Positions 1 to 64,000 of a stretch of 64,000 nucleotides of DNA are shown here, in pieces. The notes beneath the pieces are model-generated. The model was given only the letters and a program-made list of their open reading frames with translations, had not been told where the DNA came from and made no database searches. The first letter of the stretch is position 1, and each line of letters opens with the position of its first letter. A program made the position numbers and the translations under genes. The DNA comes from Neoscytalidium dimidiatum. Its lineage: Eukaryota; Ascomycota; Dothideomycetes; Botryosphaeriales; Botryosphaeriaceae. Location of the stretch: NCBI GenBank assembly GCA_037367355.1, contig CM074704.1, forward strand, positions 1,798,001 through 1,862,000, written 5' to 3'.

Positions 1-667
1 ACCGAGAATACACGGTGAGCGGTGAGGAACATCTGGTAGGACGTATGTGTGCAGTTACAGTAAATTGTATTACCGAATGCACAAGAGCAACGAATTCTGG
101 TGAAAGTTAAGTGAACTCATGCGGAGACACGCGGGGGGATGGTATGCATACAAGCACAATCTTCCGTCTCCTACTTCAGCCCAAATCCGCCTTATGATTC
201 ATTCCTGGTGAGTAGATTCTTGGTAGGCATCCTCTATACCACCTTTCCCTTGGACAAGAAGACACCTTCACTTTGCTCTTCCCCCAATTCTTCAGCAAGA
301 AGGTCTTTGAATCTGACGTAAGAGGGCTCAGACGACTGGGTGCCTACAGTTTCGTGGCACCTTCTGGGTAACTTAGTTAACGTCTGTCTTACCGCATCGA
401 GTAGTTTGACGGGATGGTACGGCGGCGAATACAGTGTCAGGCTTCGTACTTTCGCTTGCCTGCTCCCGCATGTAGAGAATATTCATTGCGTACAATGTCA
501 GCTCAAGGCATGTTTTCGTCGTCTAATGCAGGAGGTACGCGGGGAGTACGAACAAAAATGGTGGGGCTCCTCGGACAAGACAGGCAATTGCAACTGAAAC
601 CAGTCATCATTAGACAAAGAGGGGCAGCAGCGACGAGGCAGCCACAAAAGCAAGAGACAAAAAACAG
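1..667. other. Left-edge region without a recognisable gene
   Basis: No open frame here shows a family signature, codon bias or plausible splice pattern. The short open frames overlap in several phases, as expected by chance. A run of A on the plus strand near its right end is the pol III terminator of the neighbouring minus-strand tRNA. The region could hold the UTR of a gene beyond the window edge. Confidence 0.5.
659..664 (-). terminator. Pol III terminator of tRNA-Trp
   Basis: Six A on the plus strand read as six T on the minus strand, a few bases after the discriminator base of the tRNA. An oligo-T run this close to a tRNA 3' end is the standard RNA polymerase III stop. Confidence 0.75.
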
Positions 668-813
668 TGAGGACGGTGCGATTTGAACGCACAGCCTTCA
701 GGAAATTCCAGTAGTATTCGCTGGAATCTGACGCTGTAATGAGAGTTAGTATGAGGTGCCTGAGCCTCTTGGTAAGTGGAGAGGACTTACCGCTACCATT
801 GCGCCACGCCCCC
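668..813 (-). tRNA. tRNA-Trp(CCA) interrupted by two introns
   Basis: Read on the minus strand, 813 is base 1 and 668 is the discriminator A73. The acceptor stem pairs GGGGGCG with CGTCCTC (two G-U pairs). The D stem is GCGC/GCGC around AATGGTA. The anticodon is CCA preceded by TT and followed by G37. The T arm is GTGCG-TTCAAAT-CGCAC, and a T6 run follows. The mature length would be 72 nt without CCA. Two insertions must be removed. One is a roughly 17 nt intron after G37 (about 704-720) whose CTGGAA pairs with TTCCAG around the anticodon, as in eukaryotic tRNA introns. The other is a 57 nt insert in the 3' side of the D stem (734-790). With both removed, every stem but one anticodon-stem pair (A31 opposite C39) closes. 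A box and B box are both intact. A pseudogene is possible, but the conserved stems argue against it. Confidence 0.85.
734..790 (-). other. Spliceosomal-type GT-AG intron within the tRNA D arm
   Basis: The 57 nt insert starts GTAAGT (the consensus fungal 5' splice site) and ends ATTACAG. It has TACTAAC placed about 11 nt before the AG, which is the ideal branch site. Removing exactly these bases rebuilds a GCGC/GCGC D stem with a 7-base loop. Inside, GTAAG can pair with CTTAC and CCTCT with AGAGG in an interleaved, pseudoknot-like order. tRNA endonuclease introns normally sit between bases 37 and 38, so this position and these signals do not fit that class. That it is removed by the spliceosome is an inference from the signals. 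Confidence 0.7.
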
Positions 814-1035
814 AAGTTGTTCATGCAAGCATGTTTCGCCATTTTCTCTTAAAGTGGTTTGCACTCTTTCGGAAAGACATCAACTTAGTTGCGCTTGTAA
901 TTTGTGGAGGAAAGAAACGGGAAAGAGACCAACGCGGCTTGCAGGGGATCAAGAACACCATCGCACCACGCCGCCAAGAGAGCAACGAAACATCCAGGGA
1001 ACAGTGCTCAGCTATTATTCACGATCATTACACAC

Positions 1036-2385
1036 TCACAGCTCATCCCTCTGCCTATGCTCTTCCCGCTGCTGCGCCTCGAACTTCGCCCTCTCGACCC
1101 CCTCATCCCACATTCTCTTCTTTGGATTCCTTGGTTTATCCGACTCCACCAAAGGCTCGCCATCCCCTCTCCTAGGCACATCACCCTTTGGTGCCTCACC
1201 AGCGGCCGCCGCTTCTGCCATCTGGCCGACCTGCTCGGACATGCTTCCCGGCTCGCTCGGATTTTGTTGCTGCTGCTGGGGGTCACCCCTCTTGACACCA
1301 GCGCCGCCGGCGCCAGCGGGAACGTGGTGGGCAGGCTGATCAGGCATTCTGCGGTGTGCTCTGTTACTTGCGCTGGGCTGGACGATAAGACTAGAGGACG
1401 AGGATAGCGTTGTTGCCAGTGACGACAGTGCCTGAGAGGGTGCTGCACCACCTGCGAGGCCGACTGCTGCAAGGATGCTGAAGAGAAATTTGTATGCAAA
1501 CTTGAGCGGAAGCCAGGCGAACCACCAGAGGGGGCCGTAGAGAATGCGGCGGAAAAGGAGCCAACAGATTGTGGTGAGGAGGATGTAGAAGGTAGTTTCG
1601 AGGTACCAGGTATCGCTCTTCTGCGACCGGAGGAGCGAGTTGACGAGAGTCTTCGAGTTGGCGAGGAGGGTGCTGAGATCCGTGTACTTCTCTCCGAGCT
1701 CTGCAAGCGCGGCAGTCGACTGGTTAAGTGTCTCTTGTGCGAAGCGTGAGCGGGACAGCTCAGATGTCATCAACTGGTGCGTGCGTCGCAAGGCAGCAGT
1801 GACGTCGCTCGACGCGTTTGCGACGATTTCGTCTTGTGTGAGCTTCTCGGTGCCGCCGCGGCGTCGTCCAGCGGTGGGCGAAGCGTTTCCTTCTTGGATA
1901 CCAGCGAAGAGAAGTTCACGTTCTTTCTGCTTTGCGACCTCTGCGTTGCGCTTGGCTTGTAATTGAGCTTTACGGAACTGACTTCGAGCTCTGTAAAGCC
2001 GGGTGTTAGCACTGCTTCCATTGATGCCCCATGGAAAAGACGTCACTTACTGCCTGAGGTCTTCACTCAAGCGTGCAACTTGTATGCTTAATCTGCTCTT
2101 CTCACGCTCCTTCTCGCTGTCCCTCTTCTTGCTGGCAAGCGTGCTATCACTCACGAATTCCTCAACCTCTTGTCTCAGTAGTTCAAGCTCCTCCTCCTGA
2201 AGCTTTAAGCTATCGTGGATCTCGGAGCTAAGCTCTACGCGGACGTCGCCCTCTTCACCGTCGAGTGGAGTGGAGCCGGGTTGGAACTGGAGCTTTGCAA
2301 GGCGGTGGATGAGCTGCACAGTCTGCTTGTTCTGGTCGGATAGGCTCGCGAGGCGCGTTGCGAGGGAGGAGGTGGGAGCTGTCAT
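1036..2385 (-). CDS. Sec20-type SNARE, ER retrograde fusion
   Basis: Two exons: 2385-2051 and 1990-1036. The 60 nt intron has GTAAGT, GCTAAC and TTTACAG, and the product is 429 aa. Sec20 (BNIP1 in animals) is the Qb-like SNARE of the ER target complex with Ufe1, Use1 and the Dsl1 tether; it receives COPI vesicles returning from the Golgi. The N-terminal ~110 residues are acidic and coiled-coil-like. The Sec20/SNARE helix spans roughly 168-235. A transmembrane segment follows at about 241-258, then a second aromatic hydrophobic stretch to about 292. The long polar tail ends in RDEL, a variant of the HDEL that ends yeast Sec20. It is divergent from mL53, with 368 bp between start codons. Family identity is strong; the start at 2385 is the only in-frame ATG near the conserved N-terminus. 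Confidence 0.88.
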
Positions 2386-2753
2386 TGTAACAAGGCCACG
2401 GTGGGCATGCCTGCGACGCGCGGATCAAGGAAGGTGTGGTTGCGCCGATGTCATCGGAGCAAGTTAGTCGTGGCCGCCCTGCGGTCAGTCCCGCCGGGAC
2501 GCAGGATGAGGCTCCCGCGCCGACAATTTCCAGAGCGCAGTGTCGAATGCGCCGTTGCGAGCTCACGCCCATCCCCCCACCGCTGCAGCCAGACCCCTCC
2601 GCCCGTAAGATTCCACACTCTTCATTTGCCCAATCGGTTCCTGACCATTGGAAACACAGATACTGCATACGTCTCCAGTCTTCCAGACACACTTTCACCC
2701 CTTACGCTCCATCCACCGTCCTTCGCCAGCGCGCGCCGCACTCGCCGACCACG
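2386..2753. promoter_or_regulatory. Shared divergent promoter, SEC20 / mL53
   Basis: A 368 bp gap separates the two start codons, which are read in opposite directions, so it must hold both promoters and 5' leaders. The mL53 side is rich in C and T. No specific factor site was recognised. Confidence 0.55.
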
Positions 2754-3172
2754 ATGATCACCCGCTTTCTGACCGAGGTGAATACAAAGTTCAACCCTTT
2801 CGCGCGAACCGCGAAGACTGCACGGAATTTCCTCGCCCTGCTGCCTCCCAATGCCCGCTCAGAAATGAAGATAAATGCAAAGATGCTGCCCAGGTTCAGC
2901 AAGGATCCGACTACGCTGGAATTGAAGTTTAGTACGTACACCAAGATCAAGGTTTTGATACGACAAAGGACTGCATTTGCAGGAAGTCTACTACAACTAC
3001 TTCCCAAGCATCACATGTTAAGTTCAGAATTCCTGGCTGACGGAAATATCACACCGCAGAGGATGGCAAGGAAATGAAGCTCGATCTAGAGAAGCTGAAG
3101 ATCAGGGCTGTGGAGGAGGAGGTCAACAGACACTCTCGTTTGCTGGCTAGACAGGAGGAGTTGTCAGGCTAG
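2754..3172 (+). CDS. Mitochondrial large-subunit ribosomal protein mL53
   Basis: Exon 1 is 2754-2931 and exon 2 is 3060-3172, giving 96 aa. The protein belongs to the MRPL44/mL53 family of the fungal 54S mitoribosomal subunit. The start MITRFLTEVNTKFNPF is typical, followed by an Ala-rich helix with LLPPNAR. The exon join gives LELKF-KDGKEM, the family core, and the end EVNRHSRLLARQEELSG is also conserved. The intron as called is 128 nt, about twice the usual length here. It contains a second internal acceptor-like CAG at 2980-2982 followed by a short open stretch. A cryptic exon is possible, but the single-intron join reproduces the family sequence without a gap. The 3' end converges with the pyrophosphatase gene. 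Confidence 0.85.
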
Positions 3173-3395
3173 GACGTGATAGCGTGCAAGTTTGGACTGG
3201 TCATTGCATTTAACGGAGTTATGTCACTGGGATGCCAACACGAATCTGACGGGACCTCAATGCTCATCACATTGATTTCATTGTTCTTTTGTCTATACCA
3301 TCTCCACGGCAGCTATGTAAAGTATTTCGACTTTATACCGTTGGCCCTCTGCATTTTTGGCGTTGTTACACGCCTACAGATTAGAGGCAGGCAAT

Positions 3396-4486
3396 CTACT
3401 GGGTGGGAGCACCAGAGATGAAGAACCACTTGTCAATACTGGGGTCAATAGGAGCAGGGTACTGGTTCTCGCCCGCAGGGATGTTGAGGGTCGAGGGGTC
3501 GACGCGGTCGGGAGACGAGCCGAGGGTGGTGTTGGTGCTAGTCATACTGTCAGTATATGGACGTCCACAGAAGGGAAAAATCGAAAACTTACAGAGAGAT
3601 CTCTCCCTTGGGGGTCTTGCCAGATATCAGGCGCTCCCAAGCCTCAGCACACTCGCGAACAATGTCGGTGGCGTACTTCTTGTTCTTGCACTCGCCAGAG
3701 AAAGCGAACTGGTTCTCGGGCTTGCCGTCGGGGATCTTGTAGATACGGAACCACTCGTTGGTGGCCCTCAGGAGACCGGGCAGGTGCCTCTCGACATCCT
3801 CAATGTCGTTGAGTTTGGGGGCAAGAGGGTCGTTGACATCGATGACAATGATCTTCCAGTCGGTCTCCTCCTCATCGAGCAGGGCCATAACACCGAGAAC
3901 CTTGACCTGCTTGATCTCACCAGGCTTGGCGACAAGCTCGCCAATCTCGCAAACATCGAGCGGGTCGTTGTCACCCTTAGCCTTAGTCTCGGGGTGGATG
4001 ACGTTGGGGTCCTCCCAAGTCTGCCGCCGGCTGTCAGTGTGCTTGTCTCCTGAGAGCGGCGGGGTCGCTCGGCGGCGGTGCGGGGCTCACCTGGGGGAAG
4101 GCACCGTAGTTCCAGAGGTAGCCCTTGTGGGGGAAGCAGTTACGGACGAAGCGGAGCTTGCCCTTCTTGGTGTCCTGCTTGATGGGGTTGAGGGTCTCCT
4201 CCTTGGAGATCTGTAGAGGGGGCAGCAGGTCAGCGTGACTGCTTCGGCGGAGGGGTCGTCAACGACGGCGGGGTGCACTCACCTCCATCTTCGCATTGGT
4301 CCAGCGGGGGACCTCAACGATCATGTTGAGGACGGTCTGCTGCTCATTGGCATAGAGGGGGATGTCATGGAAGGGGGAGACGGGGACGCCATCCTTCTCG
4401 ATGTAGACGCGGTGCTCGAGGGTGTTGGGGGCGCCGACCCTGCGAGCAGTGAACTGCTTGGGGGCGTTGGACGAGACTTGAGCCAT
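3396..4486 (-). CDS. Soluble inorganic pyrophosphatase
   Basis: Four exons: 4486-4283, 4210-4091, 4020-3593 and 3546-3396, with phases that fit, giving 300 aa (yeast Ipp1 is 287). It hydrolyses pyrophosphate to two phosphates in the cytosol, using Mg ions, and so pulls biosynthetic reactions forward. The N-terminus begins [18 protein letters not shown]. The substrate and metal-site region with DPLDV (signature D-x-D-P-x-D) lies in exon 3, as does the [15 protein letters not shown] stretch. The last exon adds a short family-typical tail ending [11 protein letters not shown]. Three short introns in a housekeeping gene are usual for Pezizomycotina. The start is the first ATG giving the family N-terminus; an upstream in-frame extension is open but lacks similarity. 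Confidence 0.93.
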
Positions 4487-4956
4487 GGTGGTGGATGATG
4501 GATGGGATGAGGGGGTGAAGTGTCCCGCTACCTGCTGCGTGCGAGATTGAATTTTGTCGAGGCTGGTGGGGTAGCGGGAGGCGGCCAGGTTGCGTGGATT
4601 ATTAGGAGCAGCCAGCGTTGCGAACGTCAGGGCGGGCGGTCTGCGCGAGACAGACTGCCGACAACAGCCAAGGTCGGTCGCAAGGAACAATTTGCCCGCG
4701 AGGGTCGCTGGTCGTCTGCACGCGTGCTGCACGCCGCTCATACAGCACAGCACGTCACGTCAGTAGCCTAGAGTGGCAGATGTGCTCATTACCTGTTGGC
4801 TGATGGCCGAGGCTCTGCGTCGGGAATGGCGACGGGCGCATTAGCAACTCAAGTCCCGACCCTGGGCCGTCGATGCCGCCGGCGGACGCATCTTCTCCGC
4901 TGTGTTTTCGCCCAGACAGGGGTGCCACGAAACGGGCGGACGGAAAGTTTTCACCG
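4487..4956. other. Intergenic: pyrophosphatase promoter side
   Basis: 470 bp between the pyrophosphatase start and the 3' end of the next minus-strand gene. No coding signal or repeat was recognised. It should hold the pyrophosphatase promoter. Confidence 0.5.
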
Positions 4957-7177
4957 CTAATACAGCTTATGTGGACGCCAGAAACCCATCAGTACCCCTC
5001 CAAACTCTGTCTCGTCGCTCCGTCGCCCAGCTTCCTGCCCGCCCTGCCGTCCGAAGTTGTTCACGCTTCCGCCGAAGCTCCCCTCCGCGCTATCAAATCC
5101 CATGTCCACGTATCCCTCGCTCCGATCTCGGTGCAAGTACGCACCTGCCAGATCGTCCTCATAATCACCCTCCTCGTCGTTAATCGCAATCCTTGCCATG
5201 TCTGGCACATTCACGTTCTCCACAGCTGCATAGCCGCCACCGTGCCCGTCCGACATAGCCGCATGTGGCGTTTGCACCTGGTATAAGCCCGGGCGGTTCG
5301 GCGCACCTCTCCGCGCCCAGCATGGTGGCACAGAAGTGCGATGCGCTTTTGCTTGGCTTGCAGCGTAGTAAATCTCAACAGGCTTTTCGAGGTATTCCAT
5401 GTCCCTGTTGCTGTATTGCTTCTCCATAGGCGCGCTTTGCGCCGGCTGCGGGTCATGACAGGCATTGTCGCATTGGCGCAATAACTTGCCAAGCGGTGAG
5501 GAAGATCTGAGAGGGGCTCGCATCTCTGTCGCGTCAGTAGTGCCGTCAATTGCATCTTGCGCCATCTCTACATGCCCATTCTGGGCAGCATGGATGCTTG
5601 GCCCTTCTGCAAATGCACCGTGGACCTGACTTCCTTTTTCTACATGGTTAGTCTGCTTCTCCTGCTGCTCATTAATGTCAGTTCCCGGGCTGTAGTCCCT
5701 CTCCTGTGTGGATAACAGGCGACGTGCCTGGCGTGCAAACTCATGAGCATTTCTCTCTGACCGGTGTTTGTGTGATGATGGAGGTATCAAGGTTTTAATT
5801 TGCGGAAAATCTGGCGGAAATCGCTGGGTGTCTTTTGCCTTTTGCTGGAAGAACGCCGCGACATCAGAGCCCGTATCACCTCCGTCGAGTCGGGTGTGAC
5901 GCCCATTTTCAGACCCGAATGGCATCTCACTTGGAATGTCATGGAGTGTTCGGCGATGGGCCAGCCCTGCTGATATGCCACCCTGCGCCTTGTGCTGCCC
6001 TTTATACACCTTTTGCAACGACGGCGACTGCCCCGAACATCTCTGAAATGCAGCTACATTCATGTGTTGATCAGTCTCGGAACAAGGTATGTAAGAGCTG
6101 GAGTCCGAGCCAGTTGGAGGATTCACGCCGCGTGTTCCAAAGCCTAAGTAAGGTTTTTCAGGTAAATCGATCGGTGGATTCAGAAGTGTACGATTGTCAG
6201 AGGACGAAGAAGGGTGGAATTTGCACCCATCACTTTTCGAGAGTTGGTCTTGTACCCCTCGGGCTGGAATGTTGATGTCCCTTTCAGCAAGCCCAGGCGG
6301 CTTTGCAGCAAAGTATGTAGATATCTCATCCTCCTGCCCTACAGCGTTGCTATTCTTCCTGCGTTTCCTTGGGGCTTCCTCGGCTGACTGACTATCCTTA
6401 GGGCCGCTCCGCTTCTGCAAGAACCGCATCTCGGAGAAGACTAGGTCAGGTACTATTTGCAAGGTTAGGAGTGCGATGCGGGAGCACAAACACTACGGAG
6501 GAAGATGGCTCACATCCGCGTCCTTTGACGGGTGACGATGCGCGTCCCTTTCTGAACAGCCCAAGGCCCTCCTTCGGTTTTAGCTGTCCCCAACAGCCGG
6601 CTGCGTCAGTCGCTAAATGGATTGCGGGACGTGCAGGTCGTCTTACCGTCAATCTGTCCCTGCCAACATTCTTGGCGTGGAAGGTATGCGGTGGGTCTGG
6701 CTGCCTATACCCGGTTCGCCGGCGGTCTTTGTGCTTTGTTGGCACGTTTCTGTCCTTCCTACTTCGACGGTTTGGCTTGCTCTGCTTCTTGTCCGGTTTT
6801 GGCTCATATATCTCAGGACGCGTCCTGCGGCGGCGCCTGCGACTGTAGCGCTCAGATTCGCTGCGATCAGCCGACCCGGGTAGCTCAGAAGAACAGCAAC
6901 CAGCCGGTTTGTCCGATGCAGTGCGCTGCCGCGCGCGATCTCCATTCCCTGTGCTCTGCGTCACCGGTTTCTGGTGGCCATTGGTTCGATCGAGCTGGAG
7001 CAGCGAGCTGTCTGAAGAGGACTGCTTCTGTGGCCGCTTCCGCTTGCATTTGTGGTGGGATGACCGTTCGGCCGCGTCTCGGGGAGCGCGTTCCCTTGCG
7101 TGCTGACCTGCCGGTAAGCCCAACGACGCAGGAGGGCCCAGGGTCTTCGTCTCTTCTAGCCATCTGCAGACGTCCAT
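4957..7177 (-). CDS. Uncharacterised basic, disordered fungal protein
   Basis: Two exons: 7177-6514 and 6452-4957. A 61 nt intron (GTGAGC, CCTAAC, AATAG) joins GLFRKGRASSPVKGRG to LPDLVFSEMRFLQKR, giving 719 aa. No enzyme domain is recognised. The first ~200 residues are very rich in Lys and Arg, with runs such as RRRRRR and KRKRPQK that look like nuclear localisation signals. The middle is polar and low complexity. The extreme C-terminus EFGGVLMGFWRPHKLY is compact, aromatic and unlike the rest, so it is probably a conserved docking peptide. The start MDVCRWLEETK looks like a genuine conserved N-terminus because it is ordered and is followed at once by disorder. I infer a nuclear scaffold or nucleic-acid-associated role, but no function is shown by the sequence. 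Confidence 0.7.
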
Positions 7178-9252
7178 GTGCGGTGGTGGCTGGCTGCTGC
7201 AGCTGCTCGCCGAGGGGGCCCAGCCAGCAATGGGCTCCAGGCCGGCAGGACCCGTTCACCGACTCTCTGAAGGGCGTGATGGAGGAAGTTGTACAGCATG
7301 GAGTGGAGCGCTGTGGTCGAGGCTAGGATGGAGATGGGAAGGACATGACGCGGGAGCGAAGCGGGAGAGCCTACTGGCAGCGGTGCGCCGTGTAACGGCG
7401 GCTTAAGCTGGGGATAACAGGGCGCCCGGGCGATGTGACAGCGGCTATCGGGTGGCAGACGGAGGACTGAGGCGGCAGGTTGAGGCTGAAGGGGGGCGGG
7501 TCGATTGGTTGAGGGGGAGAGGCAGATGGAGAGGGTGCGCTGGACGCAGCAGGCGGTGTTTCCTGGAAAGTGCGAGGCAGTGAGGGCTCTGGCAAGAGCG
7601 AGGGGCCTACCGGCACATGCGGCGCAGAGAACGGATTGATCATATCAACGCTGCTGCTGCATCAACCATGTCAATTAATCACTCGTCCTAAGAGCAGCCG
7701 GGCCACAGGTGCTGTGCCCGCTGTGCTCGCTGTGTCCGCTGCGGACGCACTGGCGGCGAGCTGCCGCGGCCGCGTACCCGGCCTCGAGGTGGTTCGCCGC
7801 GGCGAGGTGTGCAATGCGGTCCCGCGCAGCACCTCGCGAAGGACGGTCAGTCAAGAGTCAGTCCCGTCGGTGGAGGCACACGGCGGACGTCCGCCCGTTG
7901 AAGCTGGCAGCGGGCTGCTGGAGCCAGTCAGCGGCGGGGCTGACGTCGCACAGCACGGCCGCTGGTGTGTCCAGACGCTGCGGGGGATCCCCGTTATCGC
8001 AGTCGAGGCGGACTCGCAACTCGCAGGCTCGCAGGCTCGCAGGCGGCGGTGGGCGCGCTGGCGATTATGTAAAGAGGACGTAGGAAACGCACACTGCTTG
8101 GGTGATGTACGTGCGGGCGCGGTGTTGTATATGCGGGCCATATGCCGGCTGGCCGTTATTCCAGGCTCTCGGATAGCGCACTACGCACGCCCGCACAGCT
8201 GATCGCTCCCTCGCAGGCGGGCCTCAGAGCTCAGGCTCAGGGCTCAGGGCTCAGGGCCCTGGGCTCCGCTCGCTCTGGCCCAGGGCACCGCGGTGGACTC
8301 GCCTTGCACGGCGGCCGAGCACGAGCCAGGAGGAGCCTCCACGCGTGCAGCGACGCGATAAGCTTGAATCCGCGCGAGAGCCACTCAACCGCCGCCGCGA
8401 CGCTGCGCGTAGGGATGCCCGTAGGGATGCCCGTCGTGGGCGCGCCCTCACCACCACGCGCTGCCTGCCGCGCCGGCCAATCGCGAAGGGCGACGCGGCG
8501 CGCTGCGGGGGCTGCGCTCAGCGGGCTCCAGCGGGCCCAGCGGGCGCTGGTGCTTGACTCCTGCCATTGGGCCTTATAGGGCCAGGCTAGCGATGGGCCG
8601 CATGATCTTTTGAACACGGGATGTCGACGCCAGAGCGCTCGACGCTTTCGGGATGGCCGCCACAGCCTGCCTTTGCGCGCGTGTCCAATGGCGCGCGCGA
8701 GAGGCCCCGATCCGCCCCAGGGCCCATCCATAATACGGACAAGCCCCATTCCGGCTGCTCACCTTTCCCTGCCATTCTCCCACCAGGCCGTCGCCGCTGA
8801 GAGTGAGAGGCGATTGTTCGATCTTCCTACCGGCTAGCGCAAATTGCAGACAAGCTGCCCCGCGCCCAAGTTGCTGACTCCCATCCCACCTCTTGCGGCC
8901 GTCTGACTCTGAACACCAATCTTTTTCTGCGACAAGCCGCCCTCTGCCCGCCAGTGCGCTCCCCAAACCACGCTGCTCGCTCTGTCAGCCCACGAACACT
9001 GCTCCGCAAGTCCGTACCTCTCTCCCGTGTTTCTCCTCTCCTCTCATGGGCTCTCTCCGCGCCCAGCCGCGCGTCGCTTTTGCCTGAATTTTTCCCTGCT
9101 GCGTCTGCCTTGCTGTCCCTTCCTTGACCGTCTGACGAGGCCTCCTCGCCGACTTGCTGCCCTTCATTTTCCTCCCGTTGTCGCGGCCACAGGCCCAGAG
9201 CATTCCGTTGAAACATTCCGCATAGGACCCAGGATTGCGCGCGCGCGTTGAA
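7178..9252. other. Divergent intergenic region, GC-rich
   Basis: About 2.1 kb between two divergent genes. No conserved protein was recognised in the many overlapping GC-rich open frames. Short direct repeats occur (for example CTCGCAGG copies near 8027-8042 and GGGCTCAG copies near 8238-8262). The 200 bp before the RNA-binding protein start is pyrimidine-rich, as in leaders of highly expressed fungal genes. Confidence 0.5.
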
Positions 9253-10194
9253 ATGTCGAAACTCTTCATAGGGTAAGCCCGCCTGTCCGTGTCGCCATGG
9301 CAAGCGCGCAGGCTGACCTGACTTCAGCGGCCTTGCGTGGCACACCGACGATGCTACCCTTCGTCAGAAGTTCGAGGAATTCGGCCAGGTTGAGGAAGCG
9401 GTACGGGCTCCCGCGTGCCTATCAAATCCCTGCCGGCGCACGCTAATTTCGACCCTTTGCAGGTCGTCGTGAAGGACCGCGACACTGGCCGCAGCCGTGG
9501 CTTTGGCTTCGTCCGCTTCACCCAGGAATCCGATGCCGAAGCCGCCATTCAGGCCATGAACAACGTCGAGTGAGTGGCAAGACGTCCCTGAAGGCGGTGA
9601 AGCGTCTCAGCTTGGACCGCCACTGTATTTGCGACGGACCCTGTTCCGTCATTTGAAGTAATGTCGTTGCTGACTTTCACTGCAGGTTCGATGGCCGCAC
9701 CATTCGCGTTGACAAGGCCTCTGACCGTTCTGGCGGTGGCGGTTTCCGCGGTGGATATGGCGCTCCGCGTGGTGGGGGCTATGGAGGAGGCTATGGTCAG
9801 TAACCCCCCCAATTGCCCTGAAGTGTCTGTATGCTTCGAAGACGCCAAAGCCTCTTCTGGGGCGCATTTGATACCAGCCAGTGTCCCAGCACACATTGCG
9901 GTCATTGCTTTTCAAATCCTCTTCCACTGGCCCTAAGAAAAAAGAAGAATTTTCCTTGCTCTTCGCTAACATTTCTCCATCAGGCGGCGGTTTCGCAGGC
10001 CGCGGTGGTGAGTCTGAGCGCAACTTCACTGGCATCTGAAAAGCGATTCTCACGCGCTCGCAGGTTTCCCCGGCGGCGCCGGCAACTGGGGACCCAGCCA
10101 GGGCGGCTACGGTGGCCAGCAGCAACCCTACGGAGGTGCTCCTCAGGGCGGCTGGGATCCCAACCAGGGTCAGGGCCAGCCAGGGCAGTGGTGA
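9253..10194 (+). CDS. Glycine-rich RNA-binding protein (single RRM)
   Basis: Six exons: 9253-9272, 9328-9400, 9463-9569, 9686-9795, 9984-10007 and 10064-10194, giving 154 aa. One RRM fills residues 1-80. RNP2 reads KLFIGGLAW and RNP1 reads RGFGFVRF, both with the stacking aromatics kept. A Gly/Tyr/Gln-rich tail follows, with [13 protein letters not shown] repeats, ending GQPGQW. This layout matches the cold-inducible, glycine-rich RBP family, which binds mRNA and shuttles or forms granules. Five introns in such a short gene is dense. Exon 5 is only 24 nt (8 codons, all in the Gly tail) and flanking introns are both phase 1, so it can be skipped without a frameshift. Branch-like GCTAAC elements are seen in several introns. 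The identity is firm; the precise role is inferred. Confidence 0.92.
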
Positions 10195-11166
10195 TGGCTT
10201 TCATTCTTGAGTTCTCTTCTTTTTGCTTCATCTTATGTGCGGCAGCCCTCTGGGCTCACTAAAATATCGGACTGGAGGAAAGGAATACCCCTAGCCACAC
10301 TCTTTGCGGGCGTCGGTATAATAGCCCTTGGCGCAAGATGGGGACTTCAAGAAGATTGAGGACATGGACTGGTCAGCTTTCCTATTTTTGCTTCGAAAGG
10401 TCGGAACAAGGTACAACAGACACCGGAACTTGCATTTCTCTGCCCGTACCTAGGGATGATGATACCCCATGGAATCATTGATACTGTCTGGGCTCTATCA
10501 ACGCGTCCCTTTGCCGCAGTGACAGTGCAGTGAGCGCAGCAGGCAGCCAGTCACGTTGGGCGGCTTGTCGGGCGGAGTCTCATGACCTCGCACGCAAAGG
10601 TCTAGTTGGAGCTACGGGGAGAGGCGGGAGGTTCGCAAATGTAACACGTCGCACGGCAGTTGTTTGGGCGCGGGCGTGCTCCCTAGGGGGCGACAAGGCT
10701 GGGGGGCAGACAGTAGCGCCGGTAGCGGATCCAGGCGATTAAAGAAATGCGCCCCGCTGGGCATGCTCGGAGGTGAAGGATCATGGCTCAGAGACGGTCC
10801 GCCTTGTCGCTCCGCCGAACGCTGCGAAAGCCAAAGCGTCGGAAAATCATTTCATCAAACCCACACGAGTCGGGCCTCTGCGCACGTGATGCGAGCGACC
10901 CAAGTGGGCAGTCTGCCGTACCGCGCCTGGCCGCCGCCCGGGAGGGCCAGCCAGCAGCCCGCCAGCCAACCGCAGCCTCGACGACAGTCAGCAGCCCGAA
11001 ATGAGACCCCAGCAACACCCCGCCGTGCGCACGGGGCCGTGGCTTATCGCCTATCTGGATCAGCGCCGATATGATGCACCCTTTACATACCGCCGCAGTG
11101 CCAGCTCAGCGAGTGCCACTTCTCTTGCGCACTCCCGCTCCGCATCCTGGTGCTAACTCGTGCACC
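10195..11166. other. Intergenic, no gene seen
   Basis: 970 bp with no recognisable protein, RNA or repeat. The last 120 bp lead into the start of the hydrolase gene. Confidence 0.5.
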
Positions 11167-13604
11167 ATGAAAGCGCCTGCGACTGACGAGCGGCCGCTCG
11201 CCCGCCAACCGGCTGCCGTCCGGCCCGCGGCTGCCACCCGCACCGCGCTCGCCCTCCTCGTTCTGCTGTATTTCGCGGTCGCCGCCTTCGACCGCCTAGT
11301 GAGCTTCGTGGGCCACGAGCTGGAGCAGCGCTCACGCGAGCAAGCCGAAGCATCAAAGACACCAAGCTTCTCGTGGGATGCTGTAAGCCGTCCCTGCAGT
11401 CATGGCGCCAAATGCAAGCCCTGCTCGCATCAACGCGGCTGGCCTGGACCCTGGTTTTGAGCCGTGCAGCCTGACCCTTTTCCTATTTCTGCTCTTCATC
11501 TTATCTGATCTCCTCTCCACTGCCCGGCACCCAGTAGAAAAGCTGTTTGAATACTGCTCACCAGCTGCGCAGGTCCCGTCAGCAAAACACCTCGAGTTTC
11601 AGCCATGCTACCGCGATTTCCGCTGTGCACGTGTCCAATTGCCGCTCGACTGGTGGAATGGCACTTTTCCTGACCGATCCATCAGCCTAGCCGTCACAGT
11701 GCTTCCCGCCAAGGTTCCCGTAACGGACCCGCGCTATGGAGGCCCAATTCTGCTGAACCCGGGAGGCCCGGGAGGCTCTGGAGTAGACCTTGTCACCGCG
11801 AGAGGACTCGCCATCCAGACCATGGTTGATTCACCCGTGGACCCAGCATCGGAGCCGCCGGAAAACTCCACCTCCAAGTACTTCGATATCGTGGGCTTTG
11901 ACCCGCGCGGCATCGGGCAGACCACCCCTGGTGCGCACTGCTTCCAATCCGCCTCCATCAGGGAGTCTTGGAATCTACGACTAGACTCGCAGGGCATCCT
12001 GGGTAGCTCCGATGCTGTGCTTGGTCGGCGCTGGGCTATGGTCAATGCGCTTGGAGCTTCATGCGCAGGACTGGCGGAGGAGGGCGACGTGAAACACTAC
12101 GTCACCACCGCGTCAGTGGCACGAGACATGCTGGAGCTTGCCGAGCTTTTTGGTCAATATCGTGAAGCCGAAACCTGGCGTATCCTGACGGAGAATGCCA
12201 TCCACATGTGCGAGAAGCAGGGGGTGTGCGCCTCCATGCGACTGCCCGAGATCTACGTTCCGGGAACAGAGAATCTCCAATACTGGGGCTTCTCATACGG
12301 CACCCTGCTCGGTAGTACCTTTGCATCAATGTTCCCTGACCGTGTAGGGAGGTTGGTTTTGGATGGCGTCGTACATGGCTCGAACTACATGAAAGCGCTT
12401 TGGTCGGACAACCTGCATGATACGGAAAAGACAATGCAGGCTTTCTACGACCGTTGCGCTGAAGCCGGTCCATCTGTCTGCCCAATCGCCGACCAAAATT
12501 CAACGGCAGCTGACATTGAGGCAAGGGCTAAAGCTGTTCTTAACAAAATGTATCACAATCCCATCCAGGTGAAGGGCGAGTTCCCTGAAATTGTCACCTG
12601 GAGCGACGTTAGGCTTTTTATGTTCATGGCTTTGTACGAGCCACTTCGCGCCTTCCCACTCATGGCTGAAATGCTTGCTGCCATGGATCGCGGTGATGAA
12701 GATGGAGAGATGGAGCGATACCTCACAGGCAAGCATTTCTTTGCTTGCGCCGCTAAGGGAAATGAGACAGACGTTGCACAAGTAGATGGGGAGGCATCAA
12801 CAGCCATCATGTGTAGCGATGGTGACCCCCAGGACTATCTAGACCTTGAGGGCATGGATGAACATTGGCGCAAACTTGATGCTATCTCCCCAACTGTAGG
12901 CGCGATGTGGGCTGGACACAGAATGAATTGCGCAGGTTGGACGATTAGACCTGAGTACAGGTTCACAGATTACAAGGCGGAATTTGGCGGAAACACGTCC
13001 AATCCAATACTTTGGATTGGTAACACCGCTGATCCAGTCACACCGCTCATCAAGTAAGTGCATACTTTTCATTTTCTCCCCGGGGGGTTTGTCCAAAATA
13101 TCGGCCCGCTCTTCTCATCAATCAACTTGCTCACGTCCTTGCTAGCGCGCACAAGATGAAGTCACTGTTTCCAGGCTCTGAGGTTCTGGCACAAAACTCT
13201 CCTGGCGTAAGTTCCTGCTTCCTACTCTACTCTTCCCAGAGATGGGACCTCTCCTCACAAGTGATGGGGGCCTCCATCACTCCGTATTGCCGACATAAGT
13301 ACCAAGATTGACTTGGCCATAGCACTGCTCCCTTGCGGCATTCTCACCTTGCACTGTTGGTTACATCCGCAGCTATTTTCATAATGGCACTCTTCCTGCT
13401 CCCAACACCATGTGTGAACCGGTAGAAATTCCTTTCGTCCATCCAAGCCGGGATCTGCACCTCCTGTCCGAGAACGACATACAGGCCCTGGGCGCACACC
13501 AGGGCTTACGCCAGTCCTTTGCGAAGAACTCCTGGGGTCTGGGCAAGGCGATGCTGCCGAGAGGTGAGAGCAGCTTGATCATGAAGCTACATATGGACAC
13601 CTGA
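11167..13604 (+). CDS. TAP-like alpha/beta hydrolase, putative secreted/anchored peptidase
   Basis: Four exons: 11167-11382, 11573-13053, 13146-13206 and 13323-13604, giving 679 aa. It belongs to the tripeptidyl-aminopeptidase-like (TAP) alpha/beta hydrolases, which release short peptides from N-termini in actinomycetes and are common, mostly untested, in fungi. Seen in the sequence: a basic start, then a hydrophobic helix (TALALLVLLYFAVAAF, about residues 25-40) that acts as signal anchor. Next come the oxyanion region NPGGPGGSG and the FDPRGIGQT motif. The nucleophile elbow is GFSYG in YWGFSYGTLLGSTF, and the late Asp lies in NTADPVTP. The TAP C-terminal domain carries GHCS near residue 585. 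The first intron (190 nt) is unusually long but gives SFSWDA-VPSAKHLEFQPCY, the family N-terminal strand. Identity to the family is strong; substrate unknown. Confidence 0.85.
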
Positions 13605-14481
13605 ATTGGCGCGTCAATCAAGAGGTTGGTGTGAATAGATGCCACGTTTTACGACTATCAAACGACTGTGGATATCGGAGCGTAAGTGCGGCCACGACTT
13701 GCTAGATGTATTAGATAGCTCCGTCGAGACTTTGTTCGGTTTGTTGGGTTGGCGTTGGTAAGATCGGATGCGCCGCAGTCGAGTTTTGAGATGGCGATTT
13801 ATATTCTCTCTTTACCCAATACTCCATTGAAGAAAGTTTACGGATGGTAAGGATGAATGCTATATAACGAGAACATGTGAGACGTTTCCCAATACCTATG
13901 GTTGAGGAGGTCTTCATTTCGCACTTGAATTTGCTATCTGCTCGCAGTTCCTTTTCCGACTTGATCAACTTTATTGCCAGCATTCCATAGCAGAGGTCTG
14001 ATACAATTTGGGTCCTTTGTGGATTGCAGACTACACTATGGTGAAAGATTTGGATGGATCAAGAAAGCCCATGCCACGCCTTCCCAATTCGTATAAGTCA
14101 CATCCCAAACAGGAAAGTCCAATACAAGGACCAGGACTCCAACGGGCACTTCACATTATCACAGTGCCGCCATTCCCCTCCATGCGGCCCTTTTCTCCAT
14201 GTCCCTGCTTCACGTTCTCTTACGACTCTCATCAATCTCCTGTTGCCTGCTACCAAGACGCGTGACGAGACTTGACGATATTGCCTTAGGAGTCTCGGGC
14301 GGCGAGGTCGCGATCGCGCGCAGGCATGTGACGGACCGCGTCCCGTCATTGCATCACAAACACGTCCCTTCCCTCCACCCCAACACACCCACCTTCCGTG
14401 CACGACCTTCTCCGCAACCGAACCCTCCACACCACACGGCCCGATAAGCAGCCACATCCGAAAGAAGTGAGACCTGAAACC
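13605..14481. other. Intergenic, no gene seen
   Basis: 880 bp holding the 3' flank of the hydrolase and the promoter of the dehydrogenase. No coding or RNA signal was recognised. Confidence 0.5.
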
Positions 14482-15890
14482 ATGCTGCAGCGCGTGAAGA
14501 ACATCGCCGCCCAGTCGGCATTCATCGCCAACCCCCCTTTCACCGAGAAAGAGCTGCCGGACCAGCGGGGCAAGGTGCGTACGCCATTCGCTGGAACTTC
14601 TATCAGCCCTCGTCGGCCGGGCATCCAATGGAATCTCGCGCCGACTTAAGCGTCTTTTTTTTTTTCTTTTGCCAACCTTCTCTTGTCTTTCTGACCATCA
14701 TTCGCAGGTCCACATTGTCACGGGCGGCTACTCCGGCGTCGGCTTCGAGCTGGTCAAGATCCTGTACGCAGCCAACGCGACCGTCTACGTCGCGGGCCGC
14801 AGCGCGGAGAAGGCCCGCGAGGCGCTCGATGCCGTGAAGAAGGCGCATCCGGACGCGGGCGGGCGCGTCGAGTTCCTGCAGCTGGATCTGGCGCATCTGG
14901 CGTCGATCAAGAAGAGCGCGGACGAGTTCTTGGGGAAGGAGCAGCGGCTGGATGTGTTGACCAACAACGCGGGCGTCATGTTTCCGCCGAAGGGGAGCAA
15001 GACAGAGGAGGTACCTTCCCGCTTGCCATTTCTTTCCTTTTCGCTTTTCCTTTTCCCCGGCTGCAACGCCTACCTCCCTTTTTACTTTTCGTCTGGCCCT
15101 TCAATGACCTTTTGACCAATCCTGGTTGGCCTTGAAATGAGGTAACTCTAGGCTGACGCATCGAAGGGCTACGAGCTCCAAATGGGCACCAACTGTCTCG
15201 GCCATTTCCTCTTCACTCAACTTCTCTTGCCTATCCTCCGCAAGACAGCTGCCTCTTCGCCACCGGGCTCCGTCCGTGTCACGTGGGCAGCGTCCCTGGC
15301 TATTGACCTATTGTCTCCGGCGCATGGTATCGACCTGGATGAGCAGACCGGTGCGCCCAAAGTTCTCTCCACCCCACAGCAGAACTATGGGCAGAGCAAA
15401 TCCGGTAATGTCTTCATGGGAACGGAGTTTGCCAGAAGATACAAGGAGGATGGGATCGTTAGCGTTGTGAGTATCTTATTGGCTGCCGAGAGACGTCGCT
15501 AGGCTGATCACGGGGCGTAGTCGTGGAATCCCGGAAACCTCTACACAGAGCTGTATAGGAATACTAGCATTGTGGAACGCACTGTCGCTGTAAGTGTCCC
15601 CCCTCTTATATTCCCTGTTAACATGTGATGCATTTTCATTTGCTCACTGCCAATGCACGAAGCGTGGCCTTCTCTATGCTCCCATCAAGGGTGCCTACAC
15701 GGAGCTCTATGCCGGCTGGTCCCCAGATATAAACATCCAGAATAGCGGGTGTCTCGTTGTTCCCTGGGGACGTATTCAGACGCCGAGAGCTGGACTGGAA
15801 GAGGCTATCAAGCGGAAGGACGAGGGTGGGTTGGGTATTGCTGAGAAGTTTTGGGAGTGGTGTGAGAAGGAGACGAAGGCACATATGTGA
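14482..15890 (+). CDS. Short-chain dehydrogenase/reductase
   Basis: Five exons: 14482-14574, 14708-15010, 15152-15466, 15521-15589 and 15663-15890, giving 335 aa. It is a classical-fold SDR that oxidises or reduces a small alcohol or carbonyl with NAD(P). Cofactor motif TGGYSGVG is at about residues 35-42, DLAHL at about 85, and NNAG at about 113. The active-site YGQSK (Tyr and Lys four apart) falls near residue 210. The arrangement resembles retinol-dehydrogenase/WWOX-like fungal SDRs, which are often of unknown substrate. There is no signal peptide, so it is probably cytosolic. The fourth intron ends in AAG rather than CAG or TAG, which makes that join slightly less certain, although the phase and the continued family sequence agree. 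It lies downstream of, and in line with, the hydrolase, with no sign of co-transcription. Confidence 0.87.
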
Positions 15891-18800
15891 AGCCTTCTGC
15901 ATCCGAAGAGCAGCGGGCGTGATGCATAACGGGAAATGATGAGACCGTACGGAACTGCGGGTGCTACATGGAAGCATGTAGTCTTCGTGCACTGGTTTCC
16001 TACTTTGGCTTGAGATATGATTTCCCTTAGTCAGATTTACCTCTTCCACTTATCTTGATCCTCTTGTCTTTTCACTTGACAGGGTTTTACGTTTACTCTT
16101 TAACAACAGATTTTTTGGACAGCATTAATCAAGAAGCGGGACCCGGTTTGAGGAATTGTTGGATGTCTTCGGGAAGCAAAAAGATGGAACGAAGGCAATG
16201 GAGTTGCTTCAATAGCGAAGCCCATCCAAGCGTTTTGATTTTGATTAGTAAGAAGACTGATGCGTGTCACAGTATTCCGGCCCCTCCAGACTTTCCCAAT
16301 GTGCGATGATGCTGTAAATAACTGGAGCATATGATCTCGCATAATCATCAGTGGGGCGCAGTGCTAATGCTCTTCATTCTACTTGTGGGTCCGTGGCACG
16401 CACCTGTTAGACCACCCAACCAAAATCCTGGCGTGGGCATTGTGGAGTGAAGAGATAGCTCATTGGTGCTGTTGGTTACCGAAATGCATCTAACGTTTTC
16501 GTTTAGTCTCACAACATAGAAGTGCCCGCAATCCGAGTCTATTCTTTTTTTCACGAAAAAGAAAGAGTCAACGGCATCGAATGAGATAGGTTTTGAAACC
16601 CATGAAGTAATATATCTCGTACTGAGGATGATAGTATGCACCAAGAAACAAAGAAAGACCTGACTTCTTAAATTAGTGAAATTGTGACGAATCCGAGAAG
16701 TACTAGTACTGACTCAGGTATGAATCATGTCAAGGATCTGCTTGTCCCACATAGGGGTATTGAGGAGCAAGAGCGCTTCTGCAAGGCTCTAGTACAGGAA
16801 AGTTCTACAAGATGAGCAAGGAAAACCAAGCCAGGTTTCCAGACTCCTTCTCTTACTTCTATTATCAAACCAGTTGGCTTGGGTGTCGTTTGCTATAAGA
16901 CCTGCGAATCTGCTATATTATTGATGTGGAGGCCTTGGCTTCACTGGTATCCGTATTCCATGGTTATCAGATATAGACAAGGCGTTAAACTCAGCGGGTT
17001 TCTCCAGCGAGCTGAAACTTTTCACAAATCTTTCCTTTGAGAGGCTTCGTACCAGTGGGCGATTCACTGCCCCAATAACTCTGAAGCTGTATCCGTTTGT
17101 GACGTTGTAAACATTTCCTTTCTACCAATGTTAAGTAAAGATATTTTTCGAGTTTATTAATGAAATAGGATGAGTATCACCGGATCTTTCCATTAGTATG
17201 CATAACCGTCATTTCAGATATCTATTCAAGAAACTTACTTAGTATGAATTCATGATGGAAGCTACGAGATCAATCATGGAATCTCCACGAAGAAGTAACG
17301 TTGAGACGCAAGACTATACAGCGCTGTCTAGGACGAGCTGCGTGTTGCAAAGTCCCGAAATACGAAAGAACTGTGTTCAAAGACTACCTTTATGATCTAG
17401 ACTACGAAGCCAGGCTTAGTGATCGCTCGGCTGACAATCATTTAAGTTGTCCTCCCACGTGGCACCACGCCGGCATACACGTGTCGGGGAGAACCCTCGC
17501 CTCGTCCGGGCAGCACAAAAAGCGCCCCTCAGATTCCAGAGCCGCCGCATTCTCTTACACAACGGCATCCTGCAGTGAATACTCTATTGGCCGAGCATAG
17601 CACGCAGATATGATCGACGCTCGTCCTGTTTCTCTCTTTTCCGGGGAACCCGGTAGAGGCTTCTGCTTGGACAGACTATTGTCGTAAAATGGGGGTGCAA
17701 AAAGTGCATCATGCCACCATGCTGAAAGTCGCCGGTGGTGGTTGAGGATCGCCATCCGCACCAAGCTTTTATGCTGGGACCCAACAAAGCCAAGTTTGCG
17801 GATCCTGACGCGGCACTACCGGAAAGAGAGCACATCCCTCCAGATGGTCATGCACTACAAATGACGACGGAGCTGCAAAGCGTATCGTGAGGATCGACCA
17901 TCAAAGCTGTAAATAGAACGTGCATAAGCCGCCCAAGGGCTCTCATCCGCAAGGCAAAGGATCTGCAAAACGGCAGCGCCTAATAAAGGATTGGGGACCT
18001 CGTACCTGCTTCCTTCCCCCCACGCTTGCATGTCTCCACAAAAAAAGTACGCAGGGCGGGCAGGGGACTGGCGATAATCCCAAAAGGAAAAAAAAAAAAA
18101 AAGCAAATACGGGAACATGCTCCACCGGCCATCCGTGTGTAACCACCGACACGGGTCGAGCCCACGTACTCGTGTAACCCTCGAAACCATTTCTCTTTCC
18201 TTCCATCAATATTCTCACCGTTACACGCACGTCATCCGCATGGACCCTTTTCGAATCCTCCCGCCAGCCGCAACGCACCGCAAACTCTCTCTTTCCCACC
18301 TTTAGCGCCCCCCGCTCGGCCAGGCGTTCCGGTGCTCCCAGCCGCACGTACACGCAAGCCCCTCCAGCTGAGAGAGAGAGAGAGAGAAAAGAGAAAAAGA
18401 CGATCATTCGTATGTCATACGAAAACGTCCATGCTCGACGGCGATCAGCGTGCATGGCCGCCACGCACCGCCGACGCAAAGAGGAAAGGAATTCCTCGCT
18501 CGTGCCGTCCGGCACGGCTCCGACACGTTCATACCTCGCGGTGGCCAAGTCATCCCCCCTCCCCCACCCAACCAAAATTGCCACGGGGTGACCACAGCGC
18601 TGTCCCCAAGTCTCAGCTCAGACATGCCTCAGCTCTCAACGCGATCCACGCGCATAATGAGGCGACGGACGGTCAATGGCATGGAGTTTATGCGCGGAGA
18701 GGTGTGTGTGTGTGTGGCACGAGCTGAAGGTCCCCCTCTCATGAGCGTCCAGAAGCACGAGTGCACGAGCGAAACTGAAGCCCCTCATCTACGCATAGAG

Positions 18801-20175
18801 GATATGCTCAGTCATGGGAACGAGTGCTATAGCCTTCATATGAGAATCTCAACCCGTGCGTAGTCAGGCCTTCTAAAGGAGACGAAGCCATGACACGTAG
18901 TGCACGTGGAGACTATTCAGGCAGTTGATAAACCGTTCTGGCTTGCATACCACCACATGTACCAACCACGCGGCAGCCACAGGAAAAAAAAAAACAACAA
19001 TGCCTGACAAGTCTCAGAATCAGGAGACAAGCACCCGCGGAACAGGCTCGACCAATACTGTCCCAAATATGTCACGAAGCCAGTAAGCGGCATTCGAAAC
19101 AGATTGGTTCACACTATGCATTCAGAACATTCCGTGGTTGCATACATGTCGGTCAATCCCGCAAGGCAGCCTTAGGCAGTAGCTACTCAGCAAGAGCAGG
19201 TGGGCTTGCTTGGACGGGCGGAGCGTGAGTCTCAAAAAGCAAGCTCGCTTAGGGTTCGAAAAAGCTTGGTAGAGATCCACAACTTGGTATTACGCGGAGC
19301 AAACAGCTGCCAAAAGGGAGATTAACATGGACAGATCAGCCGGGTTCCCCGATCCACACGTGTTTCTTCCCCACGTCGCTAGCGACATATACAGGATGCG
19401 AGCAAATACCCGCAGAGTATAGAAGCAAACAGATTCCCAAGTGGAAAGAAATGTGGAAATGATAGATTAAGCATCGTCAACGACAGTCCAACACATGACG
19501 ATAGTAAGCAGCCGAGAGTGAGAAAAAGGATCTCGAGGTGCGGAGCAGAAGAGAGACAAAGTGCTGATTTTGTCGCAAAGTTGAGAAAGAAAGAGGTGGA
19601 AATGAATTAGTCACACGAAGTGGAAAGTTCTCAGGGAAGCTTTCCAAGGTATCTGACAAAGACCGAATCGTAGAAATCATGAGCCCAAAAGGAAGCCCGG
19701 CAATAAAATCAAGTGTACAAGCGAAAGCAACCTCTTCAAGTAGCGAACATGGGTTGAATAGACTTCAAAGTGCCGGACTGGAGCAACCTAACCTCCATCC
19801 GCAAAGCAAGTGAGCCGGAGAAATAAATAGCCAGCACACGGAAACGCCACTATGCTGTCCACACGTGGTGGCTCTTCAACAAAAGGAGAGCCGCCTGAAG
19901 GAAGGAAAACAAAGAAGAAGGATAAGAATTAGCGTTCCGCTTCCAAATGGGGAGACGCCAAACAGATTCGCCACACCTCATATCGCTGCGTCTCGGTCGT
20001 TGTTCGTCATTGCTGCGTAAGGAAAAGTCCCGGTTCCAGATGAATAGTTGATGCAGTTTTAAGACAAATACAAGGTATCGCGGTCACATGACGATGATGA
20101 AGCTATCACTCCTGTGAGTGCGTGCCCCATACAAGGATATTTAGGGGCGGATAAGAGAGGAGAGGGCCGTCTCGT
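15891..20175. other. 4.3 kb gene-poor gap
   Basis: No conserved protein was recognised on either strand over 4.3 kb, although most of the window averages a gene every 2.5-3 kb. The left half (about 16.6-17.3 kb) is visibly richer in A and T; the right half returns to mixed composition. A GA-repeat lies at 18370-18386 and a poly-A run near 18089. The region is flanked by convergent 3' ends, so part is UTR. A non-coding RNA or a fast-evolving gene with short exons cannot be excluded. Confidence 0.5.
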
Positions 20176-22215
20176 CTACACAAAGAGATCACCCAGCCCC
20201 AATCCTCTTCTCTTACGCGCTCTGGCAACCAGTCTTGTCCGCGCATCGGCATCGACGTCAAAGTCGTTCGCCCACTCCATTTGGCTGCGGTCAATGGTAT
20301 TTTCCAGCTGCCTGGTAGCTGGGAAGAGTCCATTTCGGTCGCGTCGAGGTGATTCTTGTTCAGTTACGACACCAACACGCTCGCCCCAGCTTGCGCGCTC
20401 AAACTCCATGATGCCGCCAAACTTGCTATCACTATTGGCGACGAAGAAGCTGGATCCATCTGGCACGAAGCTGACGCCGCTGATCGAGCCGAAGAAATCG
20501 AGGGTTTGGGCTCGGTCAAAGGTCTGCGCATCGATTACGTTGACAACGTCATCTGCTTCGGCGGATAGCAGGATCCGTCGTCCGCCGCCAACAGGGCTGA
20601 AGTGTAAGCTTCGTGGGCAAGCCATGGTCGAGGCGATGACGGATAGCGGCTGCCGCCACCAACGGGCGTCGTAAATGACGACTTTGGAATCTTGGGCGCC
20701 GGTGGCAAGGTGGATGCCATCGTCAGCCCAGGCGCACGCAAACGTGTGCTCCTCGTGGGAAGGAAGGTGTTCAAAGGGACGCCCGGTTTCAGCGTCTGTG
20801 ATAAGTGTTTCATGGAAGTCGCCGACGACCATGCGCATGCGGCCGTTTGGTGAGGTGGCGGAACAATTAATGGCTTCCTCGTAGCCGAAGTCGTGGATGA
20901 AGCGGTTGGTGGAGCAGTCTAGAACCCGAAGGCGTTTGTCGTTCGACGAAAAGGCGGCCATATTGGCGCCCGTACTACGACTCGCAAAAGTATGCACGTG
21001 GTTGGTGATGCCGTTTGGCTCGTGCGTGATGAAGCCCTGGGTAGGCTTGCTGCCGTATTCCGACTGCAAGTCGACAAGTGCGTATTCCCCGTGGAAGCCA
21101 CCTGCGATAAGAATATTTTCCGATGCGGTCATGGTGGTGATGTCGAACGTGGCGGAATGAAGCGAGTCGAAGTGGGACCTCGTCAAATCCATAACGCAAG
21201 CTGTAGAATTGCCCAAAGAATCAGTGCGCATCACTCTCGATCTACCAGCGTAGAAGACATCATTCCTCGAGGTTGCTGCCATAAGATTGCGAAGCTGAAA
21301 ATGGGCTATCAGTGCCTGATGATTCGTGTTCATCCTCCGGAAGCGGAAATAATTTTCGGTATTTGGCAGCCGCCTTGCCATCCTGGGTGGAAGTTGGCCA
21401 ATCCGGCCCACTGAAACCTGATAAAGCCGGGTGCGAGCGTCCCTTGCGGCCTCTCGAACGGTTTCGAGCCTGTCCCAATTAATGCCTTGGATGTCGTACC
21501 GATTTCCCTGGAGCTCGTCTTTTGATATGGACCGAGGCCGACTCCAGTGCTTGACTTTTGAGGCTTCCGGGCCAATTTTGCTTAGACCATATTCTGGTAT
21601 GCCGCCAGCGACTCTCCAGGTGTCCATGAATTTGCAGATGTCCGACTTGAAGTTGTAATCATCAACAGAAGGCGTGTTAACCTCGAAGTCGTCCCAGTAC
21701 GGCGGAATGGCGAACTGGGAGTTGCCGAGACTGAAGGAAACTGGTTGCAGGTTCGTAGGAATATACGGAGGTGATGTGACGCTACCAGTTCCGGCTAAGG
21801 ATGTCATAGTTAGCATTCCACTCTGCGCGGCGTACGTCTGAGCCCACGCTGCTTCTCCCTCGTCGGCAATAGAAGATGAGACGTCGTCCATATGCTCGTG
21901 GGCCAGCGAGGATGACAAGTGGGAGGGGGGTGAGAGAGAAGATAAATGGGAACCAAAGTTGAAGCCCAGGTAGGATTCACCAGACGGGATTGGTACGCCG
22001 CCAGGTTGAGTATCCTCCATGTCAGAGTCAGAGTCTTCAGGTGGGCCGTCCAGATCGGCCTCGTTGTCGCCGTGGTAGGCGGAGTCCTGGGAGAAGAGAT
22101 CCATGGGAAGGTGGGAGGAGGGATGGGTTATACGGTAGGGGAAGCCAGCAGGTTGAGAGGCAGGGTTGTTCTGCATATGGGCCGGCAGAAAGATGTCATC
22201 TCCAGCGCTGGCCAT
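20176..22215 (-). CDS. WD40-repeat protein of unknown function
   Basis: One uninterrupted frame; the start MASAGDDIFLPAHMQNN at 22215 gives 679 aa. An upstream in-frame ATG at 22419 would add 68 low-complexity residues over a GC dinucleotide run, so it is less likely. The N-terminal ~220 residues are acidic and Ser/Pro-rich, including EDSDSDMED. A conserved linker with RYDIQGINWDRLETVREAARD follows. The C-terminal ~370 residues form WD-like blades, recognisable from phrases such as MAAFSSNDKRLRVLDC, CAWADDGIHLATGAQDSKV and VIYDARWW. The fungal family is widespread, but I know no settled function. The linker and blade order suggest a seven-blade propeller acting as a protein-binding platform. 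The antisense strand is largely open too, a GC effect. Confidence 0.82.
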   Translation of the reverse strand: MASAGDDIFLPAHMQNNPASQPAGFPYRITHPSSHLPMDLFSQDSAYHGDNEADLDGPPEDSDSDMEDTQPGGVPIPSGESYLGFNFGSHLSSLSPPSHLSSSLAHEHMDDVSSSIADEGEAAWAQTYAAQSGMLTMTSLAGTGSVTSPPYIPTNLQPVSFSLGNSQFAIPPYWDDFEVNTPSVDDYNFKSDICKFMDTWRVAGGIPEYGLSKIGPEASKVKHWSRPRSISKDELQGNRYDIQGINWDRLETVREAARDARTRLYQVSVGRIGQLPPRMARRLPNTENYFRFRRMNTNHQALIAHFQLRNLMAATSRNDVFYAGRSRVMRTDSLGNSTACVMDLTRSHFDSLHSATFDITTMTASENILIAGGFHGEYALVDLQSEYGSKPTQGFITHEPNGITNHVHTFASRSTGANMAAFSSNDKRLRVLDCSTNRFIHDFGYEEAINCSATSPNGRMRMVVGDFHETLITDAETGRPFEHLPSHEEHTFACAWADDGIHLATGAQDSKVVIYDARWWRQPLSVIASTMACPRSLHFSPVGGGRRILLSAEADDVVNVIDAQTFDRAQTLDFFGSISGVSFVPDGSSFFVANSDSKFGGIMEFERASWGERVGVVTEQESPRRDRNGLFPATRQLENTIDRSQMEWANDFDVDADARTRLVARARKRRGLGLGDLFV

Positions 22216-22252
22216 GGCGGGGAGGTCAGAGCGGCTCGGATGTTGAGAGAGA

Positions 22253-22268
22253 GCGCGCGCGCGCGCGC
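22253..22268. repeat. GC dinucleotide repeat
   Basis: Eight GC units lie just upstream of the likely WD40 start codon, read on the other strand, in its promoter or leader. Confidence 0.8.
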
Positions 22269-22781
22269 GGGTGGGCCGCGGCGCGTTGTCTGATGTGATA
22301 GGTAATGTGGGCGCGGGTTCGCCGGGGGCTAAAGAATATGTAGGATATGCGAAGAAGTCGAAAAACGGCGTATGTGCAGGGCTGCGCGAGCGGAGCCACG
22401 AGAGGTGCAGTATGTACAATGCTCTTGGGCGTTCACGTTAGCTCTGCCAGGCCGGCAAGCTGCATGACAGGATGAGCGGCGCTTGAGCCAAGGCACTGGG
22501 ATTGGGGCGACTGCGGGCGTGGGCGCGAGTGGGAGAGGTGCTGGGGAGCGGGATCTGTCTCGGGCGCGCTGGGAGGTGAGGGCACCCGCGGATTGGACGG
22601 GGTAGAGCGGCGGAGGGTGATACAGGATGCTGGAGGGCGAGAACTGGAAGCGAGCGAGCAGCATCAGCGCCGGCGCTGGAGTCAGGGCTCGCAGCCGTCT
22701 TTTCGGCTTGGAGATGCGCGCTCGGCCGCGGGCGCAGGCGCAGACGCGGGGAGCGATCTGCGGGCCGGGGCAAACTGACTG

Positions 22782-22828
22782 GCAGCAGCAGCGGCGGCGG
22801 CGGCGGCGGCGGCGGCGACGGCGGCGAC
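22782..22828. repeat. GCA/GGC trinucleotide tract
   Basis: A short run of GCA passes into about ten GGC units with one GAC interruption. On the minus strand it reads as CCG. Confidence 0.85.
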
Positions 22829-23435
22829 AGGCGATAAGGGCGGCGCGTGGGCCCGGGGCGCGCGTCGGGAGGGGGGGTTTTCTGGGGTCCCTGGAGTGAG
22901 CGACGAACGGGAGGCGGGCGAGGGGCCTGGCTTTGTGGGGCGCGGCCGTCTGCTGCTGGGAGCACTCGCAGCTGGGAGCTGGGGCCTGCCGCGGCTCTGC
23001 GATGGTTACAGCACAGGCAGCGATGCAGAGGGAATCAACGTGTGCGCGCTGTCGAGTAACGAAACGGCACGGCGCCGTTTTGCTCCACACGCGCTCTCGC
23101 TCGCGGCGCGCACACGGCACACGGGACACGGGGCGATGTGTGGGGTCTTTTTGGTCCGGCTTCGATCGGTCCTACAGGCCGCACAGCACGCCAACGCTCT
23201 CACTCCCATCAAGGCCACGCGCAGCCCGACGCACATGACCGTGCAACCGCCAGATTCGATGCACCATGCAGCGCCCGCCTCGGACTACCTCCCGTTTCCA
23301 GCCCCAGCCCACAACAGCCCGCACGCCCGCAAGCCGCAAGCCCGCTCTCAAGCCGCCGTCACCCCCCAGCCGCTCGCTGTCAGGCCAACTCAAAATGCTG
23401 CTCGTCAATTAATTAGGTCGTTATACGCCAGAAGC

Positions 23436-23455
23436 TACATACATACATACATACA
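23436..23455. repeat. ACAT tetranucleotide repeat
   Basis: About five ACAT units without interruption in intergenic DNA. Confidence 0.85.
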
Positions 23456-23874
23456 AGCCAGCCTGCCAGCCGCAAGCCGCCCGCCTCCCGCCGCCCGCAC
23501 GCGGTGGCGCCGCGTCTGTCCGCCTGTCCTCCTGTCCGACTGAGCCTGCAACGGGAACCGCTCAGCCGGGCGCGCTCCCATCCAAATCTCATTAAAAACC
23601 CGCATTACCCGCCGCCGTCAGCTCGGCTCCGCCCGTCATGCAAGTGCGAGCAGCGCACGTTTGCGTTTGCAGATGCTGCTGGCAAAAAGGCCCGTGTCGG
23701 CTTCTGTCCAGCTGCGCATCGCCCCCAGCCCCCTTCGCGCCCAATCAGACACTGCTCCTCCTCTGCACCCGCCGGATCATCTCTATGCCGGTGCTACCAC
23801 ATGCACCCTTCAGACGCGCTGAGAAACCAAATGCCCTTGGCCACCTCCTCAGAGAACGCCACCATGCAGGATGA

Positions 23875-26800
23875 TTAATGCTCATAGTACGCTTCGTATC
23901 CTTGCTGCTGATGCTGCCCCGGCCATCCTCCCGCCGAAGCACTCTGTTGCGACCAGCCCGCGTTGGAGCCCTTGACTCTGCGTTCTGTACGTCTCAGTCA
24001 GCCAGAGCCCGCCTTCTTAAGCGCCCGAGTCACCTACCGTGCTCGAAATCCTGCCATCTTTTCATCGTGATCTTGCTGCTGTCGAATTCGCCGTCGTCCT
24101 CGTGCCCTCCCTTCTTCGTCTCGCCTGCCGTCTTCCGCGTGTCACCCCACGTGAAGTCATCGAACTTCCAGTACGCGTACGTTGGGAGGACGAAGTTCCA
24201 GATGGGCAATGACACGAGGTAGATCATCATCCATGCCACGTACGACCACCGATGAGCGGTGAGCACGATCAAGACTGCCGGGAGACCGAGAATGAGTGCG
24301 AGCAGCACCAGTGGGATCGTCGGCGCCTCCGTGTGCTCGACTGCCGCCTTGATAGCAATTGCAACTGTTTGCCTGCGCGTTAGCAGCCCGTCCCCCTCCA
24401 TAAGGCATTGATCAGGATCAGCTTACTCAGGTAAATCGTGAACGAAATGGCCGCCGGTAGCACAAGCGTGCCGACAAGCTCGATGAAGACGACGAACTGC
24501 ATGCTAAAGCAGAAGGTGCCGCACAGATCTCTGACGAGAACGAGCTCCATCAGGTTGTGGACTGTGCTGTTGATCCATCGACGCCGCTGAGAGAGCAAAA
24601 CCTTGAACTCATCCGGAACCGTCGTCTTGCAGACCGCTTGTGGAACAAACACTTGCTTGCGCTTCGGGAACGTCTTCAGCATCAACGTTGACAGGTAACG
24701 GTCCTCGCCGAGAAGAAGCAAATTCTTCTTGTGAAGCGTGTCGACAACGTTCTCCGAGTAGTGCTCGACGACATCGGGGTTGGCCAGGATGGGAACCCAG
24801 TAGTTCTGCCCACCCTTGGGCGCCTTGATACGATACATGCAGAAGCAGCCAGGCAAGCACGTTACACCGCCAAAGACGGACTCGAAAGACTTAGCCTGGT
24901 GGTGAGAAATGAAGTACCTGCTACCCCGTTAGGGAATCGAATGTCGATCTCACGCACGGACGCCGAAAACTTACTCGAAGACCTGAATCATTGAAACCCA
25001 CGATTGGCGCTTGTTGGCGATCTTAGTCTCACCGCACAACCCCATAATCTCGGGATCTTTGACCATGGCGGAGATCATGTGCGTCAGAGAATCAGGGTAA
25101 ACTTTCGTATCTGCATCAACCATCAAAACGATCTCATAGAAGTCCGGAGAAATTCCGGTAATCTTCCAGATTCCGTTGAACATTTCGAATTCGAGCTCTG
25201 TCATGCGTTCGTCAAACATGACCTTCTGGAGGAACGACATCAGGATGATCTGACTATCGCGCTTTCCACGGTTTCCGGGCTTGGACTTGCCCGCTTCTTC
25301 AGGAGTACCGCACTTGACAACAAGCATCATTGGCACACGCTGTTGCTTTTCCACCGGGATGCGCGAGTTGTCACCGTAATCGTAGAATCCGGAGTAGATC
25401 TTGGCCATGTTGTGTCTCTTCGCGCCGCTGGCAACAGCAACATACGAATATGGCTGAACCTCATCGGGCAGAACTGCGTGATCCTTCATCATGCCAAGGC
25501 AGATTTCAGGGGTTGAGAACTCCTCGCCCTTGCCCTTGATAATACCGTCACAGATTACCAAAATAAGCTTGTGGCTATTGGGATAGTCCGTGGTCGCGAT
25601 CGAGTCCAAAGTTGTGCGAATACCATCCTCACCTTCCGAGTAGGTGGTGACAAGGCAGATTGAGTGCGCTAGGGGATACCCAAACGGTTGCCATTCCGGG
25701 GGAGGCTGGGGAACTACAGCTTCGTGGATGAAGCCTGCCGGGCCGGGACCTTCGGATTCGCCCATGTAGCTCGAGTAACGCTGATCAGAAGAGGGCGGGA
25801 TCATCAAGCTGGTGCGACTGTCGCCACCACCAGACCTGCTGTTCATGTCGTAGCCCAGAGTTCCTTCGCTGCGGTTACCATGCCGGTACATAGGGTTCAT
25901 TAGCCGGGCAGTGGAGTTCTGGCTTGCCATGGTCGTCGGCGCCGGCCGGGATTTGCCGGAATCGATTGCGTACGGGCTCGTGAATCGAGACGTGGATGGG
26001 AAAAACTTGCTTCCACGCTTGCTGGTGCGGTCGGCAGCGCCGAACCCAGTTGGATCTGCGAGCTTTGGAGGAGCGCGGTAGATATCATCGGCCCAGTCTT
26101 CTATCTCTTGCTGCCTCTTTTTGTGACTAAGACCGAGTCCGGTCTTGTCTGCAGCGTACTTTTTCGAGATCCACCATTGGAAACAGAGAGCGAGGACAAA
26201 CTTGGCGATGACGATCGAGAGAATGAACGCCAACGAAACATAGAGGACGACTTTGGAAGCAATACATCCGATGCTTTCTGTGTCGATCGAGCCAACCTTA
26301 ATGATTTCCGTAAAACATTTGGCGATTTGCTTGTCCCGGGACGAAGTGAATGATCGAGTAACGTCCACGCCGCGGAGGGCTGAGTTCTGGCGGATGTCAT
26401 CAAACCTGCTAGGGTACGAAACCTGGCTGGTATTGAACCATTGAAGGAGGTTAAGGTCAAGAACATCGCCATTATAAACCATGAGATTCCTGCTCGAGTT
26501 CTTAACGTCATCCCATGTGAAGTAGACATCTCCATCGCTCTGAAGATTGTAGAATGCGTTGCGGGCATTGGCAGACGTATGGCATGCGTAGCCATTATAG
26601 TATGGAACCGTGAAGTTCGGCTTGGAGGACCCGTCTTGGTTGAAAGTATTGCAAGGGAAGTACCAGGCCAGCTCGGCGCCGTTGTCCTCCGTGGGCACAT
26701 CCGAGCCCTCCGCTGCCGTAATGAGTCCTTTGCAATGGCCATTGACATTCTGGAAAAGGAAGCTTCCATCCTTGCCGCCTTGTTTCTCGGGAAGGTCGAA

Positions 26801-27775
26801 GAGTACGTTGGCGCCCTCGGGAATTCCGCGCACCCAGGGGTGCGAAGATCGTGAAAGGTCGTAAGCTTTTCCATGGACAATCATGTACCCCGTATCGACT
26901 TTATTGACTCTTAGACGCATAGGACCTCCGCTGGGACAAACAGTCTGGGTAAATCCAAACGTTAGGAAACCGACAAATGCGGCAATGAGTAAGATGATGC
27001 TGATCAAGCCGATCTTCTCGCGCCAAGCTTGCTGCTGCGCTTTTTGAGGTTTTCCAAAGCATCTCAAAAGGCAACCAGGAGCCCAGAAAGTAATGATGGC
27101 GCAATAGACGCTCCACAGACTCGGGGGTCTCTCCCCGTTGCGGATGCGCTGCCGCGCCTTCGCGTCCTTATCCTTCTTGCTCGCTTCTTGCCGAGTGGAT
27201 CTGCGCTGGAGCCTACGATCGGCACCAGCATGCCGATTGTGGGCCTCTCTTTTTTCATTGTAATAGTTGTTGCCGGAACTTTGCTGCTGCACTCTCGGAG
27301 CCAAGCTCTTGATATCGGTACTTTCTGAACTCGCCGTCTCAGCCTCGTCGTGGTTCTCCGTGAGCGGATCGTTGCCAGTGGTGGAGGGCCGGACGTTCAT
27401 GTTAGTGGCATGCTGGCGGTAGTGGTAGTTCGGATGATCGCGGTCAATGCGACTGCGTTCCGGCCTGACAAGGCTACGCTTGCGGCTCAGATCTTGCCCG
27501 GCTGCCATCATGGGATCTTGCTCGCGGGCGGTCGGCGTTCCCGGGGAGGGCAGGGCGTTGGAAGACGAGGGATGGCGCGAATGCTCCTTTCTTGGGGTGG
27601 TTCTCGAGGCTCGTGAAGTGCGCGAGTCGTGCGACGGTCTTGCCTCAATGTCCGAAGGCCTGCGGCGGCGGGTAGACGAGTCTCGACGCGTACGACCGTG
27701 AGAGCTATGGCGGGTGTGGACCTGTTCGTGCCGCCGTGGCGACGACGGCGGCTGGGTCCTGAGCGGTAGCGACAT
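23875..27775 (-). CDS. Class IV chitin synthase
   Basis: Four exons: 27775-24975, 24917-24427, 24364-24038 and 23984-23875, giving 1242 aa. The enzyme polymerises UDP-GlcNAc into chitin at the plasma membrane; class IV is the family of yeast Chs3. The N-terminal ~215 residues are a disordered Arg/Ser/His-rich cytosolic tail. Two membrane helices follow at about 221-238 and 256-275, then a large luminal cytochrome-b5-like loop, another helix near 490-510 and the glycosyltransferase-2 core. [11 protein letters not shown] holds the metal-binding DxD, LGEDR (1003-1007) gives the catalytic Asp, and QRRRW (1044-1048) is the product-site motif. A cluster of C-terminal helices ends in a short Gln/Tyr-rich tail (YEAYYEH) encoded by the last 110 nt exon, reached by a GTAGGT donor. 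A shorter reading through that donor would stop at once. The activator gene lies head to head upstream. Confidence 0.95.
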
Positions 27776-27969
27776 GGTGCGCGGTGCTGTTGCGGGTTAG
27801 CCTGCATTCCGGGCGACGATGCTCTGGAAGACCGAGGAAACAAAAGCGCTCAGGACGTTTTGCAGTCTTCCGTGACGTACCGCGGGGCCAGAGGTACCCA
27901 GGCTCTCAAAATTTGCCTTGCTCGCACCGAGTCTGCACCCGTCCGAGGCGAGTTGAGGGCGCCGCGGAG

Positions 27970-27992
27970 GGTGGTGGTGGTGGTGGTGGTGG
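27970..27992. repeat. GGT trinucleotide repeat
   Basis: About seven to eight GGT units in the divergent region upstream of the chitin synthase. Confidence 0.8.
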
Positions 27993-28328
27993 CAGTAGGC
28001 TCAACGAGCGGCGGCTTGAGTCGGGAGCACGGGTGGAACGAGCAGGTGGGCAATTGCGCAAGTAGCGGCAGGCTGCAGCTGGCAGAAGGTATGCAGAACG
28101 AAGGTTGTGTACTTGCGTGTATCTGGGAAGCGATCGGAAAGTTACACAACAGACAGCAGAAACGAGCGACGGTTTGTTTGGGGGTGCGGGCTGGGCAGTG
28201 GAGGAGGTCAGCAAGGCCGGAGCAAGCCTGGGACGGCGCGGTTGCAAGGTGCGCCTGGGGAAGTAGTCACCAGCGCGGGCTCGGCGTGGCAGGGAGCCCC
28301 TGACGCGAGCAAATGGATCGAGGTGCGA

Positions 28329-28362
28329 GGGCAAGGGCAAGGGCAAGGGCGACGGCGACGGC
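28329..28362. repeat. GGGCAA / GGCGAC mixed hexamer repeat
   Basis: Three GGGCAA-like units pass into GGCGAC-like units. Intergenic. Confidence 0.75.
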
Positions 28363-29482
28363 GCCGGCTGAATTGCTGTTGCTGCAGCGGGATTAGCGAC
28401 ATGGAGGGCGGCGCGCAGCCTATTCTTGGGTGCGGTGGCGCGTTGCTAGAGCGATTTGCGCTTGCCGTGTCGCCGCCTGACTCTGCTGTTCACGAGAAAA
28501 TGTCACCTCATTCCGCGCGCCGGGGCGCCGGCCGCGATTAACGAGCGAGTCTTATGGAGGATTCAAATGTCGCTGCGCCGCCGCCGCCGCCCCGCAGTCC
28601 CGCTGGCTGCGCTCCAGACACGGCGGTACGAAGAGCACGCCCGCCCGGTGCGGCTCTCTCGCCTTGGCTGCTGCCTCAAGCGGCAGTCGTGCGGGCACTC
28701 TCTATTTCAGGCGGCGACGCGTGACGGCGGTGGTTGGCTGGGCCTGCGCTTTGTCATGCTTGTCAGGGCCAGCGTCACTGCACTGGCACCTGGCAGGGCT
28801 GGCGGGCTGGAGCAGCAGCAGCAGCCCGCCCGCGGTCGCGCTATCCGGCGGTGGGGCCTGGCATGGTGGGTGCAGAGCGTGACAGCGCGCTTGCGAATGT
28901 GCACCCACAGCTTGATGTCGAAGGGTCCAAGTTGGTCCTCAGCACGCGCCAGAGACCAGCGTGTTCCCCAAGCGTTTCGGCAAGCTCCTCACGCCCAACC
29001 GCCGTGAAGAAAGCGCCCCAGACGTGCGCCAGCGCCTGAAACGGACCGGGCCTGCAGGGCGCAGCCCCCAGCCCGCGCTGAGGTTTTTTGCGTCGAAATC
29101 CTCCGCGCAGATGACGACGTCGGCGATCGCAATGCCTTCGCGCGCCTTCCGCAGCCTCGCGTCCTGCGCGGATAGAGTTGGCTGTGGCCGCTAGGTCCCG
29201 GTGTGTCTCCGCCTCCGCCAGTGGGTGCTGCACGTTGCGACTGGACTGCCTGTCTGGAAGCTTCCTGCCTGAGCTATATACCTCTACCAGCTCCTGGAGC
29301 GCCTGGTCTGGTCTAGCCTGTGCTTGACTCCTCGACATCAATCTCCTCTGCGCGCCGGTGCTGCCCCAAGCGCCAGAATAACTGCGAGACGACGCTATAG
29401 CTGTCCCCGGCCAGGCCACGCTTTCTAGAAGCCGCGCTCCTTCCATTCCTCGCTGCACGCAGCCGACCGAGACGCAGCTCCG

Positions 29483-29503
29483 AGCAAGCAAGCAAGCAAG
29501 CAA
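29483..29503. repeat. GCAA tetranucleotide repeat
   Basis: About five GCAA units, intergenic, on the activator side of the divergent region. Confidence 0.8.
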
Positions 29504-29614
29504 CTTGGCTGGCTGGAGCAGCGTGTCTTTGCGCGAATACGAACGCACGAAGCCACCGCGAGCAACCGTCGCCCCCAGCAGACACCAGCAGCCGTCAGTG
29601 CGATTCGGCGCCGC

Positions 29615-29637
29615 GCCTGCCTGCCTGCCTGCCTGCC
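29615..29637. repeat. CTGC tetranucleotide repeat
   Basis: About five and a half CTGC units upstream of the SKT5/CHS4 start. Confidence 0.8.
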
Positions 29638-30105
29638 GTCATATTGCCAGGGGCCTCTGCTCCGCTCACTGCACAATCCGCGTCGCACTCGCCGGCGCTC
29701 CTCGACACCGCGCAGACTCAGGCCACTCAGCGCCGGCGGCGGCTGAACGCTCTGCTCACACCCGGTAAGACCCTCGCCGATCCGCTTCTCCGGGTGTTCC
29801 TGCGGTCCCTGCAGGAGAGGCCGCATACATGCCCGCTGCTGCTGCGGCACTCATGGCTGCCGCCTGTTAGACCGCGACTCCATGCATCGCTGACTTCCAC
29901 CAGCCGCCTCCTACGACCCTCTACTTGCGACTCGCCCCAGGACGCACTGATCGCCGCTTCTAATCGCGCGCATATCGTTCGCCGATCTCCCAGCTACCCG
30001 TTCCCTATCGATACGCCCTGCTATCTCGTGCGCCACGAGTAAGGGTAGAGATAAGGTTGCGATCCGTCTAGGGTCCATTTAAGAGGAGCTGTCTCCGCCG
30101 TTGCC

Positions 30106-32194
30106 ATGGGCTACCAAGATGCCGTTCAGGTAGATCGCGCCCCACAGCCTCTCAGCGCCGGATCGAGCCCGCAGAGGAATGATGCCACCTACGCCGACCC
30201 CTCACCATCGTCGCCCGGTTCGGTACGTCGGAAGCCTGTGAATGGTCACCAGAGCCAGCCGTCGATAACCCTCCAAGGTCCTGCCCACGATGCCGCTCGC
30301 GTCGACGTCTCCTCTGCTCCGGACCACCGAGCCTCGGTGCAGTCGAAGGCTTCCATGATGTCAAATGACTCTCGCGACGTCGAGACTCCTGAGCCTGACA
30401 GATACCGCGACTCGGTTGCTTCCATGGCCGTCAGGGGAGATGTCCCTTACCGGCAGGCCCACATCAGCGTTATGTCGAACAGTCCACCAGTTTCCCTGGC
30501 AGGGGACGTCCTCTCGGCAGATTTCAAGAGACATACCATAGCTTCGGACATGCGTTATGAGGACGTGCAAGAACAGGAGGAAGAAGAGGAAGAGTATGAA
30601 CGGCCGCAATACTTCCACCAGCCGTACCAGGTCCAGCCTCCAAAGGCGAAGAAAGTGGAGCGACAAGACCGGGTGAAGTCGACCTACTCGGATTCCCAAG
30701 GCTCCTCCAGTGGTCAGAGTTCAGGACCCCGCGTTGGTTTAGCCCAGCCCCGCTCGACCCTTACTCGCCCTGCTTCCGCATTCACACTTGACCCTCGAGG
30801 CCGTCGCGCGTCTCCTGCCTCAGGGGACCATCTTGCACCATCCCCCAGTGGATCCCCTTCGCCCTACGCGCGTTCGATATCGGCAAACAGGCGCTCCCCG
30901 GACAACCGTCCAGTGTCGTATGTCGACCTTCTTAACAACGTGCCCTACGCACAGCAGATCGCACCTACACAGGATCTGTCACAAAGTGCTCTGCGGACAC
31001 TCGTCGGCAATGATGTCTCTCTCCTTGACACGCAAAAGACCGTTGAGATGTACATGGCGAATGTGAAGAAGACCCCGGACCCGTCGGTGCAATATGAATT
31101 CGCTGTGTATCTTGTTCAGGCTGCCAAAGAATTCATCCACTCTGACGATCCGGCGAAAAAACAATATGCAGAGACGGTGATGGTGCGGGAAGCCCGTCAA
31201 ATTCTTCAGCGGCTGTCCGATCGCAGTTACCCATTTGCTCAATATCTTCTTGCGGACGGCTATTACTCTGGATTCTTCAACAAGGGCAAGCCAGATCAAG
31301 AGAAGGCATTCCCACTATTTGTCGCAGCGAGTAAGCATGGCCACGCTGAGTCTGGCTACCGTGCGGGCCTCATGTACGAGCATGGCTGGGGCTGTCGCAA
31401 AGACCTAGCCAAAGCCGCCCAATTCTATCGTGCCTCGGCTTCGAAAAACCATCCCGGCGCTGCCTCACGCCTCGGACAAGCGTGTATATTTGGAGAGCTA
31501 GGTCTTGGCCGCCGGGACCGCGAGGGCTTGAAATGGCTCAAGCGAGCTTCGGAATCCGCGGATCCCCAGTACAATACTGGCCCTCTTCTCCTTGCGAAGC
31601 TCCACGAGAATGGGCATGGCGATGACTGTTTTAAGGACGAGGTTTATGCCGCCCAGTTGTATACGCAGGCTGCGGAACTCGGAAATGCTGAGGCTTGTCT
31701 GAAAATGGGAGAGTGCTACGAGCATGGTCTTCTTGGTTGTCCCAAAGATCCAGCTCTCAGCGTTCACTTCTACACTGGTGCGGCCATGCAAGACATCCCG
31801 CAGGCCATGATGAATCTATGCGCTTGGTATCTCATTGGTGCTCCACCGGTGCTGGAGAAGGATGAAAACGAGGCGTACGAGTGGGCTAAGCGTGCTGCAG
31901 AAATGGGTAAGTCAGCCTGATCTTGATTCATGGCGATCGACGACTGACAGAGCTACTCCAGGATTCACCAAGGCTGAGTACGCAGTCGGGTATTTTACTG
32001 AAATGGGAATTGGTTGCAGACGTGATCCTCTTGAGGCGAACGTCTGGTACGTTCGCGCGGCGGACAAAGGAGAACCACGCGCGAAACAACGCCTCGCTAT
32101 CATTCGAGCGGCGGCTTCCGGCGAGACGGGTGCAGTGCAACCCGAGGGGAAGAAAAAGGGTGGTAAGGATGACAAAGACTGTGTGGTCATGTAA
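30106..32194 (+). CDS. Skt5/Chs4-type activator of class IV chitin synthase
   Basis: Two exons: 30106-31906 and 31962-32194, joined by GTAAGT and CTCCAG inside the last repeats, giving 677 aa. Yeast Skt5/Chs4 binds Chs3, recruits it to the bud neck via Bni4 and is needed for its activity. The first ~280 residues are Ser/Pro-rich and disordered, with an acidic patch QEQEEEEEEYERPQ. A conserved lead-in (LGNDVSLLDTQKTVEMY-like) precedes a run of Sel1-like repeats from about residue 350 to 650, with repeating YxxGLMYEHGWG and KMGECYEHGLLG units. The Lys-rich tail ends CVVM, a CaaX box for farnesylation, as known for this family. It is head to head with the synthase. Confidence is high because repeats, order and CaaX all agree. 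Confidence 0.93.
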
Positions 32195-33912
32195 GACATT
32201 TTCGGCGTACCATTTTTTGGATTCTCTGTTCGGACTTCTTCACGGCCTTTTGCATTGACCTGGCCAACATCTCGGACGAACTTGCATGGGAACGGGATTT
32301 CAAAAAGACTTGTGCGGAAAGACCGGATACCACCATCTGCGGTGCGATGCGATATCGTTTCGTTCCATTCTTGTTGGTACTATTCTGAATCAGCGAAGGT
32401 TGGCTTGAAGAGATTGGCGAGTTAAGAATTTCTAATGGGATACCTTGCATTTTCAGGTGTAGGAGGAACTGTTGGGGTATTGTGGTTTTTCAGCAGCTAT
32501 CATTGGGAAGCGGTAAATGTGGTGCGCATCTTGTCCTGCATGCCGTTTGGCTTGGGGCTTTACATATTCCTGCCTCACACCAAAGAAAAGGATACCAAGC
32601 ATAAAAACCTGTGGTTGTAATGGCAGTAGAGAGGATGCTGAGCAATGTTACTCTTTCGCGTCAATGCTTTAGCTGAGATTTGATCAAGTGAGCCTCATCA
32701 GGCCGGGTTTGGTTGAGGGACTGTTCCCATGACAATCGAGGGCTACTAGAGTTCTACTTAATTTGGTCTTATCAGGCAAGCATCATTGTAGCGCTGCCCA
32801 ACGGCTGGTATTCAGCATCTTCGCCAAGCATCAATCATCCGAGAGACTAGGATAGAACCGACTCTACTGTTGTGTGTCCGTACAGCTCATACTTCGACTC
32901 ACGGGCCGTGCCACGATTCTTTTCATACCTTGCAAAAAGGGATGAGACAGGGTGTATTGTTCAGTGGTGACGAGGCTGTTAGAACTAGCTGGGCAGGTGC
33001 GGCGCAACGATAATCCGGATCCAGGCAAGCTTTTGGCGGCCCTGGACGACCAAAAGCTTGAGTTAGAGCTATTTGATCCATTGCATCGGTGGTCTGGCTT
33101 TGGCGCGGTCCCGGATCTAATCGAAACAGTTTGTTGAAATGTCGGAGTCCGAGATCGCCCAAAAGTCCGTCGCTCAAGCGAGAACAGCGGCAATTCCTGA
33201 TCATCGGCGAATTCTTGTCTTCCGGCAATCTCGAAGATCTTCTCGAACTGCTGACGTTTGAAGTTGGCTAGGACCCAGCTCTTACCGGAAAAGGCCACCG
33301 GCAGCGCGGCCCTTGGCGCTCCTCCTCTTGTCTCGTCTGACATCACGACGAATCTTCAGAAACACCTGGCCCGTTGTTCTCTTGTGCCTTCTAGAAGCAA
33401 TCGGCCGCCTTGAAACCCGCTTCACGCCATTTCCCCATTGTTCCCGAACCAGTGGTGAGCCTACGAAACACAACCGGGTCGGGATCGCTAGGCCCATGCC
33501 TGCGCGACGCTGCAACCACGGATCGCCGCCAAAGCATCGCGCCGAGCCGCAAGAGAGCCGCTGAGATGCGCGAAAACTTTGTGGCAGTATGTGCGCTTAC
33601 ACATGGACGTTCAACCAGTTATCTCGAGTCGTGCAAGGCGCACCTCAGGCAGCATACCGCAAAAGATGGGGCGTCACCAGCTCCTCGTACGACATGAGAC
33701 AACCGCCCCCGAGATTTTCTCCCCACCTGTCCCAGTTGTCGACTTCCCCGGGACTTGCTTCATCCGCGCGCCGCGTCAAAAACCTGTGTGTTCCGCTCTT
33801 CTCATATGATGAGTTTTTCCTCATTGACCCACGAATTCGTTGGCTCCCTTCGTCCATGACCCAGTGATCTCGCTGTCCTTCCAACCACGGTACTTCTTCG
33901 CCGACTTTCGTC
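32195..33912. other. Intergenic, no gene seen
   Basis: 1.7 kb between two plus-strand genes. A 160-codon minus-strand open frame (32864-33346) has no recognisable domain and its composition looks like chance. AT-richer DNA near 32.2-32.8 kb is probably the SKT5 3' UTR and flank. Confidence 0.5.
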
Positions 33913-35574
33913 ATGTCCATCACAATGGAGAAGAAGCCCAAGAACACCACCCTGGTGCTTGTTCGAATCGACACTTTGACCCCGCCATGCACCCCTTCGC
34001 CAGCTACTAGTCCGGTACGTCCGGCTCGCTCGCTTGCTGTTGCAGCCGGCCACAATCGCAGCAATGCAGCATCAGAATCCCTCCCCCCATCCTTGCTGCG
34101 TCATCCTTTGCATCCGTCTCACTCACATCATACCCACCCGCGCCTCTCGCGAATGCACTCCGCTCCGGTGATGAACTCTCAGTCTGGCAAAAAGCTCAAG
34201 GGTCTCGTTCGCCGATGGACGAGCACCGAGCCAGACACACTCGAAGACGAGGAGGAATCCTTACGAGTACTGGCCGAGTCGACAGTCCCGATCAAGCCGG
34301 ACTACCCCGACGATGACAAACCTCCATATACCAAAGAGGAAGCTCTTGAGATAAAAACGGGCAAGCAGGCTGTGCGTCCTGGGCGCACAGCGAGGCTTAT
34401 CGATCGACTCAAGCGGAATACGTCGACATTGGATCCGCTCAACGAGATCAAAGACAGAGAGGCGCAAGATGCGCTGGTGCGCCCCACGGAGTCGGACGAA
34501 TACCTGCTCCCATCTCCACCCACAACTAAAGACGAGCTCCAGTGTGATCGGCCGGCTTCACGCGAATCCGCCGCCGTCACTTCGGAGTCGGATGAGGAGG
34601 AAAGTGAAGCATCGCCCAGGAACAGCCAACAAGGCCTCCTCGAACGCCAGGATACCGCTGTAGAGCATACCAACAAACATGCACGGCGTCCATCAGCCCT
34701 CGCGACCCTCCTCCGCCGCGCCTCCTTCTTCCACCGCCCGTCCTCCTTCAGGGCAGCCATTGCCACCCCACCACCAAGCAGACCGCACGAGGACGGTATC
34801 AACCCGAAATCCCAACCGCCCTTACCAATCATCGCGGGACCGCGTGACTCGCAGCTGCCGTCTAACCCTAACAGCTCCTCCACAACCTCCACCACATGCG
34901 ACGCCCGCCAAAACCACCACCACCACCACCACCACCACCACCACCATCTCTCTTCCTCCTCCATCGTCACTCCAATGACTCCATCTTCTCGTCTCGCCTT
35001 CCTCAACCCCTTCACCTCCCTTGAGCACTCCCGCCGCGCCCGCGAGGACATCGCCTCGGCGGACGAGTGGTTCGCCTCGCTCGCCAAGAAAACGCCGCTC
35101 CTCTTCACCAACAATGCCGACATCGTTGCCTACCTCGACCTGCCCGGCCCGTCCGACAAGCTAGCCCGCCTGATCGAGGGCCGCGGCTTCTCCGACTGGG
35201 CGGACGAGGGGGAACGGGCGGCAGCGCGGAAGGGGCTGGAGGCTTTTTTCAACCTGTGGGTTGACGGCGCGCTGCTCGATTGGTGTCGGTATCGCGGGTG
35301 GCGGGTGGAGATGGATTGGGGGTTTTTGGTCGCGCAGGAGGGTGAGGGGGTGGGGGTGAAGGAGAAGGGGAGGGAAAAGGAGGCGGAGAAGGGGAAGAAG
35401 GTGGGCGAGGGGAAGAACGCGGGGGAGGGCGATGAGAGGAAGGATTCGGCGGAGTTGAAGAGGGTGTTTGGGAGAGTTGGAGGCGTGTTTTTGAGGAAGA
35501 AGTCGGGTTTGGCGGCGTCGTCGGCGGAGGCGGTGAAGACGGCTGCCGGGAGGGAAGGTATCGTGCATGGGTAG
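33913..35574 (+). CDS. Disordered hypothetical protein with an 11-His tract
   Basis: One frame, 553 aa, starting MSITMEKKPKNTTLVLVRI. No known domain is recognised. Residues 1-330 are Ser/Pro/Arg-rich, with a short basic-acidic segment KKLKGLVRRWTSTEPDT around 93-110. An 11-residue poly-His run (335-345) is coded mostly by CAC. A more ordered, conserved-looking core follows (about 362-468): RLAFLNPFTSLEHSRRAREDI, then TPLLFTNNADIVAYLDLP, and RGWRVEMDWGFLV. The tail is Lys/Glu-rich. The ordered core has the mix of Trp, Leu and Arg expected of a folded domain, so the gene is probably real. The reverse strand is also open through the Lys/Glu tail, which is a composition effect. Function unknown; a poly-His run can bind divalent metals, but nothing here shows that it does. 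Confidence 0.72.
   Translation: MSITMEKKPKNTTLVLVRIDTLTPPCTPSPATSPVRPARSLAVAAGHNRSNAASESLPPSLLRHPLHPSHSHHTHPRLSRMHSAPVMNSQSGKKLKGLVRRWTSTEPDTLEDEEESLRVLAESTVPIKPDYPDDDKPPYTKEEALEIKTGKQAVRPGRTARLIDRLKRNTSTLDPLNEIKDREAQDALVRPTESDEYLLPSPPTTKDELQCDRPASRESAAVTSESDEEESEASPRNSQQGLLERQDTAVEHTNKHARRPSALATLLRRASFFHRPSSFRAAIATPPPSRPHEDGINPKSQPPLPIIAGPRDSQLPSNPNSSSTTSTTCDARQNHHHHHHHHHHHLSSSSIVTPMTPSSRLAFLNPFTSLEHSRRAREDIASADEWFASLAKKTPLLFTNNADIVAYLDLPGPSDKLARLIEGRGFSDWADEGERAAARKGLEAFFNLWVDGALLDWCRYRGWRVEMDWGFLVAQEGEGVGVKEKGREKEAEKGKKVGEGKNAGEGDERKDSAELKRVFGRVGGVFLRKKSGLAASSAEAVKTAAGREGIVHG
34915..34947. repeat. CAC trinucleotide repeat coding for poly-His
   Basis: Eleven CAC/CAT codons in a row inside the hypothetical gene, adjoining CAA AAC. 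It is a likely site of length variation between strains. Confidence 0.9.
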
Positions 35575-38545
35575 TTTTGGTGGTTTGGAGTGGTTGGTGG
35601 ATGGGGGAAACGTAACGGATTGTGGATATACCCCGGGTCTCTCTCTTCTCTCTTGCTCTCGCTTTGAATGGAATATTTGGTTTGCAGCTGGCTGTGGGAA
35701 GTGGTACAAATGACTTTCGATGACGATCGAAGAAAAAAAAAAAAGCCATCTTCTTGAATTTGCACGTGACTAAATGCTTCCCAAGTATGGACCGTATCCT
35801 CGGGATAGGCCTTGCGTCGCTTGGTTCTGCTCTCTTTCAAATGCAGCCACGGATGTGAATCAATGTCTCGTCCTCTCAACGCGAACTGCACTATGCTAAG
35901 GCGGGAACATCCCCTCTCCGCTTTCTATCCTGCCGAAGCGAAACAGGAAATGATCTAATTCGACGCTCAGGTATGTGAGAAGGAAGATAGTAATAGTCAT
36001 CGTTAATGCAGAGAGCACCGGATCATAATTCTCAAGTCATGGCACTGGATAACCGTGTTAGCTCATGGAGAACTTACGAGAACCAAGAAAGTATAGACGT
36101 CTGAGAGATGAACGAGAGACATGGGACAAAACAGGAAGTCGGTCCAGACGGTTTGATCTCTGATTTACAGTCACCTTGCGGTACTGTGACCGCCACTTAC
36201 CTCACGTCCTCTGGCGAACCCGCGAGATATCCTTATCAGGCCATGTGGAGCCAAATCCCCCCCCACCCGTTGGGTCCCCTGTGCCCTCCTTCCGCGAAAC
36301 CCGCGCGCCTGGCATCCGGTTGGCACCCGCAGCCGGCTTTTAGCAACCGGAGTTAACCGCCTGTTCCTTTCCTTTTTTTTTTTTTTTCGCGCTGACCCTG
36401 GACGCATCGCCACGCCCCGACCGCCGGTGACCCACAGCGGAGGAGGGCACCGCTGTGGCGACAACTGACGACCCCAACTGGCCCGACCGTATCTTCTCTC
36501 ACGGCGCCGTTTCGGAAGACGCACCTATACTCTCGCCCGAAAGAGAAGGGACCGGCTTCGACCGGGAGGTGGTGAGAGAATAACAACAGGTAGCCAGTGC
36601 TTTCGCACAGAGGTCTGGGAAACGAATTATGGCAGTGCGTTATGCCCGAGCGTTCTCCTTGGCGATATAGAGAGAGAAATCGCCAAGAGGCCGTCATGGT
36701 GATGTGTATTCGGTGGGAGAAAAGAAAAATAGGGGGAGGTTCGGACAAGCAGAACAATCAAGCATATTTCTCTGGTTCATTAAAAAAAAAGGGGGCGGCG
36801 CGGCGAACAACAAGAAAAGACGGCAACATATCACGGGCGCAGCCGAAAGAAGGTTTTTGGCGCTTGCACACAAGGCATGTTGTTTAATTTACCTCGAGAG
36901 AAAGTAGCGGTGCCGGACGGCAGCGAAAGGAAGGGCGGAGAACCTAATGCTAGCGGGAAAGAGCAATCGTGCGCTGAGCGCTCTGACTGCACTGTGATCC
37001 TTTTCCTTGGGCGTGACGGGCGCTTTGAGTCTGTTTCGTGTGCGAGGGCCGTCTTGCGGCTGGCCCGTGGCCCGTGTGGATGCTAGTTCTTTTGCCGAAG
37101 GAAGAATTGTCGAATATCGATATAAGAGCTTGGACCCTGGTGGAATGATATTCGATAGTCGAGCGCGCCCACGCTTTTTCGCGCTACGGCAATGCAGGAA
37201 TAAAACAAATGATGAGATTGATGAGGGGCGGCAACGGCGTCGACTGTGTGGAGATGGTGTTCAAGAAGCTTTGACCCTTTTTCTTGCCTTCGAGTGGGGG
37301 GTTTTTTCTTTCTTTCTTTGGGCCACCCTCTTGGTGCCGGTGGGAGAAGGACGACTGAGTGGTTGGATGCGGCTCCGCCTCAAAAAGCCGCTCGTGTCCG
37401 TGTTCCCTTGGGTTGGTCACAGGGGTCCAATGATTAGCAGCGCAGCAGGATCCGCGATGCGAGGCTCCTCCGACGTTGCATCGCGAGGGGGGCAAGCTCC
37501 TTACCTGGGCGACTGGTCGCATGGGGTGAAAACAGGCGGTGTCGTCAAGGGAATAGCAGCTATATAGAGCAATTAACGAGAGCGCAGGCATATATGGAGC
37601 GCAATTAAGGCTGTCATCACAGATACATTACTACTTGGGTATCGGCAGCCGCGTCGCCCTCTGGAAGCAGGATCGTTCGGCAGGGCGACCGAGCGGCAGG
37701 CGCCTACCGATGGGCGATGATGCCAGATGCGAGTGGATACGGGGGTTGGTGGTCGGGTCCGTCGCTCGGCGGCGGCGGGGGGGGCTGGCAAGAGTGCTGC
37801 GTGACATGATTCAGGTGAAACAACCCACTCCGCTCCGCTGCTCCCCCCCCGCTCCTCCACTCAACTGATAAGGTTAACGGGCGAACTATACTCGTAAAGG
37901 TATGGAGCCGATGGCTGAATGGGTGGAGAGGAGGCATGGAAAGGGAAAGTCTCCCAGACGCCCGACGATCTTATTTGAGCACCCCGGCACACCAGCTGCC
38001 GCCGGGGGAGCTCCATCCCGGACCACACCAGCACACCAGGGTCGCCGGACGGGTCGCCGGACGGGTCGCGGAAAGCACGGTGTGCAGAATATGGAACAAG
38101 GGTCCTTTATCAGAATTTGTGCAGCCGCTAGCCTCAGGGATCCAGTTCACAGGGTTCTGGTGTGCATACTGACGAATGATGTGCTGCATTTTGCGAGCAT
38201 CTGCTAACTTTTTCCGCCGTGTGCTGCTCTGCACACTTTAGCTTGCTGGAAGGACTGTGTCACACCAGTCCTGCCCCATGCTGAGGGCGCACTGGCTATT
38301 AAAATCCGTATATCTCCGTCAATCCAGTTTTCCTAATTAGTACAAACCCCCCATGCCATGCCGTGGAGAAAGGGAGAGAAGAAGCGGTGCTAATCGCCCG
38401 CCCATGCTGAAAAGCCGCCATGATTCCCGAAAGGATCGTGATGCAGATGATGCCCATACCCGCGACGCCGTGCTGAAATTCAAATATGAGATGCGAGACA
38501 AATTTGTGAAAAAGAACTGGGGTTGCATGGGACTTCGCCTCATGC
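35575..38545. other. 3 kb gene-poor gap between converging genes
   Basis: No conserved protein or RNA was recognised. A poly-T run lies near 36368-36385, poly-A near 35731-35743 and 36781-36790, and a 12-mer direct repeat near 38040-38071. The open frames are scattered and short. The outer parts are the 3' flanks of two convergent genes. Confidence 0.5.
38040..38071. repeat. 12-bp direct repeat, about 2.5 copies
   Basis: The unit GGGTCGCCGGAC occurs about two and a half times in tandem in intergenic DNA. Confidence 0.75.
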
Positions 38546-39263
38546 TTAGAGCAGAACGGCGGCGCCGCCGACAAGGCCGCTAAGAACGATGGCCATGCCG
38601 TACTTGGCGCCAATGTCCAGAGCCAGCGCACCGGCTCCGCTGTTACTGCCGGAGGAATCACCGGAGTCACCATCGCCGAAGCTGTTGAAATTGCTGCCGG
38701 TCGAGCTAGCGGTCGCCGACGCTGTGGAGGCGCTGGTCGTGGTGGTAGTATTGACGCGGGTCGGGTTCTGAGCTCCACACGGGTTCTTCGTGCGACAGTC
38801 ACTGGCGCATTGGTTGTTGCCCGAGCCGCAGTTGCTCACGCAGCGGTTGTTGTTCTCGGTGCAGATGAAGTAGGGCAGGGTCTGGCTGTATTCGGACACG
38901 TTGGGCGTCTGTCCGTTGGCACAGACACACGAGTATTGAAGAGTGTCCTATAGGGTCACAGACGCGTTAGCATGAAAAGCTTGTGACGTTGGTGGCGGGA
39001 TACGAGGGCTCAAACGTACAGCGTCGCAGTCATTGCTCTGAGTCGTGGCGTCGGCGTTCGTCTGCAGGCAGATGAGCGGGCATTGCGAGGTCTGGGCAAG
39101 ACACCACTGGTCTGCACACGGTCAGCGTTGATCTTGCAGCAGCGTTGGGAGAGCTCTGCTTACTTCTGTCCTCAATGGACACAGAATCCGGGTCAATGGT
39201 CTGGGCGGGCGACAGGCCGGCAACGGCGAAGAACACAGCAACGGTGGAGATGGTGGAACGCAT
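38546..39263 (-). CDS. Secreted Cys-rich GPI-anchored protein (DUF7707-like)
   Basis: Three exons: 39263-39164, 39111-39020 and 38947-38546, giving 197 aa. The signal peptide covers roughly residues 1-21 (MRSTISTVAVFFAVAGLSPAQ). The mature part starts TIDPDSVSIEDRNQWCLAQT and holds paired cysteines (QWC, QCPLIC, NDCD, YSCVC, YFICTE, RCVSNC, QCASDC, PCGAQNPT). A Ser/Thr/Gly-rich linker and a hydrophobic end (AIVLSGLVGGAAVLL) after a small-residue site make a GPI signal. The pattern matches the fungal DUF7707 family of extracellular Cys-rich proteins, which are largely uncharacterised and often linked to cell surface or host contact. It would be attached to the outer plasma membrane or wall. 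Exon 2 rests on a GTACGT donor and TGTGCAG acceptor with phase intact. The family call is from memory of the motif pattern. Confidence 0.86.
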
Positions 39264-40946
39264 GGTGGGCAGCTTTAAGCTAGACAATTCCAAAGTATGC
39301 TGAGTGGGAAAAGCGGAAGTCAGCGGGAGAGGAGAATTGGAGCAGGTCCGGAAGGTTTGAAGAACGCGTGAGAGGAATGTGTGCGGAATGCAGCAGCAAT
39401 ATAGCTGACCCCTCTGGCGGGGCCGGGGACGCTGAGACGCTGGGACGCTGGGGCGCACCTTGACTCGTTCTGATCAGCAGATAGCGACAGTGGAATAGAT
39501 GATAAATGAAGAGGTAGCGGTGGAGAAGGGCAGACGGCGAGCGAGCGGCGGTTCAGGGTGCGGACACGCTACTCTCTTTCAAACGCACCAGGCGGGCGGA
39601 GTGATTTATGGAAAGGGAGGAGGCTCAGGCTCGCGGCTAGCTGGTGCACAGACGGAGACGGAGCCATGGCTGGAGAGTGAGATAGATGGTGTGCAGAATA
39701 AGCTCTAGCCCCATCTCCACCAGCCGGCGAAAATAGAAAGCCGCCAGTGCCGTCGGGTCTTATCGCACCACCGCCGGCGCATCGGGAGAGCCATCACGAG
39801 CTGCCTGGATGCTTGGATGAACTTCCGCTCCTCTGCCTGTGCCTCCGGCTCCGGCTCCAGCTCCAGCTCCAGCTCCAGCTCCGGCTGCTGCGGCCGCCTG
39901 CCCCTCGCACCCTTGCCGGAGATCCTTTGTCAATGCTCGCTTAGAGCCAATGGCGGGCAGGTGCTTTTTCCCTCCGCATGTTTCCAGCTGTGCACGAAGT
40001 GGAATGCCGTCGAAGTGCATGTGGTGCCGGGATGCGTCAGAGAGCCGGCGGCGGCGGCGGGCCAATCGTCGCCACGCTTGTCATTTCATGCAGCCTCCAC
40101 GCCTGCCGTCTCCGACTAGCTCGCCAGCCCTCGCCCGGGAGCTACTCGCCAACATGGATGACCGCTCTCGCCCGCAGCAGGATGCCTTATATAATCGGCG
40201 CCGCGCCCGCACGCCGAACACCGTGCATGCAGCGGCTCACATCTGGAAGCCCGTCTGCCATGGCAGCCTGCTCGATCATGCGGGGCGACGACGCTGCCCT
40301 TGGCGTGGCGCTGACACTGTGTGTCCTTGTTCCGCGCTTGGGCCTGACCCGCCTCCTCTTACCACTGCTCCCTCCGCGAGGCCCCGTGATTAGTGGTTGA
40401 GCGGCCAGTTGCTTGGCGCGAGCGAGCCTCTCGTTCTCCACGTCCACGCCGGCCGGCATATGTCCGTACGAGGAGCAGCGTGTCACGCAGCCACTCCAGC
40501 CTCTAGCTGCTGAGCCTAGAGCAGAGGCCCAGCGCATCCCTCCGCCCTGGCCGCGCCCGTGCCCGCCGCCAGAACCCGCTGGAACCGCAGTCGACGGAGG
40601 AATCCTGTGGATGCGGCGCGCGGGCGCGCGGTTCCAGTGCAAAACCGCCATGGTGGCGTCTGGCCGTGTCTGATGTCCTGATGCCGCCCGCTGCCCGCTT
40701 TGGCAACGCGGCGATCACTCACGTGCCGCTGTGGCGTTCTTTTTGCCGCGACCATTCTCCATATTCCCGCCCACTCCGTTGACCGCATTTGCAAACGCAA
40801 ACCACTGACGAGCCTATTGCCGCCCCGCCCCTCAACATCGCCCTTGCCTGCCGCTGCTACTGCTGCTGCCGCTGCTGCTGCCTGCCTGACTTGATCAACC
40901 TCTCGGTCTTACCCCTGGTCGCCGGCTTGCGCTAGTCGTTGGATGG
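39264..40946. other. Divergent intergenic region, repeat-bearing
   Basis: 1.68 kb between the divergent GPI-protein and PX-protein genes. A CAGCTC-type hexamer tract lies at about 39845-39886, and a CTG/CCG-rich stretch near 40852-40888. No gene is supported. Confidence 0.55.
39845..39886. repeat. CAGCTC/CGGCTC hexamer repeat
   Basis: About seven hexamer units alternating CGGCTC and CAGCTC. Open in all frames because six is a multiple of three, so it produces false open frames on both strands. Confidence 0.85.
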
Positions 40947-42127
40947 ATGGAGGCTGCGGGCTCTGAGACTTCCAGCCACCCCACGCAAAACGGCCATGTC
41001 GCTACCCCGGACAGCGGCGAGGCCTCCGCCGCCCATGATCACCACATAGTACCACCGTACTGGTCGGGGCACAAGCGCCGCGATTCCGTCGGTAGCGACG
41101 CCTCGCTCGACGACGATGACAGGCCGGCGCCGATCCGTCTCGAGGACCACACCGTTGAGGGCTCCGACCAGAACAGGGCTCTCTGGGCCAAGCACGTCAC
41201 CATTGATGACTATGTGATCGTGAGCGGTAACGTCCCGGGCATGGGCGACTACGTGGTCTGGAACTGCACGGTGCAGACCCTGGATGTGTGTTTCATCTCT
41301 TCAGCAGCTGTTCGCGCCGATCCGTCTCGAGGACCACACCGTTGAGGGCTCCGACCAGAACAGGGCTCTCTGGGCCAAGCACGTCACCATTGATGACTAT
41401 GTGATCGTGAGCGGTAACGTCCCGGGCATGGGCGACTACGTGGTCTGGAACTGCACGGTGCAGACCCTGGATGTGTGTTTCATCTCTTCAGCAGCTGTTC
41501 CGAGCGTGCAGTCGTGCAGTCGTGCTGATCCTGAGACAGGGCGGCCCCATGAAGATCAGGAAGCGGTATGTGTGGAGATACGTGGTATGACGTCCATGGA
41601 CCTGTCTGATGCAGAAGTAGGTATTCCGAGTTTGACGAGCTGCGACGCCGCCTGGCGCAGACGTTCCCACATGCCGAATCAGCGATGCCCCAGCTGCCTC
41701 CAAAGAGCGTGATCTGTAAATCAATCCCGTCCCGATTGGGAAAGTAGGTGCTGACGATCAAAGCCCGGTTTCGCCCACGTTTCCTAGAAAGGCGGAAAGA
41801 GGGTCTCGCGTATTTCCTCAAGTAGGTTTCCTCTGTCCCTAGCTTTACTGTGCAAGTTGAGCGATACCTGTCAAGGTGGTGGCCAGTGGGTGCTGTTGGA
41901 CAGGTCTAAGACCTTCATTCCCCCAGGCCGCATATCTGGCTGCCCTTATCTACGTACCTAAGCGCCTCCCGGCCGCCATACTCAACCCTTCCCAGCATAT
42001 CCTGCTTGGCATGCACGACATTGCATCCTGCCCACTCAGACAACCCCGACTGACGGCTTCCAGCTGTGTTCTCCTCAATCCCGAATTCTCTTCGTCTCCT
42101 GTGCTCAAGGATTTTCTTTTCTCTTGA
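40947..42127 (+). CDS. PX-domain endosomal protein, Ypt35-like
   Basis: Five exons: 40947-41285, 41540-41565, 41621-41715, 41764-41821 and 42064-42127, giving 193 aa. The PX domain binds phosphatidylinositol 3-phosphate on endosomal and vacuolar membranes; yeast Ypt35 places Vps13 at membrane contacts. The N-terminal ~75 residues are disordered. The PX fold begins HVTIDDYVIVSGN, passes the lipid-binding MKIRKRYSEFDELRRRL (the RYSEF core, spanning the exon 2/3 join), the PPKSVI proline loop, then RFRPRFLERRKEGLAYFLN and CVLLNPEFSSSPVLKDFLFS. Intron 1 is 254 nt because it contains a second copy of the exon 1 end and donor site (187 bp duplication); without that it would be 67 nt. Intron 3 ends in AAAG. 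Intron 4 is 242 nt. Translation survives only if the first of the two donors is used. Confidence 0.82.
41127..41500. repeat. Perfect 187-bp tandem duplication
   Basis: 41127-41313 and 41314-41500 appear identical, base for base. The unit covers the end of exon 1, its donor GTGTGT, and 28 bp of intron. 187 is not a multiple of three, so reading through the first donor reaches a stop soon after entering copy two (near 41345). There is no shared base at the two junctions, so no microhomology. Confidence 0.93.
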
Positions 42128-42950
42128 GATACTGGTCTTATTGCAAGACAGCTCATCTCGTCTGCGCAGGTGATATTTAATGCTGGCGCAGGGCACTAAT
42201 GGTACGGATTCAATGGGCAAGATGATGTTGCCGCGGCTGTCGCAAATATTCTTCGTCGTAGCGGACCACGTGAATCATATTGCCGCCCCAGGGTACGTGC
42301 GGTTTGGCGGGCCTCGGACAGACTGCCTGAACCCTGCCGACTCGGTGGGCGATGAAGCGGCGTGCAGACAGGATGGATGCACAGGCGGTAGCAGGAGCAC
42401 CGGTTTCCAGCAGAGACGGCGGTTGTTTGGGCGTTTTGCAGAAGTGGTGGCCGGGTCTGTCAACTAGTGCGGCGGTGGCCTGTGGGCGGGATGCGATAAC
42501 GAGGGCTCTGGTGCAGCCGCGCCCACGGGAGCAGCACCGTGAGTTCGCAGGACGGAAGGCTTCCCGGCACTGCGTTCGCACGGCGCTGGGTTGCACGTCG
42601 AGGTGCCGCGCGAACCTTATGCTCGCCGTCGATTCGACCCAAGCGGGCGCATACTCCCGCTTGGACGCTCTGACCATAATAACACCGCAATGCTGCTGCT
42701 GCGGCGGCGGCTGTAGATGCAAACCACTGTGTTCCTGGGGCGATCGTGAGCGTGCATGCGACCGTGAGCAGTGAAATGGAGGAGCCCTTGCGAAACGCTT
42801 TCCCTTCGCCTACAGCCACGACCAAACTCAGAAGGGTCCCCTAACACGATCGCGGTACGCCCGAGCTCGCAAGCTTCTACAACGCCCGTCGAGAGCGGTG
42901 ACCCTGAGACAAGAGCAGCAGAAAGATGACCTTGGGGGCCCTGGCAAACA
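42128..42950. other. Intergenic, no gene seen
   Basis: 820 bp between two plus-strand genes. The minus-strand open frames in this GC-rich stretch lack any recognised domain. Confidence 0.5.
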
Positions 42951-44588
42951 ATGGTCAGCTCCTCGCGACCATTGAACCGCTCCTCAAGTGGGCGCTTCAC
43001 ACGTCGAGGTCCTAAAAATATCGCGACCGCCGAGCCAAACGAGAACCACGCAACGCCCTCTGCAGCCGCGTCCGCGTCGCAGGACGCGCTCTCCATCGCC
43101 AGCACGCCCGTCGCGCCGTCCGAGGACGACTCCGCGGCGCCCACGACCGGCCAGACGCTGAAGCTACTGGGCCCCCGCCCGGCGACGAGGAATCGTGGCT
43201 CGTCGCGAAGGAAGGGCGCCACTCCGATCGCCAGCGCTGAGCAACAGCAGCAGCACCCGAGACCTCCGACCAAAGTCACAGTCACACAGCCGCATGGGGG
43301 GCTGGTACAAACGACCAACGGCGTGCAAACACCCCTCGACCTCCGCGACGATGACGTGCCCTCTCAGTCCGCAACGCCCAAACCCGACGCCCAGGGTGGC
43401 CTGCAGGTGCCCACTGGCACATCACAATCTCAGGACAAGCGGACGCTGAGGAGCCAGGACGGTGGCTCACGTCTCAAGAGCGACTTGGCCATATATTTCC
43501 CCAACTACGACGACGTAATTGCTGGCGTCGAGAGGAAGTCAGGTGCGTCGGCGCGTCGCTGTCGTGTTGATATCAAAAACTGACCCCGGCCAGATTTTCT
43601 GGACATCGACGAGCCCATCCACATCGTTGACGAGCCTCTCACCGACCCCGTCCCCGCTCCTGGACCAGTCTATTCTTTTCCTGCATCATCGTCGACGTCT
43701 GAGAAGCGCCGTTCCTCCTTGCTCAATTCCTCCAACAACGCATCCTCCAATCCCGCCTCGACTCTGAACGGGTATAAGCCGTATGCCCAGGTGAATAGCG
43801 GTGTACAAACGGTCGACTTCTCTACCATTGTACGCCACACACCACATCATATAACCAACGATCCTCTCGAGGATGATTTCTTCTTCAAAGCGCACAGGCG
43901 CGCCGAGCGCAAGGAAAAACAACTGCGGAACATAGAAAAGGAAAGGGCGATGCACGAAAAGGTGCAGCTGGAACGTCTTCTAGATGGTTTGCTCGGCCAC
44001 GACTGGCTGCGCGTCATGGGCGTTACCGGCATTACGGACTCTGAAAAGAAAGAGTACGAGCCAAAACGTGACTACTTCATTTCTGAAGTAAGGGCATTAG
44101 TAGACAAATTCCGGTTATGGAAGGAGGAGGAGAAGCGGTTAAGAATTGAGAAGGAGCAGGCTCAACAGGCGAAGGATGAAGACGATGAGGAAGTGGAACA
44201 GAAGGGTGACCGTGCTGAAGAGGATAGTGTCGGTGAAGCTCCCAACTCAAGCGATGTCGATGCCTGGGCGGCACGGCAGTTGCAACAAGAAGCCATATCT
44301 GCAGGCGGTTCCTCTAGCAAGCCACCCAAACCTCGACCACCGCTTCATCCTGTCGTATATCGCCCTCCTTCGCCCGAGAGGCCCTTTACTTCATTCTACT
44401 CCAAGCCTCATCTTCGCGCTGCCGCTATGGGCAAACAGAGGCATGGCCGTAATGTGACGGCCTTTGGACACCCTGTCCCTGAACCTCCCGAAGAGGAGTT
44501 TTCCCTTCCTGATGATTACCTTACGCCTGAAGCATTACGTGCACACGCACGGAAGAAACGACGGATGATGAGAGAGAAGAAGCATTAA
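42951..44588 (+). CDS. SAS4-domain (Something About Silencing 4) protein
   Basis: Two exons: 42951-43542 and 43594-44588, giving 528 aa. The 51 nt intron (GTGCGT to GGCCAG) joins VERKS to DFLDIDEP. The N-terminal ~180 residues are Ser/Pro/Gln-rich. The domain core begins near residue 265 (DFSTIVRHTPHHITNDPLEDDFF), then AHRRAERKEKQLRNIEKERAMHE and LDGLLGHDWLRVMGVTG. It matches the SAS4 domain of the yeast SAS histone H4 K16 acetyltransferase complex, where Sas4 links Sas2 and Sas5. A Glu/Lys-rich coiled-coil tail follows, then PPSPERPFTSFYSKPHLR and a basic end. It is probably nuclear. The role in a filamentous fungus is inferred from the domain; orthology to yeast Sas4 is plausible but unproven. 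It lies 1 kb upstream of TAF2 on the same strand. Confidence 0.82.
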
Positions 44589-45619
44589 GCTTCGCAACAT
44601 ATGTAGCTGCATATTGCTTTCACAGGGCGTTCTCCTGAGGCACTTGAGTCATGGTTAATGGGATATCCGGGCATTTTTTGATCTCCTGTGGCCTGGCGTT
44701 TTTTCCTTGGGCTCAAAGAGATTTAGCTTGCATGGACTATGTGGAAAAGTCGAAGGCGAGCTTAACGAGCATGTGCTTTCATGCAGGGTTGGCAATGTAC
44801 TGTATCACTAGGCTGCTGTAGGCAGTGAATCGACAATTGCTTGTATGATTCTTGCTTAGTGTATATAGGTCTTAAATCCCGGAGAATCACTCCCATCCGG
44901 TGTTATGACCGTGGATCATTCCTGCAGATAGGCACATGTGGATTGCACGGATTCGGTACTCGTGTATCCGATTCGTAACTAAATTGTATTTGTAACCGCT
45001 AACTGATGGGCATACGCACCAATAGATTCATGTAGAGAGGGGTTTGTGAACAGAGCTTTATACCAAAGCAGCAGTGAAGCGATTTGCCACCTGTGAGTGA
45101 CCGTGAGCTCATTTGTGGTCGACATTGTACGATAAAGGTGGGTAGAGTCATGGTACAGTAGTCCTTAAGTATTGGTTACGGGTACAATCCTGGCCGAAAA
45201 CCCGTGCAGATCTAAACATCGTGAGTGCGGAACTATGGTGTTGAAGCGCGCAAACGCGGCGAAATGGCCTGTGCGCATATCGTGCCAAGAGTTGAGACGG
45301 AGCGCGGCGTCACAGGCTCCATCGCAGCAGCATCACCGCGCGACGGCAGTCAAGTTGCGACAACCAAGCGCGCCCGACACTTCCTCTCACCGTGCCGCGC
45401 GCACCGAAAGTCGCGCTCCCTCGATCCACGACTTCGCTATCGTCTGCGCCATCGTCCTCTCTCACCAAGCGACGAGTCGTCGTCTACCTCTGCCCGACCG
45501 CGCGTTCGTTCGACTGTTCCGAGCTCCGCGTCTCGCGTCACATAGCATGCGCGCATAACTTTGGCGATGAGCAGGAGTACCTGTCTGCTAGGGTCACAGG
45601 CTAATACCTGAACGGCATC
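44589..45619. other. Intergenic: SAS4 3' flank and TAF2 promoter
   Basis: 1.03 kb with no supported gene. The left part is AT-richer, like other 3' flanks here. The right part is GC-rich and its open frames carry no recognised domain. Confidence 0.5.
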
Positions 45620-48600
45620 ATGCCTGGTCCTTTCGACCCCCCTCCCACGGCCACCGTCGCCGCCGCCCCTCCAGCACCCGACCCGACCTTCAGCGTCTAC
45701 ACAGCAAGAGTTGAGCTCGACATCGACTTTTTGGCGCGCTCCGTCAATGGAGTAGCCGAGATAAGCGTGCAGCCTCAGTCCAAAGAGCTTCCTTATGTAC
45801 GCCTTCACTGCCGGCAAGCTCGTATTAAAAAGGTCACAGTAGAGGGACGTGAGGCGAGATGGGAGTATAATGATCCTCACTCGCACATCTATCTCTCGGA
45901 GAAGAGCACGGTCCACCATCACAAGGTTTTGCGACACAAGGTGGAGGAAGATATTGGCGACCTGGCCGCTGAGAACCTCTGGATTTACATTCCGCCGAGG
46001 GTAAAGATTAGGGAGATGGATGCTTCGACGCTAGACGCGCTCAGCACCCTTGGCGATCTGGCAGCAGGAGGGTCGGCATTTGCGCCACTCAAAATCGCCA
46101 TCCATTATGAGATCAAACACTTCCGTGAGGGTTTGCACTTTGCCGGACTGGAAGAGGGTGACACGAGATATCCTCACGTCTACACCCAGAACAGTCAATT
46201 CACGGGCGCGGCATCCTGCCTATTTCCCTGCGTAGATGATGCAAGCGCGCGCTATCCATGGGAAGTCTCGATTAGATGCCCAAGGACGATCGGCGATGTG
46301 TTCAACAAGGCCACCGCGCCTCTTACAAACGGTGTAAATGGACGCTCTGCGGCCAACGGTACTCTTACGAACGGTCTAAATAATGGCGTCCATGACAACG
46401 ATGGAGACATTTCGATGACGGATGCCGATGTCGATAATTTCGGCTTTTCCGAAGAGGACAAAGCGCTGGAAATATCCGTCATCTGCTCAGGTGATATGAC
46501 TGATGATGTAGGTAGTATTGCTGATGAATTCAAGAGAGCTGCTTCTGACGGTCACAGATCGTCGACCCTAGGGACCCCTCGCGAAAGACCGTAAGCTTCA
46601 ACTGTGCAAACTCTGTCCTGCCACAGCACATCGCGCTTGCTGTTGGCCCCTTCGAGCACGTCGATCTCTCGGACCTCCGTGAGAGCGATGATGATGAGAT
46701 GATGGGCCAAGCCGCCATTCGTGTGCATGGCTTCTGTCTTCCGGGAAGGAGCGACGAAGTCAGGAACACATGCATGGCCTTGGCGAAGGTAACGATTGAA
46801 AAGCCTCTTTCCGTGATTTCATTGGCTGACATTGTCGCAGGCAACCGACCATTTTAGCAAAACTTACATATCATATCCTTTTACCAGCTACAAGATTGTC
46901 TTTGTAGACGATCTGGTGCCCGAAATTGCCCATGGCGCCTCACTGACATTATGCAATAACTCTCTCCTCTATCCCGAAGACGTCTTGGATCCTTTATTTC
47001 CGGTCACTCGCAGATTGGTTCATGCTCTCGCCTTCCAATGGATGGGAATCAATGTATCACCCAAAACCAATCAAGACTGGTGGGTTATCTACGCACTCTC
47101 ACATTTCATGTCGGACGATTTTCTGGAGCAGCTGTGCGGCAGAAACGAGCATCGCTTCCGCATGAAGCAAATGGCGGATAGAGTCGTCCAGCTTGACGTC
47201 GATCGGCCATCCTTGCAAGTACTCGGAGATTACCTTGGAGTAGACCCTTCAGAGATCGAGTTCATGGAGTTGAAGGCACCTCTGGTCATGTTCATTCTCA
47301 ATCAGAAGATCAAGAGGATGGCCAAGATGGGAGTAACTAAGATCATTTACAAGGTTTTGCTACAGGCCAAGACCGGCAAACTTCAAAACGGTGCCATCTC
47401 CACCGAGGACTTTATTCAGATCGTGGACAAGTATCTTGAAAGCAAGCCGATTCCAGACTTCTGGAGGCAGTGGGTGTACGGCGCGGGCTGCCCGCATTTC
47501 TACGTCACCCAACGTTTCAACAAGAAAAAGTCAGTCATTGAGTTTGCGATCAGGCAAACTCATGGCGATCGTAGCGAGCTTGAGGAAAAGGCGCATGATC
47601 TTAATCCTTTGACTTTCATGAAAGAGGTCAATGAGCATAAGAGTGGCATGTCGAAAAAAAAGCCCACAAGAGTTTTCACCGGCGCAATGACTGTTACTGT
47701 TCACGAAGCTGACGGCACTCCTTACGACCACATCATCCCCATCAACGACATGACTACCCGATTTGATGCGCCTTATAATACCAAGTACACTCGGCTAAAA
47801 CGCAATCGACGGCAGAAGGAGAGAGCGGCTGCTGCACAAGGCATTGATCTTAACGGCGATGGAGAACTTCCGGACGAGATCCCTCTTTACTGCTTGGGCG
47901 ACGTCCTGGACACCGAAAAGGAGATTCAGGAATGGGGATTCGACGAATGGACGAAGGAAGAAGAGGAGACGATGTCTAATGAGCAGTTTGAGTGGATCCG
48001 AGTTGACGCGGATTTCGAGTGGATTGCCAAGATCACTTTCAGCCAACCTCTCTGGATGTTAGTTGCTCAACTCCAGCAGGATCCCGATGTCGTCGCTCAA
48101 GCTGAGGCATTGCAGTCTTTGTCTACACAAAGGCCCAGCAAACTGATCTCAACTTACCTCACACGGACTGTTATGGACCGGCGTTACTTCCATGGCATCC
48201 GAACCATGGCTGCCGAATCTCTTGCTAAGTGCGCGATCCCCAGGATTGATGACGTGGATCTCAACTGGATCGGTCTCACTCATCTTGAGAAAGCTTTCCA
48301 AGAGCTCTTTTGTCTTCCTGGCTCCCATATGGTCCGTTCGAATGACTTCTCGGATCGAAGCCAGTACCTGGTGCAATGTGCCATCCCTCGTGCCATTGCT
48401 AAGGTCCGTGAACCTTCCGGGAAGGGTCTCATGAGAGCGAAGAGATGGATTCTTGACAAGCTGAAGTTCAACGATAACTCGCACAACGAGTTCTCGGACT
48501 GCTATTACGTGGCTACCCTCTTATCTGCACTCGCCCAGCAACTTGCTTACCGAGACACGAGCACCATCAGCTTTGACTTTGATGAAGATGAGAATGATGA

Positions 48601-50185
48601 GATCGAGTTCCAGAGGGATGCTCTCAATGAAATCGAGCGTCACCGTCGTTTGGATGAATGGATACCTTCCTACCAAAACATCGTCACAGTCACCGCGCTG
48701 CAGTGTCAGGGCCTCCTGATGGAAAGCGGTGTGATACCACGAAAGATCCTGGACTTTTTGCAGTACGCCAAGCCGGGGGCCGCAGAAAGCGTTCGGCTTA
48801 AAGCTCTGGAGTGCCTTGTTGATCTAAACATGATGAAGCATCCGGCTATCATGCGATATCTGGTCTTCACTCTTGCTTACGATCCATCTCCTTACATGCG
48901 GCAGCATCTCTACTATCTCGTTGGCCGTGGCTTGGCTCGCATTGCAATAGGAGACAAGAAGGAGGAATCGTCTAATCAAGTCCTCGGTGGCCTAGTTATC
49001 GAACAGGAAACGACGACTGAAAGCCGGGCAGCTATGCTTGAGCGGACGCAGACGCTGGATGGTGCAATCAAAGCGCTTAAGGTCGAGCTTGGGGACAATG
49101 AGGTACTCAAGGAGCAATTGCGCAACGCTCTCACGTCGCCTTTCCCTAGCCTGAAAGAGTGGGTTCGGTTGCTGGACATTTGCAGCCTGATCTTTGAACC
49201 CAAGAACTCTCTGGAGATCACGATCAGATATCCATTTTACTGGAAGGTGCAGCATCAAGGCAAGGGCGTGATGCACTTTTACCGTAGCATGAACCGCCGG
49301 ACGAAACCTCTCAGCCAAATTAAGGAAGAGCAGGCGCCTCTTCTGCAGCAAAAGGCGGCAGAGAAGCGGAGGCGGCCATCGGTTGCAGACGAGCCGAACA
49401 AACGCCAGCACGTGGCTTCTCCAATGATTGCAAAGCCCAATGGCATGACTTCACTAAAGATCAGCCTCAAGCAGACGCTTCCGGGTGCTACGCCAACTGC
49501 TGCTTCTCCCGCTGCTCTGTTCAAACAGCCAACTCCCGGACCCATCGTCAAACCACCGACACCTGGCCCATCTGTCAAGGCCCCCAGTGCAGGGCCGGTC
49601 CAACGACCCGCGTCACCGTTTTTTAAGGCTCCATCACAACAGCCCAAGGTCCCGACACCAAGCCATTCAAGAGCCCCTACTCCAAGCTCTACTGTCTCAG
49701 ACCGCACCGACAGGCCTGAAAAGCGGGACAGACCAGACAAGCCAAAGAAGGCCCGACGGAAGATGGTCAAGCTGAAGGTGAATCCGGAGAGGTTGCGGCA
49801 GATTCTCTCGCGGCCACCCGCGCCTCGCAATGCTCCCTCACACAAGACAACAGGGGCGAAGTCATCGCAGTCCCAGAAACATGATCGGCCTTCTGGGCCC
49901 CCGAAGCCAAAGCAGTCCCGATCAGAGCCGACTAATTCCGTGCCTCGTCCCGAGCCAAAAGGCCCTCCGGCTCAGCAGAAGCCTCTTCATATCCCTATGC
50001 CGCCACCACAGCCTACGACGATCTCTGGTGGGATACCTTCTGCTCGGCCTGCGGCGTCATCTCCAGCGCTTCCTTCTGCGCCCCCTTCGGCAAGTCCGCC
50101 TGCTTTGAGTCCTGATGGAGAGAGGAAGCCGTTGAAGCTGAAGCTCAAGCTAGGCGGATTGAAGAAAAAGGAAGGTGAATCATGA
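45620..50185 (+). CDS. TFIID subunit TAF2
   Basis: Three exons: 45620-46507, 46558-46788 and 46841-50185, giving 1487 aa. TAF2 is a large TFIID subunit that contacts core promoter DNA near the initiator. The fold is that of M1 aminopeptidases without activity: the usual HExxH zinc motif is replaced here by HALAFQW before MGINVSPKTNQDWW. Beyond the inactive peptidase module (about 1-560) comes a long HEAT-like helical part to about residue 1200, then a Pro/Lys/Ser-rich disordered tail with KPPTPGPSVKAPS-type repeats and a final run of basic residues. The first two joins rebuild DIVDPRDPSRKTVSFN and ALAKATDHFSKTYISYPF. The start MPGPFDPPPTATV precedes the family N-terminal strand FSVYTARVELDIDF. 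Confidence 0.94.
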
Positions 50186-51423
50186 GGGTAGGGCAGTAAT
50201 CGGGTTGTCGACCAGAGACTAGTAAGAGTTCTGAGGGGGGAAAAATCGTTTTTAAGACCTCCTTTTTTTTCATACAATGAAGGTCCCACTGTTGTAACTT
50301 GGAATCGAAAAGAAAAGCGGTAAATGTGTTTTTTTTTGGTTGGGGGGGGGGGGGGGATTTTCTTCTTCCACTCGACGGCATGGCGTTCCCGGAATGGGCA
50401 CATAGCGGAGGAGTCCATTTAACATTTTTCGCAACGATGAGGAGAGTGGTATAATGTCCCGCCGCTTCCTTCCTCATCGCAAATTTTTTTTTTTTTTTTG
50501 GTGGTATTCGTTGAACGCTTGTCTTATAAGCCGCGAAAATTGAACGGGTGGAAGGATCGAGGCTGGAAGACAATGGTGGCAGAGGTCAACTGGGGCTTCG
50601 GGAGTAGGGAGGTGGCGAATGGAACTTGTTCGCCGGGAAGTAGATAGCGGGAGGCGAAAGAGCCAGAGTTTGCGGCTTGCCGAGTACTTTCCGTCCACAG
50701 CAACGCGTTTGGTTTGCTGCCGGTCAGACTGGCCCAGCCCAGCGGCCAGCCGATGGCATCCGTGATCAATGTGCCCCACTCTCATGCGAAGCAGACAACG
50801 AAGAAAACAATTGAAAGATGGAGTAGTGCCGGAGTGAGCGAGTCTGTCTGATGCTCTTGAGTAGAAGCCAATGCCAGAAGGGGATAGGGCTGTCTATGAG
50901 ATTTCCAGCTTACAGTCAAGATAAGGCTATACAGTTGGAGAGACGTTTAGCCATCGTTTTGGCAAGATGATGCCACTGTCTGTGCCTATGAAACATGTGC
51001 AAGACCCATTTTTGGAAAGTGGTGTTGGAGAACATTGGCAGCTGGCGGCTACCCTTTTTTTGTCGGTCTAGGACTGTTGCCAACCAATCTGCAACTGCCT
51101 GTCTCGGCATCAAGCCGGACGGCTTGCTCCAAATCCGCTTTGCCGCTGGTAGGGAATAACTTCCGGTAGCTAGACAAGCTCTTCACGGGGCCAAAGCCGG
51201 CATGGTCTGGGCAGGTGAAGCGGCGAGGGCAGGGCGGTCGGCAAAGAGTGCGTGGCGCACGGACCGAAATCTGGCGAGAGAGCAGGGATGCGGCCGCGCC
51301 TCCGCCTTTACTAACCACGGCCCAGGCGAATTTTCAATTTTTTTAAGAGTTCACGCTGAGCGCGCGTCTTCTCCTCCCCCACCCCTCAACTCCATCCCTT
51401 CCAGAAATCCCCTCCCAGCAACC
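50186..51423. promoter_or_regulatory. Intergenic: TAF2 3' end and SSB promoter
   Basis: 1.24 kb with no supported gene. Homopolymer runs (about 14 G near 50342, 16 T near 50485) lie in the TAF2 3' flank. The 60 bp before the SSB start is almost pure C and T, broken by a few A, typical of leaders of abundantly translated fungal mRNAs. No clear heat-shock element array was recognised. Confidence 0.5.
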
Positions 51424-52334
51424 ATGAGTGACGAAGTCTACGACGGTGCGATCGGTATCGATCTTGGTATGTCGTCCTGCTGTCCCAATTTTCTCGCCGT
51501 CCGCCGTGCTGACTGCCTCATCAGGCACCACCTACTCTTGCGTTGCCAACTATGAGGGCACCAACGTCGAGATCAGTACGTCTTCTCCGCCTAAGCTCGC
51601 GCCGCCGCGTCCGTCGTGCTCACCACAGATTCTTGCCAGTCGCCAACGAGCAGGGTAGCTTCACCACTCCCTCGTTCGTCTCCTTCACTCCCGAGGAGCG
51701 TCTTATCGGTGAGGCCGCCAAGAACCAGGCTGCTATGAACCCGGCCAACACCGTTTTCGACGTCAAGTAAGGCTCCCGGAACTACAAGTAGCGGATGAGT
51801 GTAGATTCTGACAATTGCTAGGCGTCTCATTGGTCGGAGAATCGACGACGAGACCGTCAAGAAGGATATTGAGTCCTGGCCCTTCAAGGTCGTCGAGCAC
51901 GATGGTGCTCCCGCCGTCCAGGTCGAGTACCTCGGCGAGACCAAGACCTTCTCTCCCCAGGAGATCTCCGCCATGGTTCTGGGCAAGGTGAGCACCGGAA
52001 AAATCCCGCCTTTGTGCGACGCAGATTGGGCGGCGATGCTGACAGCCGAGCGCAGATGAAGGAAGTTGCCGAGACCAAGCTCGGCAAGAAGGTTGAGAAG
52101 GCCGTCATCACCGTCCCCGCCTACTTCAACGACAACCAGCGTCAGGCCACCAAGGACGCTGGTTCCATTGCCGGCCTCAACGTCCTCCGTATCATCAACG
52201 AGCCTACCGCCGCCGCCATTGCCTACGGTCTCGGCTCCGGCAAGTCCGAGAAGGAGAGGAACGTCCTCATCTACGACCTTGGTGGTGGTACTTTCGATGT
52301 TTCCCTCCTGCACATCCAGGGTGGTGTCTTCACC

Positions 52335-52370
<36 letters not shown>

Positions 52371-53568
52371 CAGGACTTCGATACCAACCTCCTTGAGCAC
52401 TTCAAGAAGGAATTCCAAAGAAAGACGAAAAAGGACATCTCTGGCGATGCCCGTGCTCTCCGTCGTCTGAGGACGGCTTGCGAGCGTGCCAAGCGTACTC
52501 TCTCCAACGCCACCCAGACCACCGTTGAGATCGACTCTCTCTTCGAGGGCGAGGACTTCAACTCCACCATCACCCGTGCTCGTTTCGAGGAGCTGAACGG
52601 CAAGGCTTTCTCTGGCACTCTCGCCCCCGTCGAGCAGGTCCTCAAGGACGCTGTCATTGAGAAGAGCAAGGTCGACGAGATTGTCCTTGTTGGTGGCTCT
52701 ACCCGTATCCCCCGTATCCAGAAGCTCCTCAGCGACTTCTTCAACGGCAAGAAGCTAGAGAAGAGCATCAACCCTGATGAGGCCGTTGCCTACGGTGCTG
52801 CCGTCCAGGCCGGTATCCTCTCCGGCAAGGCCCAGTCCGCTGAGACTGCTGACCTCCTCCTGCTCGATGTCGTCCCCCTCTCGCTCGGTGTCGCCATGGA
52901 GGGCAACATCTTCGCTCCCGTCGTTCCCCGTGGTCAGACTGTCCCCACCATCAAGAAGAGGACCTTCACCACCGTTGCCGACAACCAGACGACCGTTCAG
53001 TTCCCTGTCTACCAGGGTGAGCGTGTCAATTGTGAGGACAACACCTCCCTGGGCGAGTTCACTCTTGCTCCTATCCCTCCCATGAAGGCTGGTGATGCCG
53101 TCCTCGAGGTCGTCTTCGAGGTCGACGTCAACGGTATCCTCAAGGTCACCGCCACCGAGAAGTCCACTGGCCGCAGCGCCAACATCACCATCTCCAACTC
53201 TGTTGGCAAGCTGTCTTCCGGCGAGATTGAGAAGATGATTGACGGTAAGCGATCGATCGCGTTTTCTGACACAACAACCAGTACTGACGTGCGCTACAGA
53301 GGCTCAGAAGTTCAAATCCAGCGACGAGGCTTTCTCCAAGCGCTTCGAGTCGAGGCAACAGCTCGAGGCCTACATCTCCCGTGTCGAGGAGATGATCTCC
53401 GACCCCGGCACCTCGATGAAGCTCAAGCGTGGCCAGAAGGAGAAGATCGAGTCCGCTCTCAGCGACGCCATGGCCCAGCTCGAGATTGAGGACACCAGCT
53501 CCGAGGAGCTCAAGAAGAAGGAGCTTGCTCTCAAGAGGACCGTCACCAAGGCTTTCTCGACCCGGTAA
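51424..53568 (+). CDS. Ribosome-associated Hsp70 (SSB family)
   Basis: Six exons: 51424-51466, 51525-51575, 51640-51766, 51822-51987, 52056-53244 and 53300-53568, giving 614 aa (yeast Ssb1 is 613). It binds nascent chains at the ribosome with the RAC co-chaperone (Zuotin, Ssz1). The ATPase domain opens [13 protein letters not shown]. It keeps [17 protein letters not shown], the [10 protein letters not shown] phosphate loop, [10 protein letters not shown] and the linker [17 protein letters not shown]. The substrate-binding domain follows. It lacks an EEVD end and stops TVTKAFSTR, as expected for SSB rather than SSA. The second and third introns lie inside the first 100 codons. Neighbours are TAF2 upstream and the ComA-like gene downstream, on the same strand. 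Confidence 0.96.
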
Positions 53569-54575
53569 ATGTTTGGCGCAGCAGGGCATGCGCAGGGGGG
53601 TTCAGGTTTTCCTTTCCTAGGTTTTTTCTCTTTTCATATCTAGACTGGCGGGTGCATTTGGGCTTCAAAAAAGTGACTGTTACGATGGCTTGACATGCAC
53701 CTCCTGTTGGTCTTCTCCGGTTACGAGTGAGTGGTTCTTGGCCTGATATGCTCTCAAAAAAGGTTACCCCGGCATATTCAAGCGATCTGGATGGGAATGA
53801 AAAAAGATCGCGGATACGTAGGACGCGTAACGTGGTCGGGAATTATGAAACAATCTCTATACCTTCATCAATGTTCATCATGCACATGAACGCACGTGAA
53901 TACTGCCTTGCATCGACTTCTTTCCCTATACATGCATAATTCTGCTCATCCTGGTTTGGGCGTTGTTCACATGCACATGTGTCTCCGATATCGTAGGGTT
54001 CTCCAGATTTCTGAACTCCGCTTTTCCCGCCCAGAGCAGGTGGCAGCATCGCAACAGTAGCTTGCATGGGTAGCTTGAAGCAGTCGTCCGGACATGGATG
54101 TCGTGTAAATTTGGTGACATACACATATAGACGACTGCTGCAGCTGTCTATAAATATTTATATGAGTGTTTGTCCAAGTGAGAAGCCTTGGCCTGAACGG
54201 TCACTTCTTTTGTCACCCGCTGTCCCGACCATCACTTACCTAAATCACACCATAGGCACAACGAGACCCAATCGGATCATATCGCAGTACCCTGTTCCCC
54301 AGTTTCTTGCTCTGCCTCCACATCCTGATCGAAAGATGCTGCACCGCATCGCTCAGGGCGAGGATGCTTACAGGGCGACGTCGGACTGACGTAACCGTAC
54401 GCAGGCTGGCGATGCGCAATCAATAAATAATTCTGAACACCTTAACGTCCGAGAGATCAAACAAGACACCGTTGGAAGAGTTGCAATTCTATCATAGCTG
54501 GTCTGAAATTGCTTGTTCCGTTGGCTCAGTCGATTCCGTTTTTCTATCTCCTCGTCAGCCCAAAACCTCCACACC
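53569..54575. other. Intergenic, no gene seen
   Basis: 1 kb with no supported gene; the left part is probably the SSB 3' UTR, which has a long T-rich stretch near 53615-53660. AT-rich DNA up to 54.5 kb has no recognised element. Confidence 0.5.
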
Positions 54576-55649
54576 ATGTCTTTCCTCCGCGCCGTCGCCC
54601 GCCCAACCACCACAACCGCCTCCCCCTCTTCCCTCCTGACCAAGACCCCGACCGCTTCCCTTCCCAAGCCCAACACCCCCTCCTTCACCCGCCCCTTCTC
54701 CGCACACCCCCCGCGTCTCAACGCCAACAACGCTCCTAAAATCCTGCTCGAGGACCCGATCAACGGCTTCGGCCACATCCGGCACAACCCGCGCCCGCCC
54801 AAGCCGCGCAGCCTGGGCGTGACCGAGATCCGCGGGCCGTACTACAGCGCCATGGGGCCCGGCTACCTCTCGGACGTGCTGGGCACCGTGGGCCACCAGG
54901 TCGACGGGCTCAAGTTCGCGGGCGGCTCCTTCAGCCTGTTCGCGGAGGCGGCGCTGCGCGAGCTGATCGACGTCGCGCACGCGCACGGCGTGTACGTCAG
55001 CACGGGCGGCTGGATCGAGCACGTCCTGGCGGGCGCGGGCGGCGACGCGGGCGCGGCCGTGGACCGCTACCTGGACACGTGCAGGGAGCTCGGCTTCGAC
55101 GTCGTGGAGGTGAGCGCCGGCTTCCTGAGCCTGCCGCCGGCGGACTGGCTGAGGCTGGTCGAGCGGGTGCACGAGAAGGGGCTGAAGGCGAAGCCGGAGC
55201 TGGGCATTCAGTTCGGGGCGGGCGGCGATACGGAGGCCGGGGAGCTGGAGGCCATGGGCCAGAGCGATCCGGCCCGGCTGACGAGGATGGCGAGGGAGTT
55301 TGTGAGCGCGGGCGTGGAGAGGTGCATGATTGAGAGCGAGGGGATCACGGAGAATGTGAAGAGTTGGCGGACGGATGTTATCCAGGCGATTTTGAGGGAC
55401 GTGCCGATGGAGAAAGTCATGTTTGAGGCGGCTGATCCGAAGGTGTTTAACTGGTGAGTGTGCTTTTTGCGTGGAATATTGACCATGGGACCGTGGCTGA
55501 CTATTCTACGTTGAAGGTACATCCGCGAATTCGGCGTCGATGTCAATTTGTTCGTTGATCACTCCCAGATCGTGCAGCTATCTTGTCTACGACATGGCAT
55601 TTGGGGTATGGCGGACACGTTCGGAAAGATTACTACTTACCGCCCCTGA
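54576..55649 (+). CDS. ComA / phosphosulfolactate synthase-like protein
   Basis: Two exons: 54576-55453 and 55517-55649, giving 336 aa. In archaea and bacteria ComA adds sulfite to phosphoenolpyruvate to give phosphosulfolactate, a coenzyme M precursor. Plant relatives (Hsa32) act in heat tolerance. The fungal role is not established to my knowledge. The first ~45 residues are rich in Ser, Thr, Arg and Pro, with few acids, and look like a mitochondrial presequence. The TIM-barrel then shows LGVTEIRGPYYS, VDGLKFAGGSFSLF, GVYVSTGGWIEHVL, ELGFDVVEVSAGFLSLP and FEAADPKVFNWYIREFG. VNLFVDHSQI and a C-terminal HGIWGMADTFGK follow. The intron ends in AAG. Exon GC is much higher than its flanks. Confidence is high for family, low for activity. 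Confidence 0.9.
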
Positions 55650-57374
55650 AGTGGTGAATAGGTAGTGGTAGCCTACAACATTATTACTGGAGACGAACAA
55701 ATGGAACTACCATTGGATGGACATGGGACAGTGGCTTCTTGACTCAGAGTGCTATGCTAATTATTAGGCATTGTGGAGATTTCATGGGAAGAACAAGGCG
55801 GAAGTATGGCGAATCTAAGCGGTATTCATTAGCTTCCGAGTCAATATCAGTCCGACTCAATTCACTGATTTGGAACGACCATACCACGAGCAAAGAAACG
55901 TGTGCATTTATAAGGAAAAGGGGTAACTTTTCGATGTAGTAATCATCTTCTATTGAAGGAGTTAATAATAGCAGTTTTTCCAGCACAAACGTGCTGTTGT
56001 ACGGAACTTCCCAAGGATTCCTTAATTCCCGGATGTAATTGCCTGTTTGTCAAAGAAAAGACTTTGCGGAGCAAGTGAACAGGCTTACGCCACGCTACCT
56101 TTCACGCATTAGCTCACTGCTCCTTGTTCTCGGACATGTCTCTGTGAACGCTCTGCAATCAGTTGATCCTTCAAACGGCCCTCTCGTAGGATCTCCACTT
56201 CTCTCTATGACTAGGGGAATACCGTGGACCAAAGTGAGTCAAGGTCTGATTTAGTGTTTCATATGCCCATCTCTTGCACCCATCCGATTTCATAACATTC
56301 CTTCTTTCCCATCATGCTGTATTTAAGCCTCCTTTCCGTCTCGTCTTACGAATGCTCGCTCATCTGGCCAGCTTTTGAGGATAATTCATGGCTCTTGCAA
56401 TCTCCAGATTGACATGAATGCATTACTCGACATAGTATATCTTACAGAGGCCCTCAGTCATGTTAAATAGTATTGCATAACTATTTTTCCACCCACTTGT
56501 TTCTCTTCCTTATTTTATGCTATGTCGAGGTATGGTTATCGTCATAATTTAACACGGAAGAGATGAGCATTAGACACACTTAAGGAAGTTCCTGTATTAA
56601 CCGGCCAATGATGCCTGGCTGGAGTGGCTAAAAAAAAGGGGAGGAGCCGCAGCATCGGATCCGGTCATGTTGTCTTGCCTTCCTCCTCTGTTGGAAACCA
56701 CTACTGATAAAGAGATAACTGATACCACGCTGGCTGGATCTGCAGTTCTTCACCCACTCCCTTAACGTATGCAATGCCTAAGTAGGAAAACCCTGAGTAC
56801 TACTACTGAGAAGCTCCAAAAAGGCGCATCGCTGCATAATATCGGTCTACCAAAGTTTCGGTCCCCAACAACAAATCTCACAAGCGGCCCGATTATATTA
56901 ATGGCAATACCAGCTATTGCAACTCAAATGGCCTGTCATTCACACAACGTACGTAGCGCACCTCACATGCGTTGAAAAATTTGTGATGCCATGGTATTCA
57001 TTGCGTCATTCAGAGGACCCGTTTACCAACATTCAGGGTTCAATCATTCCATTGAGGAATCAATCGGGCAACAGGGTCTCTTGCTCAACAATGACTTTAC
57101 TGAGATTTGAATACATATGAATAAAATCAAGGACATAGCAAAGTGCTGGTAGTACAATTCTTAACGCAGTGAATCAACCGGAGCAGGAAACGCCCTTTTG
57201 AGACATGCTAGCAATATCGAAACAACCACCAAAGTACTCTGGGTCCAACATTCCGCTACGCTGGGCACCGTAAGATTTTTGCTACCGCGAAAACAGGACA
57301 GAGCCTAGAAAAAAAAAATCTATTTATGTCTCTGCAGAACCCTCGCAACGGAAACAGCACAGGACAAAGATGCC
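55650..57374. other. AT-rich intergenic stretch, no gene seen
   Basis: 1.7 kb. Composition is markedly more A and T than the coding neighbours; no open frame above 71 codons and no repeat was recognised. A T-rich run followed by TCTCTGCAG at about 57322-57340 looks like a 3' splice site, so an upstream exon of the next gene could lie here. Confidence 0.5.
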
Positions 57375-58833
57375 ATGCCATGCCTTAGGCACCCACACGC
57401 CTGGGTGCCGTACGCCAAGTTTCGCATCTGCGAATGCGAGACTATCTGTAGCTTTTGTTTGAAAGATCTCGAGGTTCCTGAAGCTCTGGTAAAGCACGTC
57501 TATTCAGCCCATAAATGCAGAAAGCCCTACGAGCTCTTCGAGTCTTTATTTCAGGTCTACTTACGGCCAGCTGAGGATGTCAAGAAACAGTACGTCTCAG
57601 CAAAGAATTCCCAAGGCAAATTTAGGACGAGAGCACTGACAAATATATTCCAGTATCATTTCTCCATGCGCTTGCGACCTGTGGGAGGGATTCCGAGGTG
57701 ACTCCTCACAAGTAGACTCCACAACACACAATGCGCCTCAGGAAAACGCCGGTATTACAGAACTCAAAGACACTGATCATTGCACAAATTTTCAAAATAG
57801 TCTAGTCTCACATAAGAGAAAACGGGCGGAGGAAACCTGGAAGGATGAACAGTCTCCCATTTCCAAGATATGCATAAGCCATGGACACAATCTTGACCCC
57901 ACGTCTACACGTTACGTGATGCCAGAGCATGGCCAGATCGAGCTACCTGGCTTCTTTAAAACAAATGTTTGGGAAATGGCAAAGACCGTAACTGCTGATC
58001 ACTCTACGGACGAATCAGTTGCCGAAGCAGGTCTCCATAGCCCTGCAATGCAGGAAGGCGTGAACTCCAATCAGGAAGCTCTCACAACAACGCTCATGCC
58101 GACGGACCAATCGACCGCTGACATATGCATGGCCTCAACATGTTTGCCCCTAACGCCGACCAGTTTACCGCTACGAACAAAAAGCCAGGGCTATCCAGAG
58201 GCCCCGACAATCACCTTCGCACCCTACATCCAACAACGCCCAGATGGATATAATCCGGACGAAGCTATCCCCCTCTTTCAATCCACAGATAATACCTCAG
58301 CGGAAGCTGTTCATACTTTTAACATGGAACATTATCCCTACAACTATCACGAGCCACGGCCCAATACCTTCGAATATGACACGCATCCAATCCACCCTCT
58401 ACTGGTGCCTGGGTTCAGCACGTTTTTCCCTCAGCGACCGCCCATACACACCTCCCTTTTGCCTCCAACAACAGCGATCCCCATGGACGACAAAATGACA
58501 GGTAAACCGCAACTCTTTCCTTCTTGGACTGGCCCCGTAGAACAAGCACAAACTCAAAACTCTCCGCACCTCTACCACACCTTATCTTTCGACCCGTCAC
58601 CGAACCAGCAAGAGCACATGACGCAGGAGGCGCTTCCGTTACCAGGCATAAGATTAGACCGGAGCGAGGAGTCTTCTCCCGCCTCTTTTCAAGCTCAGAG
58701 CTACAAAACGGCAGGCATGGTTCCTACACCATCGTCATTGCCTTCTGGACGAGGTTTCCTGCATTCGAAACCCGCTCGCGGTTCCGGCCGCAGGGGAAGA
58801 GGGCGGAGACACAAACGGGGCAGAGCGGTGTAG
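57375..58833 (+). CDS. Hypothetical protein with a C2H2-like zinc finger
   Basis: Two exons as read: 57375-57589 and 57654-58833, joined by a 64 nt intron (GTACGT, GCACTGAC, TTCCAG) that keeps the frame, giving 464 aa. A CxxC-x12-HVYSAH arrangement (ICSFC, then HVYSAH) in the first ~50 residues looks like a C2H2 zinc finger, with more Cys just upstream (RICECETIC). After the join the sequence is KKHIISPCACDLWEGFRG. The rest is Pro/Ser/Thr/Gln-rich, with no other domain, and the C-terminus is Arg/Gly-rich with RGSGRRGRGRRHKRGRAV, a nuclear-type basic end. A DNA- or RNA-binding protein is plausible. The frame is open upstream of 57375 to a splice-like AG near 57332, so the true start may be in another exon. 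The gene is AT-richer than its neighbours and I recognise no ortholog. Confidence 0.55.
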
Positions 58834-60176
58834 TGCTACAAACCACGACAAGAATCGAAAAGTTGGCAAGAGAACAGTTCTCGCTACGAATCAAGGAGGA
58901 CAAGAACTCGGAAGTGTTCACATGTGCTGTTTCAACCGTCCAAGGATTTAAGCGTTTCTGTCAAAAAAAACAAGGCGAATAAGAAAGTAAATGCTTTCAT
59001 TCGGAAGAAACTAGCATAAAGAAGAAGAAGAAGAAGAAGAAAGACAGGGTTAGCTCTCTTATTATGATTTCATATTTAGTAAGCCTTTTGAAGCCCCGAA
59101 GCTCCTTTCAACAAGGCAACCCAGACCTGTACCGGTCTTGCATCCACAAATAGTTACCCGCCCACCCTTCAACAAGGCCAACAGGGGGAACATACCAACA
59201 AATCCAAAAAAAAAGAAAGATACAGATCAATTTCTCAATGGCAAGGGTGTTCCTGGCCCCTGCTGCCTCTTTGGGCGACTCCGTCGTGTACCCGGCTAGG
59301 CTCTTAGCGAGAAACACCAATGAGATGGCGCGCAGCAGGACGGGTTTCTCAAGGTTCATGGTAGGCTGGCTAAGACATTAGCCGGGTATGCGTCGGACTC
59401 GCTCAAAAATTCTTCGCGCGGACGATGGTCGCGTAGCTCGATCGTAATACCACCTCTCTTACCATCACTCTTACTGCTAGATAAACCCCCCCTCCCTCTC
59501 CTTCCCCTCTCTAAATTACAGTAGCGAAGGGCGGTCATTTATCAGTTTATACAATTCACTCGGAATAGAGCCGGGAATCCCTAAGTCTCAGCGCTAGGAA
59601 AGGTAAAGACTCTAAGAAGGGATTAGAATAACGATGTCAGAGGTCAACTTATCTAAATTAGGGGGTCAGAAATGCCCTTTCTCAATTTCAAAATCACCAA
59701 AACTATTCGCACGCACACGTATCTCGCTGCGGTCTGTCGTTTTTCTGAATAAATTCAAACCCTGCCATCTCGAGAGAACAAGATCGTGTCGCAGATCACT
59801 GCCAGCTAATCCGCATCCCGCCTTCCAATAACAAGATAAAAGCTACACTCCCGCTTGTAAATGCACTTCAGAAAGGCTAGAAAGAAGAGGAACCACAGTC
59901 AAACTGGAAGACTCAAAGTCGCAAACGTCATGACAACAGAAAGGACCACCTCACACGCCATTTTCGGCAGTCACGATAGAAGAAAAGGGAGCCCTTGAAG
60001 GCACAGTATGCAAATAACCCAAAGGGCACCTCTGCTCCTATTCGAGAGAAAAAAAAAAAAAACACAGAAAAAGACGACAAAGAGTCCTACCCAGCATCGC
60101 ACATCCCTAACCCATCTATTCCCATGTGATTGACTTGACGACGCGTGCCCAATTTTTCTATTCAAACCACCGTCAT
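58834..60176. other. Intergenic between converging genes
   Basis: 1.34 kb. It contains a GAA repeat at about 59021-59042 and poly-A/T runs near 60045-60063. A minus-strand frame at 59108-59359 codes a hydrophobic 83-residue peptide without recognised similarity and is not called. Confidence 0.5.
59021..59042. repeat. GAA trinucleotide repeat
   Basis: About seven GAA units in intergenic DNA, on the 3' side of the zinc-finger gene. Confidence 0.85.
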
Positions 60177-63060
60177 TCAACCCGCCCGCATCAAGTTCAC
60201 GAAAATAGTGCACTTTTCCATCTCCACCGCATCACGCTCTTTCGACGGCGGTTGACCTCGCACCTGCATCGGCGCGGTTCCAGCAACGACTTCGATGTCG
60301 ATGCGGTTGACGCCAGGCTGTAATCTCGCCTCGAACAGCGGATGGCCCTTCTCGCGAGGTGGCTGCTGTTGCGGCTTCTCGGGTGATCCACCTGCGTTAT
60401 TGGTCTGTTGTTGCTGCGTAGGCGGCTGGTAGACTTCAGAGATGCGCGAATTGTTGACAGTGACGAAAAGACGCCAAGGGCGCTGGGTCTGAGCGACCGG
60501 CACAAAGGGCTTGATCTGGATGGACGAGTGCGTTCCTGGAAGGGATAGGGTGATGGACTGTTGAGTAAGGGTTGACGAGGCGGGAATGTTGAACTTGAAT
60601 GGGCGTGGGAGCTTCAGGGCTGGGTGACTATTGATAGAAATGTTGGGAAGAAGCGCATCCGCGATATCTGATGGGAGATCAGCATGAGGTGGCCGCACTT
60701 CGGTGCAGACAATTGCTTACTAAATCCGGGCTGACGATGCTTGTTGTCAAAGCCATTCGGCGGGTGCGTCGAGGAGTTCTGATGAGACATGGTCAAGTGA
60801 CCATTTGTATATGGGCTTCCACTCGCGGTGCGAGAGGCACCGGGCGGGGCCATGGAAGCACCAAGAGGATGAGATGTGGTAGCCGGTCTCGAATCAGGGA
60901 CTGCGCTGGAGGGGCGGATACTGTCGAGTGCAGGTGACTGGCCTGCTTGAGTCTCACTCTTCACACCATTTGGAGCTGGTGATGCCGCAGATCCGCTACG
61001 CGCCGTCGCCTGTGGGCTTGTGTTAGCTTGCTTGGATACGTTATGAATGACTGGCAACAGAGTTTTCTCACAGCTCCTCCAGAAGATGATGGTCGTTGGC
61101 CATTGATGCCAGCTTGCACATGTCTTTGCTGTCTCTCCAGTGCATCGTTGTCAACGATAACACCCGGAGTACTAGAGCTACGCGCGCCAGGAGTCCCCGG
61201 AGCTGATGCATTGGGCGCTGGACTATTCTTGTTTCCACCTAGACGGAGCTTGATACCAGAGGGCTTCTGATCTTGTGACTGCTTCTGCTGTTGCGAGCCC
61301 ATAGTGAGTTTTATCGTCTGCTTTGGAGCGGGAACCTTCTCCATAACATCTGCAAGTCGTCGTTTGAAGTGTTCCTGAAAAGACTTAGCTCTATTACTTG
61401 TCAAATCAACTCGAGACCCACCTCAAACTCGTTGGCCAGATTGTACATTTCACTGCCGTCTTCGTTGAACTCCCTAGCGTTGGTCCAGATGAAGCTCACA
61501 CACTCCTCGAGTTGCTGCCAGGTCTTGAAGTCACTGATTCCACTAAATCCATCGACACGGTTAAGCCACCCCCGAACTCTCTTCAAGACTTGATTCAACG
61601 ACATCGGGTTCTTAATGGTAGCATAGTATTCCTTCAGCCCACGTGATGGAAGATTTACGAAAGGCTGATAGATTTGGAGACCCCTACTGGGATGTTAGCA
61701 ACAACTCTTGAGCGTCTGATACTACGAGCGCAAAGTATACTCTTCTGGATCAACATAATGGATGAACTCCTGCAGAAGCGCCTCCTGCGCTTCTTGAAAC
61801 GTCATTCCGGCAAAGTCGGTCTCCCTGCCAGGAGTCGGTTCCTTGCGGGGGGTCGAATGCCTCTCCGACTTGCGCGTCCTGGTAGGCGTGGGCTGAGGAG
61901 TCTGAGTCTCTACCTGGGTCGCTGCAGCGGAGCGCTTCGGACGCTCGCTGAGCTGGCGAGTGACACTGCCAGGAACGGTATTTCCATCTTCACCAGGAAT
62001 GGGCGTAGCAACGGCTGAATATGAGGGATTCTTGTAGGCCGGGTTGTTTTTGGTCATAAAGTTGGAGGCTGTTTTGCGCACACGCTCGGCATCGGCATAG
62101 ATGGCGGAGTTCTTGTCGTTGAATTGCTTCGCGTTGTTGACCATGCGTTTGACATCACTCTCGACAGCAGCAAGGTTAGGGTACTCCCTAGCATGCAATT
62201 TGGCCTGCTGTTGGATTAGCCAGTGCTGCAAAGCTGTGCATAGTCCAACTGTTGCCTATCTCCATGCGTGCACAATACGCTCCCCCAACCAAGTCTCGAG
62301 ACAGTGTGTGGAAATGTCAGGAGTGACGTGAGGGCTAGGAGGGACACGACGGCGGTGGGAGGGCGTACCTCAATGGTGCTAAAGGCGATGGGCAGCTTGA
62401 TCTCCTCGTAATACTCGGGAATGGTGTCCTGCAGCTGGGTCAGACAGCGATCGCGGAGAAGGCGGAGTAGCTGCTCGCAGGTAGGTACCTTGTCGGGAAG
62501 CTCGAGGAAGCTGGTCGCAATAGGGCGGCCACTGCAGTGGGGGAAGACAGGTCAGCGGTGGGCTGCATGCGCACAGGGCGGAGCGGCAGCAGAACTCACG
62601 TCTTATCCTTCGCGGCCTTCATGGTCTCGAGGAACTTCATGCCCTTGACGAAGGTCGTCTCGGGCGTCTCCTTCTCGCCATTGTCCTCGTCCTGGAGCTC
62701 GGCGCATGATGTCAGCGGGTGCGGGCAAAAATGCGGCAGCGAGGGGATGGGTGCAGCGGGCCTCTGGTCTGGAGGGCGAGCTCGCGGCGGCTGCGGTGGT
62801 TTGAAGAGGGGAGCGTGCGGGTAGGGTGGACAGCCTGGTGCTGGTCAAGGCCGAAGCCCGTTAAGCGTCGCGCGTTGGACCAGGAAGCTCAACCGCGACG
62901 CATCCGCAGCTTTCGCTGCAGCACGCAGCGCAGCGTCGCAATGGCACCTCGCATGCCTTGTAGCGCGCACACTCACCGGCAGCTTCTGTCTTTTGGATGC
63001 GCGACCCTCGCTTTCGGGCGATGCCGCCGTTGCGGCCTTGCGCTTCGACTCGCGCTCCAT
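60177..63060 (-). CDS. RSC complex bromodomain subunit Rsc4
   Basis: Eight exons: 63060-62977, 62691-62600, 62531-62369, about 62204-61741, 61683-61422, 61374-61072, 61009-60721 and 60667-60177, giving about 715 aa. Rsc4 is a subunit of the RSC chromatin remodeller; tandem bromodomains bind acetylated histone H3. The first bromodomain (about 50-170) has PDKVPTCEQLL, IPEYYEEIKLPIAFSTIE, and REYPNLAAVESDVKRMVNNAKQFND. The second (about 255-370) has QEFIHYVDPEEGLQIYQPFVN, YYATIKNPMSLNQV and VSFIWTNAREFNEDGSEMYNLA. After low-complexity linkers the last ~160 residues form the conserved Rsc4 C-terminal domain (DALLPNISINSHPALKLP to CTIFVNLMRAG). The fourth-exon start is uncertain by a few codons because two CAG triplets are adjacent at 62205-62210. 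Introns are 50-290 nt. Confidence 0.88.
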
Positions 63061-63453
63061 CGTGAGTGCGGATGCTGGCGCAGAATGCCGGGTGCGCAGC
63101 GAAATTCGGGGCTCGGCAGGCGGGAATGCGCTTCGGGGGGTTGCGGTGGTGCGCAGCAGCGTGTCGCCAGCAGCAGCTCAATCGCGTCTCGATCGCGGTG
63201 CCAAGCAAGGTGTTGGCCAAACTCCGGCCGCGCACGTGACTTCACTTCCAGCGGAACGCAGCCAACTCTAAATACAAACGCAAGCATGCCTGCGCCCAGG
63301 GATACCGCATGTGTCGATTGTGTTTTTCCTACAGGGTATCGCTAATCAACGAGAATACCGTGAAACCCGCGTAATGAAAGCCCATGGCGGCATACACGCC
63401 TGCCCTCCGTTCTCTAAAGTCCCGCTCCAAAAAAGTATTTAACAAAAGTCCTT
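63061..63453. other. Intergenic: RSC4 promoter, kinase 3' flank
   Basis: About 390 bp between two genes on the minus strand. No coding signal. It contains the RSC4 promoter and the 3' UTR of the kinase. Confidence 0.5.
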
Positions 63454-64000
63454 TCAGTGCTTGTTCGCCGCCTCGGCCTCGAATTTCTTGCGCTCCTCTT
63501 CCTCCTTCATCTCGCGTACCTTCGCGAGCACGACTTCCCGGAAGATAGCTCCCTTAGCAATTTTGCTCAGACTCCTCTTATGCGGCCCGCCGCCCGGAGA
63601 CTCCGGCACGTTCAGGCCACGGTCCGTCGAGCGGCCCGCAAGCGCCTCGCCGGCGGCCTCCTGTGCGTTTGCCGGCACGTCCGCCTCGCCAGGCACATCC
63701 TCCTCCTCGTCTTCCTGCATCTTGAGCGCCTCGATGCGGTTTGCGAGCTTGACGAGCTCGATACCACGGCGAAGACGGGCCTTGGCCACGTAGGCACGGA
63801 TCTCGGGAAGCAAGTTGTGGTCCGAGGCAGTTTCGCCCTTCAGCCATGGGTGTGCAAGAGCCTCCTAAACTAGAATTAGAAGAATGTCTGGTGATAGATT
63901 TCGGGAATACCATACCGCACTCGTCGCGCGATTCTCAGGCTCAGGCTGCAAAAGGCTGTTGATGAAGTCCTTCGCATCCTTGCTGACTTCCTTCCAGTAT
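63454..64000 (-). CDS. CaMK-family Ser/Thr kinase, C-terminal part (partial)
   Basis: The gene enters from the right edge: exon 64000-63916 (incomplete at its 5' end), then 63864-63454, joined by a 51 nt intron (GTATGG, TTCTAGTTTAG), giving about 165 residues here. Visible are the end of the kinase domain (YWKEVSKDAKDFINSLLQPE, then ENRATSAEEALAHPWL, the subdomain XI Arg region and the HPW motif). The tail IRAYVAKARLRRGIELVKLANRIEAL is the regulatory helix typical of fungal Rck2/Srk1- or Cmk-type kinases. A Lys/Glu-rich end follows. These kinases act below stress MAP kinases or calmodulin; which one this is cannot be decided without the N-terminus. The tail helix could be a calmodulin-binding autoinhibitory segment. 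Confidence 0.85.

Follow-up and report, generated by a model that had tools for sequence, protein, structure and literature searches.

Introns of tRNA genes and introns of mRNA genes are viewed as separate worlds, each with its own machine. The stretch of 64,000 nucleotides analysed here (the window) contains on its minus strand a tRNA-Trp(CCA) gene (813-668, read from the sequence) with two interruptions, a canonical tRNA intron and a GT-AG insert. The question raised by this locus is whether the gene carries a spliceosomal-type intron and needs two splicing machines, or whether the copy is inactive. Both possibilities had been put forward in a sequence-only reading, and the genome-wide evidence favours the first. 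The insert at 734-790 is very probably a U2-type spliceosomal intron in a nuclear tRNA gene of Pol III type, which would be removed by the spliceosome, while the 37/38 introns would be taken out by the tRNA endonuclease.

Table 1. Parts of the interrupted tRNA-Trp gene and their positions in the window
Feature	Position	Strand	Basis or remark
tRNA-Trp 5' exon, positions 1-24	791..813	-	A box ~806-796
GT-AG insert, 57 nt, site 24/25, putative spliceosomal intron	734..790	-	sequence, copy comparison
Insert 5' splice site GTAAGT	790-785	-	
Insert branch-like TACTAAC, branch A 746	751-745	-	
Insert 3' end CAG (…ACAG)	736-734	-	
tRNA-Trp middle exon, positions 25-37, anticodon CCA	721..733	-	sequence, ARAGORN
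Canonical 37/38 tRNA intron, 17 nt, pairs with anticodon loop	704..720	-	fold, ARAGORN
tRNA-Trp 3' exon, positions 38-73	668..703	-	B box ~688-680
T6 run, Pol III terminator-like	659..664	-	

The layout of exons and introns agreed with the sequence-only reading, in which a minus-strand tRNA-Trp(CCA) was split twice and one insert was bounded by GTAAGT and CAG with TACTAAC between them (Table 1). After removal of 790-734, pairing was complete in the acceptor (7 bp), D (4 bp) and T (5 bp) stems of tRNA-Trp, as had been claimed for the D stem, and ARAGORN, which found no tRNA in the unspliced sequence, named tRNA-Trp(cca). The only freedom in the edges of the insert was a one-base slide. The pairing proposed between the 37/38 intron and the anticodon was also found in the predicted fold (ATTCCAG/CTGGAAT). 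The tRNA had been described as complete, which held for the acceptor, D and T stems but not for the anticodon stem with its A31-C39 mismatch; this mismatch was present in all three tRNA-Trp copies of the genome (window positions 700-735 and two copies on contig C1). The raw window gave no Rfam match at gathering score, self-splicing introns included.

The genome searched was G000 (43.76 Mb in 40 contigs, with the window on contig C10), the only genome compared. Two further tRNA-Trp loci, about 720 bp apart on contig C1, were found with the gene as query, and a GT-AG insert was located at the identical D-stem site 24/25 in all three loci. The window copy was thus neither the sole tRNA-Trp(CCA) locus nor peculiar in having the insert, and tRNA-Trp genes lacking it, which were sought in this genome, were not found; the mature tRNA-Trp sequence as query gave no additional locus in G000. 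The 5' exon of the window gene differed from the two C1 copies only by a single C/T in the D loop, the one difference in the exons on either side of the GT-AG insert. The C1 inserts were 58 and 53 nt long, and the similarity of their bodies to that of the window insert was 0.65 and 0.60 (shuffled sequences averaged 0.57 and 0.55, with maxima of 0.65 and 0.62); over the three loci the pairwise values were 0.55-0.65, with shuffled means of 0.54-0.57 and shuffled maxima of 0.62-0.65. GTRRGT, CTAAY and YAG were common to the Trp inserts.

At least 11 intact GT-AG inserts are present in at least four tRNA families, namely Trp, initiator Met (iMet), Phe and Ala(AGC), at the sites 24/25, 30/31 and 19/20, numbered from the sequences. 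For iMet, three of the four loci found had an insert (57, 56 and 54 nt) at 24/25, the same site as in Trp. This tRNA has no 37/38 intron, and a search with its sequence gave no loci beyond the four in G000. The iMet gene on contig C3 had altered acceptor and T stems which were still paired, and the fourth locus (L092, G000:C12:1574833-1574958) was decayed, with GCGAGA as 5' site, no CTAAY, a broken acceptor pair and an altered T loop. In tRNA-Phe the insert (54, 54 and 61 nt) was located in the anticodon stem at 30/31 in three of the five loci found and was absent from the other two. Two of the four tRNA-Ala(AGC) loci found had a 58-nt insert in the D loop at 19/20, one locus (C4:2707177-2707293) had none, and in the last (L119, G000:C9:1013062-1013270) the 5' exon was not recognisable. 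L119 retains a stretch like the Ala GT-AG introns (TTTCC..TTAGGAA) and is likely a relic.

The copies without insert (two Phe loci and one Ala locus) defined the insert edges and showed exact insertion. Three of the four families, Trp, Phe and Ala, had a 37/38 intron as well. The two Ala inserts were related to each other (similarity 0.76, shuffled mean 0.59), and for two of the three Phe pairs the similarity of the bodies equalled or just exceeded the shuffled maximum; for the 11 intact inserts taken together, the bodies were mostly near shuffled similarity. As found, the 12 interrupted genes that were run through ARAGORN were either missed (4) or misnamed (8). After removal of the insert Trp, Met and Phe were named correctly, and Ala(AGC) was so once the 37/38 intron was also out; in its mature form, named Ala(agc), G3-U70 was present. 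Spliced Trp or iMet junctions had 0 matches in the assembly (an exact pattern with no positive control), so that, judged from this assembly, a ready-made copy of either tRNA would be lacking in the cell. In the RF00005 census 63 of 1020 candidates were scored, with no interrupted copy among them, and 40 of 54 were scored in the Ala-family search. Since the tRNA census is incomplete, both the count of interrupted tRNAs and the count of loci in each family are lower bounds.

Directly 3' of the tRNA in four of the five tRNA-Phe loci (L081-L085), a hairpin of the type CCAGTCTCAGGCTGG / CCAATCTCAGATTGG was observed, the stem of which had compensated changes; a different fold occupied the same place in the fifth locus (C2). 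Because the T runs occurred only beyond the hairpin, a structured 3' trailer may be part of the Phe precursor. Long introns at the canonical site were called by ARAGORN in two tRNA-Gly(GCC) genes (53 nt) and in one tRNA-Ser(GCT) gene (76 nt) (L070, L075 and L076). One further locus, L116, was a shortened tRNA-Arg copy and likely a relic. Contig C40 (307,956 bases) was organelle-like, and its tRNA matches recurred at about 176.85 kb; the circle therefore seems to have been assembled nearly twice over.

All 11 intact inserts were 53-61 nt long, started with GT, contained CTAAC or CTAAT with its branch A 10-13 nt upstream of the 3' end, and finished with YAG. The 5' sites were GTAAGT (four inserts), GTAAGC (three), GTAGGT, GTATGT, GTTAGT and GTCAGT. 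Three features of U2-type introns were thus found together, that is, GT…AG with the 5' consensus, a branch motif with YAG, and a product restored by removal. When interiors were shuffled, 2-4% of the resulting sequences per intron had a CTAAY 9-14 nt from the end; the edges GTNDGY…YAG, a pattern written after the set was seen, occurred in at most 0.00015 of the shuffles. A pattern of D arm, GTNNGT and CTAAY gave 5 matches in 43.8 Mb, all of them in these tRNA genes, and 0 in the reversed control; the iMet gene on C4 (GTAAGC) falls outside this pattern. When the B box was included, the genome pattern had 4 matches, one of which was Trp, against 3 in the reversed control, and so did not discriminate. 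The string of exon plus 5' site was found at 1 place in a collection of genome contigs and at 13 places in one of viral contigs, and the downstream tRNA B box was found at none of them.

Ordinary mRNA introns were available for comparison in the window, where eight were called by spliced alignment of its genes. Those of TAF2 were 50 and 52 nt long; those of a pyrophosphatase, aligned with a protein assembled from the window itself, had 72 and 70 nt. All four had CTGAC 9-19 nt before CAG. The four introns called in a hydrolase gene had no branch motif close to the 3' end; two of these look like misalignment. Because of the four hydrolase introns, the mRNA introns sampled are less regular than those of the tRNA genes. 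The best protein matches were in Botryosphaeriaceae, the hydrolase of the window being 92% identical to that of Macrophomina phaseolina and TAF2 85% identical to its match, which points to a Botryosphaeriaceae-like Dothideomycete, a filamentous ascomycete, as the source. At the Sec20 gene, a 60-nt stretch (1991-2050, minus strand) with GTAAGT…TGCTAAC…CAG is probably an ordinary mRNA intron, judged by its pattern. The strict intron pattern was present at 3 places in the window, namely the tRNA insert, 1991-2050 and 24974, where 0.5 would be expected.

Pol II transcripts are the usual substrates of the spliceosome, and the introns might be spliced from such transcripts instead of from Pol III precursors. 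Read-through from Sec20 would be one source for the window copy, since the Sec20 ORF (1036-2046, minus strand) ends 222 nt upstream of the tRNA-Trp gene on the same strand. Against this, the A and B boxes read from the sequences were whole, the inserts of all four families were located between the two boxes, and T runs of four or more followed nine of the nine intact Trp, iMet and Phe genes (the Ala flanks examined were too short to show one). U6 is also a Pol III transcript. Its introns in other fungi, as given in PMC5832005, are a precedent for a spliced Pol III RNA. No such precedent was obtained within G000 itself, where, unlike in those fungi, the single U6 gene found has no intron. Splicing from Pol II transcripts is accordingly regarded as unlikely.

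Another possibility is that the inserts are ectopic introns cut by the tRNA endonuclease through a bulge-helix-bulge fold, as in the red alga Cyanidioschyzon merolae, with GT-AG being coincidental. Ectopic introns in tRNA genes have been described from C. merolae and from the nucleomorph of Guillardia theta, many of the latter having no defined bulge-helix-bulge according to PMC3978253. The fold was defined here by a central helix of 4 bp, flanked at the junctions by two bulges of 3 nt each, and 9 of the 11 intact inserts failed the test. Two of the three Phe inserts passed in a lax form and the third failed; since the 5'-site letters of these two pair with the exon, they passed also with shuffled bodies. 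Two Trp inserts had four central pairs with no outer support. The test is only moderately sensitive, because just three of eight ordinary 37/38 introns passed as controls (three Trp did; three Phe and two Ala did not). The GT-AG inserts were not at 37/38, one base 3' of the anticodon, but at 24/25, 30/31 and 19/20, and the GT, the CTAAY at fixed distance and the YAG of all 11 would be left unexplained by the endonuclease. From these sequence features, the GT-AG inserts are probably not tRNA-endonuclease introns, and a bulge-helix-bulge origin of the whole set is improbable.

That the interrupted genes are pseudogenes, with other genes supplying the cell, is the least probable account and quite implausible: the partial census, the clearly decayed iMet copy and the Phe and Ala copies without insert could be cited for it, but Trp and iMet searches gave no other loci and no junction copy was matched, exons were intact in 11 loci, the changes in iMet C3 were compensated, the one copy without signals was the damaged one, and neutral inserts would not be expected to retain splice signals while their bodies diverge.

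Three other candidates were set aside. A group I or group II self-splicing intron was ruled out by length, the inserts having 53-61 nt and a catalytic core hundreds of bases. A local assembly error was ruled out because the picture is consistent across 11 loci, which are spread over nine contigs. For the Phe copies, an origin from a SINE-like repeat was considered and dropped; the search gave five loci.

The reading of the inserts as spliceosomal introns rests on the same site in all three Trp and the three intact iMet genes, other sites in Phe and Ala, no copy of the spliced junction, and the loss of signals in the decayed iMet locus. The maturation route could be proposed as follows. The gene would be transcribed by Pol III from the A and B boxes, which are left whole by the intron. 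The 5' site, CTAAY and YAG would then be recognised by the spliceosome, and the insert would leave as a lariat. By this step the D stem (Trp and iMet), the D loop (Ala) or the anticodon stem (Phe) would be restored. With the tRNA core in place, the tRNA endonuclease and ligase may take out the 37/38 intron where one is present. This order is suggested because Sen54 is reported to interact with the D arm (PMC4090602), and because D- and T-arm introns are reported to be removed before the anticodon intron in C. merolae (PMC9602550).

Among small structured RNAs, only U3 snoRNA and U6 snRNA are so far known as often interrupted by introns, according to a 2017 paper (PMC5832005), with U3 introns present in most of the Pezizomycotina analysed there. 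As that paper describes them (PMC5832005), the fungal U6 and U3 introns resemble the tRNA inserts in being short GT-AG introns in small structured RNA genes, with RCTRAY branch sites and with paralogues both with and without the intron. The difference is that the host here is a tRNA, that several families and three positions are involved, and that three of the four families also have a 37/38 intron. In C. merolae and in the G. theta nucleomorph, introns in the D arm and at other places of nuclear tRNA genes, alone or together with a 37/38 intron, are similar to the present ones in position (PMC3978253 and PMC9602550). In C. merolae, by the same papers (PMC3978253, PMC9602550), such introns are linked to the bulge-helix-bulge and the tRNA endonuclease, whereas most inserts here have no such fold and carry splice-site and branch signals. 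The canonical eukaryotic 37/38 intron, as outlined in PMC4090602, is carried by the Trp, Phe and Ala genes too, and the GT-AG insert differs from it in position, in signals and in the presumed machine.

rRNA is a Pol I product and U2 a Pol II product, and neither is a tRNA. Titles referenced in PMC2586383 name spliceosomal introns of ascomycete rDNA and of the Rhodotorula U2 snRNA gene, and these are like those described here in being located in genes of non-coding structural RNAs. No description of a spliceosomal intron in a tRNA gene was found in the open-licence literature searched, and an earlier description elsewhere may exist. The inserts are treated here as spliceosomal introns whose host genes make up a new class.

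The coexistence of copies that have the insert and copies that lack it is a natural record of intron gain or loss in genes of about 72 nt, in which the tRNA structure reveals at once if a junction is correct. Interrupted genes of this kind would also account for missing or misnamed tRNAs in annotations; for tRNAscan-SE 2.0, a search for non-canonical introns is described for archaea in the part of PMC8450103 consulted. In this Dothideomycete lineage, nuclear tRNA genes have likely acquired spliceosomal introns at several sites, with fixation in every working Trp and iMet copy, and Trp, Phe and Ala precursors would pass through two unrelated machines in turn. Because no Trp or iMet copy without insert was found, UGG decoding and translation start would require Pol III precursors to be processed by the spliceosome. 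If the inserts are spliced as proposed, the substrate of the spliceosome is a Pol III precursor that is both short and folded, and translation would be tied to splicing capacity.
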